From: Oscillospiraceae bacterium
GTDB taxonomy: Bacteria > Bacillota > Clostridia > Christensenellales > Aristaeellaceae
Assembly: GCA_031270865.1 (NCBI GenBank)
Contig: JAISWI010000063.1
Location: 45,087-109,086, forward strand
DNA: 64,000 bases
Direction: 5' to 3'
In this document: piece after piece, positions 1 to 64,000 of the stretch
How positions within the stretch are numbered: the first letter of the stretch is position 1
How the letters are laid out: the number at the start of each line of letters is the position of its first letter
The notes under the pieces: model-generated
Seen by the model: only the letters and a program-made list of their open reading frames with translations
The model's database searches: none
What the model was told of the DNA's origin: nothing
Program-made: the position numbers and the translations under genes

Positions 1-741
1 ATCCTCCCCGTCAGGCTGCGCGGCCACCTGATATACTACGCGCCGTGGGATACCATCGGCAGGCTGCGCGGCGTTGAGAATTGCCTGATAGACATGGCCG
101 AGCGCCCCGAGTTCATCCACCGGATCGTCGCGAAGTTCACGGAAATCGGAACGGCGCGGATCAACCAGATGGTACAGCTCGACCTGCTGGGATTGGAGCT
201 GTCCAGCCTGCACTGCACGCCGCCATATACCAACGAGCTGCCCGCGCCGGACTGGGACGGCGGGCGCGTCCGGCTCAAGGACGTTTGGTTCCGGGGCATG
301 GCTCAGCTGTTCGCGGCGGCCTCGCCCGCCATGCACGAGGAGTTCGACATAGCGTACATGCGCCCGCTGATGGAGCGATGCGGGCTGTCCTACTACGGCT
401 GCTGCGAGCCGCTCGACCGCGTGATCCCTTACCTGAAGAAGGTGAGTAACCTGCGCAAGATTGGTGTAAGCCCCTGGGCTAACGCGCGGTCCAGCGCGGA
501 ACAGATAGGCGGGGACTATGTCTTCGCGCGTAAACCCAACCCCGCGCTTGTCGCCGGGACGCTCGACCCAGGCGCGGTCCGCGCCGACATAATGGAAACC
601 GTGGAGGCGTGCCAGGCGAACGGCTGCCCGTATGAGTTCGTGCTCAAGGATATCAGCACGGTCGGCTACAAGCCGGGGAACCTGGTCGAGTGGGTTCGGG
701 TTGTTGAGCGGACGCTGGACGAATATTATCCGGAGGATTAG
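1..741 (+). CDS. URO-D/MtaA-like protein, 3' part (5' end outside window)
   Basis: The frame is open from base 1 and ends at a TAG at 739-741, so the N-terminus is missing and the ATG at 94 is internal. The 246 visible residues look like the C-terminal part of the uroporphyrinogen decarboxylase superfamily, near the MtaA/cobamide methyltransferase-like group common in Clostridia. Recognisable stretches are YYGCCEPLDR, IGVSPWAN and YVFARKPNP. True URO-D enzymes make coproporphyrinogen III, but members of this subgroup are often methyltransferases or uncharacterised, so no substrate is assigned. The last 89 bases overlap the 3' end of the opposite-strand glycosyltransferase gene. Confidence 0.75.
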   Translation: MLPVRLRGHLIYYAPWDTIGRLRGVENCLIDMAERPEFIHRIVAKFTEIGTARINQMVQLDLLGLELSSLHCTPPYTNELPAPDWDGGRVRLKDVWFRGMAQLFAAASPAMHEEFDIAYMRPLMERCGLSYYGCCEPLDRVIPYLKKVSNLRKIGVSPWANARSSAEQIGGDYVFARKPNPALVAGTLDPGAVRADIMETVEACQANGCPYEFVLKDISTVGYKPGNLVEWVRVVERTLDEYYPED

Positions 742-1876
742 GCGGGGGGCTGTTCGCGTTCCCCGGAGCGGCTGTCCCGGCTGGATTGGCGCGGCGGGCG
801 GCGGCGGCCTCGCGCGCGCCGCGTACCATCGTGTAGTACGCGACCAGCGCCCACTTAGCCAGCAGCTCGCCGTCGTCGCTGTCGCTGACGATCTTATCGA
901 ACGACTCCGTGGACTCGCCTGTCCCGCTAGGATCAGCCTGCTTCGCGCCATTGCCCTTGAGCAGCAGTATGTATCGGGACATGGCCGGATACTTGGGCAG
1001 CGACTCGAACAGCCGGGCGCGGCTGTCGTCGTCGAACTGGGGCAGCGTCTGCAGCGCCCGTCCCGCAAGCTCGTCGCGCTTGAGCGCGAGGCCCTTACCC
1101 AGCTCCGGGTATTGCTTTATAAGCCCGCTGACCGTCTGCGTGGCCGCGAACAGTCCCAGCGTCTTGCGCCAGGTCTTGGTATAGACGATGCTCCCCTCGC
1201 GCAGCCGGTACGCGTAGAACGGCTTGGGGTTGAGCGCGAACGACCGCGCGGAGGTATACAGCCGGGGGCACCACTCCTCGTCCTCATGCAGTATGCCCGG
1301 CTCGAACATAAGCGCGTTACGCTTGATGAACTCGCGATTGACCACATTGCGCCACGCGGTGAACATCATGTTGTTCTCGAATATCCCGCGGCATATCCGC
1401 TCGGTGTCAAGCTCGTCGCCGCCCAGCTGTTTGTCAAAGTTGGCCGGGTCGTCGACGACCTTGTCGCGCGGGGGCATCTGGTACGCGCGGAACTTGCCGA
1501 TAAGCACGTCCGCGCGCCGTTTGGACAGGATTGAGCGTATCTGTGCCAACGCGCCGCGCATCAGCCAGTCGTCGCTGTCCAGCAGCACGATGTAGTCGCC
1601 CGTCGCCTCGCGTATGCCCGCGTTCCGCGCCTCGCTAAGCCCCTTGTTCTCCTGGTGGATTACCTTGACGCAGTCCCCGTAGCACCGCCTGAACCAATCG
1701 CAGGACAGGCCGCTGTTGTCCGCGCTCCCGTCGTCGACCAGGACCAGCTCGTCGCCGCCGCCCATCTGGTCTATCACGGACTGGACGCAGCGCTCTATAA
1801 ACATTACCACATTATATACAGGCACGACCACGCTGAGCCTGACCGCCGATTCCGCGCCTTTGGGTGTTGGACGCAT
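653..1876 (-). CDS. Family 2 glycosyltransferase
   Basis: A 407-residue GT-A fold glycosyltransferase. The nucleotide-sugar binding start VVVPVYN lies near residue 18, followed by LVDDGSADNS and the metal-binding LLDSDDW motif. The start is supported by GGAGGG just upstream of the ATG. The central region fits the family, whereas the last ~60 residues are Ala/Pro/Arg rich and look disordered. That tail is encoded opposite the end of the URO-D-like gene, so it may be recently extended. It is the last gene of the pepQ-efp-glyS transcript, 50 bases after glyS. The acceptor is unknown; a cell-surface polysaccharide is a guess. Confidence 0.85.
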   Translation of the reverse strand: MRPTPKGAESAVRLSVVVPVYNVVMFIERCVQSVIDQMGGGDELVLVDDGSADNSGLSCDWFRRCYGDCVKVIHQENKGLSEARNAGIREATGDYIVLLDSDDWLMRGALAQIRSILSKRRADVLIGKFRAYQMPPRDKVVDDPANFDKQLGGDELDTERICRGIFENNMMFTAWRNVVNREFIKRNALMFEPGILHEDEEWCPRLYTSARSFALNPKPFYAYRLREGSIVYTKTWRKTLGLFAATQTVSGLIKQYPELGKGLALKRDELAGRALQTLPQFDDDSRARLFESLPKYPAMSRYILLLKGNGAKQADPSGTGESTESFDKIVSDSDDGELLAKWALVAYYTMVRGAREAAAARRANPAGTAAPGNANSPPPNPPDNIRPASAQQPEPTRPGSPACSRPC

Positions 1877-1926
1877 CGCTATCCCTCCGATACCGTTCGT
1901 TGGGATAGTCTATGCGCGACTGGCCG

Positions 1927-3312
1927 CTAGAACGCCATCTTAGCCTCGATAAGCGCCGGAACCTCTTCGACCTTCAGGCGGACCTGCCCCATCGTGTCGC
2001 GGTCGCGGACAGTCACCGTGCCCTGCTCGACGGTGTCGAAGTCCACCGTCACGCAGAACGGCGTGCCGATCTCATCCTGGCGGCGGTAACGCTTGCCGAT
2101 CGATCCCGTCTCGTCGTAGTCGCACGCGAAGCGTTCGCATAGCTTCTGGTATATCTCCGTCGCCAACCCGCCCAGCTTGTTCTTCTGCAGCGGCAGCGCG
2201 CACGCGGCGAACGGCGCGAGCGCGGGATGCAGATGGAGCACAACCCGCGTATCGTTGTCGGCGAGGGTCTCCTCCTCGTACGCGTCGCACAGGAACGCCA
2301 GCGACGCGCGGTCCACGCCCAGCGACGGCTCGACGCAGTACGGCACGTAGCGCTCGTTGGTTATCGGGTCGAGGTAATCCATGTTCTCGCCGGACGCGGC
2401 CTGGTGCGCCTTGAGGTCGAAGTCCGTCCGGTCGGCGATGCCCCACAGCTCGCCCCAGCCGAACGGGAAGCGGTACTCGAAGTCCGTCGTCGCCTTGGAA
2501 TAATGGCTCAGCTCATCCTTGTTATGGTCGCGCGGGCGGAGGTTTTCTTCCTTAAGCCCCAGCTTCAGCAGCCAGTCGCGGCAGAACGCCCTCCAGTACT
2601 GGAACCATTCCAGGTCCTCGCCCGGCTTGCAGAAGAACTCCAGCTCCATCTGCTCGAACTCGCGCGTCCTGAATATGAAGTTTCCCGGCGTGATCTCGTT
2701 GCGGAAGACCTTGCCGATCTGCGCGATGCCCATGGGCAGCTTGCGCCGCGTTGAGCGCAGGACGTTCTTGAAGTTGGTGAATATGCCCTGCGCGGTCTCG
2801 GGGCGCAGGTACAGCTCGGCCGCGCTGTCCTCGCTGGCGCCCTGGAAGGTTTTGAACATCATGTTAAACTTGCGGATGCCGGTGAAGTCGCGCTTGCCGC
2901 ATACCGGGCAGGGTATGCCCTCGTCGGCGATATACCGTTCCAGCCGCTCGTTGGGCCAGCCGTCCGCCTGGACTGGCTCGCCCCTTGAGGCCGCGTAATC
3001 CTCCACCAGCTTGTCGGCGCGGTGGCGGGCCTTGCACGCCCTGCAGTCCATCAGCGGGTCGTTGAAGTTACCCACGTGGCCCGAGGCGACCCATACCTGC
3101 CGATTCATCAGTATCGCGCTGTCCAGGCCGACGTTGGTCGGGCTTTCCTGAACGAACTTGCGCAGCCACGCCCGCTTGACGTTGTTCCTGAGCGCCGCCC
3201 CCAGCGGGCCGTAGTCCCACGCGTTGGCCAGCCCGCCGTATATCTCGGAGCCGGGGAACACGAAGCCCCGGTTCTTGCACAGCGCGACCAGCTTATCCAT
3301 CGTCAGTGGCAT
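1927..3312 (-). CDS. glyS: Glycyl-tRNA synthetase, single-chain homodimeric type
   Basis: This class II aminoacyl-tRNA synthetase (461 residues) charges tRNA-Gly. The start region reads [11 protein letters not shown] and then WDYGPLG, the hallmark of the alpha2-type GlyRS. Class II motif 2 is visible as [19 protein letters not shown], and motif 3 lies near [14 protein letters not shown]. The C-terminal anticodon-binding domain includes the segment [18 protein letters not shown]. An ATG four codons downstream is an alternative start. It follows the CD1247-like gene by six bases in the pepQ operon. No T-box leader is seen; the gene seems to rely on upstream transcription. Confidence 0.97.
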
Positions 3313-3318
3313 ATGGCT

Positions 3319-3762
3319 TCACCCCTTCGGTTCCGGATTGGCGCCGCCCTCCTCGGGCGAGAATATCGGTTTGCCGCAGTTCGGGCAGTCGTTGTCCTGC
3401 TGCATGTCGAACGTCTCCGCGTCAAAGTAGATGGTATGGCCGCAGTGCGGGCAGTCGTACTCGATCAGCCCGTCGTAGCCGTCGTCGTCCTCGTCCTCAT
3501 CCTCGTCGTCGTCCTCGTCCTCGCCGCCGCCGTCTTCCTCGTCCAGCAGCGCCTCTTCAAGCTCCGCCAGGTCCTCGTCGATGCTCTCGACGTACTCGTC
3601 AAGCTCGCTGTGCTTCTCCGTAAGCTCCGCCAGCGCCTTGGCCATGTCGCCCAGCGCTTCTATGATGGCGCCTATCAGCCGCCCCTCCTTGGACTCCTCG
3701 CCGACGTTAAGCCCCTCGGCCAGGCCCTTCAGGTACGCGACGCGATCGGATAATACCTGCAT
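3319..3762 (-). CDS. CD1247-like protein with acidic run and C-terminal zinc ribbon
   Basis: A 147-residue protein resembling Clostridial proteins annotated by a CD1247 N-terminal domain (start VLSDRVAYLKGLAEGL). A helical, probably coiled-coil part spans residues 1-75, then an almost uninterrupted Asp/Glu/Gly run covers about 75-100. A zinc ribbon with CPHC and CPNC pairs lies at about 104-131. Function is unknown. It sits nine bases after efp and six before glyS, so it is co-transcribed with translation genes. That placement suggests, but does not show, a link with translation or RNA. Confidence 0.8.
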   Translation of the reverse strand: MQVLSDRVAYLKGLAEGLNVGEESKEGRLIGAIIEALGDMAKALAELTEKHSELDEYVESIDEDLAELEEALLDEEDGGGEDEDDDEDEDEDDDGYDGLIEYDCPHCGHTIYFDAETFDMQQDNDCPNCGKPIFSPEEGGANPEPKG

Positions 3763-3771
3763 GCTGCCCCC

Positions 3772-4329
3772 TTACGCGCGTTCCATGTATTCGCCAGTGC
3801 GCGTGTCGACGCGGATCGTCTCGCCCTGGTTGATGAACAGCGGCACCGCCAGCTGGAACCCTGTCTCCACGGTCGCGGGCTTGGTCGTGTTGCTGGCCGT
3901 GTCGCCCTTGAACCCCGGCTCGGTCTGGGTAACCTCAAGCTCGACAAAGTTAGGCGGCTCCACCGAGAACGCCTTGCCCTTGAAGTAGCGCACGTCCACC
4001 GCCGTGTTCTCCTTGACGAACCGGATGGCGTCCTCCACCTGGTCGCGGCTTAGCGGCTCCTGCTCGAACGTCTCCACGTCCATGAAGTAATACAACTCGC
4101 CGTCGTTGTACAGGTACTGCATCTTCTTGGTCTCGATGATCGCGCGGGGCATCTTGTCGGTTGGGTTGAACGAGCGCTCGACCACCGCGCCGGTCATGAC
4201 GTTCTTGATCTTCGTGCGAACGAACGCCGCGCCCTTGCCGGGCTTGACGTGCTGGAACTCCACGATATTCCAGACCCCGCCGTCCCATTCCACCGTAATC
4301 CCCTTGCGGAAATCGCCTGCCGTTAACAT
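3772..4329 (-). CDS. efp: Elongation factor P
   Basis: EF-P (185 residues) binds between the P and E sites and relieves stalling at polyproline. The KOW-like N-domain carries the loop [12 protein letters not shown] with Lys32 at the tip, the position modified in many bacteria. Two OB domains follow and end in the typical [11 protein letters not shown]. The ATG is preceded by GGGGGAGG. The pepQ-efp gene pair is a standard Firmicutes arrangement. No EpmA or YmfI-type modification gene is present in the window. Confidence 0.98.
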
Positions 4330-4390
4330 ACGTCAGCCTCCCCCGTAAATCCTTTTCCCATACGCGTAACCAATATAACAAACCACGCGG

Positions 4391-5476
4391 CTACAGCGTT
4401 ATCAGCTCCTTAGACATGGTCGTCAGGCGGACCGCGCCGTCTTCGGTGACCTTAACCGTGTCCTCGATCCTCACGCCGTCAAGCCCGGGACGGTATATCC
4501 CCGGCTCGACCGTCATCACGTGCCCGACCTTCACCGTCGCGCCGCCAGCGGACTGGCTGAACCTGGGATCCTCGTGGATCAGCAGCCCGAGCGAGTGTCC
4601 AAGCCCGTGCCCGAACATCCCGCCATACCCGGCGGCGTCGATGTAATCCCGCGCGATGGAATCTATCTCCCGGCACAACCGCCCCGGCTTGACGGCGTCA
4701 AGGGCCGTCGTCTGGGCGGTTAGGACGGTTTCGTAGACCTTGCGCTTGTCGGGGGACACCCCGCCTATCGCCAGCGTGCGCGTGATATCCGAGCAGTAGC
4801 CGTTGTGCCTCGCGCCGAAGTCCAGCGTAAGGAAGTCGCCCTTCTCCAGCTTCCGGTCGGACGGCACGGCGTGGGGCAGCGAGCCGTTCGGCCCGGAGGC
4901 CGCGATGGTTTCGAACGCCGGCTTCTCCGCGCCGCGCTCCAGCATCGCGCGTTCCAGCGTCCAGGCGATCTCGCGCTCTGTCCGTCCCGGCCTGATCTCA
5001 TCCAATATGGATTCAAGCGCGGCGCAGGCGATTTCGCACGCCTTGGCTATGCTGGCGATCTCCTCCGGGGTCTTGATCTCGCGAAGCTTCTCCGGACCGC
5101 GGTCTATCGGCCCGAACTCAACGTCCGGTATCTCCTGGCCCAGCTTGCGCATGTGCGCCACGGAGACGTAGTCGTCCTCGAAGGCCAGCCGCTTTACGCT
5201 GCCGCGCAGCAGCGTATAGGCGGTCGCGCCATGGCCGCGCTCGCTCGTGGTGGATATGGTCCGCCAGCCGGGGGCCTGTATCCCCGCCTGCTCGACGTAG
5301 CGGAAGTCGGTCACGATCGCCCTTAGCCCGCGCGTTACCGCCAGCATGCCCTCGCCGGTGAACGCGCTGAGGTAGCGGATGTTCTCCCGCTTATGGATAA
5401 TCGCCCCGTCAAAGCCAGCCCCTTCCAGTTGGTCAAGCAGTTCGTCCAGGGCCCGCGAAGCGGCTGTTCCGCCCAT
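4391..5476 (-). CDS. pepQ: Xaa-Pro aminopeptidase, M24 family
   Basis: A 361-residue metallopeptidase releasing N-terminal residues before proline. A creatinase-like N-domain occupies about 1-130, followed by the pita-bread domain. Dinuclear metal ligands are visible: two Asp in LDFGARHNGYCSDITRT, His in FGHGLGHSLGL, Glu in MTVEPGIY and Glu in VRIEDTV. The ATG is preceded by AAGGAGCG. It is the first gene of the operon ending with the glycosyltransferase and lies 61 bases before efp. PepP and PepQ cannot be separated from sequence alone. Confidence 0.93.
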   Translation of the reverse strand: MGGTAASRALDELLDQLEGAGFDGAIIHKRENIRYLSAFTGEGMLAVTRGLRAIVTDFRYVEQAGIQAPGWRTISTTSERGHGATAYTLLRGSVKRLAFEDDYVSVAHMRKLGQEIPDVEFGPIDRGPEKLREIKTPEEIASIAKACEIACAALESILDEIRPGRTEREIAWTLERAMLERGAEKPAFETIAASGPNGSLPHAVPSDRKLEKGDFLTLDFGARHNGYCSDITRTLAIGGVSPDKRKVYETVLTAQTTALDAVKPGRLCREIDSIARDYIDAAGYGGMFGHGLGHSLGLLIHEDPRFSQSAGGATVKVGHVMTVEPGIYRPGLDGVRIEDTVKVTEDGAVRLTTMSKELITL

Positions 5477-5725
5477 CTGTCGTCGCTCCTTTACCGCGTT
5501 GATAGCCGCGGAAAAAACGCGGCTTTATCATTCTACCACAAGTCCGACGGTTTTACCAGTATGTTTTTCCGTTTCCGGCGGGCGCGGCGGGCCGCCGGGA
5601 CGCCGCCCAGGGGCTAACCCTGTCGAAGGCGCAGGTATTTTTTAACTCGCGCGAAAACGCGGATTAATACGCTTGTTTCATTCGTTGGGATTATGTATAA
5701 TACGGTCGAAACGAGGTGTCCCTGA
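5477..5725. other. Divergent intergenic region pepQ / propeller gene
   Basis: The region holds the promoter for the rightward propeller gene (separate entry). A small hairpin, GCCGCG and CGCGGC around a GAAAAAA loop, lies near 5505-5523, within the presumed pepQ leader. A possible leftward -10 (TAGAAT on the minus strand) lies close to this hairpin, but no convincing -35 goes with it. No further gene is seen. Confidence 0.5.
5673..5701 (+). promoter_or_regulatory. Sigma-A promoter of the propeller gene
   Basis: TTGTTT at 5673-5678 and TATAAT at 5696-5701 are separated by exactly 17 bases. The expected start near 5708 leaves a leader of about 18 bases before the TTG codon, with GAGGTG as ribosome binding site. 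Confidence 0.75.
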
Positions 5726-8386
5726 TTGAACAGCGATTCGCGCAGCAAAAGACCGGGCGGCAGACCCGGCGTATCGGCCGCGCCAGCGTCACGGTACGAG
5801 CCCGGCGACCCCGAGGAAACGCGCGTGTACACGCCGGTGGATACTCCAAGGCGCAGGCGCACCCAGGCGATGCGGCTGCGCGGGGACGACGGCGCCGCCG
5901 CCGCGCCCGAACCCCAGCGTCCCCAGGCCGCGAACCCCTACGCCCGCGAGATGAAATCGCGCGGCGCGTCGGCGTTCATTCCCCCGGCCACGCCGCCGCG
6001 CATCGAGTATAGACGCGCGGACGACCCGCAAGACGAGCCTGGCGGCGGGGACGCCCACCCCTCCCAGCGCGCGCGGGCGGGCGCGCCGCCCGTGAAGCCG
6101 CCCAAGCCGCTGCGCGAGCGCGACCCGAACGCGTACTACGAGCGCAGGCCGCCGGCCCAACCGCGAAAGCAGGACGCGGACGACGCCGACCCGATCCGCG
6201 ACGAAAGCCCCGACACGCGCCCGGACAGGGGCGCGGGGCGGCCCGGCTGCCTGTCGCGACTGCTTACGCTGCTGCTGGTCCTGGTGATCGGCGTGGGCGC
6301 GGTGTGGTTCTTCCTGCCCGAATGGAAGGACCGGGCCGTCGGCTTCATCACGCGCGACGCTGTGGATTTCATCGGCGGCCTCATCAGGCCGAACGCGACC
6401 GAAACAGGCGGCCAGCCAGGCGCTCCCACCGCCACGCCCACGCCGGAGCAGCAGGGCGTGGCGGCGACCGTGCTGGACCTGTTCATCGACTCGCCGGATA
6501 TGTCGGACGCCAGCGTCCCGGTCCAGTTCACGCTGCGCACCGATACCGCGGCTAACTGCGCGCGCCTGATGAACCAGAACGGCGAGGAGATCGCGGTCCA
6601 GGCCGGCGAGGGGCTGGAGCACGACGGCTCGCGCACATGGACGATGAGCGTCACCTTCGCGCAGCCGTACGACGGGATTATCCGCGCCCAGGCCGGGATA
6701 GGCGGCGTGTGGAGCGACACGGGCATCCGCAGCGTGAACATCAGGGTAGGCTTCCCTGCCGAGACGCCCACCCCCATCCCCACGCCCACGCCGGCGCCTA
6801 CCCCGACGCCCGCCCCCACGCCGGAGCCCACCGCCACCCCGGAGCCTACGCCCGAACCCACGCCCACGCCCAACCCGTTCATACTCCAGCCCGCCGTAGG
6901 CTCGCAGACCGCCGCGCCGGAGAAATTCCTCGCGGCGACGGACGTGTTGATAGAGGGCCAGGCCGTGCCCACATACTCGCGCGGCAAGAAGGTCGTCATG
7001 GGCGCCCCGGAGGATTACAACAAGGTCGGGGGAAGGACGGTGCTGCGCGGGGTGTCCACGTTTCGCGGCGGGCCGTTCCGCCAGAACGCCTCATATGGCA
7101 CGGTCGATATAACGCGGAACGCGCTGTCGGTCGTCTGGGAGCACTCGATAGGCTCGCTGGGCAACTTCTTCGGAGTGGGCTGGACGGGTCAGGCGGCCAT
7201 CGTCACCTGGCCCTCCGACATCCGCGAGATGATGAACATCAACGAGGAAAAGAAAGCCAAGACCGCGCTTAAGGAAGTCATATACGCCGCGCTCGACGGC
7301 AATGTGTACTTTTACGACCTGGACGACGGCGAGGCGACACGCCCGCCCATCAGGATCGGCTACCCGATCAAGGGATCGGTGACGATCCACCCCAGCGGAT
7401 ACCCGTTCATGCTGGTCGGCCAGGGTATATCCGTATTGAATAATACCACGCACCCCATCGGCGAGCGCGGCTTCAACCTGATAAACCAGACAGAGATGTT
7501 CTTAATAGACGGCAAGGACAAGAACGCCCGCCTGACCAACGGCACGTTCAACGGCACGGCGGTGATAGACCCGGCCACGCACACGATGATAACCGCCGGG
7601 GGGAACGGGCTGTTCTACACTACGGACCTGGCGCTGAAGCTGGACGCCGCGGCCGGAGCGCTGAGCGCGTCGCTAAGCGCGGTCAACTACCGGTACGACA
7701 CGGAGGATAAGCTTGTCGGCACCGAGTCCAGCGTGGCCGTGTACGGCCAGTACGCCTACTACGGCGACAACGGCGGGCGCGTGCAGTGCGTGGACATGGG
7801 CTCGATGCAGCCGGTGTGGATCGTCGAGACGGGCGATAAGGTGGCCGCGACCGTCGCGCTGGAGGTTGAGGCGGACGGGCGGGTCGCGCTGTATACGGGC
7901 AACACGCTGAACAACCGCAAGCGGGATTCCGACGTGACGATCCGCCGCCTGAACGCGCTGACCGGGGATGAGGAATGGGCGTACACGATCCGCTGCGACT
8001 ACAGCGAATCGATAACCGGGGGCGTGATGGCCTCGCCCGTGGTTGGCAAGGGCGCGTTGGACGGGCTGGTGTTCTTCACCGTGGCGCGTACCACGGACGG
8101 CGGCACGCTGCTGGCGATGGATAAGCAGACCGGGCAGGTGCGGTGGCGGGCGTCGCTAGGCTCGTACTCGTGGAGTTCGCCCGTGGCCGTGTATAATGAG
8201 GCGGGCAAGGGCTGGATCATACAGGGGAACTCGAAGGGCAAGCTCTTCCTGTTCGACGGGCTTGCCGGGACCGAGCTGGGCAGCGTCACGCTCAACGGGA
8301 ATATCGAGGCCTCGCCGGTGGTCTACGGTGATATCCTGGTCGTGGGGACCAAGGAACAGAAGATCTACGGTGTGAAGATAGAGTAA
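5726..8386 (+). CDS. Membrane-anchored PQQ-type beta-propeller protein with long disordered N-terminus
   Basis: An 886-residue protein starting at TTG behind GAGGTG. Residues 1-175 are Arg/Pro/Asp rich and probably disordered in the cytoplasm. One hydrophobic helix follows (about 176-198). Outside, an Ig-like region lies at about 245-345, then a Pro-Thr spacer of TPTP/TPAP repeats at about 346-386. The remaining 500 residues look like a PQQ-like (pyrrolo-quinoline quinone type) propeller, with repeated blades such as [19 protein letters not shown] and [13 protein letters not shown]. Quinone binding is not implied; such propellers often act as scaffolds (BamB-like). It is a monocistronic unit. 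Function is unknown. Confidence 0.85.
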
Positions 8387-8400
8387 GAGGCTATCCTCGA

Positions 8401-8715
8401 CCCCTTTGTCGGCTGGTGGCGGCGTCTCCCTTAAAGGGGAGGCAAGAGGTTTGGGCGCGGCTCACCATGGAGGTTGGTTGGGTATGCCGCTTGCGTTGGG
8501 TGTTATGGGATTCGCCTCGCCCCCTTCTGTCGCCTGATGGCGGCGTCTCCCCCTAAAGGGGTGACAAGAGGTTTGGGCGCGGCTCACCATGGAGGTTGGT
8601 TGGGTATGCCGCTTGCGTTGGGTGTTATGGGATTCGCATTGCCCCCTTTGTCGCCTGATGGCGGCGTCTCCACCTAAAGGGGTGACAATAGGTTTGGGCG
8701 CGGCTTGCCATGAGT
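8401..8715. repeat. 121-base tandem repeat, about 2.5 copies
   Basis: The landmark GGCGTCTCC occurs at 8421, 8542 and 8663, giving two periods of 121 bases. Units share CCCTTTGTCGCCTGATGG, the palindrome-like CTAAAGGGG, and GGTTTGGGCGCGGCTCACCA. The third copy is cut short near 8715. An inverted relative of the core lies at about 8826-8895 and another at 26890-26960. Short open frames inside change from copy to copy and look non-coding. Confidence 0.85.
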
Positions 8716-8740
8716 AGTCCGTTCCTACTCTGCCGTACCT

Positions 8741-8830
8741 AACCCGCCGAGGAGTCGCGCTAAATCCCGTCGAGGTGTCGCGCTAAACCCCGCTTAGGCG
8801 TCGAGCTAAATCCCGTCGAGGCGGCGTTCC
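8741..8830. repeat. 23-base tandem repeat, about 4 units
   Basis: Units begin near 8741, 8762, 8785 and 8808 and follow the pattern AAAYCCCGTCGAGGYGTCGMG with small differences. The units follow each other directly, without spacers, so this is not a CRISPR array. The block lies between the 121-base repeats and the inverted copy of their core. Confidence 0.75.
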
Positions 8831-8905
8831 AAACTTCTTGTCGCCCCTTTAGGGGAGATGTCGCCATCAGGCGGCAGAGGGGGCGAGGCCAAACCCGGAA
8901 CGCCA
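8826..8905. repeat. Inverted copy of the 121-base repeat core
   Basis: On the plus strand this reads CTTGTCGCCCCTTTAGGGG, then GATGTCGCCATCAGGCGGC and GAGGCCAAAC. This is the reverse complement of the core of the 8401-8715 units. Together they form a large imperfect inverted repeat. The region between here and glpK holds no other gene. Confidence 0.7.
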
Positions 8906-9010
8906 GAATGCGCGAGGCCAAACCCGAATCGCCAGGGAAGCGGCGCGAATCCCACCGCGATGGCATGGTTAGTATATCCCACATGAAAACTGGAATACTT
9001 GGAGGCTTGG

Positions 9011-10495
9011 ATGTCGGGCTTGATCGCTGCCATGGATCAGGGAACGACTAGCTCCCGCGCGGCTGTGTTCGACCGCGAGGGGCGGGTCGTCTCGCTTTGT
9101 TCGGTGCCTTTTCCACAAATCTACCCCAAACCCGGCTGGGTCGAGCATGACCCCAAGGCCATACTCTCCAGCCAGACCGAAGCGCTGCGCGGCGCGGTCC
9201 GCATGGCCGGGAACGCCGCCGCCGACATCGAGGCGATAGGCATCGCCAACCAGCGCGAGACCGCGCTGCTGTGGGACCGCGCGACCGGGGAACCGGTATG
9301 CAACGCGATCGTGTGGCAGTGCCGCCGCACCGCGCCGCTCGTTGAGGAGTTGCGCCGCGCGGGGCTGGCCGATGAGATCGAGCGGCGCACCGGTCTGGTC
9401 CCGGACGCGTACTTCTCCGCGACAAAGTTAAAGTGGATGCTGGATACATACGGCCTGCGCGAACGCGCCAAGGCCGGCGAGCTGTGTTTCGGCACGGTGG
9501 ATACCTTCCTCATGTGGCATATGCTGGAAGGCAGACCCCACCTGACCGACGTGTCCAACGCCGGAAGAACCATGCTGCTGGGACTGGACAGCCTGGACTG
9601 GGATGGTGTATTATTACAGGCGATGGATATTCCATCCAGCGTGTTGCCCGAGGCGCGTGACACGATAGGCGAGTTTGGCTCGCTCGACCCGTCGATATTG
9701 GGGCGGCGCGTGCCCGTCACGGCGGTCGCGGGGGACCAGCAGGCCGCGCTGTTCGGACAGGCGTGCTTCGCGCCCGGCATGTTGAAGAATACCTACGGCA
9801 CAGGCTGCTTCCTGCTCAAGAACGTTGGGCCTGACCCCGTTCGCGGCGCGAAGGGCCTGATCACGTGCCCGGCGTGGCGCTGGCGCGGCGGGACCGCGTA
9901 CGCGATGGAGGGCAGCGTGTTCGTGGGCGGCGCGGCGGTGCAGTGGCTGCGCGACGAGCTGGGTATCATCGAGCGCGCCGAGGAGACCGAGACCCTCGCC
10001 CGGTCAATACCGGATAACCAGGGGGTATACCTGGTCCCGGCGTTTACGGGGCTGGGAGCGCCCCACTGGGATATGTACGCCCGGGGTACGCTGGTGGGCA
10101 TGACGCGCGGCACGGGACGCGCTCAATTGGCGCGGGCAGCGCTGGAATCGATAGCCTACCAGTCGATGGACGTCATCGGGCTGATGGCGGGTTCAGGCGG
10201 CGTGAGCGCGGTCCGCGTGGACGGCGGGGCGAGCGCTAACGGGTTCCTGACGCAGTTTCAGGCGGATATACTGGATATCCCGGTGGAAAGGCCCGCCGTG
10301 ACGGAAACGACCGCGCTGGGCGCGGCATGGATGGCCGCGTTGGGCGCGGGCGTCTATTCGGGACTGGACGAACTGTCGCGGCTGTGGCGGGCCGACCTGG
10401 TGTTCAGGCCCGGCATGGACGGCGACACGCGCCGCGGGAATATCAACGGATGGCGCAAGGCGGTGGAGCGGGCGAAACGCTGGATCGATAACTGA
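9011..10495 (+). CDS. glpK: Glycerol kinase
   Basis: A FGGY-family kinase (494 residues) that phosphorylates glycerol to sn-glycerol-3-phosphate. The phosphate-binding motif AMDQGTTSSR is at residues 7-16, and the FGGY signatures include TYGTGCFLLKN and the late segment VDGGASANGFLTQFQADIL. The ATG at 9011 is chosen over the TTG at 8999 because GGAGG at 9001-9005 gives correct spacing. No glpF or glpD is nearby, so it is a stand-alone gene downstream of the repeat nest. Confidence 0.95.
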   Translation: MSGLIAAMDQGTTSSRAAVFDREGRVVSLCSVPFPQIYPKPGWVEHDPKAILSSQTEALRGAVRMAGNAAADIEAIGIANQRETALLWDRATGEPVCNAIVWQCRRTAPLVEELRRAGLADEIERRTGLVPDAYFSATKLKWMLDTYGLRERAKAGELCFGTVDTFLMWHMLEGRPHLTDVSNAGRTMLLGLDSLDWDGVLLQAMDIPSSVLPEARDTIGEFGSLDPSILGRRVPVTAVAGDQQAALFGQACFAPGMLKNTYGTGCFLLKNVGPDPVRGAKGLITCPAWRWRGGTAYAMEGSVFVGGAAVQWLRDELGIIERAEETETLARSIPDNQGVYLVPAFTGLGAPHWDMYARGTLVGMTRGTGRAQLARAALESIAYQSMDVIGLMAGSGGVSAVRVDGGASANGFLTQFQADILDIPVERPAVTETTALGAAWMAALGAGVYSGLDELSRLWRADLVFRPGMDGDTRRGNINGWRKAVERAKRWIDN

Positions 10496-10658
10496 CGGGG
10501 AGGCATTCGTTTACTGCGGACAGCGGCGAAGCTGTGATGTACGGTTACTTCCGCGCGGCGCGGCTTTGAAGCACTCTGGACGGCCTGGCCGGAAAATTAC
10601 GAAAGGGGGGCGCGAACGCCTCCGCAAACGGTACTCACCCTTCGGAGGTGGTTGCGCT

Positions 10659-11249
10659 TTGCAAGATTCCGACCGGCTGATCAAGCGCGCCCAAAACGGC
10701 GACGCTGAGGCTTACGAGCAGTTGATCCTGCCTCTTGAGCAGCGTATCTATACCCTTTGTTATCGGATTACCAATAACAGGGAGGACGCGTTTGACTGTG
10801 CCCAGGAGGTAATGCTGCGGGCGTATCGGTCGATAGGTGAGTATCGCTTCCACGCCTCGTTCGCCACGTGGGTATACCGCATCACCACCAACGTATGCCT
10901 GGACATGATCCGCAGGCGCCGGATAAAGCCGTTTGTGTCGCTGGAAGGCATGATAGACGCGGGGTTCACGGCGGCGGACCGCGCCAACAACCCGCAGGAA
11001 ACGCTGGAGCGCAACGACCTGAACGCCGCCCTTCGCGAATGCATAGCGCGGCTGCCGCTGGATATGCGAACCGCCATAATCCTGCGCGACATACAGGGCC
11101 TGACATATGAGGAAGTGGCCGCGGTGCTGCGGCTCAACCTGGGGACCGTGAAGTCGCGGATCAGCAGGGCGCGTGAAAGGCTGCGCCGGATGCTGTTCAC
11201 ATATGGCATGGACGAGCAGCCCCCGCGCGGCAAGGGACGCGGGGAGTAA
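10659..11249 (+). CDS. ECF-type RNA polymerase sigma factor
   Basis: A 196-residue extracytoplasmic-function sigma factor. Region 2 includes RITNNREDAFDCAQEVMLRAYRS with the DXXQE-like core, and region 4 is a helix-turn-helix, LTYEEVAAVLRLNLGTVKSRISRARERLR. The chosen TTG start at 10659 is 10 bases after GGAGG (10644-10648) and gives the usual length; the frame is open upstream to a TTG at 10566 that lacks a binding site. The next gene encodes its likely anti-sigma partner. The inducing signal is unknown. Confidence 0.9.
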   Translation: MQDSDRLIKRAQNGDAEAYEQLILPLEQRIYTLCYRITNNREDAFDCAQEVMLRAYRSIGEYRFHASFATWVYRITTNVCLDMIRRRRIKPFVSLEGMIDAGFTAADRANNPQETLERNDLNAALRECIARLPLDMRTAIILRDIQGLTYEEVAAVLRLNLGTVKSRISRARERLRRMLFTYGMDEQPPRGKGRGE

Positions 11250-11365
11250 GCCAGGCGCGGGCTTGGATGATACGGCGCGTTTCACAAGCCGGGCGACTAA
11301 TTTACCGATAAAAGGGAACAAAACAAAGGGAAGTTCGTCCAATTCAGGGGAAAGGAGGAAATTCA

Positions 11366-12523
11366 GTGACCTGTGACAAATACCGCCTCCTTTTACATGA
11401 GCTGTTGGACGGGCAGATGCCGCGCCGGACAATGCAGGAAATGGTCGAACACGAGGCGCATTGCCCCGTGTGCGCGGCGTACCGTGAAGAAATGCACGAG
11501 CTGGTACAATCCCTTCACACGCTGGACGCTGATGTTGAGCCTCCTGACGAGCTGTCGATAGCATGGCGGCAGATGATCCGGATGGAGAAGCCGCACAAGA
11601 GACGGATAGATACGAATGTCAGGGTTTTTATAGCCGTGGCCGCGCTTGCCGCGATCATGTTCGGCGGCGCCGCGCTGGTGCATATCGGGCTGATCCCCGG
11701 TTCGGTCAGGGTTGGGAGTACGGAAGGGGACGGGCTGTTCCCGTTCATCAGCGACACGGTATATACCGACACGGGCGTTAACGGGGCGATACCGCCAGTG
11801 GATCCCCAGCAGTACCAGTCCTTGTCCGGCGAGCAAAAGCGGCTGCGAAGTGGATCGTATACGGTCTGGACGAACAACTTTGACGAGGACAAGGAGGCCA
11901 TACTGAAGCTGACGCTGCAGTACGGGGGCTGGGCGCAGTATGAGGCGGTGAGCGGGTATCCGCTAACGCGGGATGGGAAGGGCGGCAGGTTCTGTTCGCT
12001 GCAGGTGAGGGTGCCGGAGGGCCAGCTAGGGGGATTTTTGAGGTCGCTGGGTTCGGTAGTGGATGTGGCGGACTCGGAGCTGCAGCAGCAGGATTATACG
12101 GACCAGTACGCGGAGATGACTACCAAGCTGGCGTCGTACAAGAACCAGCTGGAGAGGTTCATACTGCTGCTGGGGGAGACCGCGTCTATAGAGGAGAAGA
12201 TGACTATAGAGCGGGGGATATCGGACACGGAGGCGCAGATAAGCTCGATACAGGCGACGCTGGAGAACTGGGACGCGAGGGCGCAATACTCGCAGATTGA
12301 CATAGCGATGACGGAGACCACGGAAGTGCCTGGGGCCGCGAGTGACACGTTGTTCAGCAGGATGCGCAGTCAATTCGGGATGTCCGCGAGGGCGGTAGGG
12401 AATTACTTTATGGATATGTTGGTGTTCCTGACTATAGCCGCGCCGTGGATTATGGTGGTTGTTACTATAGCGGGAGCGGCCTTGTTGGTGGAGAAACTGC
12501 ACTGGCGCAGCCGCCAGACGTAA
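11366..12523 (+). CDS. Anti-sigma factor: zinc-finger (ZAS) domain fused to DUF4349
   Basis: A 385-residue membrane protein. The N-terminus holds the zinc anti-sigma motif H29-x3-C33-x2-C36 (HEAHCPVC), expected to bind the ECF sigma factor encoded upstream. A membrane helix lies at about 86-105. The outer part is a DUF4349-like domain with a coiled coil near residues 240-300. A second hydrophobic segment at about 350-375 (VFLTIAAPWIMVVVTIAGAA) closes the protein, as in DUF4349 families. It starts at GTG behind AAAGGAGGAA. The mode of signal release is unknown; the topology suggests an external sensor between two helices. Confidence 0.85.
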   Translation: MTCDKYRLLLHELLDGQMPRRTMQEMVEHEAHCPVCAAYREEMHELVQSLHTLDADVEPPDELSIAWRQMIRMEKPHKRRIDTNVRVFIAVAALAAIMFGGAALVHIGLIPGSVRVGSTEGDGLFPFISDTVYTDTGVNGAIPPVDPQQYQSLSGEQKRLRSGSYTVWTNNFDEDKEAILKLTLQYGGWAQYEAVSGYPLTRDGKGGRFCSLQVRVPEGQLGGFLRSLGSVVDVADSELQQQDYTDQYAEMTTKLASYKNQLERFILLLGETASIEEKMTIERGISDTEAQISSIQATLENWDARAQYSQIDIAMTETTEVPGAASDTLFSRMRSQFGMSARAVGNYFMDMLVFLTIAAPWIMVVVTIAGAALLVEKLHWRSRQT

Positions 12524-12547
12524 AGGCGGAGCAGTAAGCCCAGACCC

Positions 12548-12624
12548 TGGAGGAACAACCTACCCTGGCCACGAGGGTCCTGCTTCAGTTTGCACCCTGT
12601 TGGCCTGGTTTGGTTGTTCCTCCA
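12548..12624. repeat. Dispersed palindromic element, copy 1 (complete arms)
   Basis: TGGAGGAACAACC at 12548-12560 is exactly complementary to GGTTGTTCCTCCA at 12612-12624. The interior carries the family core ACCCTGGCCACGAGGGTCC but the right inner arm is diverged. It lies between convergent genes and could stop transcription from both sides. See the copies at 22421, 48457, 52817 and 63967. Confidence 0.85.
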
Positions 12625-12632
12625 CGCAACCC

Positions 12633-13580
12633 TCACCCTAGCGGGGTATATATCTCCAACATGTCGCCGTTGGATATTACCATACCGCCCGAATCGACCG
12701 TATCCCCCTGCGCGATAGCATCCGGCGCGTACTCAACGCTCACTCGCATCTCCTCCACCGCCGCCATCCCAGGCGCTGCCGGCTGCGCGTCTATATCCGC
12801 CAAAACCTTATCGCTGTTCCTCGTATCTATCAACGAGTAATGCCCTGCCGGAAGCCCGAACTCCGCGAACCCCTCGCTGTCTACATCCAACCTCAGCTCA
12901 ACGTCCGCCTCGCCCAGATACGTATTCGCGTATCCTACAATCCTGTAATCCGATCTCCCCGCCTCCCCGTCCGGACCTACAATCCTGATCCTATACGCCC
13001 TTGCCAGCTTCGGCACAATGATCCCTGGCGTCTCATCGTAGTACACGCCGTCTATCACATACCCGACCGTCCCAACCTGAAGGTCGTGGTGCAGCCCATT
13101 AAGCAGATACCCATCCATCGAGCTGACCTGTGTCACGGTGAACGATCCGGGCGGCAAGTTCGCGCGGATAGTCCCTTCCGTCCCGCTCTCGAACGTCTGG
13201 TCGATTACCGCGCGCTGGTTCCGCTTCTTAGTCGTCATCTGCACATCGCTCTCGCCCTGGATCCTGAACGCGGCGTCGAACGGCAGCCCCGAATCCCCTG
13301 CCACCACCTTGATCTCGAAGTCGTTGGTCAACTCTGGCGAGATCGGCGTACCTATAGGGCTTGTAATCTCGATCCCGCTCAATTTTTCCTGGATGATGCG
13401 CTGGACGTCCTCGGCGCTCCCCGCGGGCCGGGTGACGCTGTTGGCCTCGCCGTACTCCTCGTCGGTATACGGCACGTCGTCCGTAAAGTTGGAGTCGTCG
13501 TTGAGCGCTTGCGCGAGGATGTTGCCGCGCCTGAACAAGTCCTGTCCGGGCGTCGCGGCGTAGTAATCATTGCTCGGCAT
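12633..13580 (-). CDS. Unknown protein with two SpaA/prealbumin-like regions
   Basis: 315 residues from the ATG at 13580, which has GGGAGG upstream; the frame is open further up, but no binding site supports a longer form. I do not recognise a family. Two beta-rich stretches resemble the prealbumin-like SpaA/CnaB fold: about residues 85-170 (DFEIKVVAGDSGLPFDAAF to GSFTVTQVSSMDGYLL) and 195-280 (YRIRIVGPDGEAG to GLPAGHYSLIDT). There is no signal peptide or membrane helix, unusual for this fold. It faces the anti-sigma gene across a palindromic repeat. A surface-related role would need an unseen export route. Confidence 0.6.
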   Translation of the reverse strand: MPSNDYYAATPGQDLFRRGNILAQALNDDSNFTDDVPYTDEEYGEANSVTRPAGSAEDVQRIIQEKLSGIEITSPIGTPISPELTNDFEIKVVAGDSGLPFDAAFRIQGESDVQMTTKKRNQRAVIDQTFESGTEGTIRANLPPGSFTVTQVSSMDGYLLNGLHHDLQVGTVGYVIDGVYYDETPGIIVPKLARAYRIRIVGPDGEAGRSDYRIVGYANTYLGEADVELRLDVDSEGFAEFGLPAGHYSLIDTRNSDKVLADIDAQPAAPGMAAVEEMRVSVEYAPDAIAQGDTVDSGGMVISNGDMLEIYTPLG

Positions 13581-13715
13581 AGTCCGCCTCCCAGCGTGTC
13601 GCGCGGACACGGTTTTGTGGATACAGCCAAAAACGCGCGGACCGCGCGGCCAAACCGCCGCGGTCCGCGCCTTCAACAGCCTATGCGCGTTACCCTTGGT
13701 TAATTCTAATAGGAA

Positions 13716-15530
13716 TCAGCCGTACAGCGGCCCGAACGCCGCGCATGCCCGATAGTCCGCGCCTTCGGGGTCGCGCGTGCCGAACGCCGCCCATGCCGAC
13801 GGCCTGTACAACAGAGACTCCGGCACATTGTGCATATTAGCCGGAATCCTCAGCATGGCGGCCAGCGTGACGAAGTCCGCGCCGACGTGCCCGTAGCTGA
13901 ACGCGCCGTGGTTCGCGCCCCAGTTCGCCATGACCGCGTAGACGTCCGTGAACGCGCCCTCGCCGGTGAGCCTGGGCACGAAGAAGGTCGTCGGCCATGT
14001 CGGGTCCGTGCGTTTATTGATGATATCGTAAACGTATTCCGGCACGTCCACGCTCCAGCCTTCCGCGATCTGCAGCACAGGCCCAAGCCCGTCCACCATA
14101 TTCAGCCGCGTCATCGTCAGCGGCATGCCGCCCCTGGTGAGCAGCTGCGAGGAGTATCCGCCGCCCCGGAAGTAACCCAGGTCCGCGTAATCGTACTGAG
14201 TGGCGTTCAGGCACCTTGCCGCCTCGTCGGGGGTGATACTCCACCATGGCTTGATGGCGGGATTGCCGTCGATCTCGCACTGCCCGGACGCTTCCAGCGT
14301 CACGGCGCCGGAGTTGATCAGGTGGATCATGCCGCCGGAGACTGGGCCGTCGGGGGTCCAGCCGGTCACGCGCTTGATCGCGTCGGGCGACCAATATGTT
14401 CGCACGTCCGCGAATCCCTGCGAGGTGTTGGTCAGCAGCTTGCCCATCAGCATGGAAAGGCCGTTGAGGTGGTCGTTCTCAGTGGCGACGACGAACGGTT
14501 CCCTTATCCCGTTCCAGTCGAATGACGAGCACAGCAGGCTCTCGAGGAAGTCGCCGTTGGGGAAGTGGTCGTTCCAATGCCGCTGGCCCTGGAAGCCTGA
14601 CGCCAGCGCGTTGTGGCCCATCGCTTCCTCATAGAAACCCAGCTCCGCCAGGCGCGGGTTGCCTATCATCAGGTCGCGGGCGATGATCATCATTTTAATA
14701 TTGGTCAGCAGCGCGTCCCGCTTGACCTGAGGCGAGTGCCGGGCCTCCGGCGGGTTTTTGTCGAATCCTATCGTGACGTTCTCGTCAACCCACTTCACGG
14801 CGCGCTCGAACTCCTCGGGGTCGTATATGCCCTCTTCCCAGCGCCTGACGAACTCGGACATATCCACCGACTCGCTGCGCATGCCGAAGGTCTTTTCGAG
14901 GAGGCCGGGGTTGACCATGCTGCCCGCGATGCCCATCGACGTGCCGCCCATCGAGAGGTAGGCGCGCCCGCGCATCGTCGCCACGGCCAGCGCCGCGCGG
15001 CTGAAGCGCAGCAGTTTCTCCTTGACGTCGTCGGTCAGGCGTACATCGGAGGCGTCCTGCACGTCGCGGCCGTAGATGCCGAACGCGGGCAGTCCCTTCT
15101 GGTTGTGGGCGGCCAACGCCGCGGCGAGGTAGACCGCGCCGGGACGCTCGGTGCCGTTGAAGCCGAACACGGCCTTGGGGCGTATCGGGTCCATGTCCAT
15201 GGTCTCGGAGCCGTAGCACCAGCAGGGCGTGACGCTGATCGTCGCGCCGACGTTGTCCGCCTCGAACTTCGCGGCGCACCGCGCGGCCTCGTACACGCCG
15301 CCGATACACGTGTCAGCGATCACGCACTGGACAGGAAGCCCGCAGCTGTGTTTCAGGTTCTCGCTGATGAATGACGCGACGAGCCTGGCCAACCCCATGG
15401 TTTGGTCTTCGAGGGACTCGCGCACGCCGCGGCGTCGGCCGTCGATCACGGGGCGGATGCCGATCTTAGGCAGGCCGCCCGCCAGGGCGCAGCGCGGCGG
15501 ATTGATGGTGAAAGCGGATGCAGTGGCCAT
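13716..15530 (-). CDS. fucI: L-fucose isomerase
   Basis: A 604-residue enzyme converting L-fucose to L-fuculose (also D-arabinose to D-ribulose). Family features include [19 protein letters not shown] at the start, [13 protein letters not shown] and [14 protein letters not shown]; the Mn-binding Glu and Asp occur in segments like [15 protein letters not shown] at 15530 follows AGGAGG; the longer frame to 15572 is rejected because that would start inside the promoter. No fuculokinase or aldolase is adjacent. The gene is transcribed away from the tRNA cluster. Confidence 0.95.
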
Positions 15531-15562
15531 GAATGTCCTCCTTGCGGTAGAGCGATGGTAGA

Positions 15563-15568
15563 AGTATA
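15563..15568 (-). promoter_or_regulatory. Probable extended -10 promoter of fucI
   Basis: On the minus strand TATACT is preceded directly by TGG (the extended -10 pattern TGn). The -35 is weak (TTTATG at 17 bases). It lies 33 bases before the fucI start codon. Confidence 0.5.
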
Positions 15569-15682
15569 CCACAGATTGGGCACATCATAAAGGGTCGGGC
15601 GGCAGTCTTTTACGCGGGGAAGGCTGATTGGGAAGGCTAGGTCCCGCCGATGGAATAATTTCAAAGACGGGCGATATACCCC

Positions 15683-15711
15683 TTGACGCTGGGCGCGGGC
15701 TATGGTATGAT
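15683..15711 (+). promoter_or_regulatory. Sigma-A promoter of the tRNA cluster
   Basis: TTGACG at 15683-15688 and TATGAT at 15706-15711 with a 17-base spacer, a near-consensus promoter about 70 bases upstream of the first tRNA. Confidence 0.8.
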
Positions 15712-15779
15712 AACACATGTCGCCTTGATTGCCTGATTGTTTGGGGGCGCGGGACGGTAAACTCGGTGGATGCCTCTGA

Positions 15780-15856
15780 CGGGGTGTAGCGCAGCCTGGT
15801 AGCGCGCGTGCTTTGGGAGCATGAGGCCGGGGGTTCGAATCCCTTCACCCCGACCA
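15780..15856 (+). tRNA. tRNA-Pro (anticodon TGG)
   Basis: 77 bases with encoded CCA. The acceptor stem is CGGGGTG with CACCCCG, the anticodon loop TTTGGGA reads TGG, and the T-arm contains GGTTCGAATCC. First gene of six co-oriented tRNAs. Confidence 0.95.
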
Positions 15857-15862
15857 ATAGAC

Positions 15863-15937
15863 GGCCCCTTGGTCAAGCGGTTAAGACATCGCCCTTTCAC
15901 GGCGGTAACAGGGGTTCGAGTCCCCTAGGGGTCACCA
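15863..15937 (+). tRNA. tRNA-Glu (anticodon TTC)
   Basis: 75 bases with encoded CCA. The acceptor stem is GGCCCCT with AGGGGTC (one G-U pair); the anticodon loop is CTTTCAC. It starts six bases after tRNA-Pro. Confidence 0.95.
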
Positions 15938-15978
15938 ATCTCCCTTAAAACTCCGCCGGGGACGCGCGGCGCGTGGAC

Positions 15979-16055
15979 GGGCCTTTAGCTCAGACGGTCA
16001 GAGCGGTCGGCTCATAACCGATTGGTCCGGGGTTCAAGTCCCTGAAGGCCCACCA
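15979..16055 (+). tRNA. tRNA with CAT anticodon (Met elongator or lysidine-modified Ile2)
   Basis: 77 bases with CCA and anticodon loop CTCATAA. The first pair is G1-C72, so it is not the initiator. The acceptor GGGCCTT/AAGGCCC has C4-G69 and C5-G68, pairs known as recognition elements for TilS in E. coli, so Ile2 reading ATA is possible. Elongator tRNA-Met of some bacteria shares these pairs, and the two cannot be separated by eye. tilS is encoded at 29777-31126. Confidence 0.9.
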
Positions 16056-16098
16056 GAACCCCGGCGAAGGCGTGGTTTTCCTTCGATGCCAGTTGATC

Positions 16099-16174
16099 GC
16101 TGGCGTAGCTCAATTGGCAGAGCAGCTGATTTGTAATCAGCAGGTTAAGGGTTCGAGTCCCTTCGCCAGCTCCA
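16099..16174 (+). tRNA. tRNA-Thr (anticodon TGT)
   Basis: 76 bases with encoded CCA. The acceptor stem is GCTGGCG with CGCCAGC and the anticodon loop TTTGTAA. Confidence 0.95.
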
Positions 16175-16245
16175 GTTACCAGCGATGCGTACGGGCTTGG
16201 CAGGGCGAGGCTTGGTTAGCGCCTGGACAGGCGCTACAGGGAAGC

Positions 16246-16330
<85 letters not shown>

Positions 16331-16334
16331 ACAC

Positions 16335-16419
16335 GCGGGAATGGCGGAATTGGCAGACGCGCTAGATTCAGGTTCTAGTGAGCAATACGCTCATGCAGGT
16401 TCAAGTCCTGTTTCCCGCA
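16335..16419 (+). tRNA. tRNA-Leu (anticodon CAG), CCA not encoded
   Basis: 85 bases with a long variable arm. The acceptor stem is GCGGGAA with TTCCCGC, the discriminator is A16419, and the anticodon loop is TTCAGGT. The following bases are CGG, so CCA must be added after transcription, unlike the five tRNAs upstream. All stems are intact. Confidence 0.93.
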
Positions 16420-16429
16420 CGGATGGGAG

Positions 16430-16458
16430 GGAGTCTAACGGTCGTTAGACTCCTTTAT
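16430..16458 (+). terminator. Intrinsic terminator of the tRNA cluster
   Basis: A 10-base-pair stem GGAGTCTAAC / GTTAGACTCC (16430-16439, 16444-16453) with a GGTC loop is followed by TTTAT. It begins 11 bases after tRNA-Leu. Confidence 0.8.
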
Positions 16459-16536
16459 CTATCGGGGTTGGCGCCAGCCCCGGGAGGGTAAAGCCATGCC
16501 GGGGGACTGCCAAGCCCATTGGCGGGAGGTGACGCG

Positions 16537-17304
16537 ATGCTGGCGCTGGAACGCCGCGCCCGGATACTGTCCAGGCTAACGGGGTCGGGCAACGTGCTCG
16601 TGGCCGAGCTGAGCCGCGAGTACCAGGTCACCGACGAGACCATCCGGCGCGACCTGGAACTGCTGGAACGGGAAGGCCTCGCGCGGCGGACATACGGCGG
16701 CGCGGTGAGGTTGGGCGGCGCCCAGGCCGAGCTGCCATACCAGATGCGCCGCCAAACGAACGTGGAGAGCAAGCGCGGCATGGCCGGGCTGATCGCCAGC
16801 CGCATACCGGACGGCGAGAGCGTCGCGCTGGACGCGTCGACCAGCGCCCTGTTCGTGGCGCGGGCGCTGATGGCGCGGCGGCACCTGTCGCTTATCACCA
16901 ACTCCATGGAGATATTGACCGAGACGGCCGGCAAGACCGACTGGACGATACTCGCCACGGGCGGCTCGCTCAAAAGCAGCGCGTTGGCGTTCGTCGGGCC
17001 GCAGGCTGAGCGGGCGATCGGCGAGTTCCATGTGAGCCTGGCCGTAATGTCGTGCAAGGGGCTGGACGCGCAGGCCGGGTTCACCGACACGAACGAGCAG
17101 GACGCGGCGGTAAAACGCGCGTTCATGCGCTGCGCGGCGAGGACCGCGTTCCTGGTCGACGCCAGCAAGTTCGGGCGGCGGGCGTTCGCGCGGATCGCGC
17201 CGCTCAGCGGCGCGGCGTGGGTCGTGACGGACGCGCGGCCGCCGGAACCATGGCCGGGCGTTCTCGCGGAGCAGGGGATCGAACTGATATTGCCGGAGGT
17301 GTGA
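16537..17304 (+). CDS. DeoR-family transcriptional regulator
   Basis: 255 residues from the ATG at 16537, which follows GGGAGGTG. The N-terminal helix-turn-helix (ARILSRLTGSGNVLVAEL to VTDETIRRDLELLE) is typical of DeoR regulators. The C-terminal sugar-phosphate sensor domain shares the ribose-5-phosphate isomerase fold, with ALDASTSALFVA, LITNSMEI and ILATGG as ligand-binding stretches. It directly precedes the epimerase and rpiB genes and probably controls them in response to a phosphosugar. The TTG at 16519 is a weaker start. Confidence 0.9.
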   Translation: MLALERRARILSRLTGSGNVLVAELSREYQVTDETIRRDLELLEREGLARRTYGGAVRLGGAQAELPYQMRRQTNVESKRGMAGLIASRIPDGESVALDASTSALFVARALMARRHLSLITNSMEILTETAGKTDWTILATGGSLKSSALAFVGPQAERAIGEFHVSLAVMSCKGLDAQAGFTDTNEQDAAVKRAFMRCAARTAFLVDASKFGRRAFARIAPLSGAAWVVTDARPPEPWPGVLAEQGIELILPEV

Positions 17305-17307
17305 CGG

Positions 17308-18033
17308 ATGGCGGGAAAGGCGGTACAGGCGGCGCAGGCCGCGCCGGAGCGTCTAGAGTGGGCGGCGCCCTCGCTGATGTGCCTGGATTATCTGCGGACG
17401 CGGGAACAACTGGAGGTCGTCTCGCGCCGCGCGGCGTGGGGACATGTGGACGTGATGGACGGGCGCTTCGCGCCAAACCTGACCGTCACGCCCGACTTGG
17501 TACGCGCGTTCCGACGCGTGACCGACATGCCGCTGGACGCGCACCTGATGACCGTCGAGCCGGCGCTGTGGATAGAGCGGTTTGCCGAGGCCGGGGTCAC
17601 CGCGATAACGCTGCACGCGGAGACCATCGCCGGCGACGCGTTCCGGCTGTTCGACCGGATCGAGGCGCTGGGACGCGCTCCCGGATTGGCGTTATGCCCG
17701 GCGACGACGGTCGGCTCGGCCAAACACCTGCTGGAGCGCGCGCGGCTGCTGACCATCATGACCGTGGACATCGGCTACGCGGGCTCGCCGTTCATACCCG
17801 GGATGCTCAGGAAGATTGAGGAGGCGCGGGCGTTCCGCGAGCGCGAGGGCCTGGATTACACAATACTGGCGGACGGCGGGTGCGGCGCGAGGACGTTCAA
17901 ACAGCTGCGGGAGGCTGGCGTTGACCGCTATGTGCTGGGAAGCGCGTTGTTCGGCAGGACTGAGGCGGAGGAAAGCCTCGACGCCGCGTTCGACGCGCTG
18001 GAAAGGGAATATGGTGAGCGGGGCAATGGGTGA
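17308..18033 (+). CDS. alsE: D-allulose-6-phosphate 3-epimerase-like protein
   Basis: A 241-residue TIM-barrel epimerase of the ribulose-phosphate 3-epimerase family. Metal and catalytic motifs HVDVMDGRF, DAHLM, LHAE and ILADGG are present. It resembles E. coli AlsE more than Rpe: APSLMCLD at the start, RFAPNLTVTP rather than the Rpe-type GP, HAETIAGDAFRL, and MTVDIGYAGSPFIPGML. AlsE interconverts D-allulose-6-phosphate and fructose-6-phosphate; the companion rpiB gene fits an allose/allulose route, though ribulose-phosphate epimerase activity is possible. It follows deoR by three bases. Confidence 0.8.
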   Translation: MAGKAVQAAQAAPERLEWAAPSLMCLDYLRTREQLEVVSRRAAWGHVDVMDGRFAPNLTVTPDLVRAFRRVTDMPLDAHLMTVEPALWIERFAEAGVTAITLHAETIAGDAFRLFDRIEALGRAPGLALCPATTVGSAKHLLERARLLTIMTVDIGYAGSPFIPGMLRKIEEARAFREREGLDYTILADGGCGARTFKQLREAGVDRYVLGSALFGRTEAEESLDAAFDALEREYGERGNG

Positions 18034-18487
18034 TATAAGGAGGCTCGGGTTCGCGTGTGACCACGCCGGGTTGCCGCTGAAGGAGGCTGTCATGGCGCGC
18101 GCGGCCAGCCGGGGACTGGAGATCGCCGACTACGGAGCGTACAGCGCGGACCGCGTAGACTACAACGACTACGCGGAGCGGGCCGCCCGCGCCGTCGTGT
18201 CGGGCGAGGTTGACGCCGCCGTGTTGGTGTGCGGCACGGGGCTGGGCATGTCGATGACTGCCAACAAGGTCCGAGGCGTCCGCTGCGCCGCCGTCAGCGA
18301 CCCGTATACCGCGCGGATGGCCAAGGCGCATAACAACGCCAACGCGCTGGCTATCGGGGCGCGAGTGGTCGGCGTAGACCTGGCAAAGATGATCGTTGAC
18401 GAGTGGCTGGACGCGGAGTATGAGCCGCGCCACCAGCCTAGACTGGATAAGCTGGCCGGGCTGGAAGCGCGGGAACGTCTGTCATGA
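18026..18487 (+). CDS. rpiB: RpiB-family sugar-phosphate isomerase
   Basis: A 153-residue isomerase of the RpiB/LacAB family. CDHAG is near the start, the catalytic Cys lies in LVCGTGLGMSMTANK, and the loop HNNANALAIGARV is typical. RpiB enzymes interconvert ribose-5-phosphate and ribulose-5-phosphate, and some act on allose-6-phosphate (AlsB). The start at 18026 gives the family N-terminus, overlapping the epimerase gene by eight bases; ATG at 18011 is an alternative with GGAAAGGG upstream. It completes a deoR-alsE-rpiB set. Confidence 0.92.
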   Translation: MGDIRRLGFACDHAGLPLKEAVMARAASRGLEIADYGAYSADRVDYNDYAERAARAVVSGEVDAAVLVCGTGLGMSMTANKVRGVRCAAVSDPYTARMAKAHNNANALAIGARVVGVDLAKMIVDEWLDAEYEPRHQPRLDKLAGLEARERLS

Positions 18488-18501
18488 TTGGTGTGGTTTA
18501 G

Positions 18502-19353
18502 TTGGGAGTGATACTGGAACTGCGCGGGCTTACCAAGCGGTTCGGGCAGGGCGAGGCCGTGCTGGAGGACGTGAGCCTCCGGATCAACGAGGGCGAGATA
18601 TTCGGCCTGATAGGTAAGAGCGGCGCGGGCAAGAGCACGCTGGCGCGATGCGTGAACTACCTGGAGGAGCCATCCGGCGGCGAGGTGGTGTTCGCGGGGC
18701 GGGAGCTGGGTAAGCTGCCGCGCGGCGAGCTGTATGAGGCGCGGCGGTCGATGGGCATGGTCTTTCAGCAGTTCAACCTGCTCATGCAGCGCAGCGTGAT
18801 CGGGAACGTCTGCTTCCCGATGGAGATATCCGGCTGGAAACGCCGCGCGGCGCGGTCGCGGGCGCTGGAGCTGCTGGAGACGGTCGGGCTGTCCGATAAA
18901 GCGGACGAGTACCCCGCGACGCTGTCCGGCGGGCAGAGGCAGCGCGTGGCGATCGCCCGGGCCATCGCGCTAAGCCCGCGCATACTCCTTTGCGACGAGG
19001 CCACCAGCGCCCTCGATCCCGAGACGACGCGCGGTATACTCGCGCTGCTGCGTGAGCTGAACCAGCGCCTGGGCATAACCATATTGGTTATAACCCATGA
19101 GATGCTGGTCGTCGAGTCGATATGCCACCGCGTGGCGATACTGGACCATAGCCGGGTGGTGGAGGTCGGCGAGGTAGGCGAGGTGTTCGAGCGGCCTAAG
19201 ACCGACGCGGCGAAGGCCTTAGTCGCCGGAGACGGCCAGGCGGAACGGGCGAGGAAGATCATGCGGGCTATCGAGTCGTATCTGGACAACGCGGGGTTGT
19301 CCGAACTAAGCGCGGAGGAGGCGCTGCGGCGTGCCGGCATCCCAATTGATTGA
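18502..19353 (+). CDS. metN: MetN-like ABC transporter ATPase without NIL domain
   Basis: A 283-residue ATP-binding subunit. Walker A is GKSGAGKST, the signature is LSGGQRQRV, Walker B is RILLCDEAT and the switch His is in VITHEM. The phrases VSLRINEGEIFGLIGKSG and MVFQQFNLL match MetN of the D/L-methionine importer. The usual C-terminal NIL regulatory domain of about 80 residues is missing; the protein ends about 35 residues after the ATPase core. The start is TTG at 18502 or GTG at 18508. It overlaps metI. No metQ is found. Confidence 0.85.
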   Translation: MGVILELRGLTKRFGQGEAVLEDVSLRINEGEIFGLIGKSGAGKSTLARCVNYLEEPSGGEVVFAGRELGKLPRGELYEARRSMGMVFQQFNLLMQRSVIGNVCFPMEISGWKRRAARSRALELLETVGLSDKADEYPATLSGGQRQRVAIARAIALSPRILLCDEATSALDPETTRGILALLRELNQRLGITILVITHEMLVVESICHRVAILDHSRVVEVGEVGEVFERPKTDAAKALVAGDGQAERARKIMRAIESYLDNAGLSELSAEEALRRAGIPID

Positions 19354-19990
19354 CCTGCTGCTGGATGGCATGCGCGAGACGCTGTACATGACGCTTTGGT
19401 CGACCGCGCTGGCGTACCTGCTGGGGCTGCCGATGGGCGTGCTGATGGTCGTCTCGGACAAGGAAGGCCTGCGCCCGATGAGATGGCTGAACGCGGCGCT
19501 GGGGGCATTCATCAACCTGGCGCGGTCGGTGCCGTTCCTGATACTGCTGATCGCCGTGATACCGTTGACACGCGCGGTCGTGGGCAGGATCGTCGGGTCG
19601 ACGGCGACGATCGTGCCGCTGACGCTCAGCGCCGCGCCGTTCATCGCGCGGCTGGTCGAGTCCTCGCTCAAGGAGGTTGACGCGGGCGTGGTCCAGGCGG
19701 CGCGGTCGATGGGCGCGACGCCAACGCAGATCATATGGAAGGTGCTGCTGGCGGAGGCCAGGCCCTCGCTGCTGCTGGGCGCGGCCATCGCGGTCACGAC
19801 GATACTGGGGTATTCGGCTATGGCGGGGTTTGTAGGCGGGGGCGGGCTGGGCGACATCGCGATAAGGTACGGCTACTACCGTTACCAGCGGGACACGATG
19901 CTATGGACAGTCGCGCTGCTGGTGATCGTCGTGCAATTGTTCCAGGAGGCCGGGGCGAGGGCCGCCAAGGGGATAGACAGGCGGCTGTGA
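19331..19990 (+). CDS. metI: MetI-like ABC transporter permease
   Basis: A 219-residue inner-membrane permease with about five hydrophobic helices and the coupling EAA-type loop near VQAARSMGATPTQIIWKVLL. Family features are LINLARSVPFLILL-like text (here FINLARSVPFLILLIAVIP) and GGGGLGDIAIRYGY. The GTG start at 19331 follows GGAGGAG and overlaps metN by 23 bases, indicating translational coupling. The substrate-binding lipoprotein MetQ that normally follows is absent; the next gene is a phosphohexomutase. Confidence 0.9.
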   Translation: MPASQLIDLLLDGMRETLYMTLWSTALAYLLGLPMGVLMVVSDKEGLRPMRWLNAALGAFINLARSVPFLILLIAVIPLTRAVVGRIVGSTATIVPLTLSAAPFIARLVESSLKEVDAGVVQAARSMGATPTQIIWKVLLAEARPSLLLGAAIAVTTILGYSAMAGFVGGGGLGDIAIRYGYYRYQRDTMLWTVALLVIVVQLFQEAGARAAKGIDRRL

Positions 19991-20029
19991 CGGCGCGGCC
20001 GCCGCGTTAGGATGAGAAGGAGGCAAACC

Positions 20030-21751
20030 ATGACTTCACAAGAGCTATACAACCATTGGTTGGTTTCGTATCCCGAGTACCGCGACGAGCTGGCGGCGCT
20101 GGCGGATAATCCCGCCGAGCTGGAGGATCGGTTCTACCGCTCGCTGGAGTTCGGGACGGGCGGGATGCGCGGGGTGATGGGAGCGGGCGAGAACCGCGTG
20201 AACGCGGTGATAGTCAGGCGCGTAACGCGCGCGCTGGCCGGGATGATCCGCGAGACCGACCCGACCGGGAAGAGGCATGTCGTGATAGCGTTCGACTCGC
20301 GGCGGAAGTCGGATGTGTTCGCGAGGGAGGCGGCGGTTACGCTGGCGTCATGCGGCGTGCCGGTATGGTTGTTCGAGTCGCTAAGGCCCGTGCCGATGCT
20401 TTCGTTTGCCATAAGGTTCACCGGAGCGATCGCGGGCGTGGAGATCACCGCCAGCCATAACCCGCCTCAATATAACGGTTATAAGGTATATTGGTCAGAC
20501 GGGGCGCAGCTGCCGCCGGATCACGCCGACGAGATCATCCGGAGGTTGAATGACGACCCGTCGTTCAGGCCGATGACGATGGACCAGGGGCGGGAAAAGG
20601 GGCTGATCCGGTCAATGCCATATGTTGTCGACGACGCGTATATTGACGAAATAAAGGGGCTGGCGATCCAGCCGGAACTGCTGCGCGAGCGCGGCGGGGA
20701 ACTCGCGCTGGCGTATTCGCCGGTGCACGGGTCGGGGAACGTGTGGGTAAGGCGAGCGCTGCGAGAGGCGGGCGTGGCGAATCTGCTGGTTGTAAAGGAG
20801 CAGGAGGAGCCGGACGGCGCGTTCCCGACAGTGAAGGCGCCTAACCCGGAGGAGCGCGACACCATGGCGATGGTGGTGGAGTTGGCGGCGAAGAACGGCG
20901 CGGACGTCGCGTTCGCCACTGATCCGGACAGCGACAGGCTGGGGGTTGCGGCGAGGGAGCCGGACGGCGGGTACAGGCTGATCACGGGGAACCAGATCGG
21001 CTGTTTGCTGCTGTATTATATACTGTCACAGAAGCGGGCGAGGGGGGAACTGCCCGGGAATGGGACGGTAATTACAACGATAGTGTCGTCGTCGCTGTTT
21101 AAATCGATAGCGGACGGGTTCGGGGTGGAGACAAGGGAATGCTTGACCGGGTTTAAGTTTATAGCGGAGATCATTGAGCGGCTGGAGGTCGAGGGGCGGC
21201 GGTTCCTGTTCGGGTATGAGGAATCGTATGGGTACCTGTCAAACCCGAACGTGAGGGATAAGGACGCGGTCAACGCGTCGCTGTTAGTGGCGGAGTTGGC
21301 GCTATGGCTGAAGGTTTCGGGGAAAACGTTGTTAGGGTTGTTGGACGAGGTGTACGGCAGGTTTGGATATTATGGAGATTACTCAGTTTCCGTGCAGATG
21401 CCCGGGAAGGACGGGCTGGCAAGCATGCGCGGGATGATGGCGGGGTTGAGGAGCGATCCGCCGAAGGGATTCGGGGGGAAGGCGACGATAGCGGTGAGGG
21501 ATTACCTAAGCGGCAAAAGGATTGCGCTGGGGATGGGCGAGGAGTCGGAGTTAGCGCTGCCTAAGTCGGATGTGCTGTATTTTGAGTTGGGGGACGGGGA
21601 CTGGATATGTGTAAGGCCGTCAGGCACGGAGCCGAAGATTAAGCTGTATTCATGCGCGAAGGCGGGGTCGCTGGGAGAGGCGGAGGCGGCGGCAAAGGCG
21701 CGGGTGGAGGAGTTGAAGGCGATTATCACGGGAGGGGCGGGCGGTCAATGA
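20030..21751 (+). CDS. pgcA: Phosphoglucomutase/phosphomannomutase
   Basis: A 573-residue alpha-D-phosphohexomutase interconverting hexose 1- and 6-phosphates. The phosphoserine loop is ITASHNPPQYNGYKVYW, the Mg site is DPDSDRLG, the sugar-binding loop is FGYEESYGYL and the phosphate-binding loop is RPSGTEPKIKLY. Length and order match the Firmicutes PgcA type that makes glucose-1-phosphate for UDP-glucose. The ATG at 20030 is used because AAGGAGG at 20017-20023 lies just before it. A GC-rich inverted repeat, GGCGGTCA/TGACCGCC, spans its stop codon without a T-run. Confidence 0.94.
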   Translation: MTSQELYNHWLVSYPEYRDELAALADNPAELEDRFYRSLEFGTGGMRGVMGAGENRVNAVIVRRVTRALAGMIRETDPTGKRHVVIAFDSRRKSDVFAREAAVTLASCGVPVWLFESLRPVPMLSFAIRFTGAIAGVEITASHNPPQYNGYKVYWSDGAQLPPDHADEIIRRLNDDPSFRPMTMDQGREKGLIRSMPYVVDDAYIDEIKGLAIQPELLRERGGELALAYSPVHGSGNVWVRRALREAGVANLLVVKEQEEPDGAFPTVKAPNPEERDTMAMVVELAAKNGADVAFATDPDSDRLGVAAREPDGGYRLITGNQIGCLLLYYILSQKRARGELPGNGTVITTIVSSSLFKSIADGFGVETRECLTGFKFIAEIIERLEVEGRRFLFGYEESYGYLSNPNVRDKDAVNASLLVAELALWLKVSGKTLLGLLDEVYGRFGYYGDYSVSVQMPGKDGLASMRGMMAGLRSDPPKGFGGKATIAVRDYLSGKRIALGMGEESELALPKSDVLYFELGDGDWICVRPSGTEPKIKLYSCAKAGSLGEAEAAAKARVEELKAIITGGAGGQ

Positions 21752-21829
21752 CCGCCCCGGCCGGCCCCGGCGCACAAAAACACCGTACACGCATACACTG
21801 ACAGTGAACGAGAGGAAGTGAGAGCAGCT

Positions 21830-21926
21830 AACCGTATGGGATTCTGAGAATCCCAAGAAATATTCAGGCCAGGACCCCCCGCGTAACGACCGCGGTGGTG
21901 GTCTGTACGCAGGATACGGTCCTGGA
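21830..21926 (+). other. Structured, untranslated region upstream of mazF
   Basis: A 204-base gap precedes mazF. It contains a hairpin TGGGATTC-TGA-GAATCCCA (21837-21855), helix B ACCGTAT (21831-21837) with ATACGGT (21914-21920), and helix C CCAGGACC (21869-21876) with GGTCCTGG (21918-21925). B and C both need bases 21918-21920, so they exclude each other. No known riboswitch core was recognised. It may be a leader RNA, but random GC-rich folding cannot be excluded. Confidence 0.4.
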
Positions 21927-21955
21927 AGCATATGCTTTCGGAGAGTGAAAGATCC

Positions 21956-22324
21956 ATGATCGTAAAACGCGGAGAAATCTACAGCGCGGACCTGAACCCC
22001 GTCGTGGGCTCGGAACAGGGCGGCATAAGGCCCGTGCTGATCATCCAGAATGATATAGGCAACAGGTTTAGTCCCACCGTTATAGTTCTCGCCATAACCT
22101 CCAGGCTCGGGAAAACGAGGCTGCCCACGCATGTGGAGATACCAGTGGGCGAGGGAGGTTTGGCAAAACCATCCATCATCCTGGCCGAACAAGTGAGAAC
22201 CTTGGAAAAAACGCGGCTGGGGATAAAGTTGGGGAAACTCAGCGAGAGGGAGATGACGCGCGTAGAGGCGGCGATAAACGCTTCGCTAGGCATCAGCTGC
22301 GAGAGTGAGCGCGTAGCCCCATAA
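21956..22324 (+). CDS. mazF: MazF/EndoA-type mRNA interferase
   Basis: A 122-residue toxin-fold endoribonuclease closely following B. subtilis EndoA in pattern: MIVKRGEIYSADLNPVVGSEQGG at the start, then RPVLIIQND and IGNRFSPTVIVLAIT. Expected to cleave mRNA at short sequence motifs (the site is not predictable). ATG at 21956 gives the family N-terminus; ATG at 21932 is in frame with GGAAG upstream and would add eight residues. No MazE-like antitoxin is encoded in the 200 bases upstream or next door, whereas the family normally has one. Confidence 0.93.
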   Translation: MIVKRGEIYSADLNPVVGSEQGGIRPVLIIQNDIGNRFSPTVIVLAITSRLGKTRLPTHVEIPVGEGGLAKPSIILAEQVRTLEKTRLGIKLGKLSEREMTRVEAAINASLGISCESERVAP

Positions 22325-22378
22325 TCACCAGTCCATACCGCGCCTGGCGCGATAGAATAGATATCCTATGCTTAATAC

Positions 22379-22410
22379 CGCAGGGCCGCCGAAAAGCGCC
22401 CTGCGCTTTT
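22379..22410 (+). terminator. Probable intrinsic terminator after mazF
   Basis: An 8-base-pair stem CGCAGGGC / GCCCTGCG (22379-22386, 22398-22405) with an 11-base loop is followed by CTTTTAA. It lies 55 bases after the mazF stop. Confidence 0.6.
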
Positions 22411-22420
22411 AAGTAATACT

Positions 22421-22478
22421 TGGAGGAACAACCCACCCTGGCCACGAGGGACCAGCGTGACGCTGGACCCACTTGGCG
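22421..22478. repeat. Dispersed palindromic element, copy 2 (left half)
   Basis: It starts TGGAGGAACAACCCACCCTG and continues through GAGGGACCAGCGTGACGCTG. It keeps the left arm and the inner hairpin but lacks the right outer arm. It lies 97 bases after the mazF stop and directly after the terminator. Confidence 0.85.
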
Positions 22479-22543
22479 ACAGAGTGGTATAACTCCGACT
22501 CTGTGGTATAATACAGTAAAACCAAATCCGGGGGGTGACGCGG

Positions 22544-23392
22544 ATGATTGCCGAAAAACGCCGCCGCTATATCGAGATGGCCGGATACGCCGCAGGCCTG
22601 GTAATCATGTCCGCGGCGTACCCATTATTCTTCCTGGATAACGACATCGCGCCGGGTGGTCTCAGCGGCGTGGCGATGCTCTTGCGCGGCTATCTCCCCA
22701 TCAACGTCGGCCTAACAACGTTCATACTGAACGTTCCCCTATTCCTACTTGGATACCGCCAACGCGGGTTCGCGTTCATCGCGCGGTCCTTCCTGGCCAT
22801 GACGGTGACCAGCGTACTCATCGACTCGCTCCCATTCCCCACCCTCACGCGTGACGCTATGCTCGCGTCCCTGGGCGGCGGCGTCCTGCTTGGCGTTGGG
22901 CTTGGCCTTGTGATCCGCGCGAACGCCACAACAGGCGGGACTGACATGGCCGCGATGATGCTGCACAGGCGCTTCCCAGCCCTCTCGATTGGCGGGATCC
23001 TTCTGGCGATCGACTGTGTCGTAATCCTGGGCGCGGCGATCGTATTCGAACCCCAATCCGCCCTTTACGCGCTTGTCGCGCTCTACGTATCCACGCGGAC
23101 TATGGACGCGGTCGTTACTGGATTCGATACCGCTAAGGCGTACTTCATCATATCGGACGACCATGCCGCGATCGCCTCGCGCGTCATGTCGGACCTTAGG
23201 CGCGGCGTAACGCTTCTGCACAGCCGTGGGGCCTACACTGGCGCGGAGCGTGAGGTTCTGTTATGCGTCGTCACGCGGACCCAGGCGCCCATGCTGCGGC
23301 GGATCGTATGCTCGGCTGATCCCGCCGCGTTCATGATTGCCACGGATGTCCGCGAGGCGATGGGCGAGGGATTCGAGCGAGAGGACAGTTGA
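22544..23392 (+). CDS. YitT-family membrane protein (DUF2179 C-terminus)
   Basis: A 282-residue protein with about five hydrophobic helices in the first 190 residues (such as AAGLVIMSAAYPLFFLDN and LLGVGLGLVIRANATTGGTD) and a soluble DUF2179 domain at the end (about 205-280). Features PGGLSGVAMLL and ATTGGTDM are typical of the YitT family; function is unknown in general. The ATG at 22544 sits properly behind GGGGGTGA; the GTG at 22535 is an alternative. A TATAAT at 22507-22512 could be its -10, without a good -35. It ends 25 bases from the convergent lysA gene. Confidence 0.9.
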   Translation: MIAEKRRRYIEMAGYAAGLVIMSAAYPLFFLDNDIAPGGLSGVAMLLRGYLPINVGLTTFILNVPLFLLGYRQRGFAFIARSFLAMTVTSVLIDSLPFPTLTRDAMLASLGGGVLLGVGLGLVIRANATTGGTDMAAMMLHRRFPALSIGGILLAIDCVVILGAAIVFEPQSALYALVALYVSTRTMDAVVTGFDTAKAYFIISDDHAAIASRVMSDLRRGVTLLHSRGAYTGAEREVLLCVVTRTQAPMLRRIVCSADPAAFMIATDVREAMGEGFEREDS

Positions 23393-23417
23393 CTATAGTC
23401 AAAACTTCCAAAACCAA

Positions 23418-24659
23418 CTACACAAAACCATTGGTCGTCGCGAAATAGTCCTCGATCGTCTCCGCGCGGCGGATCATCCTGAACGAGCCGTCCTTCTCCA
23501 ACAGTACCTCGGCGGAGCGCAGCTTGCCGTTATAGTTATAACCCATAGAGCGTCCATGCGCCCCGGTGTCGTGCAAGACGACCAGATCGCCTGTATCCAC
23601 GCGTGGCAGCGGCCTATCGACCGCGAACTTATCGTTATTCTCGCACAACGATCCTACCACATCATAGACATGGTCCAGCGGCAGGTCCTCCTTGCCAGGA
23701 ACCGTTATATGGTGATAAGCGCCGTACATCGCGGGGCGCATCAGGTCGGCGGCGCACGCGTCCAAACCTATGTAGTTCTTATGGATTTCCTTCTTATGAA
23801 TAGCGGAGGTGACGAGCCAGCCATACGGACCGGTCATGTATCGGCCCAGTTCTGTCGCGATCCTAACAGGCATGCCCATAGGTTTTATTATTTCATCATA
23901 AACGTTACGCACCGCCTCGCCGATCCACATGATGTCCGCGGACCTGGCGTTCGGCCTATATGGTATGCCAATGCCGCCTGAAAGGTTGACCATGAAGAAC
24001 TCGACGCCGTGCTTGTCGGACAGCTCACGCGCGGTCCGGAACAGTGTCCGCGCCATAGTCGGGTAGTAGGCGTCCTCGGTGGTATTGCTGGCCAGGAACG
24101 CGTGAAGGGCGAACCGCTTCGCGCCGCGCCGCTTCAGCGCGGCGACTGCCTCATCCAGTTGGGGGCGCGTCATGCCGAACTTCGCCTCTCCGGGGGCGCC
24201 CATCACGGTATTGCCCAGCGTGAAATGCCCGCCTGGGTTGAAGCGCATGCTGATATTCTCGGGCACGCCCGCGCAGTCCTGGAGGAAGTCCACGTGCGAC
24301 ACGTCGTCCAGGTTGACGACCGCGCCCAGCCGACGCGCAAGCTGGTACTCGGGAGCTGGGGTCATATTGGATGAAAACATAATGAATTCGCCGGACAGAC
24401 CGCACGCCTCGGCCAGTTTCAGTTCCGTGAACGAGGCGCAGTCCACGCCGCAGCCCTCGCGCTTTAGCAGGTTGATGATCGCCGGGGTGGGGGTCGCCTT
24501 GACAGCGAAGTATTCGCGGTAACCGGGATTCCATGAGAAGGCCTCGCGCAGCCGCTTCGCGTTGGAGCGAATCCCCGCCGCGTCGTACAGGTGGAAGGGC
24601 GTGGGGATCGACGCCGCGATTTCCAGCAGCTTCGCCTTGGATGGGGGTGTCCGGGGCAT
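23418..24659 (-). CDS. lysA: Diaminopimelate decarboxylase-like enzyme
   Basis: A 413-residue fold-type III PLP enzyme predicted to turn meso-diaminopimelate into lysine. The PLP lysine is K54 in FAVKATPTP, the Gly-rich phosphate loop is LSGGIGIPY, and the active-site Cys lies in SLCENNDKFA. The sequence differs from the textbook LysA wording (for example GCGVDCASFTELKLA), so a related decarboxylase is possible. The dapL gene 28 bases upstream supports LysA. The ATG at 24659 has AAGGATGTG upstream. The frame extends further to 24743 without a binding site. Confidence 0.8.
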   Translation of the reverse strand: MPRTPPSKAKLLEIAASIPTPFHLYDAAGIRSNAKRLREAFSWNPGYREYFAVKATPTPAIINLLKREGCGVDCASFTELKLAEACGLSGEFIMFSSNMTPAPEYQLARRLGAVVNLDDVSHVDFLQDCAGVPENISMRFNPGGHFTLGNTVMGAPGEAKFGMTRPQLDEAVAALKRRGAKRFALHAFLASNTTEDAYYPTMARTLFRTARELSDKHGVEFFMVNLSGGIGIPYRPNARSADIMWIGEAVRNVYDEIIKPMGMPVRIATELGRYMTGPYGWLVTSAIHKKEIHKNYIGLDACAADLMRPAMYGAYHHITVPGKEDLPLDHVYDVVGSLCENNDKFAVDRPLPRVDTGDLVVLHDTGAHGRSMGYNYNGKLRSAEVLLEKDGSFRMIRRAETIEDYFATTNGFV

Positions 24660-24687
24660 GGTCGTCACATCCTTAATATATATACAA

Positions 24688-25908
24688 CTACAACTTACGC
24701 GGCAGGGAGCGGACGCGGTCCATAGCCTCGTCCGTATCCTCATGGCTGCCGAAGGCGGTCAGGCGGAAATAGCCCTCGCCGCGTCTGCCGAACCCGGAGC
24801 CAGGCGTGCCGACCACCCGCGCCTCCTTCAACAGGAAATCAAAGAAAGTCCAGGAATCCATGTTATCGGGGCATCGCATCCAGACATACGGGGCGTTAAC
24901 GCCGCCTGTCGCCTCTATCCCGGCATCCTCCAGCGTTTGGCGAATTTTGCGGGCGTTGCGCGAGTAGTAGGCGATCGTCGCGGCGCAATCGGCCTGACCC
25001 TCGGGCGAGTAGACCGCCTCCGCGCCGCGCTGGACTATATACGGGGCGCCGTTGAACTTCGTGGCCTGTCGGCGCGACCACAACGCGCGCAGCGACGCGC
25101 CGTCCCGGTAAAGCTCGCGCGGCACGACCGTCCACGAGCAGCGCGTTCCCGTGAAGCCAGCCGTCTTGGAGAATGAGCATATCTCGATCGCGCAGGTCTT
25201 CGCGCCGTCGATCTCGTAGATCGTGCGGGGAATGCCGGGATCGGTGATGTAGGCGCGGTACGCCGCGTCGTAGACGATCACCGCGCCATGCCGGTTGGCG
25301 TAATCGACCCATTCGCGCAGCTGCTTGGCAGTGGCGGCTATGCCTGTCGGATTATTAGGGAAACATAAATATATTAGGTCGACATGCTTGTCCGGAGGCG
25401 AGGCCACGTAATCGTTGTCGCGCGAGCACGGGAACGTAACCAGTTTATCCCACTTTCCATCCGTGTAATTACCCAGCCGCCCGGCCCACGCGTTGCTATC
25501 GACGTAGACGGGGTAGACGGGGTCGGTCACGCCGACGACGCAGGCGTTGTCGAACAACTCCTGTATGTTGGCGCTGTCGGACTTCGCGCCGTCGCTGATG
25601 AAGATATCGTCCGGCGGGATGTCCACGCCGCGCTGCCGGTACTCATGCCCGGCGATCGCGTTCCGGAGGAAATCGTAGCCGCCGTCCGGCGGGTAACCCC
25701 GGAACGTCGCGGCGGACAACTGTTCGTCCGCGGCGGACTTCATCGCCTCGACGCACGCGCGGGGCAGTGGGCGCGTCACGTCGCCGATGCCCATGCGTAT
25801 GACGCGCGGGCCGTCGGCCCCGTGGTTCTCCTGGAACGACGCGACGCGCCTCGCGATCTCGCTGAACAGGTAGGATGAGGGCATCCCTATCGCGAATGGA
25901 TTCAGCAT
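24688..25908 (-). CDS. dapL: LL-diaminopimelate aminotransferase
   Basis: A 406-residue class I PLP aminotransferase that makes LL-diaminopimelate from tetrahydrodipicolinate in one step, bypassing the DapD/C/E route. The PLP lysine lies in CSFSKTAGFTGTR. Other family signs are IRMGIGDVTRPLP, FRGYPPDGGYDFLR and LCFPNNPTGIAA. The ATG at 25908 follows GGAGG with correct spacing; the first in-frame ATG lies inside that site. It is sandwiched between dapB and lysA, forming a compact lysine/peptidoglycan operon. Confidence 0.96.
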   Translation of the reverse strand: MLNPFAIGMPSSYLFSEIARRVASFQENHGADGPRVIRMGIGDVTRPLPRACVEAMKSAADEQLSAATFRGYPPDGGYDFLRNAIAGHEYRQRGVDIPPDDIFISDGAKSDSANIQELFDNACVVGVTDPVYPVYVDSNAWAGRLGNYTDGKWDKLVTFPCSRDNDYVASPPDKHVDLIYLCFPNNPTGIAATAKQLREWVDYANRHGAVIVYDAAYRAYITDPGIPRTIYEIDGAKTCAIEICSFSKTAGFTGTRCSWTVVPRELYRDGASLRALWSRRQATKFNGAPYIVQRGAEAVYSPEGQADCAATIAYYSRNARKIRQTLEDAGIEATGGVNAPYVWMRCPDNMDSWTFFDFLLKEARVVGTPGSGFGRRGEGYFRLTAFGSHEDTDEAMDRVRSLPRKL

Positions 25909-25924
25909 ATGTACCTCCATATAA

Positions 25925-26710
25925 CTAACGTCTGTCCGGCGTGTCCAGCATGTCGTTCATCCCGTACAGTCCCGGCGGTTTCGGCGCGATCCACCGCGCG
26001 GCCTGGAGAGCGCCGCGGGCGAACACATCCCGGGAGTGGGCGCGGTGCGTAAGCTCGATCGTCTCGCCGTCCATCAGGAAGTACACCGAATGGTCGCCGG
26101 GGGCGGAGCCGCCGCGCAGCGCGTGTATGCCCAACTCCCCGCGCTGGCGGGGCGGCTCGTTCGGGGCGCGGCCATATCGCGGGATCAGCGGACCGGCGTT
26201 GGCCTCCTCGATGGCGCGCGCCAGCGCGAGCGCGGTGCCGCTGGGAGCGTCCAGCTTCGCGCGGTGGTGCGTCTCGGTGATCTCCGCGTCGCAGCCAGGC
26301 AGCGTCAGCGCGGCGCGTCGGGCGAGTTCGGTCAGCACGTATACGCCTACCGAGAAGTTCGCCGAACGGAATATCGCGCTGCCGCGCGAGGCGGCGGCGA
26401 CGCGCATCATGTCCGCCTCGTCGTATCCGGTCGTGGCGAGCACAAGCGCGGCGTGGCGCTCATGCGCGAACGAGAGCAGCCCGGTCAGCGCCTCCGGCCT
26501 GGTGAAGTCGACCACCACGTCGGCGTGTTCGCGCACATCGTCCAGTCCGCTGTAAAGCGGAAATGGCAGCGATTGGCTGCCGGCGCGGCTGTCAACGCCC
26601 GCGACGACGACGGGAGCGTCGTTAGGCGTGACTAATCGTGGGTTTTGCGAAGACTCCAACGTCAACGCGGCGATGGCTTGACCCATCCGGCCTAACGCGC
26701 CATGGAGCAA
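25925..26710 (-). CDS. dapB: 4-hydroxy-tetrahydrodipicolinate reductase
   Basis: A 261-residue (or 265) NAD(P)H-dependent reductase of the lysine pathway. The nucleotide-binding Gly-rich loop is HGALGRMG and the dipicolinate-binding block reads ITETHHRAKLDAPSGTAL. The listed start is the TTG at 26710, but it cuts the first beta strand. A CTG at 26722-26720 would give LTRILLHGALGRMG, the complete family N-terminus, and has GGGGGG seven bases upstream. It begins the dapB-dapL-lysA operon. dapA and dapF are not in the window. Confidence 0.92.
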   Translation of the reverse strand: MLHGALGRMGQAIAALTLESSQNPRLVTPNDAPVVVAGVDSRAGSQSLPFPLYSGLDDVREHADVVVDFTRPEALTGLLSFAHERHAALVLATTGYDEADMMRVAAASRGSAIFRSANFSVGVYVLTELARRAALTLPGCDAEITETHHRAKLDAPSGTALALARAIEEANAGPLIPRYGRAPNEPPRQRGELGIHALRGGSAPGDHSVYFLMDGETIELTHRAHSRDVFARGALQAARWIAPKPPGLYGMNDMLDTPDRR

Positions 26711-26889
26711 GATTCGCGTCAGCGCGAATCCCCCCTTTGTTGATGGTATTGAGGTGCGGGGAGGGCTTCTCTGCCGATAAGGGTGTTAAGCGCCGCCCCT
26801 CTGTTTCCTGAGGGAGGCATCTCCCCTAAAGAGGTGGAGAAGGGCTTAGCTGCGCCGCTTTGGTGGGTTTGGTACGATTGACACGCTGT

Positions 26890-26960
26890 GCGCCGTTCCA
26901 AACCTCTTGTCGCCCCTTATGGGGAGATGTCGCCCTCTGGCGGCATAGGGGATGGCACCT
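26890..26960. repeat. Second locus of the 121-base repeat core
   Basis: Reads CCAAACCTCTTGTCGCCCC, then TATGGGGAGATGTCGCC and CTCTGGCGGCATAGGGG, the same orientation as the copy at 8826-8905. Together with 26723-26890, which also holds decayed pieces such as CATCTCCCCTAAAGAGG, it fills the gap between dapB and ftsH. Confidence 0.7.
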
Positions 26961-27081
26961 AATCCACCACAGTGGCAGAGGGGGCGGCGCCTAACCCACT
27001 ACAGTGGCAGAGGGAGCGGCGCCTAACCCACCACAGTGGCAGAGGGGACGGCGACTAACCCACTACAGTGGCAGAGAGGGC
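26954..27081. repeat. 32-base tandem repeat, four units
   Basis: Units at 26954-26985, 26986-27017, 27018-27049 and 27050-27081 follow GGCGCCTAACCCACYACAGT then GGCAGAGGGRGC. They abut exactly with no spacers. Differences are limited to a few bases per unit, indicating recent expansion. The rest of the stretch to 27189 holds no gene. Confidence 0.85.
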
Positions 27082-27189
27082 CTCGCTTACAACCATCGCG
27101 GCGGCATTCCATACCCCCTAGGGGGAGATGCTGCCGCAGTAGCAGAGCGGGCAACGAAAAGCGGGCGTCAGCGGGGCGATCCTTGTAGC

Positions 27190-29147
<1,958 letters not shown>

Positions 29148-29154
<7 letters not shown>

Positions 29155-29780
29155 GTTCCCTCCTTGGCGTCCCGCCCGCGCGGCTCGCCCGCTTGCGGCG
29201 CCTCCTCATCCATTTTTTGATAACAAGCGGGTTTTAATACGCCTATCACAGGCAAATTGCGGTAACGCTCGTCGAAGTCCAGCCCGTACCCCACGACGAA
29301 CAGGTCCTCTATCGTGAACCCGACGTAGTCCGGCGTGAGCGGGAGTTTCCTGCGCGTGGGCTTATCCAGCAGCGTGGCGATCCTGATAGACGCGGGCCGC
29401 CGCGCCAGGAGCATCCGCTTGAGGTATGTCAGCGTCAGCCCCGAGTCGATTATGTCTTCGACGATCAGTATGTGGCGTCCCTCGACGGGTTTATCCAGGT
29501 CCTTTAGCAGCCTCACCTGCCCGGATGAGCGCGCGCCCGCGCCATAGCTGGATGTGGCGATGAAGTCCAGCGCGACATGCCTGGGTATCGCCCTCAGCAG
29601 GTCCGATAGGAAAATACACGCGCCTTTGAGTATTCCTACCAAGAGAGGCTCGTCGCCCGGCTCATAGTCGCGGTCTATCCGCGCGCCCAGCTCACGCACC
29701 CGCGCCTGAATCGTACCTTCGGACAGCAGCACGCGCTCCAGGTCGCGCTCAAGCGGGTGGTCGGTCAGCGAATCATTCAT
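29148..29780 (-). CDS. hpt: Hypoxanthine phosphoribosyltransferase
   Basis: A 210-residue purine-salvage enzyme that makes IMP or GMP from hypoxanthine or guanine and PRPP. The PRPP loop ILIVEDIIDSGLT is at residues 104-116, and the base-binding end reads FVVGYGLDFDERYRNLP. The last ~25 residues are extra and low complexity (EEAPQAGEPRGRDAKEGTC). ATGA overlaps the tilS stop by four bases, which indicates coupled translation. Confidence 0.97.
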
Positions 29781-31126
29781 GCTATACTCCAGGGCGCGTC
29801 GCCGCGCCAGCGCAACATTACATATTCATCCATAACGGCGTCCGCCGCAACGCGAAGCCGCTCCGACGCGCCAACGCCCACGGCCCACAGCGCCTCGCCG
29901 CCAATCGCCAGCAGCGGCACGCAATCCCGGAACGGCTCGTCGACCTTGCGGTTGATGAGCGTGTCGCTCAGCAGCTGCCGCCCGCGCGAGCCGAACGGCG
30001 TCCACCAGTCGCCCGGAGAGCGTACGCGCCATACCGCCTGGTCCAGCAGTCCGCGCGGGATTACCTGCGAGAGCAGCCCGTCGCCGCGTTCGCGGCTGCT
30101 GGCGGGTTCGGCGTCGAGCGCCGGGCGATCGATGGCGGGCGTTCCGCGCGAATCCTCCGGGGCGAGTATGTGGAGCCTCGGCCCCACGCGTTTGGCGGAC
30201 CAGCCGCGCGGCAGGTTGGTCGTCGATCCGGGCGGCATGCCCAGCGTCTCCTCGATGTGCCGCGATTCCCACGGCTCGACATCCAGCCGACGCGGTATAA
30301 GCCTCAACGCCCGCGACGCGACCGCCGCGTGAAGACCGTACAGTCCGCCGATAAACGCGCCGTACGGCATGGCCGTGAACGCTTCGCCAAGGAAGGATAA
30401 AGCCAGCCCGTCCATGTAATCGTTGTCCCGAGCGGCCAGCGACGCGGTCCGCGCCAGCGCGGACGTCACGGCCGGATTGATCCGCTCCAGCAACGGCATC
30501 GCCTGATGGCGCAGTATCGCGCGTGGCTGGTTTGGATCGGCGTTCGTCGCGTCCTCGCGCCAGGGCTGGCCGATCTCGCGCAACGCGTCGCGCGGCATGC
30601 CAGGCTCTACGTCCAGCAGCGGCCTTATGTACATTCCCCGGACCGGGCGCATGCCCTCCAGACCCGACACGCCGCCGCCCCTTACTATGTGGAGCAGCGC
30701 GGTTTCCGCCTGGTCCGCCCGGTGGTGCGCCAGCGCGATCCGGGCCGCGCCTCGCTCGGCCGCGGCTTGTTCGAACGCCCCGTACCGAACGCGCCGCGCC
30801 GCGTCCTCCAGCCCGCCGCCATACCTACGCGCCGCCGCCGGAGCGTCAACGCGTTTAACCGTCAAGCGGACGCCCAGCCGTCCGCACAAATCCTCCACAA
30901 ACCGCGCGTCGTCCAGCGAATCCTGTCCGCGGATGCCGTGCTCGACGTGCACAGCTTCCAATTGATAGCCCATCCCCGGGGCTAACTCGCGCATCGCCAG
31001 CGCCAGCGCGACCGAATCCGCCCCGCCCGATACCGCCGCCAGCACCCGCGCGCCCGCCGGGACCATCCCGCGCGTGGCGAGCGCGGTCCCGACAAAGCCC
31101 GCCAGACGCTCAAACGCGCCTACCAC
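29777..31126 (-). CDS. tilS: tRNA(Ile)-lysidine synthase
   Basis: A 449-residue PP-loop enzyme that changes C34 of the CAT-anticodon tRNA-Ile to lysidine so that it reads ATA. The ATP-binding loop SGGADS is at residues 33-38. HVEHGIRG and ARIALAHHRADQAETALLH are typical of the N-terminal domain. The C-terminal lysidine synthase domain (about 370-440) includes FRDCVPLLAIGGEALWAVG. The start is GTG at 31126. The promoter's -10 ends only six bases upstream, so the mRNA is probably leaderless. Confidence 0.95.
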   Translation of the reverse strand: MVGAFERLAGFVGTALATRGMVPAGARVLAAVSGGADSVALALAMRELAPGMGYQLEAVHVEHGIRGQDSLDDARFVEDLCGRLGVRLTVKRVDAPAAARRYGGGLEDAARRVRYGAFEQAAAERGAARIALAHHRADQAETALLHIVRGGGVSGLEGMRPVRGMYIRPLLDVEPGMPRDALREIGQPWREDATNADPNQPRAILRHQAMPLLERINPAVTSALARTASLAARDNDYMDGLALSFLGEAFTAMPYGAFIGGLYGLHAAVASRALRLIPRRLDVEPWESRHIEETLGMPPGSTTNLPRGWSAKRVGPRLHILAPEDSRGTPAIDRPALDAEPASSRERGDGLLSQVIPRGLLDQAVWRVRSPGDWWTPFGSRGRQLLSDTLINRKVDEPFRDCVPLLAIGGEALWAVGVGASERLRVAADAVMDEYVMLRWRGDAPWSIA

Positions 31127-31132
31127 GGTTCT

Positions 31133-31161
31133 ATTGTACCCGCTCAGACGCCGGGGCGCAA
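31133..31161 (-). promoter_or_regulatory. Promoter of tilS-hpt-ftsH
   Basis: On the minus strand TTGCGC (31161-31156) and TACAAT (31138-31133) have a 17-base spacer. The predicted start site, about seven bases past the -10, falls on the GTG codon of tilS. The same TTGCGC -35 is used by the S10 operon promoter at 32029. Confidence 0.65.
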
Positions 31162-31189
31162 CCGGTTAGGACATGATTTGGCATCGATT

Positions 31190-31915
31190 TCACGCCTCGT
31201 TCGGATTCTTGACCAGCACGATCCGCCCGCAGTTCTCGCACTCGACCGATTCGGCGCCCATGCGTATCGAGCGCATCACCACGGCTGGCAGGTTCATATT
31301 GCACCCGCCGCATCGGTCCTCGGTCAGTATCGCGATGGGCGGTATCCTGTGCATTTTTATAAGTTTATACTTATCGATTAGCTCGGCGGGCACATCCTTC
31401 GCGGTCTGGGCCACCTGCCTGCGCAGGGATTCCAGGTACGCGCTGTGCTCCTTGAACTCGTTATCGTAGACGACCTTCAGCTTGTCGAACTCCACCTTTA
31501 CCCGCGCGGCCCGCACGCGCACCTCGTGCTGCTGCTTGGCGCGGATGTCGGAGTCCTTGCGGATCTTCTGCAGCTCCTGCTCCATGCGCCCGATCGCGTG
31601 CATCAGCTTCTGGCAGTAGTCCAGGGATTTCCGCGCGATGTCCAGCGATTCCGGCTCGGTCTCCTCAAGCGTCTCCTGCAGGTCGCGCAAGGATTCCTCG
31701 GCTTTGGCGGCGTCGGCGGTCAGCGCCGCCACGCGCTCGGCCATGGCCGCCAGGTCGGACTCGATCTTGCGCACCGCGTTCTGCTGCTCTAAGAGGAAGT
31801 CGCGGTCCTTGAGGAGCTTGAGGCGGCTGGGGTTGCCGCGCATCTCCCTCTCGAACCGATCGGCTTCCATATCGGCCAGTTGGTACTTCCATAACATGCT
31901 AAGCTCGTTACCCAT
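31190..31915 (-). CDS. Coiled-coil protein with C-terminal zinc ribbon (COG1579 type)
   Basis: 241 residues from the ATG at 31915, which follows GGGAGGGCG. Residues ~10-165 form a long coiled coil (LLEQQNAVRKIESDLAAMAE and later repeats). The end carries a C4 zinc ribbon: CGGC and CENC around NMNLPAVVMRSIRMGAESVE. This matches the family of C4-zinc-ribbon proteins described as possible nucleic-acid binders. In some actinobacterial and chlamydial cases the family has been linked to RNase-related or secretion roles; nothing specific can be claimed here. It has its own promoter, divergent from the S10 operon. Confidence 0.85.
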   Translation of the reverse strand: MGNELSMLWKYQLADMEADRFEREMRGNPSRLKLLKDRDFLLEQQNAVRKIESDLAAMAERVAALTADAAKAEESLRDLQETLEETEPESLDIARKSLDYCQKLMHAIGRMEQELQKIRKDSDIRAKQQHEVRVRAARVKVEFDKLKVVYDNEFKEHSAYLESLRRQVAQTAKDVPAELIDKYKLIKMHRIPPIAILTEDRCGGCNMNLPAVVMRSIRMGAESVECENCGRIVLVKNPNEA

Positions 31916-31971
31916 GCGCCCTCCCGTGAATCGCCCCGCGTCGCGGCGGATCAATAATGAAAACCCAGGAT

Positions 31972-32000
31972 ATTATACCTCACGCGCGGCCCTTTGTAAA
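31972..32000 (-). promoter_or_regulatory. Promoter of the zinc-ribbon gene
   Basis: On the minus strand TTTACA (32000-31995) and TATAAT (31977-31972) are 17 bases apart. It is divergent from the S10 operon promoter, with only 28 bases between the two -35 boxes. Confidence 0.75.
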
Positions 32001-32028
32001 CTTTCCCGGGAGGAATCTAAAAAAATAC

Positions 32029-32057
32029 TTGCGCGGCGGCCGGGGATGGGGTATAAT
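32029..32057 (+). promoter_or_regulatory. Upstream promoter of the S10 operon
   Basis: TTGCGC at 32029-32034 and TATAAT at 32052-32057 with a 17-base spacer. An A-run just upstream (32019-32027) could act as an UP element. The leader to rpsJ would be about 295 bases. Confidence 0.75.
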
Positions 32058-32063
32058 GAGAGA

Positions 32064-32340
32064 GTTGCTGACCGGGACAGCGTCCCGCCGGGGCGCGTTC
32101 CGCCAGTTCAAGGATATCGGGATAAGGACCGTCAGGTCCGAGTCCGCCAATGGGATGACGCGGCAGGTTACCGGTTGGCCGCCGGAGAATTGCCGCCGAC
32201 CATGCCCGGCAATCGGGCGGCGGCCCGGGCGCGGGTATCCCCCAGGCGGCGCGGTTGCGGGCGCCGGAAGGTTGGGATATGATACACACGGCGGTGTGTG
32301 ACGCGCGGGGCCGACCGGGGCGCGGGGCGGCGCCCCAATC
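32064..32340 (+). other. S10 operon leader
   Basis: About 280 bases without a credible gene. It includes a GC-rich hairpin around 32187-32221 (CCGCC and GCCCG pairing with CGGGC and GGCGG) and the second promoter. It could carry autogenous control, as in many bacteria, but no known L4 leader was recognised. Confidence 0.45.
32255..32283 (+). promoter_or_regulatory. Second, proximal promoter of the S10 operon
   Basis: TTGCGG at 32255-32260 and TATGAT at 32278-32283 with a 17-base spacer, giving a leader of about 70 bases to rpsJ. Confidence 0.6.
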
Positions 32341-32358
32341 AAAGGAGGAATCCAGCGG

Positions 32359-32667
32359 ATGGCCAGCCAGAAGATACGCATAAAGCTCAAGGCGTATGAG
32401 CACAACCTGATCGACCAGTCGGCGGAGCGGATCGTCGAGGCCGCGAAGCGCACGGGGGCGCGGATATCCGGCCCGGTGCCGCTGCCCACCGAGAAGGAGA
32501 TCGTCACGATACTGCGCGCGCCGCACAAATACAAGGACTCGCGCGAGCAGTTCGAGATGCGCACCCACAAGCGCCTGATCGACATCATGAACCCCACGTC
32601 CCGCACGGTGGACGCGCTGACCAAGATGGACCTGCCCGCGGGCGTGGAGATCGAGATAAAGCTGTAG
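32359..32667 (+). CDS. rpsJ: 30S ribosomal protein S10
   Basis: 102 residues, standard length. Signature stretches include [18 protein letters not shown] near the start and [12 protein letters not shown] later. S10 sits in the 30S head and also joins NusB in antitermination. First gene of the superoperon; AAAGGAGGAA precedes the ATG. Confidence 0.98.
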
Positions 32668-32690
32668 GCCGGGAGGAGGCGTTTTAGACC

Positions 32691-33395
32691 ATGGCTCAGA
32701 AAGTGAACGCCAAACCGGCGGGTTCGGCGAAACGGATCGCGACGAAGGCGATCGTAGGCAAGAAGATTGGCATGACCCAGATGTTTTCGCCGGAGGGCGT
32801 GCTGGTGCCCGTGACCGTCATCGAGGCGGGGCCTTGCCCCATCATCCAGAAGAAGACCGTCGAGTCGGACGGCTACGCCGCGCTCCAGGTCGGCTTCAGC
32901 GCGTACCCGGAACGCCGGGTGAGGAAGCTGGTAACCAAGCCCCTGCAGGGGCACTTTAAGAAGGCGGGCGTCGCCCCGACACGCCGCGTGCGGGAGCTGC
33001 GCCTCAAGAGCGTGGACGGGCTGGAGGTCGGCCAGAGCGTCACCGTGGATATCTTCAAGGCGGGCGACAAGGTCGACGTCAGCGGCGTGACCAAGGGACG
33101 CGGGTTCACCGGCGTCATACAGCGCTGGAACCAGCACACGGGCCCCATGGCCCACGGCTCCAAGTACCACAGGGGCGTAGGCTCCATGGGCGCGAACTCC
33201 ACGCCATCGCGCGTATTCAAGAATAAACACCTGCCCGGGCACTACGGCGTGGAGAAGGTGACGGCGATCAACCTCACTATCGCGCGCGTCGTGCCGGAAC
33301 GCAACCTGCTGCTCGTGCGCGGCGCGGTGCCAGGCCCCAACGGTGGGTACCTGACGGTGCGCGACACGGTTCGCGCGAGATCAAGGGGGAAGTGA
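32691..33395 (+). CDS. rplC: 50S ribosomal protein L3
   Basis: 234 residues. The conserved start [18 protein letters not shown] lies at about residue 19, so there is an N-terminal extension of some 17 residues ([20 protein letters not shown], basic) over most homologues. GTGAGCGGG-like loops and the tip segment [18 protein letters not shown] follow. L3 reaches towards the peptidyl-transferase centre. GGGAGGAGG precedes the ATG with a 12-base gap. Confidence 0.97.
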
Positions 33396-33399
33396 GATA

Positions 33400-34026
33400 A
33401 TGGCAAAGGTTCCTCTTACCAGTATGGAGGGCTTGGTCGTGGGCGAGGTCGAGCTGAGCGACGAGCTGTTCGCCGCCCAGGTCAGCGTACCCGCGATGCA
33501 CCTGGTCGTGCGCTCGATCCGCGCGAATAAGCGCCAGGGGACCAAGTCCGCTCTGACGCGAACCGAGGTGCGCGGCGGCGGCAGGAAGATATACCGTCAG
33601 AAGGGCACGGGCAACGCCAGGCACCACGGCAACCGCGCCCCGCAGTTCAGGCATGGCGGCGTGGTGTTCGCGCCCAAGCCGCGTGACTTTGTCGTGGCCG
33701 TGCCGCGCAAGGTCCGCCGCCTCGCGCTCAAAAGCGCCCTCACCTGCAAGCTGCGCGACAACGAGGTCACCGTGCTCGACAGGCTGGAGCTGGACGCGCC
33801 CAAGACCCGCCTGATGGCCCGCGCGCTGGTCAGCCTAGGCTCGCCGCGCAAGGCGCTGATAGTGGTGTCGGAGTCCAACGAGACGTTGCTGCGGGCCGCG
33901 CGGAACATCCCGGGCGTGACGATGACCCACGTCGGCTCGCTCAACGTATACGATATATTGGCGCACGACCGCTTCGTTATCACCCAGGACGCCGCGCGCC
34001 GCGCCGAGGAGGTCTTCGCGTCATGA
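33400..34026 (+). CDS. rplD: 50S ribosomal protein L4
   Basis: 208 residues. The tunnel loop includes TEVRGGGRKIYRQKGTGNAR and the nearby RHGGVVFAPKPRDF. In other bacteria L4 also represses its own operon. It overlaps rplW by four bases (ATGA). Confidence 0.98.
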   Translation: MAKVPLTSMEGLVVGEVELSDELFAAQVSVPAMHLVVRSIRANKRQGTKSALTRTEVRGGGRKIYRQKGTGNARHHGNRAPQFRHGGVVFAPKPRDFVVAVPRKVRRLALKSALTCKLRDNEVTVLDRLELDAPKTRLMARALVSLGSPRKALIVVSESNETLLRAARNIPGVTMTHVGSLNVYDILAHDRFVITQDAARRAEEVFAS

Positions 34027-34319
34027 AGGACCCGCATGATATAATCCTCCGCCCGGTATTGACCGAGAAGGCGTACGACGGCTTCGCCGACAAGAAGTAC
34101 GTGTTCGAGGTCGATACGCGCTCCAATAAGATCGAGATCCGCCAGGCGGTCGAGTCGGTCTTTGGCGTGAAGGTCGAGAGCGTCAACACGCTGCGCACCC
34201 CGGGCAAGATGAAGCGGCAGGGCAAGACCCAGGGCCGCACGCCCGAGGTCAAGAAAGCGTATGTCACGCTCAAGGAAAGCTCCAAAACCATCGAGTTCTT
34301 CGACGGCATGGCGCAGTAA
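34023..34319 (+). CDS. rplW: 50S ribosomal protein L23
   Basis: 98 residues. The start DIILRPVLTEKAYDGFADKK and the loop KMKRQGKTQGRTPEVKKA are typical. L23 lines the tunnel exit and docks trigger factor and SRP. The start overlaps rplD. Confidence 0.98.
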   Translation: MKDPHDIILRPVLTEKAYDGFADKKYVFEVDTRSNKIEIRQAVESVFGVKVESVNTLRTPGKMKRQGKTQGRTPEVKKAYVTLKESSKTIEFFDGMAQ

Positions 34320-34337
34320 CCGAAGGGGGTAACGTGG

Positions 34338-35174
34338 ATGCCAACCAGAGTCTATAAGCCAACCTCCCCGGCCAGGCGCTTCATGTCGGTGCTGACGTTC
34401 GAGGAGATCACCAAGACCACGCCGGAACGCGCCTTGACCGAGCGCCTGCGCAAGAACGCGGGGCGCAACAAGCAGGGCAAGATCACCGTGCGGCACCAGG
34501 GCGGCGGCAACAAGGCCAAATACCGCGTCATAGACTTCAAGCGCGACAAGGACGGCGTGCCGGCCAAGGTCAACGCGATCGAGTATGACCCGTGCCGCTC
34601 CGCGTTCATAGCGCTGCTGTTCTACGCGGACGGCGAGAAACGCTACATCATCGCTCCGCAGGGGCTCAAGGTCGGCGACAGCGTGCTGTCAGGCCCCGGC
34701 GCCGACATCAAGCCCGGCAACGCGCTGCCGCTGGGGAACATCCCGCTGGGCACGCTGATCCATAACCTTGAGATCAAGCCGGGGCGCGGCGGCCAGCTGG
34801 TGCGCTCGGCCGGATTGTCGGCCCAGCTGATGGCCAAGGAAGGCGGCTTCGCGCAGGTGCGCCTGCCCTCCGGCGAGGTGCGTCGCGTGCCCATCGCGGC
34901 CAAGGCGACGATCGGCCCGGTGGGTAACAGCGACCATGAAAACGTCCGCGTCGGCAAGGCTGGGCGCAAGCGTCACATGGGCATACGCCCGACCGTGCGC
35001 GGCGTGGTCATGAACCCCTGCGACCATCCGCACGGCGGCGGCGAGGGCAAGTCCCCCGTGGGCATGCCGGCCCCCGTAACCCCGTGGGGCAAGGTCGCGC
35101 TGGGGCTTAAGACCCGCAAGCATAAGAAGTATTCCAACGGCATGATCGTCAAACGCGCCAGCCGCAAGCGATAG
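34338..35174 (+). CDS. rplB: 50S ribosomal protein L2
   Basis: 278 residues, full length. RNA-binding features include [19 protein letters not shown] and the functionally essential His region [16 protein letters not shown] near the C-terminus. L2 helps subunit association and peptidyl transfer. Confidence 0.98.
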
Positions 35175-35208
35175 GACGGGCGGTTCGCCGGATAAAAGGA
35201 GACGCGGT

Positions 35209-35487
35209 ATGTCAAGATCCATCAAGAAAGGCCCGTTCATCAGCGAGTCGCTGCTGAAGAAGGTCGCCGATTTGAACAGGGCGGGGCGCAAGAGCGTGAT
35301 CAAGACCTGGTCGCGGGCATCCACGATATTCCCGGATTTCGTGGGGCATACGGTGGCCGTGCACGACGGGCGCAAGCATGTCCCCGTGTACGTCACCGAG
35401 GAAATGGTCGGGCATAAGTTCGGCGAGTTCGCCCCGACGCGTACGTTCCGCGGTCACGCGGGCGAGAAATCCAGCGCCCGGAAGTGA
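35209..35487 (+). CDS. rpsS: 30S ribosomal protein S19
   Basis: 92 residues. [18 protein letters not shown] at the start and [20 protein letters not shown] later are characteristic. S19 works with S13 in the 30S head. Confidence 0.98.
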
Positions 35488-35518
35488 CGGGCATTAGCGT
35501 ACGGGAGGAGTGAACGCA

Positions 35519-35899
35519 ATGGCTACGAAATCGTCCGCGGCTCAGGGCGCGTTTCAGCAGGAGAAGAAATCCGCGCGGGCGGTCGCCAGACACGCGCGGA
35601 TATCCCCGCGCAAGGTCAAGATAGTCATCGACCTGATCCGGGGCAAGTCCGTCGACCAGGCGGCGGCGATACTGATGTACACCCCCAAGGCCGCCTCGCC
35701 CCTGGTGCTCAAGGCGCTGAACTCCGCCATAGCCAACGCGGAGAACAACCTGGAGCTTAACCGCGGCGACCTGTATGTGCAGCGGGTGTTCGCGGATCCC
35801 GGCCCGACCATGAAACGGTTCGTCGCGCGCTCGCGCGGCAGCGCTTCGCCTATGCTAAAGCGCACCAGCCACATCACCGTCGTCGTCGCGGAGAAATAA
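35519..35899 (+). CDS. rplV: 50S ribosomal protein L22
   Basis: 126 residues from the ATG at 35519, which follows GGGAGGAG; the in-frame GTG at 35510 overlaps that site and is rejected. [20 protein letters not shown] and the tunnel hairpin containing [20 protein letters not shown] are typical. The first ~18 residues (Ser/Ala/Gln/Lys rich) are an extension. Confidence 0.97.
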
Positions 35900-35911
35900 G
35901 GAGGCGCACCA

Positions 35912-36763
35912 ATGGGCCAGAAAGTCAACCCGCATGGCGCGCGAGTGGGCGTTATCCTTGATTGGAGCACGCGCTGGTACGCCAACAAGAAGGACTTCGC
36001 GAACTTCCTGGAAGACGACTGGAAGCTGCGCGACATGCTCAAGAAACGCCTGTACGCGGCCGGCGTCTCGCATATAGACATCGAGCGCAGCGCCAACCGC
36101 ATGACGGTCAACCTGTTCACCGCCAAGCCGGGCATCGTGATCGGCAGGGGCGGCGCGGGCGTGGAGCAGCTAAAGAAGGATATCGAGAAGTTCACGGGCC
36201 GCGCGGTTTCCCTTAACATCATGGAGATCAAGGCGCCCGATATCGACGCGCAGCTGGTGGCCGAGAACATCGCCCAGCAGCTGGAAAAGCGCATATCCTT
36301 CCGCCGCGCGATGAAGCAGTCGCTCCAACGCGCGATGAAGGGCGGCGCGAAGGGGATCAAGACGATGGTCTCCGGCCGCTTGGGGGGCGCGGACATCGCG
36401 AGGTCCGAGGGCTACCACGAAGGCTCAATCCCGCTGCAGACGCTACGCGCCAACATAGACTACGGCTTCTGCGAGGCCAAGACCACGTATGGGCGGCTGG
36501 GCGTTAAGGTATGGATATATAAAGGCCAGGTGCTGCCCAGCGCGAAGCGTCGCGGTGACCAGCCCCGACAGGAACTTCCCCCGCGCGAGGAGCGTCCCCG
36601 CCGCGAGACGCGCCCGCCCCGGCAGGACCGGTATGACCAGCGGGACAGGCCGAACCGCCCGGACCGGGCGGACCGCCAGGACCGTCCCGGCAGTCCTGAC
36701 CGTCCTAGCAGTCCCGACCGTATAGAACGTGTGGAAGGAGGCGCGGCCCATGTTAATGCCTAA
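35912..36763 (+). CDS. rpsC: 30S ribosomal protein S3 with RPD-rich C-terminal extension
   Basis: 283 residues, against about 210-230 in most bacteria. The canonical part is intact: [18 protein letters not shown], the KH domain with [14 protein letters not shown], and [13 protein letters not shown] near residue 205. After about residue 213 comes a 65-residue tail made of Arg, Asp, Pro and Gln, with many RPDR/QDR/SPDR units. It is probably disordered and faces the mRNA entry side. The tail overlaps the rplP binding site and its first codons by 14 bases. Confidence 0.95.
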
Positions 36764-37214
36764 GCGCGTCAAGCGCCGCCGCGTCTTCCGCGGCAGGATG
36801 AAGGGCAAGGCCCACCGCGGGAACACCGTCACATACGGCGAGTTCGGCTTGGTCTCAACGGAGCCCGCGTGGGTGACCTCCAACCAGATAGAGGCGGCCC
36901 GTATCGCGCTGACCCGCTACACCAAGCGCGGCGGCCAGGTATGGATCAAGATATTCCCGGATAAGCCGGTGACCGAGAAGCCCGCCGAGACCCGCATGGG
37001 ATCGGGCAAGGGTTCCCCGGAATACTGGGTGGCCGTGGTCAAGCCGGACCGGGTGATGTTCGAGATAGCGGGCGTGCCCGAGACCGACGCGCGCGAGGCG
37101 CTGCGCCTGGCCTCGCACAAGCTGCCCGTCAAGTGCAAGATAGTAGCGAAGGCCGACGCGCGTGAATCCGCTAAGGAGGCGGCGGCCAGTCAGTCAGGCG
37201 GTGGTAGTGAATGA
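36750..37214 (+). CDS. rplP: 50S ribosomal protein L16
   Basis: 154 residues from the ATG at 36750, behind GGAAGGAGG at 36733-36741; the upstream in-frame start at 36729 is rejected. [17 protein letters not shown] and the active-site-near segment [17 protein letters not shown] are typical. The last ~15 residues ([13 protein letters not shown]) are an extra tail. It begins inside the rpsC gene. Confidence 0.97.
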
Positions 37215-37396
37215 AGGCGAACGCACTGCGCGATATGTCCGCCGAGGCGCTTAGCGAGAAGGTCAGGGAGCTTAAGGGCGAGCTGTTCAACCTGCGCTTC
37301 CGCCTGGCGACGGGACAGTTGGAGAACACGATGGCAATATCAAACGTCAAGCGCGACATCGCCCGCTGCAAGACCATCCTAAGGCAGCGGGCCTGA
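37211..37396 (+). CDS. rpmC: 50S ribosomal protein L29
   Basis: 61 residues, standard length. [20 protein letters not shown] and [13 protein letters not shown] are the expected helical pair. It overlaps the rplP stop by four bases. Confidence 0.97.
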
Positions 37397-37416
37397 GGCG
37401 GGGAGGAGGAAGGAAC

Positions 37417-37689
37417 ATGGCGGAACAGGCCGCTTTGAACAGGGGTATCCGCAAAACCCGCTCAGGGGTTGTGGTAAGCGATAAAATGGATAAGACCATC
37501 GTGGTCGCCATCCGTACCCGCGTGAAGCACCCGCTCTACGGCAAGATCATGAACCGCACCGCCAAGCTCAAGGCGCACGACGAGGGCAACGCGTGCGGCG
37601 TGGGCGACAGGGTGCTGGTAATGGAGACCAGGCCGATCAGCAAGGAGAAGCGCTGGCGCGTGGTCGAGATCATCGAGAAGGCGAAGTAA
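37417..37689 (+). CDS. rpsQ: 30S ribosomal protein S17
   Basis: 90 residues. The OB-fold start [18 protein letters not shown] and [19 protein letters not shown] are diagnostic. S17 is a primary 16S-binding protein. Confidence 0.98.
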
Positions 37690-37712
37690 CAAAGCGAGGA
37701 GGGATTACCGAA

Positions 37713-38081
37713 ATGGTTCAGCCGCAAACAAGGCTCAAGGTCGCCGACAACACCGGCGCCAAGGAAGTCATGTGCATACGCGTGCTGGGCGGCTCCTTCC
37801 GTCGCGATGGCTCCATCGGCGATGTGATCGTAGCCAGCGTCAAGGTGGCCACGCCCGGCGGCGTTGTCAAAAAGGGCGAGGTCGTCAAGGCCGTTATCGT
37901 GCGCGTTCGCAAGAACCGCCGCCGGCCCGACGGCAGCTATATCCGCTTTGACGATAACGCGGCCGTCATCATAAACGACCAGAAGCAGCCGCGCGGCACG
38001 CGTATCTTCGGGCCCGTGGCGCGGGAGCTGCGCGAGAAGGACTATATGAAGATTGTCTCGCTCGCGCCGGAAGTGCTGTAA
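37713..38081 (+). CDS. rplN: 50S ribosomal protein L14
   Basis: 122 residues, the family length, from the ATG at 37713 after [28 protein letters not shown] at the start and [20 protein letters not shown] near the end are typical. The frame is open further upstream but that part is a shadow of rpsQ. Confidence 0.98.
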
Positions 38082-38093
38082 GGAGTGGCAGGC

Positions 38094-38459
38094 ATGCAAA
38101 GATCATTCAAGCGGTCAGGCCGCAAGGACCAGGTTAACCCGAAACTGCATGTGCGCCGCGACGACAACGTCGTTGTGATAACCGGCGTAGCCAAGGGCAA
38201 GCAGGGCAAGGTGATGAAGGCGTTTCCCAAGCTGGGGCGCGTGATCGTGGAAGGCGTAGCGGTCGTCACCAAGCACCAGAAGGCCCGCGGCCAGGGCATG
38301 CCCGGCGGGATCATCCATAAAGAAGCCGCCATAGACGCCTCGAACGTGCTGCTGGTGTGCCCCAAGTGCGGCAAAGCCACCCGCAACGCGCGCGCGGTCG
38401 GGGCGGACGGCGTCAAGTCGCGCTCGTGCAAGAAGTGCGGCGCGTTGATAGACGCTTAA
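38094..38459 (+). CDS. rplX: 50S ribosomal protein L24
   Basis: 121 residues from the ATG at 38094 (AAGGAG 8 bases upstream); GTG at 38085 is rejected since it lies in that site. The KOW motif VVITGVAKGKQGKVMKAFPK is clear. A CPKCGK...CKKCG pair near the C-terminus suggests a zinc-ribbon tail, present in many Firmicutes L24 proteins. Confidence 0.97.
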   Translation: MQRSFKRSGRKDQVNPKLHVRRDDNVVVITGVAKGKQGKVMKAFPKLGRVIVEGVAVVTKHQKARGQGMPGGIIHKEAAIDASNVLLVCPKCGKATRNARAVGADGVKSRSCKKCGALIDA

Positions 38460-38480
38460 CGCGCAGGCGGGAGGAGTAAC

Positions 38481-39026
38481 ATGGCTGTAAGGTTAAAGGA
38501 TAAGTACCAATCAGAGGTCGTGCCCGCGCTGATGCAGAAGTTCCAGTACAGGAACGTAAACCAGGTTCCTAGGCTGGAGAAGGTCGTCATCAACATCGGC
38601 TTGGGCGACGCCAAGGATAACCCCAAGGCGCTGGACGCCGCCGTGGCCGACCTGGCCACCATCACCGGGCAGAAGCCGATGGTGACCAAGGCGCGTAAGT
38701 CGGTCGCGAACTTTAAGGTACGCGCGGGCATGAACATCGGCGCGAAGGTGACGCTGCGCTCCGACCGGATGTATTTCTTCGTGGATAAGCTGCTCAACAT
38801 CGCGCTGCCGCGCGTGCGCGACTTCCGCGGCGTTAACCGCAACGCCTTCGACGGGCGCGGCAACTATGCGCTGGGCGTGCGCGAGCAGCTGATATTCCCC
38901 GAGATAGAATACGACAAGGTCGATAAGATCCGCGGCATGGAGATGATATTCGTCACCACCGCCAGGACCGACGAGGAAGCGCGCGAACTGCTGCGGCTGA
39001 TGGGCATGCCGTTTGCCGCCGCGTAA
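38481..39026 (+). CDS. rplE: 50S ribosomal protein L5
   Basis: 181 residues. [20 protein letters not shown] and [20 protein letters not shown] are typical. L5 contacts 5S rRNA and the P-site tRNA. Confidence 0.98.
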
Positions 39027-39041
39027 CGGAGGAGATACGTT

Positions 39042-39227
39042 ATGGCCAAGACCTCAATGATCATCAAGCAGCAGCGTAGGCCGAAGTTCTCCACCCGCGC
39101 CTACACCCGCTGCCGTCTGTGCGGTCGTCCGCACGCGGTGCTGCGCAAGTACGGCGTCTGCCGCATATGCTTCCGGGAACTGGCGTACGCGGGCCAGATA
39201 CCGGGCGTGCGCAAGGCCAGCTGGTAA
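39042..39227 (+). CDS. rpsZ: 30S ribosomal protein S14, zinc (type Z) form
   Basis: 61 residues with four zinc Cys (C24, C27, C40, C43: CRLC and CRIC) and the end [11 protein letters not shown]. This is the zinc-binding paralogue; a zinc-independent rpsN would be expected elsewhere in organisms that face zinc limitation. Confidence 0.98.
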
Positions 39228-39251
39228 GCGGGGCGGAAGGAGGAAAGATAC

Positions 39252-39650
39252 ATGCTCGTAACAGATCCCATCGCCGACATGCTCAGCCGCATCCGCAACG
39301 CGCTGGTCGCGAAACACGATATGGTCGTGATCCCCGCGTCCAACATGAAAAAGTCGATAGCCCGGATCCTCCTGAGCGAGGGGTTTATCCGCAGCTTCGA
39401 CGTGTTGCATGACGGGCCGCAGGGCAATATAAGGATAATCCTCAAGTATACCCCGGATAAGAAGAGCGTCATCACCGGGCTAAAGCGCATCAGCCGCCCG
39501 GGGCTGCGCGTGTACACCGGGCGCGACGATGTGCCCAAGGTGCTGGGGGGGCTGGGCCTCGCGATCCTCTCGACGCCGCGGGGCGTCATGACCGATAAGG
39601 ACGCCCGCAAGGCCGCGGTCGGCGGCGAGGTGCTGGCTTACGTCTGGTAA
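39252..39650 (+). CDS. rpsH: 30S ribosomal protein S8
   Basis: 132 residues. [20 protein letters not shown] and the C-terminal [19 protein letters not shown] are typical. In E. coli S8 regulates the spc operon; no such site was sought here. Confidence 0.98.
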
Positions 39651-39671
39651 GCGGGAAGGCAGGAGAGTATA

Positions 39672-40214
39672 ATGTCAAGGATAGGTAAGCTCCCCGTGCC
39701 GCTGCCCTCCGGCGTGACGGTAGACATCGGCGCGGATAACCTGGTTACGGTCAAGGGTCCCAAGGGCACGCTGCGGCAGGCCGTCAACCGCGACATCACG
39801 GTCAAACAGGAAGGCGGCCAGCTGGTGCTGACCCGCCCCACCGACAACAAGCCGCACAAGGCGATGCACGGGCTGTACCGCGCTCTGCTGGCCAACATGG
39901 TTACTGGCGTGACCGCCGGCTTCACCAAGGGCCTGGAGTTGGTCGGCACCGGCTACCGCGCCCAGGCGCAGGGTAAGCAGCTGACGATCAACATCGGCTT
40001 CAGCCACCCGGTAACGCTGGAAGCGCCGGAGAACATCACCTTTGAGACGCCCGCCCCGACCAGGATATTGGTCAAGGGCATCGATAAGCAGCAGGTCGGC
40101 AGCCTTGCCGCCGACATCCGCGCCATCAGGAAGCCCGAGCCGTACCTGGGCAAGGGCATCAAGTACGAGGGCGAGGCCATCCGGCGCAAGGAAGGCAAGA
40201 CCGGCAAGAAGTAA
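39672..40214 (+). CDS. rplF: 50S ribosomal protein L6
   Basis: 180 residues. [16 protein letters not shown] at the start and the second-domain end [20 protein letters not shown] are characteristic. L6 lies near the factor-binding site. Confidence 0.98.
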
Positions 40215-40247
40215 TGACGAAGTTAACTGTGAGGGGAGGCGCCAGGC

Positions 40248-40616
40248 ATGTTTGAGCGCCAGGATAAGAACGAACTGCGCAAGGCGCGTCACGCGCGCGT
40301 GCGCAAGAAGATCAGCGGCACGCCCGAGCGTCCGCGCCTGTGCGTGTACCGGAGCCTGAAACATATCTACGCGCAGCTGATCGACGACAGCAAGGGCGTA
40401 ACGCTCGCCTCGGCGTCCACGGTGGAGGGAGCGGTCAGCGCCGCCGCCGGGGAATCCGACAAGAAAGGCGCGGCGAAGATCGTCGGCAAGACGCTGGCCG
40501 AGCGCGCCATCGCCGCGGGTTATAAGGGCGTCGTGTTCGATCGCGGCGGGTATGTCTATACCGGGCGCGTAGCCGAGTTAGCCAGCGGCGCCCGCGAAGC
40601 CGGGCTTGAGTTCTGA
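40248..40616 (+). CDS. rplR: 50S ribosomal protein L18
   Basis: 122 residues. [23 protein letters not shown] text (here [20 protein letters not shown]) and [17 protein letters not shown] are diagnostic. It binds 5S rRNA with L5. Confidence 0.98.
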
Positions 40617-40646
40617 TTTAGACGCGGGAATAGGGGGAGGCAGGGC

Positions 40647-41153
40647 ATGGAGCGCAGGGGACGCGACAGGGAAGAGAGCGAGTTCAAGGAAAAACTGGTA
40701 TCGGTCAACCGGGTGACCAAGGTGGTCAAGGGCGGCCGGAACTTCCGCTTCGCCGCGCTGGTCGTGGTAGGCGACGAGAAGGGCCGCGTCGGCTGCGGCA
40801 TGGGCAAGGCGACCGAGATACCGGAAGCCATCCGCAAGGCCGTGGACGACGCGAAGAAACACCTGGTCCGCGTAGCGATGAAGGGCGCCTCGATCCCGCA
40901 TGAGTCGACCGGGCGCTACGGCACGGGCAAGGTCCTGCTGCTGCCCGCCCCGGAAGGCACGGGCGTTATCGCCGGCGGCCCGGCCCGCGCCGTGCTGGAG
41001 CTGTGCGGCGTTAAGGATATCAGGACCAAGTCGTTCGGTTCGTCCAACCCGATCAACATGGTCAAGGCGACGCTGGAGGGCCTGCGTCTGCTCAAGTCGG
41101 CTGAGGAAGTGGCGCGTCTGCGCGGCAAGACCGTTGAGGAATTGCTGGGCTGA
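40647..41153 (+). CDS. rpsE: 30S ribosomal protein S5
   Basis: 168 residues. The S5 double-stranded RNA-binding domain includes [20 protein letters not shown], then [19 protein letters not shown]5 affects decoding accuracy and 30S assembly. Confidence 0.98.
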
Positions 41154-41187
41154 GCGGCGCCGAAGGCCAGCCATAGGAGGGAAAAGG

Positions 41188-41403
41188 ATGGCGAAGCTGA
41201 GGATTACCCTTGCGCGTTCCCCGATAGCGAGCCTGCCCAAACACGTCAGGACGGTCGGGTCGATGGGGCTGCGCAAGCTGGGTTCGAGCGTCGTGCTTGA
41301 AGATACGCCCAGCGTCCGCGGGATGGTGTTCCGGGTGAAACACCTGGTGTCCGTCGAGGAGCTGGGCGGGGACGACGCGGCTGTAAGAGGAGGCGCCCAA
41401 TGA
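41188..41403 (+). CDS. rpmD: 50S ribosomal protein L30
   Basis: 71 residues from the ATG at 41188 behind [28 protein letters not shown] and [17 protein letters not shown] are typical; about ten residues longer than the shortest bacterial L30. It lies inside a longer open frame that begins as a shadow of rpsE. The stop overlaps rplO by four bases. Confidence 0.95.
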
Positions 41404-41840
41404 GGCTTCATGATTTAGCGCCCGCGCCGGGATCCACCCAGCCGCGCAAGCGCCTGGGCCGGGGCGTGGGCTCCGGGCTGGGCAAGACCAGCGGCAAGGG
41501 TCATAAGGGCCAGAAGGCCCGCAGCGGCGGCGGCAAGCGCCCGGGGTTCGAGGGCGGCCAGCTCCCGCTGATCCGGCGTCTGCCCAAGCGCGGGTTCACG
41601 AACATATTCTCCAGGGAGTATGCCATCGTCAACGTCGAGGCGCTGGAGGCGTTCACGGCGGACACCGTTGTCGACACCGCGCTGCTCAAGCGGTCCGGCC
41701 TTATCAAGAAGGAACTGGACGGCGTGAAGGTGCTGGGGTCGGGTGAACTGACAAGGAAGCTCACTGTAAAGGCCGCTCGCTTCACCGAGTCGGCGAGGCG
41801 GAAGATCGAGGCGGCGGGCGGGAAAGCCGAGGTGGTCTGA
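41400..41840 (+). CDS. rplO: 50S ribosomal protein L15
   Basis: 146 residues. The Gly-rich start [20 protein letters not shown] and [12 protein letters not shown] are diagnostic. AGGAGG precedes the ATG within the rpmD end. Confidence 0.98.
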
Positions 41841-41841
41841 C

Positions 41842-43095
41842 ATGCTCGAAACGCTGCGCAACTGCTGGCGCGTTCCGGAGCTGCGCAAGAAGATACTTTA
41901 TACCCTGGGCATGCTGCTGATATACCGCTTGGCGGGCGTGATCCCGGTGGCCGGGATCGACGTGGCCGCAGTGCAGGCGTCGATGTCCCGCTTCTCCGTG
42001 CTCGACTTCATGAGCATGATGACGGGCAACCAGTTCTCCAACATGACCATCATGGCCATGGGTATCACGCCGTATATAAACTCCTCGATCATCATGCAGC
42101 TGCTCACCGTGGCCATTCCCGCGCTGGAGCGGCTGCAGAAGGAAGGGGAGGAAGGCCGCAAGAAGATCGCGCAGTATACCCGCTATCTGACCGTCGTGCT
42201 GGGCTTCATACAGGCCGTAGGATTGGTTTACGGCCTGGGCGGTATGCGCGAGAAGACGTTCATGAGCGGCCTGGTCATCGGCCTGTCGATGGCCGCGGGC
42301 TCGACGCTGTCCATGTGGATAGGCGAGCACATCACCGAGAACGGCGTGGGCAACGGCGTGTCGCTGCTGATCTTCGCGGGCATCATAACCAACCTGTTCA
42401 CCTGGACAACCCAGGGCGTCGCCAGCCTGGTATCGGGAGCGAACCTGATAAGCTGGATCACGATGCTCGCGGTGCTGGTCGTCGCGCTGGTGATGATCGT
42501 GTCGGTCACGTTCGTCGATATGGGCGAGCGGCGCATCCCGGTGCAGTACGCCAAGCGCGTGGTCGGGCGCAAGATGATGGGCGGCCAGTCCACGCATATA
42601 CCAATGAAGGTAAACTCCACCGGCGTGCTTCCGCTGATCTTCGCGTATTCGATCATGCAGTTCCCCGGCACGATAATGGGATTCTGGCCGGAGTCCTCGC
42701 TGTCCATTTGGTGGAATAACCAGTTCCTCAGCGGCGTATGGTATCAGGTGGTAGTGGGCTTGATGATACTGTTCTTCGCCTACTTCTATACATCAATAAC
42801 GTTTAACCCGGTTGAGATATCCAAGAACCTGCAGCAGAACGGCGGCATCATCCCCGGTATCAGGCAGGGCAAGCCGACCAGCGATTACCTCTCGCGCACA
42901 TCCTCGCGCATAACGCTGTTCGGCGGCGTGTTCCTTGCGGTATTGGCGACGATACCGACGTTCGCGACCCGGCTGCTGTCCACGAGCGTGCCGTTCGCGG
43001 CGACCAGCCTGCTGATCGCGGTGAGCGTAGCGCTGGAGACGACGCGCAGCCTGGAGAGCCAGCTGCTGATGAGGCATTACAAGGGATTCCTGTAA
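41842..43095 (+). CDS. secY: Protein translocase subunit SecY
   Basis: 417 residues with ten expected membrane helices. Helix 1 ends as TLGMLLIYRLAGVIPVAGID; the plug and helix 2 include SMMTGNQFSNMTIMAMGITP. Cytoplasmic loops carry EEGRKKIAQYTRY and the ribosome-binding RIPVQYAKRVVGRKMMGG. It forms the SecYEG channel. It begins one base after the rplO stop. Confidence 0.98.
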   Translation: MLETLRNCWRVPELRKKILYTLGMLLIYRLAGVIPVAGIDVAAVQASMSRFSVLDFMSMMTGNQFSNMTIMAMGITPYINSSIIMQLLTVAIPALERLQKEGEEGRKKIAQYTRYLTVVLGFIQAVGLVYGLGGMREKTFMSGLVIGLSMAAGSTLSMWIGEHITENGVGNGVSLLIFAGIITNLFTWTTQGVASLVSGANLISWITMLAVLVVALVMIVSVTFVDMGERRIPVQYAKRVVGRKMMGGQSTHIPMKVNSTGVLPLIFAYSIMQFPGTIMGFWPESSLSIWWNNQFLSGVWYQVVVGLMILFFAYFYTSITFNPVEISKNLQQNGGIIPGIRQGKPTSDYLSRTSSRITLFGGVFLAVLATIPTFATRLLSTSVPFAATSLLIAVSVALETTRSLESQLLMRHYKGFL

Positions 43096-43133
43096 GAAGG
43101 ATTAAGGGGTGGCTTAATGTCGAGGAGCTTCGA

Positions 43134-43775
43134 ATGAAACTGCTGTTTCTGGGCCCGCCGGGGGCTGGCAAGGGCACACAGGCCGCGCTCGTGGCGGGCA
43201 AGCACGGCATACCCGCCATCTCAACGGGCGAGATACTGCGCGAGGCTATGAAGGTCGGCGCGCCCGTGGGGTTAAAGGCGAAATCGTATGTGGACCAGGG
43301 GCTGCTCGTGCCGGACGAGGTGATGATCGAGATCGTCCGCGACAGGATCGGGCAACCCGACTGCGCGAACGGGTTCATACTGGACGGATTCCCGCGCACG
43401 GTGCCCCAGGCCCGCGCGTTGGAAGAGATATGCCAGCTGGATAGGATTATCTATATGACGATGCCCGACGAGGCGATCGTCAAGCGGCTGTCAGGTCGGC
43501 GCGTGTGCGAGAACTGCGGCGCGACGCACCACGTGGACCGGCTGAAGGGGCGCTCACGCTGCGAAGGCTGCGGCGGTAACCTCGTACTGCGCAAGGACGA
43601 CGCGCCGGAGACCGTGCTGGGCCGCCTGTCGGTATACCATGAGCAGACCGCGCCGCTGGTGGAATACTACCAGGGCACGGGGCGCCTGACGCAGATGGAC
43701 GGGGCTATGCCGCTGGACGAGGGTTTCGCCTACATAACAGGCATGCTCGAGCGGCTCCAGCGGGTTGGCGCTTAA
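43134..43775 (+). CDS. adk: Adenylate kinase, zinc-lid type
   Basis: 213 residues; AMP + ATP to 2 ADP. The P-loop GPPGAGKGT is at 7-15 and FILDGFPRT at 81-89. The lid carries four Cys (C125, C128, C143, C146), the zinc form of Gram-positive bacteria. Its last base is the first of map (TAATG). Confidence 0.98.
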   Translation: MKLLFLGPPGAGKGTQAALVAGKHGIPAISTGEILREAMKVGAPVGLKAKSYVDQGLLVPDEVMIEIVRDRIGQPDCANGFILDGFPRTVPQARALEEICQLDRIIYMTMPDEAIVKRLSGRRVCENCGATHHVDRLKGRSRCEGCGGNLVLRKDDAPETVLGRLSVYHEQTAPLVEYYQGTGRLTQMDGAMPLDEGFAYITGMLERLQRVGA

Positions 43776-44542
43776 TGATCTCCATCAAGAACGACGCGCA
43801 GATAGAGAAGATGCGCGCGGCGGGGCGGCTCCTCTACAGCGTGCTGGCGGAGCTGAGGCGGTATGTCGCTCCCGGCGAGACGACCTCGCGCCTTAACAGC
43901 ATCGCCCACAAGATGATAACGGACGCGGGCGCGAGGCCGTCGTTCCTGGGGTACGAGGGATTCCCGGCGTCGCTGTGCGCGAGCGTCAACGAGGTCGTAG
44001 TGCACGGCATCCCCAACGACGACCCGCTGGTCGAGGGCGACATACTGGGCGTGGACTGCGGGCTCGTGCTGGACGGCTGGCAAGCCGACAGCGCGTACAC
44101 GGTGGGCGTTGGGAACATCAGCGCCGAGCATCGGCGGCTGATCGACGTGACGGAGGAATGCTTCTGGAAGGGCGTATCCCAGATGAGGCAGGGCGGCCGC
44201 CTTAGCGACATAGGCGCGAGCGTGCAGGCGTGGGCGGAGTCCAACGGCTACCAGGTGATCCGCGCGCTGTGCGGGCACGGCATCGGCCGGGAGATGCACG
44301 AGGATCCCGAGGTGCCCAACTTCGGCAGGCCAGGGCGCGGGCCGAGGCTCTCGCCCGGCATGACGCTGGCCATCGAGCCGATGATCGCGATGGGCGGCTA
44401 TGAGGTGGATACCGACGGCTGGCGCGTTGTGACGAAGGACCGGAGCTGGGTCGCGCACTACGAGCACACGGCGCTGGTCACGCGCGGCGAACCCGAGATA
44501 CTGACGCTGCCGGCGGCCCGCGCCGGAGAGGTCGGGCGATGA
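43775..44542 (+). CDS. map: Methionine aminopeptidase type I
   Basis: 255 residues; removes the initiator methionine. Metal ligands can be seen as two Asp in GVDCGLVLDGWQADSAYTV, His in CGHGIGREMHEDPEVPNFG, Glu in LAIEPMIAMG and Glu in HYEHTALVT. The last segment is slightly longer than in E. coli. It overlaps the KOW gene by four bases. Confidence 0.97.
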   Translation: MISIKNDAQIEKMRAAGRLLYSVLAELRRYVAPGETTSRLNSIAHKMITDAGARPSFLGYEGFPASLCASVNEVVVHGIPNDDPLVEGDILGVDCGLVLDGWQADSAYTVGVGNISAEHRRLIDVTEECFWKGVSQMRQGGRLSDIGASVQAWAESNGYQVIRALCGHGIGREMHEDPEVPNFGRPGRGPRLSPGMTLAIEPMIAMGGYEVDTDGWRVVTKDRSWVAHYEHTALVTRGEPEILTLPAARAGEVGR

Positions 44543-44848
44543 CAACCGCCCGGCGCGTGGCGGGCTATTCGATCGAGCCGGGGCGTGTGGCGCTGTCCCG
44601 GGCCGGGCATGACGCGGGCTGTTACTTCATGGTGATGGACGTGCTGCCCGCGGGCTACGCGTTGCTTGCGGACGGGCGGCTGCGCAAGGTCGCCTCCCCG
44701 AAGAAGAAGAAATTCCGGCACATACGCCCACAGCCCGACCGGTTTGACGACTTAGTTGAAATGGCGCGTTCGGGCACGCTCTTGGATGCGCATGTGCGCT
44801 CGCGTTTAGCCCGCGCCGGGTACGCGGCTGGCAAGGAGGAGGAAATAC

Positions 44849-44871
<23 letters not shown>
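44539..44871 (+). CDS. KOW-domain RNA-binding protein (L14e-like)
   Basis: 110 residues. The N-terminal KOW-like beta domain (about 10-50: [20 protein letters not shown] then [20 protein letters not shown]) resembles the Firmicutes proteins annotated as L14e/L6e/L27e-like, which occur between map and infA. Role unknown, presumably RNA or ribosome binding. Its end overlaps infA by 23 bases. Confidence 0.85.
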
Positions 44872-45218
<347 letters not shown>

Positions 45219-45366
45219 CGCGCCGGGGGCGCGGTATCCAATGACCACCAGGGCGCGGCGCCAGCCGTACCGGGCGGCTGACGCCGGGTTGCTCCCCGGC
45301 GTACCGTGAGGCGGCGCGAGGCCATTCACCGAATAACCCCAAGGGACTGTGGAGGTGCGTTAGAGC

Positions 45367-45744
45367 ATGGCACGAATAGCGGGCGTGGACTTGCCCCGTG
45401 ACAAGCGTGTGGAGTATGGGATCACCTATATCTTCGGTATAGGCGTATCGACCAGCCGGAAGATACTCGAGTCGACCCAGATCGACCCGGACACAAGGGT
45501 GAAAGATCTGAGCGAGCAGGAGATCAACCGCCTGCGCGACTATATCGAGAAGAATGTAAAGGTCGAGGGCGACCTGCGCCGCGAGGTGTCGCTGAACATC
45601 AAGCGCCTGGTGGAGATCGGCTCATACCGGGGGATACGGCATCGCCGCAGCCTGCCGGTGCGCGGCCAGAACACCAAGCAGAACGCGCGAACGCGCAAAG
45701 GCCCCAAGAAGCAGGTCGCGGGCAAGAAGAAGGCCGCGAAGTGA
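45367..45744 (+). CDS. rpsM: 30S ribosomal protein S13
   Basis: 125 residues. [20 protein letters not shown] at the start and [20 protein letters not shown] are diagnostic. The 148-base gap after rpmJ has several GC-rich inverted repeats but no gene. Confidence 0.98.
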
Positions 45745-45801
45745 CGCCAGCCATCGCGGGCCAGGCCCGCTTAGCTAACTGTTTGATTCGGAGGGATTGC
45801 T

Positions 45802-46203
45802 ATGGCGCCTAAGAAGGCCGTCAAGCGCGTTGTGCGCAAACGCCGGGAGAAGAAGATGGTTGAGCGGGGGGCCGCCCACATCCGATCCTCGTTCAACAAT
45901 ACGATCGTGACGATCACCGACACCGCCGGGAACGCGCTGAGCTGGGCGTCCGCCGGGGGATTGGGGTTCAGGGGCAGCAAGAAGAGCACCCCGTTCGCCG
46001 CGCAGACCGCCGCCGAGACCGCCGCGCGCAGCGCGATGGAGTTCGGGCTGAAGACGGTCGAGGTATACGTGAAGGGGCCGGGCTCCGGGCGCGAGGCGGC
46101 GATCCGCTCTTTACAGGCGGCGGGCCTGGAGGTCAACATGATCAAGGACGTGACGCCCATCCCGCATAACGGCTGCCGCCCGCCCAAGCGCAGGCGCGTT
46201 TAG
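45802..46203 (+). CDS. rpsK: 30S ribosomal protein S11
   Basis: 133 residues. [18 protein letters not shown] and the C-terminal [19 protein letters not shown] are typical. S11 shapes the platform near the mRNA exit. Confidence 0.98.
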
Positions 46204-46218
46204 TCAGGAGGACATGCA

Positions 46219-46845
46219 ATGGCCAGATATACCGGTTCCGTATGCCGCCTATGCCGCCGCGAGGGACAGAAGCTGTTCCTTAAAGGCGATAAATGTTATT
46301 CCGCGAAGTGCGTATTCTCGCACCGCTCGACGCCGCCAGGACAGCATGGTCAGGCCCGCCAGCGCAAGATGAGCGAATACGGCATCCAGCTGCGCGAGAA
46401 GCAGAAGACCCGCAGAGCGTGGGGCATCCTGGAGACGCAGTTCCACCGTTACTACGAGAAGGCGTCCAACATGAAGGGTGTCACGGGCGAGAACCTGCTC
46501 CAGCTGCTGGAGCGGCGGCTGGACAACGTCGTCTTCCGGGCTGGGATAGGCTCGTCGCGGGCGCAAGCGAGGCAGTTTGTAATGCACGGGCACATACTCG
46601 TAAACGGCGAGAAGGTGGACATTCCCTCATACCTGGTCAAGGCCGGCGAGGTGGTGACGCTGCGCCCGCGCAGCCGCGAGATCCCGCGCTTTAAGGCGCT
46701 GCGCGAGGGTTCCGGGCGCATACTGCCCAAATGGTTGACGTTCGACGCCGAGAACCTGACCGCGACCGTGACGGCCCTGCCCGCCCGCGAGGATATCGAC
46801 CTGTCGATTCAGGAGCATCTCATTGTCGAGCTGTACTCGCGATAA
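46219..46845 (+). CDS. rpsD: 30S ribosomal protein S4, zinc-binding form
   Basis: 208 residues. The N-terminus has a zinc site C9, C12, C26, C31, and the S4 domain includes [20 protein letters not shown]. In Bacilli rpsD often lies elsewhere; in Clostridia it stays in the alpha operon, as here. Confidence 0.98.
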
Positions 46846-46908
46846 ACGCCCGAATGTTGTTGGGTTTGTCCGCAACTGCCAAGGATACCGGAGGGGGGAC
46901 AGGGCGTA

Positions 46909-47853
46909 ATGATAGAAATAGAGCGGCCCAGGATCGAGCGCGTGGAGACGGATGGGGACGGCTGCTACGGCCGGTTCGTCATTGAACCCTTGGAGCGCGG
47001 CTATGGCCAGACGTTGGGGAACTCGCTGCGGCGGGTGCTGCTGTCCTCGCTGCCCGGCGTAGCGGTCACCTCGATTAAGATAGAGGGCGTCCAGCACGAG
47101 TTCTCCGTGATCCCCGGGGTCAAGGAGGACGTGACGGAGATAATCCTGAACCTGAAGAGCCTGTCGGCGCGGCTTTATTCGGAGACCGCGAAGGTGATTA
47201 ATGTCGATATACGCGGCCCGCGCGAGGTCACGGCGGACGACCTGGCCACGGACGATGAGGTCGATATAATGAACCCAGAGCTGCATATCGCCACGCTCAA
47301 CGAGGACGCGCGGCTGGAGATGCAGATCACGCTGGACCGCAACCGGGGCTATGTGACGGCGGAGCGGAACAAGACGAACGCGACGCCCATCGGGGTGATC
47401 CCGGTAGATTCGATATTCACGCCGATCCGCAAGGTGAACTATGCGGTCGAGGACACGCGCGTGGGGCAGATCACGGACTTTGACAAGCTGACGCTGGAGG
47501 TTTGGACGAACGGGTCGATACTGCCGGACGAAGCTATATCAACGGCGGCGAAGATACTAAGCGAGCATCTGGCGCTGTTCGTCAACCTGACCGAGCAGGT
47601 GGTGCCGATTGACTTTAACGAGCCGGTTGACAACAAGAAGGAGAAGGTTCTCGAGATGACGATCGAGGAACTGGATCTGTCGGTCCGCGCGTACAATTGT
47701 TTGAAGCGGGCGTCTATCAATACGGTAGCGGAGCTGGTGCAGCGCAACCAGGATGATATGATGAAGGTGCGCAACCTTGGCAAGAAGTCGCTGGAAGAGG
47801 TAGAACAGAAGCTGGCGGCGCTAGGGTTGGGGCTTAGGTCGTTGGAAGAATGA
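46909..47853 (+). CDS. rpoA: RNA polymerase alpha subunit
   Basis: 314 residues. The N-terminal dimerisation domain (about 1-230) contains [20 protein letters not shown]; the C-terminal domain (about 245-314) has the DNA-contacting [20 protein letters not shown] and [17 protein letters not shown] precedes the ATG. Confidence 0.98.
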
Positions 47854-47912
47854 GGGCGCGGGGCGCTGTCCTGGTATGTTCGGGCGGCGCCGATCGTTAA
47901 GGAGGGATAACT

Positions 47913-48425
47913 ATGCCTTATCAACGCAAGCTGGGCCGGCCCGCGAAGGAGCGTAAGGCCCTGCTGCGCAACCAGGTATCGCATTTGCTGTGGCACGGCC
48001 GGATAGAGACAACGCTGGCGCGGGCCAAGGAAGTGCGGGCGATCGCGGACCACATGGTAAGCCTGGCGGTCGAGGAGTACGACAACCAGGTGATGGTCGA
48101 GAAGCGTCGCAATAATGAGAAGGGCCAGCTGGTGACCATCCAGACAAGGAATGACTTGCCCAGCAAGCTTCACGCCAGACGGATGATGATGTCTTACCTG
48201 TATGACCTGCAGGAGATCAAGGGGCGAGACGAGTCGAAGTCCGAGTATAAGGAACGGACGAAGGACATCAGGCATCCGTTGATAGAGAAGCTCTTTACCG
48301 AGATGGGGCCCAAGTACAAGAAGCGCAACCTGGAGAAGGGCTGTGCCGGAGGGTACACACGGATCATGAAGATGGGTCCGCGCCGTGGCGACGCTGCCGA
48401 GATGGTAATCATCGAGATGGTCTAA
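47913..48425 (+). CDS. rplQ: 50S ribosomal protein L17, long form
   Basis: 170 residues, about 50 more than B. subtilis L17. The start KLGRPAKERKALLRNQVSHL is canonical. A charged insertion follows residue ~75, with segments such as LQEIKGRDESKSEYKERTKD, before the conserved end GGYTRIMKMGPRRGDAAEMV. Long L17 forms are known in Clostridia. Last gene of the superoperon; the stop is followed by repeats. Confidence 0.97.
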   Translation: MPYQRKLGRPAKERKALLRNQVSHLLWHGRIETTLARAKEVRAIADHMVSLAVEEYDNQVMVEKRRNNEKGQLVTIQTRNDLPSKLHARRMMMSYLYDLQEIKGRDESKSEYKERTKDIRHPLIEKLFTEMGPKYKKRNLEKGCAGGYTRIMKMGPRRGDAAEMVIIEMV

Positions 48426-48456
48426 CCTGGCAGGCTTAACCGCCTCAGGCAAATCC

Positions 48457-48502
48457 TGGAGGAACAACCCACCCTGGCCACATGGGTCCAGCGTCACGCT
48501 GG
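48457..48502. repeat. Dispersed palindromic element, copy 3 (left half)
   Basis: TGGAGGAACAACCCACCCTG, then GGGTCCAGCGTCACGCTGG. The copy is 31 bases after the rplQ stop and lacks the right arm; other repeat material replaces it. Confidence 0.85.
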
Positions 48503-48507
48503 TCAGG

Positions 48508-48690
48508 GGGTCAAGGGGGGTGAAACCCCCATTGCGGGGTCTGGGGCAGAGCCCCAGCGTTCCCACTCCGCGCAATCCCACACAACCCCACGTAAAGGGG
48601 CAAAGCCAAAAAGCTCATACCCTGTCTTACAAGGCAGAGTTAAGAACGACCGGGGGACGCGGGGCTTTGCCCCGCACCCCGCAGAGGATG
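48508..48690. repeat. GC-rich hairpin cluster between rplQ and glycerate kinase
   Basis: Three perfect short hairpins follow one another: GGGGGTGAAACCCCC region (48516-48530), CTGGGGCAGAGCCCCAG (48541-48557) and GCGGGGCTTTGCCCCGC (48659-48675). Such GGGGC...GCCCC blocks recur in many Firmicute intergenic regions. No gene is seen from 48426 to 48745. Confidence 0.65.
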
Positions 48691-48745
48691 TTACCCATTT
48701 GTTCCCCTATCCAAGTTAACTCCTTCCTCCTTATTTATACTGCGC

Positions 48746-49996
48746 TTATTGGTTTACCAGTATAACGGCCAGATCGTTCACGTTCGTACCCGTTGGTCCG
48801 GTTACGACTAACCCATTCATTTTTTCCAAGATGTGGTAAGCGTCGTTATCGGCCAAGTACGCGTCGATGGACAGTCCGGCCTCGCGGCATCGCGCGGCAA
48901 ACCCTCCAGTGACGATCCCGCCGGCGGCGTTAGTTGGCCCGTCGGTTCCATCAGAGCCTACAGAAAATATGACAGTATTCTCCAGACCGTCGATCCTCTC
49001 AGCGGCTGCCAGCGCGAACTCCTGGTTACGCCCGCCCATACCGTTTCCACGTACGCGGACGATCGTCTCGCCGCCGAGTATGACTGCGCACGGGGGCGCG
49101 ACGGGTCTACCTGACGTGCGAATCTCCCGGGCGATGGCAGCCGCGAACTTCCCGGCTTCCCGCGCCTCGCAGTCCAGCGACGAGGTCAACACTAACGGTT
49201 TGTAGCCCAACCGTTCAGCGCAATGGCACGCCGCCGCGCACAACTGTTCGACGTTCCCGGTAACCAGCGTGTGGACGTTATCGAGTGTCTTGGGTGTTTC
49301 TGACAGAATTGCCTCACGCATGCCGTCTGATATGGTTATACCATATAAGTTTAATATATCCAGCGCGTGTTCAGATGTGGAACTGTCCGGCACGGCGGGG
49401 CCGGACGCTATCGCGTCTAACGGATCGCCCAACACGTCGCTTAGGATCACGGCGTAAACCCGCGCGGGCGAACACGCTTTGCCGAAGCGTCCACCCTTGA
49501 CGGATGACAGGTGTTTGCGGATCGTGTTGATCTGGGCGATATCCGCGCCGGAAGCCAGCAGCCGCGAGGTGACAGACTGGATGTCCGCGAGTGTGACGCC
49601 GGGCAGCGGCTGCTCAAAAAGCGCGGAACCGCCGCCCGATACGAGGAACAGCACGGCGTCGCCAGCGTTTAACCCGCGGACCAGCGCGAGGGCCTTGCCC
49701 GCCCCTAGCTCACTGTTGCCATCGGGAATGGGATGGCCAGCCTCAACAATGTCGAAATTTGCGATGGAGCTTTCGGCGTGGCCGTACTTGGTGACGACCA
49801 GCCCGGCGCGTACCCGAGGCCCGAGCGCTTCGGCGGCGGCGCGGGCCATGCGCCAAGCGGCCTTGCCTATCGATATAACGGTAACGCTTTCGGGAAGCCG
49901 CAGTCCATCCAACGCGCGTCGAACCGCCGCGTCGGGCAGCACGGCGCCAATGGATTCGTTTATGATTATATCAGCGTGAGCCAGCATATCTTTCAT
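48746..49996 (-). CDS. Glycerate 2-kinase, MOFRL family
   Basis: 416 residues from the ATG at 49996, behind GGAGGGTGTCC. GckA/TtuD-type kinase phosphorylating D-glycerate to 2-phosphoglycerate. Family features are VISIGKAAWRMARAA, VEAGHPIPDGNS, LFLVSGGGSALFEQP, INTIRKHLSSVKGG and the C-terminal MOFRL-like segment FSVGSDGTDGPTNAAGG. The gene is convergent with rplQ. No tartronate or glycerate transport genes are near. Confidence 0.93.
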   Translation of the reverse strand: MKDMLAHADIIINESIGAVLPDAAVRRALDGLRLPESVTVISIGKAAWRMARAAAEALGPRVRAGLVVTKYGHAESSIANFDIVEAGHPIPDGNSELGAGKALALVRGLNAGDAVLFLVSGGGSALFEQPLPGVTLADIQSVTSRLLASGADIAQINTIRKHLSSVKGGRFGKACSPARVYAVILSDVLGDPLDAIASGPAVPDSSTSEHALDILNLYGITISDGMREAILSETPKTLDNVHTLVTGNVEQLCAAACHCAERLGYKPLVLTSSLDCEAREAGKFAAAIAREIRTSGRPVAPPCAVILGGETIVRVRGNGMGGRNQEFALAAAERIDGLENTVIFSVGSDGTDGPTNAAGGIVTGGFAARCREAGLSIDAYLADNDAYHILEKMNGLVVTGPTGTNVNDLAVILVNQ

Positions 49997-50121
49997 GGAC
50001 ACCCTCCTGGACAATGATGATCCCATGATAAACCGCCATTCACACAAAAACAAGCCTCCGAAACGTATCATATCCGCCGCAACTACCCACAATATGGCAA
50101 GAACACACTGCGGAGGGTTAT

Positions 50122-50832
50122 ATGATCATACTGTTTCTGCGGGCGATTGTATTGTTCGTGACGATGGTGGCGTTGCTGCGGCTGATGGGCAAGCGGCAGA
50201 TCAGCCAGCTGCAGCCGTACGAGCTTGCGTTGTCAATCCTCATCGCTAACCTGGCCACCGCGCCGATGGGGGACACGGCGGTGCCGCTGCTCTATGGGGT
50301 TGTGCCGATGCTGGCGATGATATTTATGCATACGATCATAACGTTGTGCTGCATGAAGAGCGTGCGCCTGCAGCGGATCATCGACGGGCGGGCATACGCC
50401 GTGATCCAAAACGGATCGCTCAACAACGACGCGCTGGATCGTCTGGGGTTCACGATGACCGACCTGCTGGCCGAACTGCGGGCGGCGGGGTTCCTGCGCA
50501 TCCAGGACGTGAACTCCGCGGTACTGGAGACGAGCGGCAAGCTATCTGTGTTCCCCGCGCCGGATAAGGAGCCAGCGACGGTCTCCGACCTCGGGATCAC
50601 GCCGGGCGCGGGCGGGGCGCCGGTGCCGCTGATACTCTCTGGACAGATCCAGAGGCAGAATTTTCCATCACTGCTGATCAGCGAGGAGTGGCTGAGGGAG
50701 CGGATCAAGGAGGCGGGGTTCAACTCGCCGCGCTCGATCGCGCTGGCCAGCCTTGATCCGGCGGGCACGCTGCTGGTCTATGGCTGTAAGAACATGTGCG
50801 CCCCGGTCGTCCTGCGCACGCAGGGCGGGTGA
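50122..50832 (+). CDS. YetF-family (DUF421) membrane protein
   Basis: 236 residues. Three membrane helices in the first 80 residues (FLRAIVLFVTMVALLRL and later), then a cytoplasmic DUF421 domain with GKRQISQLQPYELALSILIA and IDGRAYAVIQNGSLNNDAL. In spore formers related proteins (SpoVA-linked or YetF) affect envelope or spores, but function is generally unsettled. It is followed by a DUF4363-like gene three bases later, a common Clostridial pair. Confidence 0.9.
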   Translation: MIILFLRAIVLFVTMVALLRLMGKRQISQLQPYELALSILIANLATAPMGDTAVPLLYGVVPMLAMIFMHTIITLCCMKSVRLQRIIDGRAYAVIQNGSLNNDALDRLGFTMTDLLAELRAAGFLRIQDVNSAVLETSGKLSVFPAPDKEPATVSDLGITPGAGGAPVPLILSGQIQRQNFPSLLISEEWLRERIKEAGFNSPRSIALASLDPAGTLLVYGCKNMCAPVVLRTQGG

Positions 50833-50835
50833 CGT

Positions 50836-51219
50836 ATGCGCAGGAAGATAGTTATATTGACAACAACACTGGCGTTGGTTGTGGGGATACAGTGTTTCGC
50901 GTCCGTGTATACACGCCGGGTTGTGGGGGATACTACCGCGTTGTTAACGGAGATGGAACGCGCGGTGGATAGCGAGGAGTGGGAACAGGCGCGGTCACTG
51001 ATGGAGCCGCTGAGCCGGGCATGGCACGATTCGTGCGAGCCGCTGGATTGGTGGATCAGCCGGGTGATGATCGAATCAGCGCATAGCTCACTGAGGAATC
51101 TGGCCATTGCGCTGGAAGTAAGCGATTACCAGGAATCGCGCCGATTATTAGCGGAATTTAGCGATACGCTGGACGAGATGACGCGCTGGGGTGAACTATC
51201 GCTCTCGAACGTCGTATAA
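50836..51219 (+). CDS. DUF4363-like small membrane-anchored protein
   Basis: 127 residues. An N-terminal hydrophobic anchor (VILTTTLALVVGIQCF) is followed by a helical outer region with DSEEWEQARSLMEPLSRAWH. It resembles DUF4363 proteins found next to YetF homologues. Function unknown; presumably works with the neighbouring YetF protein. Confidence 0.75.
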   Translation: MRRKIVILTTTLALVVGIQCFASVYTRRVVGDTTALLTEMERAVDSEEWEQARSLMEPLSRAWHDSCEPLDWWISRVMIESAHSSLRNLAIALEVSDYQESRRLLAEFSDTLDEMTRWGELSLSNVV

Positions 51220-51322
51220 ATTTATGTAAGAAGCAGGAAAATCGGTCGGGATGTCGAACTGCTGGAATAAGAGCGATTGCGCTTTATGGCGCGTGAAAGG
51301 ATATATAGGAAGAAGGATTTAC

Positions 51323-52594
51323 ATGAGCCAATCCTCAACCAAGTGGACCGCGGCCGACGCGTTCGAATGGGCCAGCGAGGTTTACGCCGGGGAAGGCGTT
51401 GACGTAGCGGCAGCGTTGGAGCGGCTGGGAGAAACACCGCTGAGCATGCACTGCTGGCAAGGCGACGACGTGTTGGGCTTCGAGTCCAGCGACGCGAAAC
51501 TGACCGGGGGTATACAAGCGACGGGCAGTTACCCGGGACGAGCGCGGTCGGTTGACGAGCTGCGCGGAGACCTGGATAAGGCGATCTCGATGATACCCGG
51601 GCCCGCAAAGGTGAACCTGCACACGCATTACCTCGACGCGCCAGGGCCGGTATCGCGCGACGCGCTGGAGACGAAACACTTTGAGTCGTGGGCGGATTGG
51701 GCTGTCGAGCGCGGGTATGGGTTGGATTTTAACACGACGTTCTTCTCGCATCCGTTGAGTGAGGCGGGGTCGCTGTCGAGCGCGGATGAGGGGATACGCG
51801 GGTTTTGGATTGAGCACGGGAAGCGGTGCAGGAGGATCGCCGAGTATTTGGGTAGGAGGACGGGGCAGCGATGCCTCATCAACCATTGGGCGCATGACGG
51901 TTTAAAGGAGACGCCTATCGACACGCTGGGGCCGAGGGAAAGGCTGGCCGCGTCGCTTGATGAGATCATCAAAGAGGCGCTGGACCCGAAGCTGATGCGG
52001 GACAGCGTGGAGTCCAAGCTGTTTGGTATAGGGAGCGAGGCGTATGTGCCAGGGTCGCATGAGTTCTATATGGGGTACGCGCTGACGCGGGGGATCATGC
52101 TGACGTTGGACGCGGGGCATTTCCATCCGACAGAGGTGGTTTCGGCGAAGTTGACCGCGTTGCTGTGCTTCATGCCGGAACTGCTGCTGCATGTGAGCAG
52201 GCCAGTGAGGTGGGACAGCGACCATGTGGTGTTGTTGGACGATGAAACAAGGCAAATCATGCTGGAAGTGGTAAGGGCGGACGCGCTGGGGCGGGTTGCG
52301 ATAGCGATGGATTACTTTGACGCGTCTATTAACAGGGTGGCGGCATGGGTTATAGGGGCGAGGAATACGAGGAAGGCGTTGTTGGCCGCGCTGCTGGAGC
52401 CTGTTGGGAGGTTGAAGGCGATGGAGGCGGAGGGCGACGGCGCGGGCGCGCTGGCGGCAAGGCAGGAAGGGTTGACGATGCCGTTTGGCGTGGTTTGGGA
52501 TCGGTTTTGCGAGGTTTGGGGCGCGCCGGTGGATAGGAAGTGGATCGGCGAGGTAAGGCGGTATGAGCGTGAGGTTTTGGTAAAGCGGCAGTAG
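51323..52594 (+). CDS. rhaA: L-rhamnose isomerase
   Basis: 423 residues from the ATG at 51323 (AGAAGGA upstream); the longer frame from 51251 lacks a binding site. Converts L-rhamnose to L-rhamnulose. Metal-binding and family stretches are PGPAKVNLHTHYLDAPG, DFNTTFFSHPLSEAG, INHWAHDGLKETP and TLDAGHFHPTEVVSAKL. No rhaB, rhaD or transporter is adjacent, so the pathway is dispersed, like fucI. Confidence 0.96.
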   Translation: MSQSSTKWTAADAFEWASEVYAGEGVDVAAALERLGETPLSMHCWQGDDVLGFESSDAKLTGGIQATGSYPGRARSVDELRGDLDKAISMIPGPAKVNLHTHYLDAPGPVSRDALETKHFESWADWAVERGYGLDFNTTFFSHPLSEAGSLSSADEGIRGFWIEHGKRCRRIAEYLGRRTGQRCLINHWAHDGLKETPIDTLGPRERLAASLDEIIKEALDPKLMRDSVESKLFGIGSEAYVPGSHEFYMGYALTRGIMLTLDAGHFHPTEVVSAKLTALLCFMPELLLHVSRPVRWDSDHVVLLDDETRQIMLEVVRADALGRVAIAMDYFDASINRVAAWVIGARNTRKALLAALLEPVGRLKAMEAEGDGAGALAARQEGLTMPFGVVWDRFCEVWGAPVDRKWIGEVRRYEREVLVKRQ

Positions 52595-52616
52595 AATTTT
52601 ATGGGAGGATAGAATT

Positions 52617-52814
52617 GTGGAGAAGATAACTTCCGATATGACGATCAATGAGGTTATTGGGGTGGACCGTAAGCTTACGAAGATCCTGTTGGAACACGGC
52701 ATGCATTGCATTGGCTGCCCGCACGCGCTGGGGGAGACTCTGGCTGAAGCCGGCGCGGTACATGGCATAGACGTAGATGAGATGGTGAAGAAACTCAACG
52801 CCGCAGTAGCGTAA
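52617..52814 (+). CDS. DUF1858 small redox-type protein
   Basis: 65 residues, GTG start, GGGAGG upstream. DUF1858 family: DMTINEVIGVDRKLTKILLE followed by the Cys pair C31 and C34 (HCIGCP). Related domains occur with hybrid-cluster proteins and are proposed disulfide or metal-binding modules. It lies 22 bases after rhaA; the palindromic element starts straight after its stop. Confidence 0.88.
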   Translation: MEKITSDMTINEVIGVDRKLTKILLEHGMHCIGCPHALGETLAEAGAVHGIDVDEMVKKLNAAVA

Positions 52815-52816
52815 CC

Positions 52817-52893
52817 TTGAGGAACAACCCACCTTGGCCACGAGGGTCCAGCGTCACGCTGGACCCTCGTGGCCAGGGTAGATTGTTCCTCCA
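52817..52893. repeat. Dispersed palindromic element, copy 4 (complete near-perfect hairpin)
   Basis: The inner arms CCACGAGGGTCCAGCG and CGCTGGACCCTCGTGG are exact complements around a three-base TCA loop. Outer arms GAGGAACAA and TTGTTCCTC extend the pairing with few mismatches, forming a hairpin of about 36 base pairs. It begins two to three bases after the DUF1858 stop and lies between convergent genes. Confidence 0.9.
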
Positions 52894-52902
52894 TGCTCCA
52901 TG

Positions 52903-54435
52903 TTATTCCGAGGCAATCATAAGCAGTTTCATGATGGGCAGTGTGGCGGAGGTCTCGCCATCGCCGCCCTCAATGGTTATAACCTCCCCAGTAATCTCCC
53001 CATACACAGTGACTTCACCGTCCGGATCGACCTGCGGCGCCTCATCCGCCAGGCAATAGACCCTCGCGGTTTCAGCCTTACCGGGCGCCGTGACCAATAT
53101 CATATTGGTTACACCCTCATCGTCCGACGCGGAGTTAGCCACCCCTGACCATTTCACAATCCTTCCCGTGTACTTCGCGGGATCGGCCACCAAATTCGCG
53201 TACGATAGACTCTTGACCTGCGACTTCAAATACGCCTCATAATCGTCCGTCTGCCATCTTCTTTCGAAAACATACTGTATTGTCCGTTCCTCGAACCCCT
53301 TCTTCCTTAACGTTACGGTCACAACACGCGTCCCTGCCGGCTCCTGCCCCAACTTAATGGAGAACGCGCCGTCGCTTGTCGTCCTCTTGCTCACGTTACC
53401 GCCGTCCGAGACGGTGATCTCTGTCCCTGCCAGCGTCACCCCTGCCAATCTTGGCTGCGCGTCCCATACCTCGCCTTCCAGCGGCGTATTCAAGTTGAAC
53501 GGTATCCTTGCCGTGTTCGCGGTCAACTGCGTCTCACTTACGCTCGTCTCCCTGCCTTCCAACGCGGACTCTACCCGCAGTGTCCATGTTCCTTCCCTTG
53601 GCAGTGTCAGGTTGAGCGTAAACGCCCCGGTTGACTTCGCGACCGCCTCCCCTACCTTAAACGGCGCGTCGCTGCCCTGCGTCAAACTCCCCGTCACCAA
53701 TGCCCCTGGCGCTGTCGAACCCTTCACCCTTACGCTCAACCCATTCGTCTCACGGACCAGCGGCTGCTCAAATACCAACTCTGTTGGCAGCAACGGCATC
53801 TCCAGCCTTGGCTCAAACGTCGTCTCAGCGATCCACTGGTCGAACAGCTGGACCTCCTTCGAAGTCAGCTGCCGACCTGTCGCCTCTATCTGCAGCGTGA
53901 CCTCCCTCCCGTTTCGCACGGTGAACGCCATCAACCCTCGCGCTATGGTCTCGCCCTCCGAACGCCGGATGTATGTCAGGCGCAGGTAACGCCCGGACTT
54001 CGACGGATTCTTCCATTCCGCCGCCGAGAACCTCACCCCCGTCACTTTCCACGCGGCGTCGTCGAGATAATCCGCTCGTATCGCGTTACGCATAGCCGTC
54101 GTATACCGATCAATGTCGAAATATACCGCCGAGACGCTGGTTTCCTCCATCCTTACCCGCATCGCGATATCCGCGCCGGTGCCGAACGCCGCGACTATCA
54201 CGTTATCCGAGCGCATCACTTCCGCCGCGACTTCCGAAGATACCCCCAGAAGCGCGGCGTACCTTGTCGCGGTCTCCGGCGTAACGACAGTCCATCCATC
54301 CGGGAACGCGGTTACCAGCTGGTATCCCGGCATCGTGGTAGTCAGCGCGATCGCCTCCGCCGCGAACGCCAGTATAGCCATTACGCACAAAATTACGACG
54401 CCTGCCCTGCCCCGGATCAATCTCTTCGCGGTCAC
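52903..54435 (-). CDS. Secreted protein with Ig-like and OB-like regions (paralogue B)
   Basis: 510 residues, GTG start behind AAGGAGGAG. An N-terminal signal or anchor (VVILCVMAILAFAAEAIA) precedes a globular domain at about 30-210 (LVTAFPDGWTVVTPETATRY). Two Ig-like stretches follow (about 230-320 and 325-395), and the end (about 410-510) resembles an OB-type fold (LVADPAKYTGRIVKWSGVA). The architecture matches the next upstream gene product, so the two look like distant paralogues. Function unknown. Last gene of the envelope operon. Confidence 0.75.
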   Translation of the reverse strand: MTAKRLIRGRAGVVILCVMAILAFAAEAIALTTTMPGYQLVTAFPDGWTVVTPETATRYAALLGVSSEVAAEVMRSDNVIVAAFGTGADIAMRVRMEETSVSAVYFDIDRYTTAMRNAIRADYLDDAAWKVTGVRFSAAEWKNPSKSGRYLRLTYIRRSEGETIARGLMAFTVRNGREVTLQIEATGRQLTSKEVQLFDQWIAETTFEPRLEMPLLPTELVFEQPLVRETNGLSVRVKGSTAPGALVTGSLTQGSDAPFKVGEAVAKSTGAFTLNLTLPREGTWTLRVESALEGRETSVSETQLTANTARIPFNLNTPLEGEVWDAQPRLAGVTLAGTEITVSDGGNVSKRTTSDGAFSIKLGQEPAGTRVVTVTLRKKGFEERTIQYVFERRWQTDDYEAYLKSQVKSLSYANLVADPAKYTGRIVKWSGVANSASDDEGVTNMILVTAPGKAETARVYCLADEAPQVDPDGEVTVYGEITGEVITIEGGDGETSATLPIMKLLMIASE

Positions 54436-54483
54436 ATTGATTCTCCTCCTTATATGTTGTCGCCGCCGGCTTCCCAGCGCCGC

Positions 54484-55968
54484 CTACCTTAGGTAGAACA
54501 GCCCGTCTAACACGGGCATGGTCTCGCCGTCGACCGTCTCCGTCACGCCGCGCGGCGCGCCCAGTACTGTCAGCACGTCGCCAGCCTCAAACCGCAGCGT
54601 CTGGCCGCAGTACACTAGCACGGGATCCTGCCAGCTGCCCAAGCCGGGATTGGATGTGTAGAGCACCAGCGCGGGCAGCCCGCCCTGTTCCCCTACCGCG
54701 CCTACGCGTCCACGCAGCTCGACGTTCTGTCCGGCAGTGTCCTTCGCGTTCTCGGACAACCGCTGGTATGGTATGCTCCTCGCGTTTGCGCGGAAGTCCT
54801 GGATGAGTTCCGTTTCGCTGGAAACGCGCTCCAGCGTTACCTCGACCGTGGATGGCGCTAGCCCGGGCGCGGCGGCGGTCACCGTATACGAGGCGGACTG
54901 GCCGCGCCGGACGCTCAATGAAAAGTAGAGATAGCCGCTGCTGTTCGCGGGGCCGCGCATCGACTGGCTGGGCGTTACCAACTCAATGGAAGCCTCGGGC
55001 AGCGTATACACGTACAGGTCGAAAGGCCCGGCGACCGGGTCGACGCTCGGCGCGACCGCCAGCGGCGTTACGCCCTGCGCGACTAGCACGGAGTGGACGC
55101 TCCTGGCCGATGATCCCCCACGCTCCGCGCTGAGCGCTACGCGGCGCTCGCCGTTCCCGCCGCCAAGCTCAAACTCGAACGCGAACAACCCGTCCGCGCC
55201 AGCCTTGACGCTCCCAACCTCGCGCCCGTCAACGGTTAGCGCAACCCTCGCGCCGGGTTCTGTCGCGCCTTTCGCCGCGATCTGGCCGCCGCCTGTCCAC
55301 GCGGGCAGCGCGGTAATCGTGAGCGGCAGCGATCCGGACGCTTCGATGGTCCGCGCGATGCCCGTAAGCGGCGACGGCGTGTACCCAGCCGACGTGTCCC
55401 GCGTGGGCGGAACCTTGTCGATGAATTGGACGCGCGGCTTGATGGATTCCAGCGCGGCAAGCGCGGCGTCCATGCCCGCGTCCCATGGCGCGCGCGCGGT
55501 TAGTTCGATCAGCATGCCGGATCGCAGCGATATATCCTTAATCTGGCATATTGATTCATATGCGTTGGTAAGCCTGAACCAATCTCCACCGACCCATTCG
55601 GACGAATCGGCAAACGCCGCGAACGGTTCCAGCGTCGCTATATCGCCCGCGCCGCCGTCCGGCCAGTCGCGTTCCGACATCGTGACGCTGACGCCGCCGT
55701 CCGTCACCACCTCGAACAACACCCGTTCGGCGTAGTATGACGCGGCCAGCGCGTCGGCGTTAAGCCCGCGCCCGGCCAGCCAGTCCGAATGCTCACCCAG
55801 CGTCCGCGGAGTGATAACGCGCTCATCCGCCGACGTTTCGAGGCGTATGCCCGACTGCGGGAACACGGTAACATCCGCTATGGTGCGGGCCAGCGGCATG
55901 GCGGCCAATCCCGCCGACAGCGCGGCGGCGCATAACCGTTTACCGGTAAGGCGGTTTTCCCAACTCAT
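54484..55968 (-). CDS. Secreted protein with Ig-like and OB-like regions (paralogue A)
   Basis: 494 residues from the ATG at 55968, which overlaps the DUF368 stop by four bases and has AAGGAGG some 13 bases upstream. Signal peptide LCAAALSAGLAAMPLARTIA. A globular domain (about 30-190) is followed by Ig-like stretches (ITALPAWTGGGQIAAKGATE, and a second near 310-390) and an OB-like end (RLSENAKDTAGQNVELRGRV). It shares order and several patterns with paralogue B. The longer frame to 56175 is a shadow of DUF368. Confidence 0.75.
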   Translation of the reverse strand: MSWENRLTGKRLCAAALSAGLAAMPLARTIADVTVFPQSGIRLETSADERVITPRTLGEHSDWLAGRGLNADALAASYYAERVLFEVVTDGGVSVTMSERDWPDGGAGDIATLEPFAAFADSSEWVGGDWFRLTNAYESICQIKDISLRSGMLIELTARAPWDAGMDAALAALESIKPRVQFIDKVPPTRDTSAGYTPSPLTGIARTIEASGSLPLTITALPAWTGGGQIAAKGATEPGARVALTVDGREVGSVKAGADGLFAFEFELGGGNGERRVALSAERGGSSARSVHSVLVAQGVTPLAVAPSVDPVAGPFDLYVYTLPEASIELVTPSQSMRGPANSSGYLYFSLSVRRGQSASYTVTAAAPGLAPSTVEVTLERVSSETELIQDFRANARSIPYQRLSENAKDTAGQNVELRGRVGAVGEQGGLPALVLYTSNPGLGSWQDPVLVYCGQTLRFEAGDVLTVLGAPRGVTETVDGETMPVLDGLFYLR

Positions 55969-56864
55969 TCTTGTGAGACGGCCTCCTTTGGCGCGTCGCC
56001 CTTGGCGAACGCGCGTTCGAAGAATATCGCGACGGCCATCCCCGCTATCAGCAGCAGCGAGTGGATCAGCCAGCGCGAGGCGAAGCGCGGCCAGTCGAAC
56101 ACGATATACACCGAGCCAAGCACGAACCCCATCACCGTGAACCGGCTGGGCGCGGGGAAGCGGCGGAACAGCCACTCAACGGCCTTGACCAGCGCGGCCG
56201 CGCACGCCAGACCACCGGCCGCCGCCAGCGCGAGCGGGCCTATGTGCCCCAATGGATGGCCAAGCGCGTCCATCATCGGCTGGTAGATGCCCAGGTAGAG
56301 CATCAGGAACGACGAGCTTACCCCCGGCACGACCGTCGCGAACGCGTACACCGCCCCGCCCAGCACGGCGGTCCACCCCGCGAACTCGCGCGTACCGCCG
56401 TCCAGCCCATCCACGCCACTCAGCAGGCTGAACAGGAATATCAAGGCGAACCCCGCCGCCGCCAGCGAGAGGTTTACTATCCAGTGGCGGGGCGTCCACG
56501 CCGACGCCGTCGCCGCGCTTTTGTTAATCGCGCGGGGGGCTTTGCCCTCGGTCGCCTGTTTCCACAGCGCGGGCAGCCCGCCCAGCACCAGACCGATGAA
56601 AAGGATGGTGATGCTAGCCTCCGCGCGGGCGAACACCACGCTCATTGCCTGCGCCGTGACCAGCACGCCCGCGCCACCGCCAATGACCAGCGGCGCGAGT
56701 AACCTGGCGTTGCCCCGCGCGTCGCGCCGGAAGTGGACCAGCGCGGCCAATATCGGCTGGTATACCCCCATCGACAGCGCGATCACGCCGCCGCTCACGC
56801 CCGGCAGCACGCACGCGATCCCCAGAATCACCCCGCGCAGCCCGTTAACCAACCATTCCAGCAT
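55965..56864 (-). CDS. popT: DUF368 membrane protein, PopT-type undecaprenyl-phosphate translocase
   Basis: 299 residues, about eight hydrophobic helices. The family signature repeats as GIACVLPGVSGGVIALSMGVYQ near residue 16 and FATVVPGVSSSFLMLYLGIYQ near residue 175, an internal inverted duplication. DUF368 proteins have been shown in other bacteria to return the C55-P lipid carrier across the membrane for wall synthesis. GGAGGTAACGG precedes the ATG. It sits between the giant repeat protein and the two secreted proteins. Confidence 0.88.
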   Translation of the reverse strand: MLEWLVNGLRGVILGIACVLPGVSGGVIALSMGVYQPILAALVHFRRDARGNARLLAPLVIGGGAGVLVTAQAMSVVFARAEASITILFIGLVLGGLPALWKQATEGKAPRAINKSAATASAWTPRHWIVNLSLAAAGFALIFLFSLLSGVDGLDGGTREFAGWTAVLGGAVYAFATVVPGVSSSFLMLYLGIYQPMMDALGHPLGHIGPLALAAAGGLACAAALVKAVEWLFRRFPAPSRFTVMGFVLGSVYIVFDWPRFASRWLIHSLLLIAGMAVAIFFERAFAKGDAPKEAVSQE

Positions 56865-56900
56865 CCGTTACCTCCATGATTTGTGTCGCCGCTTCTTTTG

Positions 56901-59900
56901 TTATGGCAACGTAATCTCCCCGCCGCCTTGAACCCGCCACCCAGCCGCCCGCGCGTCCTCGTACCTGGCGAAACCTATGTCCGCGTTACGCGCGCGTTGG
57001 TTCGACTCGACGATGACCAGGTCGGTCGCCATCGGCTGTTCCATACGGAATCTCAGTTTGCTGTTGATCTCGGGCACGCCGTCCGCGCGGCGCGTCGGGA
57101 TGAACCCTTCCGGCGCGTTTACTGATATGCGGTACGTGCCCGGCCTTACCCCCTCGAATTCGTAGAAGCCGTCCGCGTCCGTGACGGTTTCCGCGACGGG
57201 TATCCACTGCCCGTCGGAGCCGCGTTCCAGCGTCAGAGTTACGCCCTGCATGCCGGGTTCGCCGGAATCCTGCATGCCGTTCAGGTTGTGGTCGATCCAC
57301 GCGTAGTCGCCCACCGTGCCCGAGCGCGTCGCGCCCGCGCTCACGCCGGGCAGCGAGCCGCCCATCGCCAGCGTGAGCGTCGGCGAGGAGGATTCGCCGC
57401 CGTCGGTCGTCTCCGCCATGGAGCCGCCGCTGGTCTGGCGCGTGAACATCATGCCGTCCGGGAGCGTGAAGCGCGCCGTAACCGCGCCGGGCAGCAGCCC
57501 CTCTATCAGGTATGAGCCGTCCTCCCCGGTCTCGATGGTGAAATCGCCGTGGTCGGTCCGCGCCGTGACGGTTACCCCGGCCAGTCCGGGTTCATCCGCG
57601 CCGCGAAGACCGTCCGCGTCCATGTCCTCGAACACCTCGCCCGACACGCTGCCCAGCAGCGTCGCGCCCGAGCGCGGATCGTCGCGGGATTCGCCCATCG
57701 CGAGCGTCGCCTCCTCGACGACGCTTACGCTAACATAATCGCCTGGCCAGACGTACGCCAGCGCGTACGTTCCGGGGCGCAGGGATTCAAATCGGTAACG
57801 CCCATCGCCGCCCGTTGACGCGCTGGCCGTAATGCCAAACTCATCGGTTAACGTTACCGCGACGTCGGCCAGCGGCTGTTCGCCGGGACCGCGCTGGCCG
57901 TCGGCGTTCGCGTCGACGTACGCCTCGATGGTGAGCGCGCCCGGCTCGACCGCGCCCGCGCCGCACTGCGCCAGCGATTGTCCCGGTTCCAGCGTGAACG
58001 CGCCGCTGAACGCCTGCCGCCCGCCGGTCAACGGCATGACGCTGCCGCCCTCGAATTGTAATTCTGGTTTAGTAAAGATCAGTCCGTCCGGCAGCGCGGC
58101 ATGAAGCCGGTACTCGCCTGGAAACAGGGATTCCATAGTGTAGCCGCCGTTTTCCGAGGTCCGCGCCTGTCGGACCGCGCTGCCCGACGCGTCCAGCAGC
58201 GTTACCATCACGCCGGGGAGCGGCGGTTCGTCCGTGCCGGGCATGCCGTCGTAGACCGTGTCCAGCCAGACCAGCCCTGATATTGACGCTGACCGGATCG
58301 CGCCGATGGTGTCCAGCTTCAGCCGCTCGCCGGAGCGCAGGTTGAACGTGATCGGGTCAGAGTTTATAGTGTTTGTGAACAGATAACCATCCGGCAGCGT
58401 AACGGTTAACGAGTAGATACCAGGCTTCACGTCGCTGAACCCGAACGCGCCGTCCTCGCCTGTCGTCGCCGAACCCACGGGCGTGTCAGACCGGAACAGC
58501 GTCAATGACGCGCCGGGCAGGGGCGAATCCATCTCGTTTAGGATGATTCCTACAATCGATGCGGGCTTGTATGCGGCGATATCGCCAATCGTCATGGAGC
58601 CGCCCATGCTAAGCGTCACGCCCCACGGCTGCGCGTCTATCGAGGGCATGAGTCCATCCGGCCAGTCCGCGACGACCGAGTACGCGCCGGGACGCAGTTC
58701 TTCGATAATAAACTTTCCGTTTCGATCCGTAACCGCTTCGGCGACGGTACTCCCCGCGCCGTCGCGTATCGTGAACGCCGCGCCAGCCACGCCCGGCTCA
58801 TCATCGCCCCACGAGCCGTCGCCGTTCGTGTCGGTGTAGGCCGCGCCAGCGAGGATGCCCAGCGCGGCCAGCGGCGGCGCGGTTAGGCCGCGCGGATCGT
58901 CGCTGACGGTGAAGGCGCGTGTTACAGACCGGGCGTCGGTCTCCTCGAACGCCCAGCCGCTTGCCGGAAGATTATATGTGATGATATAATCGCCCGGCCT
59001 CAACCGTTCCAGCGTGAACGAGCCGTTCTCATTCGATAACGTTTCCGCGATGAACTGCCCAGCCGCTGTCTCGACGCGAATGCCCAGACCCGTAGCGGGT
59101 TCGCCGTCCGAGCGACGCGCCGTTCCGACCAGATCGGCCAGCGGCGTGAGCGGTAATTGGGGCTGTACGGTGATTGAATCATAACCAACAATCATCGACC
59201 AAAGCGGTTGGTTGTAACCCAATGGCGGGGCGAAACCGGCCGGAACGCTTGATTCTATTAGATATTCGCCCGGCCTGACCCGCTCGAATACCGCCACGCC
59301 CCGCTCGTTCGTCTGTAGCTCGTCGATCGGTTCGCCGTCCTTCAATAGGGTGACGCTCACGCCGGCTAGCGGCTGGTCCGCCGCGTCTTGCTGGCCGTTG
59401 TCGTTGCGGTCCTGCCAGACGAACGCCTCGACCGCCGCGACGCGGACCATCTCAACGCGCCCGACCGCCGCGCTTTGACCAGGCTCAAGCGTGAGCGTCT
59501 CGCCGAGCGCGGCGTCCGATGATTGTGTTAACGTCATATCGTTAGGCGCGGCTACGCGCAGGCGTGTCACCGTCGGGCGCAGCATGCTGAACAGGAATAT
59601 GCCGTCCTGATTAGTTGTTGTTGACAATAATTCGTTTCCCTGCGCGTCGATAGCCGTTACGGTGACGCCGGGGAGCGGCGATCCGCCGCCGTCGCTGGCC
59701 AGCCAAACGGTTCCGCTGACGCTCGCCGGAACGAACGCGATCCATTCGGCGCGGGCGTCGCCGCCGACCGTGAGGTCAAAACTGGTGATACCGCTGTAAA
59801 GAATCATCCCGTCCGGGAGGCTTGGCTCAATCGTGTACGCGCCAGCCGCCAGCCCGTCGAACGCGAACGCGCCGCCGCTGTCCGATACAGCCGTCGAGGT

Positions 59901-62900
59901 CGTGCCGTCCGGCCTGGTCAGCCGCGCTGTGATGTTGGTGAGCGCCTCGCCCGCGTGGTCGAGTATCGTCCCGCTGATCGACGCGCCGGGCACGATGGTT
60001 ATATTGCGTGAAAGGTTTTCGCCGGATCGGAGCGTGATGGTCTCGCTGGACGGCGTGTCCGCCTCAAGCGCGGCGGCATCGGGGAGATTCCATAAAAGTG
60101 TATATTTATTCGGTTCGATGTTCTTCAGCAAAAACCATCCGTCGTCGCTGACGGTCGTTTGGTAGACCGCCGCTCCTGACGCGTCCTCAAGGACGACCGA
60201 CGTCCGCGCCTCAACGGATGGGGCCAGGCCTAGCTTTTTCACCTGGCCGGACAGCGACGCGGCTTCCTGAGCGGCCAATTCGAGCGACAGGGTTTCGCCG
60301 TACGGTATTTCGACATTGACCGGAAAGCCGCTCGGCAGGTAGCCCGTCGGCAGCGTGAGGACCACCTCATACTTGCCGGGCGTTAGCCCGCCGATCCGGA
60401 ACGCGCCGGACTCGTCGGCGGCGGTTTGCGCGTCGGGTTCGCCGTCACGCCGCAGCGTAATATATATATCGGTATAAGCGTTTTGCGGCATCGACGCCGG
60501 GACGGTGACCGTCCCGGCCAGCGAGCTTTCCGGCAGCACGGCGAACCGCCAACCCGATTGGCCAAGGACCGCGTAACGCGCGGAGGTTCGCTCGTGTAGT
60601 TCGTCAAACGACAGGGTCAGCGTGGCGTTGGAGGGCACCTGCCTATTGAACGCGAACGCGCCGTCCGCGTCCGTGGTGGTTTCGGCGATCACGCCGCCGG
60701 ACGCGTCGCGGGCTGTGACGCGTACCAGCGGCACGCCCGTGTCGTTCAGTCCGCGTATCCTGTCCATGTCGGGATCCTCGAATACGGAGCCTTGCGACTG
60801 TCGGCGCGGCGTGACCAGCTCGACGCGCGTGTTTTGCGAAGACTTGCCCTCGACGACGCGCCATTTATCCGCGGCGGTTTGGACGGGGGTTTCCACGCGC
60901 GTGGATACGCTCAGCGTGACCGCCGAATCCACCGCCAGGCGCGGCAGCGCGCGGATGGTCGCCTCTAGCGTTAGGTCGTCCAGCGTGAACGGCTTATCCC
61001 CTGTCAGCGTGATCCGCGCGAAACGCGCGCTATCGCGTACGTCGTCCCAGCGTATGCTCGTCGGCAGCGTTGAGGTTCCCGCGTCCGTCCAGTTCACGCC
61101 GTCGCCGACGGACACCCGCGCGGTAGTTATGCCATCGGCGGCGGGAATGGTTATGCCAGATAACGATACGCCGGATTCGGCGGTCATGCCGATCGTGAAT
61201 TCGATATTGCTCGCTGGCAATGGCTGATCGGCTGGTATGATGGTCAGCCGGGTCTCGCGTTCCGCCGATAGGTCGAGCGTGGATTCCGAGAGTATCAGCG
61301 CGGGCGCGGCGGGGTTCAGCGCGCCTTCGGGTATCGGTTCGCTGGTGAATACCGCTTGAGGGTGTGTGACGGCGGTTGTGCCGTCGCCGCGCAGGTATGG
61401 CTCGATGGTAATCTCGCGCGAGACGGCTTGACGCGACGGGTCGGCCATGTAACCGTTGGCGGCCTCGGTCAGCGTAAGGAGGTATCGCCCCGGCTGGATC
61501 GGCTGCGGCGCGTTGTAGTAACTGCTGTTCTCCAGTGTGAATTGTATGGATGGCTGATCCGGCGTGTCAAGGCTTGCCAGCTCGAACGCGCCGCCGACGA
61601 TCGCGCCGCCGCTTGGGTCCTGGTGCGCCAGCGAGAACAGTCCAAGAGCGCTGTCCGCGAAGGTTTCCAGCGTCGCCGTGTCGCCCGGATACAGCGTTAT
61701 GGTGTGAGTTGTGGGATCGGGCTGGAAGCCGTCGGCGGGTTCGGATTCGACGAGCGTATAGGTCGTGCCATCCTGCGCGGCGGGTAAGGCGACGCCTGAA
61801 GCGGCCGCCGCGCCGATCGTATTCCCGGACGCGTCAAGGATGGTGTAATCGCCTGGGAGGTCGGTCAGGCTGACAGCGCCGCCGCCGTCGATCACGCGGC
61901 CCAAGCGCTCGACGTTTAGCAGCGCGTCCTTAGTGAATTCCAGCGTGAGGGTGGTCTCCTCGCCGCCGTGAATCTCGAAGTCCGCCAGCCGCGTAAGCGC
62001 GGTGTAGCCCGTCGGAGCGTCCGTGAGTTCAAGCGTGTAAGCGCCTTCGGGCAGGTCGGACAGCCAGACCCCGCCAGCGTCGCCCGTGGTCAACGCGCGT
62101 GAAAGCGACGACCCGCCGCCAGCGGACGCGCCGCCATGGATGGACACGCTGACCCCGCCAAGCGGCGCGATGGCCGAGGCCGCCTCGTGGGATTGGGTGG
62201 TAAGGCGAAGCTGGCCCGTGCCGTCGTGAGTGAGTATGTCCCAAGCGAAGGTTTGGCCGGATTCCAGCAGTATGGAGCGTTCGGGCTCGCGGCCGGCGCG
62301 GATTGTGTATTCGCCGGGCAGCGCGGCGGGATGATCGGACACGTTCTGGTCAGCGCGGCGGGCCAGTCCCGTGGCGTCGGTCAACATGCGGATGGTCGAG
62401 CCGTCGGGCGCGGTCAGCGTTATGGTTTCGCCAACGACGGGCGTGAGCGTCTTCTCGCCGGACAGCGTGAACGCCGCCGATTGGACGCGGATCGCCAGCA
62501 GTGGCATAGGTTCGCAGTCAACGCTAAGGTTGGATATGCCGCCGCCCAGCGCTGTTATGATGTATGGGGCGATGGGTACGTAGCCCGGCGGGAGTTCCGG
62601 CGTGAATTGGTATTCGCCGGAGGGGAGTACGCCGATCCATGGCTTGCCGGGCGAGATGGAGCCGGAGGCCGGGCTTGCGTCCGTTGGATCGGCGAGCGTG
62701 AACGTGATAGCTTCGTTGGACGATATTGAGACGATGCCGCCGGATAGTTGGTTGGCGATGGTTAAGGTTTCGCCGAATGGGGTCGAGTTGGTTAGCGGGA
62801 TCAGGTCGGTTATCATGGAATAACCCTCTGGAGCGGTTAGCTGGCGCAGGTATAGCGGCGGCTCGGTTGGGAGAAGGAGGGGTTCGGGCAGGGCGTCGAC

Positions 62901-63269
62901 ACTAACGATCCACGGGCGGGTTGGGTTGGAGGGGTCAGGGTATGGTTTTTCTTCGCCCCAAGCGGTGAGCGCGACGACCGCGAAGGTCACGCCGGAAAGG
63001 GACGCGCCGTTGATCGGCAGCGTCTGGCCGTCGCTAAGGACTATGTAGGAGGGTTCGCCGCCGTTGATTGCGGATGTGCCGCTTACGGCGGCCAGCCACA
63101 GCGTAGCGGGGGCAGAGGCGTTAGGGTCGGCGGTGATGTAGGTGGCGCCGCCTACAAGCGCCGAGGCGCCGGGGGATAAGGGCGAGAGGTCGGCCAGCGC
63201 GGAGGCTGGCAGTAATGTCAATATAAGCAAGCAGGCAGCCGCTGCCATGCGCGTTAACGGTTTATCCAT
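56901..63269 (-). CDS. Giant secreted SdrD-B/CnaB-like repeat protein, 2122 residues
   Basis: A signal peptide (MAAAACLLILTLLPASALA) starts the protein. Residues ~30-800 hold prealbumin/SpaA-like beta domains (EGYSMITDLIPL, PGEYTIRAGREP, LPGDYTILDASGN). From about 820 to the end come some 13 repeats of ~75-130 residues of the SdrD-B/CnaB type, with the pattern GxVWxDxNxxGxxDxxExPLxGVxVTL and the end LRPGxYxLxxxxPDG. Roughly six have a calcium-site-like DxNxDGxxD. There is no LPXTG motif, membrane helix or obvious wall-binding domain at the C-terminus, which ends GGGEITLP. Probably a cell-surface fibre or adhesin; anchoring is unknown. Confidence 0.88.
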   Translation of the reverse strand: MDKPLTRMAAAACLLILTLLPASALADLSPLSPGASALVGGATYITADPNASAPATLWLAAVSGTSAINGGEPSYIVLSDGQTLPINGASLSGVTFAVVALTAWGEEKPYPDPSNPTRPWIVSVDALPEPLLLPTEPPLYLRQLTAPEGYSMITDLIPLTNSTPFGETLTIANQLSGGIVSISSNEAITFTLADPTDASPASGSISPGKPWIGVLPSGEYQFTPELPPGYVPIAPYIITALGGGISNLSVDCEPMPLLAIRVQSAAFTLSGEKTLTPVVGETITLTAPDGSTIRMLTDATGLARRADQNVSDHPAALPGEYTIRAGREPERSILLESGQTFAWDILTHDGTGQLRLTTQSHEAASAIAPLGGVSVSIHGGASAGGGSSLSRALTTGDAGGVWLSDLPEGAYTLELTDAPTGYTALTRLADFEIHGGEETTLTLEFTKDALLNVERLGRVIDGGGAVSLTDLPGDYTILDASGNTIGAAAASGVALPAAQDGTTYTLVESEPADGFQPDPTTHTITLYPGDTATLETFADSALGLFSLAHQDPSGGAIVGGAFELASLDTPDQPSIQFTLENSSYYNAPQPIQPGRYLLTLTEAANGYMADPSRQAVSREITIEPYLRGDGTTAVTHPQAVFTSEPIPEGALNPAAPALILSESTLDLSAERETRLTIIPADQPLPASNIEFTIGMTAESGVSLSGITIPAADGITTARVSVGDGVNWTDAGTSTLPTSIRWDDVRDSARFARITLTGDKPFTLDDLTLEATIRALPRLAVDSAVTLSVSTRVETPVQTAADKWRVVEGKSSQNTRVELVTPRRQSQGSVFEDPDMDRIRGLNDTGVPLVRVTARDASGGVIAETTTDADGAFAFNRQVPSNATLTLSFDELHERTSARYAVLGQSGWRFAVLPESSLAGTVTVPASMPQNAYTDIYITLRRDGEPDAQTAADESGAFRIGGLTPGKYEVVLTLPTGYLPSGFPVNVEIPYGETLSLELAAQEAASLSGQVKKLGLAPSVEARTSVVLEDASGAAVYQTTVSDDGWFLLKNIEPNKYTLLWNLPDAAALEADTPSSETITLRSGENLSRNITIVPGASISGTILDHAGEALTNITARLTRPDGTTSTAVSDSGGAFAFDGLAAGAYTIEPSLPDGMILYSGITSFDLTVGGDARAEWIAFVPASVSGTVWLASDGGGSPLPGVTVTAIDAQGNELLSTTTNQDGIFLFSMLRPTVTRLRVAAPNDMTLTQSSDAALGETLTLEPGQSAAVGRVEMVRVAAVEAFVWQDRNDNGQQDAADQPLAGVSVTLLKDGEPIDELQTNERGVAVFERVRPGEYLIESSVPAGFAPPLGYNQPLWSMIVGYDSITVQPQLPLTPLADLVGTARRSDGEPATGLGIRVETAAGQFIAETLSNENGSFTLERLRPGDYIITYNLPASGWAFEETDARSVTRAFTVSDDPRGLTAPPLAALGILAGAAYTDTNGDGSWGDDEPGVAGAAFTIRDGAGSTVAEAVTDRNGKFIIEELRPGAYSVVADWPDGLMPSIDAQPWGVTLSMGGSMTIGDIAAYKPASIVGIILNEMDSPLPGASLTLFRSDTPVGSATTGEDGAFGFSDVKPGIYSLTVTLPDGYLFTNTINSDPITFNLRSGERLKLDTIGAIRSASISGLVWLDTVYDGMPGTDEPPLPGVMVTLLDASGSAVRQARTSENGGYTMESLFPGEYRLHAALPDGLIFTKPELQFEGGSVMPLTGGRQAFSGAFTLEPGQSLAQCGAGAVEPGALTIEAYVDANADGQRGPGEQPLADVAVTLTDEFGITASASTGGDGRYRFESLRPGTYALAYVWPGDYVSVSVVEEATLAMGESRDDPRSGATLLGSVSGEVFEDMDADGLRGADEPGLAGVTVTARTDHGDFTIETGEDGSYLIEGLLPGAVTARFTLPDGMMFTRQTSGGSMAETTDGGESSSPTLTLAMGGSLPGVSAGATRSGTVGDYAWIDHNLNGMQDSGEPGMQGVTLTLERGSDGQWIPVAETVTDADGFYEFEGVRPGTYRISVNAPEGFIPTRRADGVPEINSKLRFRMEQPMATDLVIVESNQRARNADIGFARYEDARAAGWRVQGGGEITLP

Positions 63270-63313
63270 AATTCACCGCTATTCCCATTCATTCCCATGC
63301 AATCCCGCCTAGA

Positions 63314-63342
63314 ATTCTAGCACAGCCGACAGAATTTTACAA
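63314..63342 (-). promoter_or_regulatory. Promoter of the giant repeat protein operon
   Basis: On the minus strand TTGTAA (63342-63337) and TAGAAT (63319-63314) with a 17-base spacer. The start would lie about 38 bases before the ATG. Confidence 0.65.
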
Positions 63343-63369
63343 GGATGGAATTTTATGCCTAACGCTGGA

Positions 63370-63404
63370 TTTTAATTGGAATTTGATGGGTTTTAATTGG
63401 AATT
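63370..63404. repeat. Two direct copies of TTTTAATTGGAATT, 21 bases apart
   Basis: Copies at 63370-63383 and 63391-63404 lie upstream of the leftward promoter in an unusually AT-rich stretch (63340-63460). The 21-base spacing equals two helical turns, which suits a regulator binding to one DNA face. Related GGAATT pieces follow at 63431. Confidence 0.55.
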
Positions 63405-63495
63405 CACTGGATTTTTTGTGGAAACAGATGGGAATTAGATGGAAGGTAATTATTGGAAGCGATGGTATTTGTTGGCAGACGGGCGAAGGTTAGGA

Positions 63496-63524
63496 TTGAT
63501 GGAGGGGTGGTATTATGGTATGGT
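63496..63524 (+). promoter_or_regulatory. Possible promoter of the thioesterase gene
   Basis: TTGATG at 63496-63501 and TATGGT at 63519-63524 with 17 bases between; a TATAAG overlaps the end. Moderately convincing. Confidence 0.45.
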
Positions 63525-63554
63525 ATAAGTAAATTGAGGATAGGAGCGGTTAGC

Positions 63555-63962
63555 GTGAAGGATTTGGACTCCGCTGCGGCGTTCTTTGAAGCGACGGATA
63601 AGTTTGCCGTGGAGGTGATGGGAGCAAGGATAGAAGAGGTCGGCGAGGGGTTCGCGGCCGTGGGGTTGGAGCTGGAAGGCAAGCATAGGAGGGTCGACGA
63701 CGCGGTTCAGGGCGGCGTGATATTCACGCTGGGGGATTACGCGTTCGCCGTGGCGACGAACGACGAGCGGACAAGGGTTGTGTCGCTCTCGAATACGATC
63801 AACTTTCACAGGCAGCCCAAGGGGAAGCGGCTGCTGGCCGAGGCGAGGTTGGAGTCGCTGGGGAATACGATACAATCGTATCTGGTGCGGATTAGCGATG
63901 AGTTGGGCACACTGGTCGCGACAATGACCGTGACCGGGTTCACGGTACGTAAGCAAAGTTAA
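63555..63962 (+). CDS. Hotdog-fold thioesterase, PaaI type
   Basis: 135 residues from the GTG at 63555, behind AGGAGCGG. The hotdog core is RVDDAVQGGVIFTLGDYAFAVATN with the central helix, and FHRQPKGKRLLAEARLE follows. PaaI-type enzymes hydrolyse acyl-CoA thioesters; the substrate is unknown. The frame upstream of the GTG (from 63453) covers the promoter region and is rejected. The palindromic element begins four bases after its stop. Confidence 0.85.
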   Translation: MKDLDSAAAFFEATDKFAVEVMGARIEEVGEGFAAVGLELEGKHRRVDDAVQGGVIFTLGDYAFAVATNDERTRVVSLSNTINFHRQPKGKRLLAEARLESLGNTIQSYLVRISDELGTLVATMTVTGFTVRKQS

Positions 63963-63966
63963 CTGA

Positions 63967-64000
63967 TGGAGGAACAATCTACCCTGGCCACGAGGGTCCA
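63967..64000. repeat. Dispersed palindromic element, copy 5 (cut by the window edge)
   Basis: TGGAGGAACAATCTACCCTG, then GGCCACGAGGGTCCA at the edge. It keeps the left arm; whether the right arm exists cannot be seen. It follows the thioesterase stop by four bases. Confidence 0.85.

Follow-up and report, generated by a model that had tools for sequence, protein, structure and literature searches.

The proteins encoded at the locus described here have their closest described counterparts in the MSCRAMM/Sdr proteins, such as SdrD of Staphylococcus, and in the DUF368/PopT transporters, with the photosystem II extrinsic protein PsbP/CyanoP and the BSP/C regions of Bap as further points of comparison. 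As set out in the accessible part of PMC9876793, members of the DUF368 family are C55-P translocases, and genetic interactions tie DedA (PF09335) to the same C55-P task. Glycan transfer to acceptors, protein included, frees the carrier lipid, which is recycled by BacA/PAP2 and DedA/DUF368 according to the accessible part of PMC12826051. Here we analyse a window of 64,000 nucleotides from a clostridial contig, in which the gene for a very large repeat protein (the giant) stands at the head of a set that also encodes a DUF368 protein and two related, predicted secreted proteins, P3 and P4.

Organization of the four-gene unit

The genes of the unit and the gene that bounds it upstream are as follows.

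63269-56901, minus strand: giant, 2122 aa, open reading frame read at this place
56864-55965, minus strand: DUF368 gene, 299 aa, PF04018 membrane protein, predicted undecaprenyl-phosphate translocase
55968-54484, minus strand: P3, 494 aa, ATG at 55968, predicted secreted paralogue of P4
54435-52903, minus strand: P4, 510 aa, GTG start, predicted secreted PsbP-like/Ig/Ig/OB-like protein
63555-63962, plus strand: hotdog thioesterase gene, divergent, upstream bound of the unit and not a member

The initial annotation had described four leftward genes with gaps of 36 and 48 bases and one 4-base overlap, and all four reading frames and their spacing were reproduced: 36 bases separate the giant gene from the DUF368 gene, the DUF368 gene and P3 overlap by 4 bases, and 48 bases lie between P3 and P4. 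This spacing varies in other genomes that carry the unit: in G002 the giant and DUF368 genes are 157 bases apart, and in G069 the gap between DUF368 and P3 reaches 368 bases. Downstream, the unit of our genome (G000) faces a convergent RhaA gene, and opposite-strand genes bound it on this side in five of the six genomes with the operon, G015 being the exception. On the upstream side, all four genomes of its own genus have an opposite-strand gene as the boundary, while G015 and G069 reach contig edges; the end of the window is also the end of our contig.

Two kinds of site besides the genes were examined.

63342-63314, minus strand: promoter-like site TTGTAA-17-TAGAAT, 9 of 12 positions, 45-73 bases before the giant start
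52819-52891, no strand assigned: near-perfect palindrome just after P4, 36-nt arms and 1-nt loop
12566-12582, 22439-22455 and 48475-48491: single palindrome arms

The claim of one good promoter was not confirmed. The upstream site matches at 9 of 12 positions and belongs to a set of 11 promoter-like sites in 14 kb, where 4.0 are expected. Just upstream of it the same strand has three further 9/12 sites, and the best match of the minus strand (11/12) falls inside the giant gene at 61570-61541. The upstream site is kept in the three congeners (a single change in G003), whereas the 11/12 site inside the giant was not kept in them. The palindrome, which lies between P4 and the RhaA gene, is a possible terminator or repeat element. 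Its 17-base core has three more copies in the window with 1-2 mismatches, giving five matches in total against 0.03 expected, so that it may belong to a repeat family rather than being a plain terminator. Elsewhere in the window, an array of six tRNA genes (Pro, Glu, Met, Thr, Tyr and Leu) occupies 15780-16420.

Conservation and distribution

The same gene order, on one strand, recurs in six genomes of three genera (G000, G001, G002, G003, G015 and G069), so the search for it among clostridial relatives supports a conserved unit. Consecutive locus tags (FACS1894184_00850/_00870/_00880 and AGMMS49992_14940/_14960) suggest the operon in two more genomes, the order there being read from the tag numbers, with the DUF368 genes, and P4 of AGMMS49992, not directly seen. 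Identity between the DUF368 proteins of the three genera is 45-60 %, and the downstream neighbours differ among the operon genomes (RhaA, FtsH, an ABC transporter or TraX); order kept over this distance amid differing neighbours points to more than chance. The pN/pS values of 0.23-0.43 against the congeners G001 and G002 suggest purifying selection on each of the four genes.

In order to survey giant-like proteins, the N-terminal 840 residues of the giant were searched against 200 genomes of the family at a threshold of E 0.001, and 27 genomes matched, our own included. The five strongest matches, at E 3.4e-132 or lower, are those of G000-G003 and G069; G015, at E 1.0e-17, ranks behind eight genomes in which the operon was not seen. 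Among the five of these eight intermediates that were fetched, G034, G120 and G188 carry a giant-like gene that does not have the three partner genes next to it; the giant-like gene of G100 runs off the contig, and in G072 the nearest DUF368 gene is on a different contig. The giant-like gene also stands alone in G030 and G060, and at the other loci examined the genes for P3/P4-type proteins have unrelated neighbours. The initial annotation had named unlinked genes in relatives as an observation that would speak against the unit; the genes are indeed unlinked outside the three genera, but inside them they are not. As judged by comparison of the sequences, this is a real, conserved and lineage-limited four-gene unit. 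A single origin of the cluster is probable, since the operon DUF368 copies form one clade (see below) and its components mostly occur apart in the rest of the family.

The giant repeat protein

The giant divides into two regions.

57096-60791, minus strand: 13 C-terminal SdrD-B/CnaB/CarboxypepD_reg-like repeats, residues 827-2058
60792-63269, minus strand: N-terminal region with three weaker repeat-like copies, residues 1-826

A profile built from the protein's own repeats found 16 copies, of which 13 are the C-terminal ones. This agrees with the earlier description of a 2122-residue secreted protein with about 13 C-terminal SdrD-B/CnaB-like repeats, secretion being predicted. The repeats are of the SdrD-B type by Pfam, where SdrD_B (PF17210) scores 451.2 bits over 12 stretches, followed by CarboxypepD_reg (325.1 bits) and SpaA (236.9 bits). 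Among solved structures, the closest by sequence are those of SdrD and further B-repeat proteins of staphylococci, residues 1877-2064 matching SdrD (10ps_A) at E 2.2e-24, although the scores against the NCBIfam SdrD and SdrC models, 210.1 and 165.8 bits, stay far below the cut-offs of 2500 and 1700. Five of the 13 C-terminal repeats carry a DxNxDG-like calcium motif. The protein has a net charge of -142 and only 20 lysines, a number that speaks against isopeptide bonds in the majority of the repeats. The six operon giants range from 1296 to 2363 aa, with net charges of -106 to -180 and 5-8 calcium motifs each. The giant is predicted to be a calcium-stiffened rod.

All six operon giants begin with a hydrophobic, signal-like segment, as judged by eye. 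At the other end, neither an LPXTG-like motif nor a membrane segment was found in the last 120 residues of any of the six, the highest hydropathy in this stretch being 1.16. Elsewhere in these proteins the Kyte-Doolittle maximum is 1.38-1.69; the top value, in an internal stretch of the G015 giant, lies slightly above the usual mark of 1.6. SLH (PF00395) is not among the 21 Pfam matches of our giant, and the operon genomes contain one weak SLH domain, in our own genome, with none found in the other five.

None of the six operon genomes, which are 78-93 % complete (78-88 % for G001-G003), gave a match to sortase (PF04203); the control of this search responded in 3 of 14 known genomes. By comparison, 23 of 27 other family genomes tested (16 from the sample of relatives and 11 picked for giant-like matches) have sortase, and it is missing from G011, G028, G100 and G115. 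The last three are among the 11 genomes chosen for giant-like proteins, and the operon was not seen in them. Since the absence of sortase and the operon share one branch of the DUF368 tree, their association may reflect a single event or loss. The initial annotation had proposed that the cluster may build or attach a surface fibre; with giants that have neither LPXTG motif nor membrane segment, in genomes where no sortase was found, such attachment is unlikely to be by sortase. With SLH domains nearly absent as well, the giant must be held in another way or released, and a surface fibre, the likely product of this set, would be held without the usual covalent anchor.

The DUF368 protein

The presence of a DUF368 protein in the unit is borne out by a PF04018 score of 119.7 bits, well above the Pfam gathering cut-off of 26. 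The NCBIfam polyprenyl-phosphate transporter equivalogs NF052563 and NF052564 score 71.2 and 72.1 bits against a curated cut-off of 400, and the protein is for this reason classed as a DUF368 family member and not as PopT itself. Its predicted activity is the return of undecaprenyl phosphate to the inner leaflet of the membrane.

Of the 200 family genomes, 152 contain a DUF368 match; in each of the six with the operon, the copy in the operon is the sole one. The tree was built with 30 rows (29 different) from fetched loci, which cover part of the 152 genomes with a match, and in it the six operon copies form one clade with support of 100/98, adjoining copies from G072, G204 and G167. DedA (PF09335) is present in G002, G015 and G069 and was not found in G001 and G003, which are 88 and 78 % complete. 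Our genome has only two adjacent DedA pieces, neither of which reaches the cut-off and one of which contains an in-frame stop (G000:C43:7035-7359, outside the window); they represent a decayed gene or an assembly error. A dedicated carrier-lipid supply had been suggested for the cluster, and the distinct subclade of the operon DUF368 proteins favours that idea. However, a sole DUF368 match per operon genome, together with DedA pieces that stay below the cut-off in our own, shifts the balance from a dedicated supply towards a general recycler: the operon probably contains the translocase that serves the cell as a whole, not an extra, dedicated one.

The paralogous secreted proteins P3 and P4

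P3 and P4 align over 440 columns (hhalign, 99.1 %), in keeping with the earlier view of a paralogous, predicted secreted pair with globular, Ig-like and, here weakly supported, OB-like regions. The structure model of P4 gives the following domains.

53812-54354, minus strand: N-terminal domain with PsbP-like fold, model residues 10-190
53254-53793, minus strand: two Ig-like domains, model residues 197-376, Big_6 below its cut-off
52906-53211, minus strand: C-terminal OB-like domain, model residues 391-492

In the model, the N-terminal domain agrees with PsbP in overall fold. At the sequence level, the PsbP family (PF01789) matched in 1 of 18 homologues (E 0.0099) and was not among the best 25 of 39 families for 28 members of A1. 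Structure prediction, proposed earlier for both paralogues, gave the P4 model described above and a poor model of P3 (pLDDT 56.5); P3 is predicted by homology to share the PsbP-like/Ig/Ig/OB-like build. The called P3 of G069 has no signal segment.

P4-type proteins are widespread in this clostridial family, and in the loci examined their genes adjoin RodA/FtsW, PGA_cap or housekeeping genes. P3/P4-type proteins without a linked giant or DUF368 gene occur elsewhere in the family, which implies some role apart from this operon. In G083 (L110 6188-11337) a DUF368 gene is followed on the same strand by Exo_endo_phos and beta-lactamase-like genes and then by a P4-type gene, and the coordinates of G214:C49:9683-14736 indicate a similar DUF368/P4-type spacing. 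A third protein of our genome, from a 684-aa frame at G000:C6:2182-2856 outside the window, has a 55.5-bit match to the Ig/OB part of the P3/P4 profile. The PsbP-like/Ig/Ig/OB-like secreted type lies outside the Pfam and NCBIfam models and is the most original part of the unit.

Discussion

Our preferred explanation, held tentatively and with somewhat less than even confidence, is that the four genes form one operon that builds a non-covalently held surface fibre while keeping the carrier lipid circulating. The giant would be secreted as a calcium-stiffened acidic rod, and P3 and P4, also predicted to be secreted, may hold or assemble it at the cell surface. The DUF368 protein would meanwhile return undecaprenyl phosphate to the inner leaflet, and co-expression would match carrier-lipid recycling to envelope building. 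It is a more specific and improbable proposal that a PsbP-like/Ig/Ig/OB-like adaptor pair at the DUF368 protein assembles the giant rod, sortase anchoring having been replaced in one branch.

A rather unlikely alternative is an operon for envelope homeostasis. In this reading the DUF368 protein and the two secreted proteins help to maintain the wall during alkaline or other stress, and the giant is an exoprotein, either released or loosely bound, rather than part of an organised fibre. Bacteria without their DUF368 protein show alkaline-dependent wall defects, as reported in the accessible part of PMC9876793, and the wide distribution of P4-type proteins beside RodA/FtsW, PGA_cap or housekeeping genes fits such a role, as does the G083 locus, where two genes separate the DUF368 gene from the P4-type gene. 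It leaves unexplained, however, why the giant keeps its leading place in all six genomes.

A further reading is that unrelated envelope genes came to lie side by side by chance and share no function. The separation of the parts in other family loci examined is what such an origin would predict, but the order is kept across three genera despite the divergence of the DUF368 proteins and the change of downstream neighbours, and we regard chance as very improbable. It also seems improbable, if less so, that the unit serves a glycosylated exoprotein, the giant being modified outside the membrane with sugars carried on undecaprenyl, and the lipid released in this way being recycled by the DUF368 protein. 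The Ser/Thr content of the giant (17.9 %) and the release of carrier lipid on glycan transfer mentioned above are consistent with this, but N-x-S/T sites are barely above chance (12 against 8.7) and none of the four genes encodes a glycosyltransferase.

The surface-fibre reading would offer a genetic link between a family of carrier-lipid translocases and specific secreted partners. The unit also brings to light a secreted type, widespread in one clostridial family, for which Pfam and NCBIfam have no model, and a branch in which large surface-type repeat proteins persist though sortase was not found. If the partnership is true, both the way in which such proteins stay on sortase-free cells and the tie of DUF368 activity to one surface structure become testable.

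In comparison with known systems, the giant resembles the MSCRAMM/Sdr proteins in its C-terminal SdrD-B repeats with calcium-type motifs, which are more numerous than the B-type repeats of SdrD. It differs from them in having neither LPXTG nor C-terminal membrane segment, in a genome where sortase was not found, and its 21 Pfam matches include no adhesin A domain. The DUF368 protein is like the DUF368/PopT transporters in its PF04018 match, and unlike them in its low equivalog scores, its distinct subclade and its operon setting. P4 departs from the BSP/C regions of Bap, to which only its Ig-like region matches by sequence, with whole-protein TM-scores of 0.21-0.24. From PsbP/CyanoP it is set apart by an identity of 14 %, by the fusion of the PsbP-like domain to Ig and OB-like domains, and by its nature as a clostridial secreted protein.
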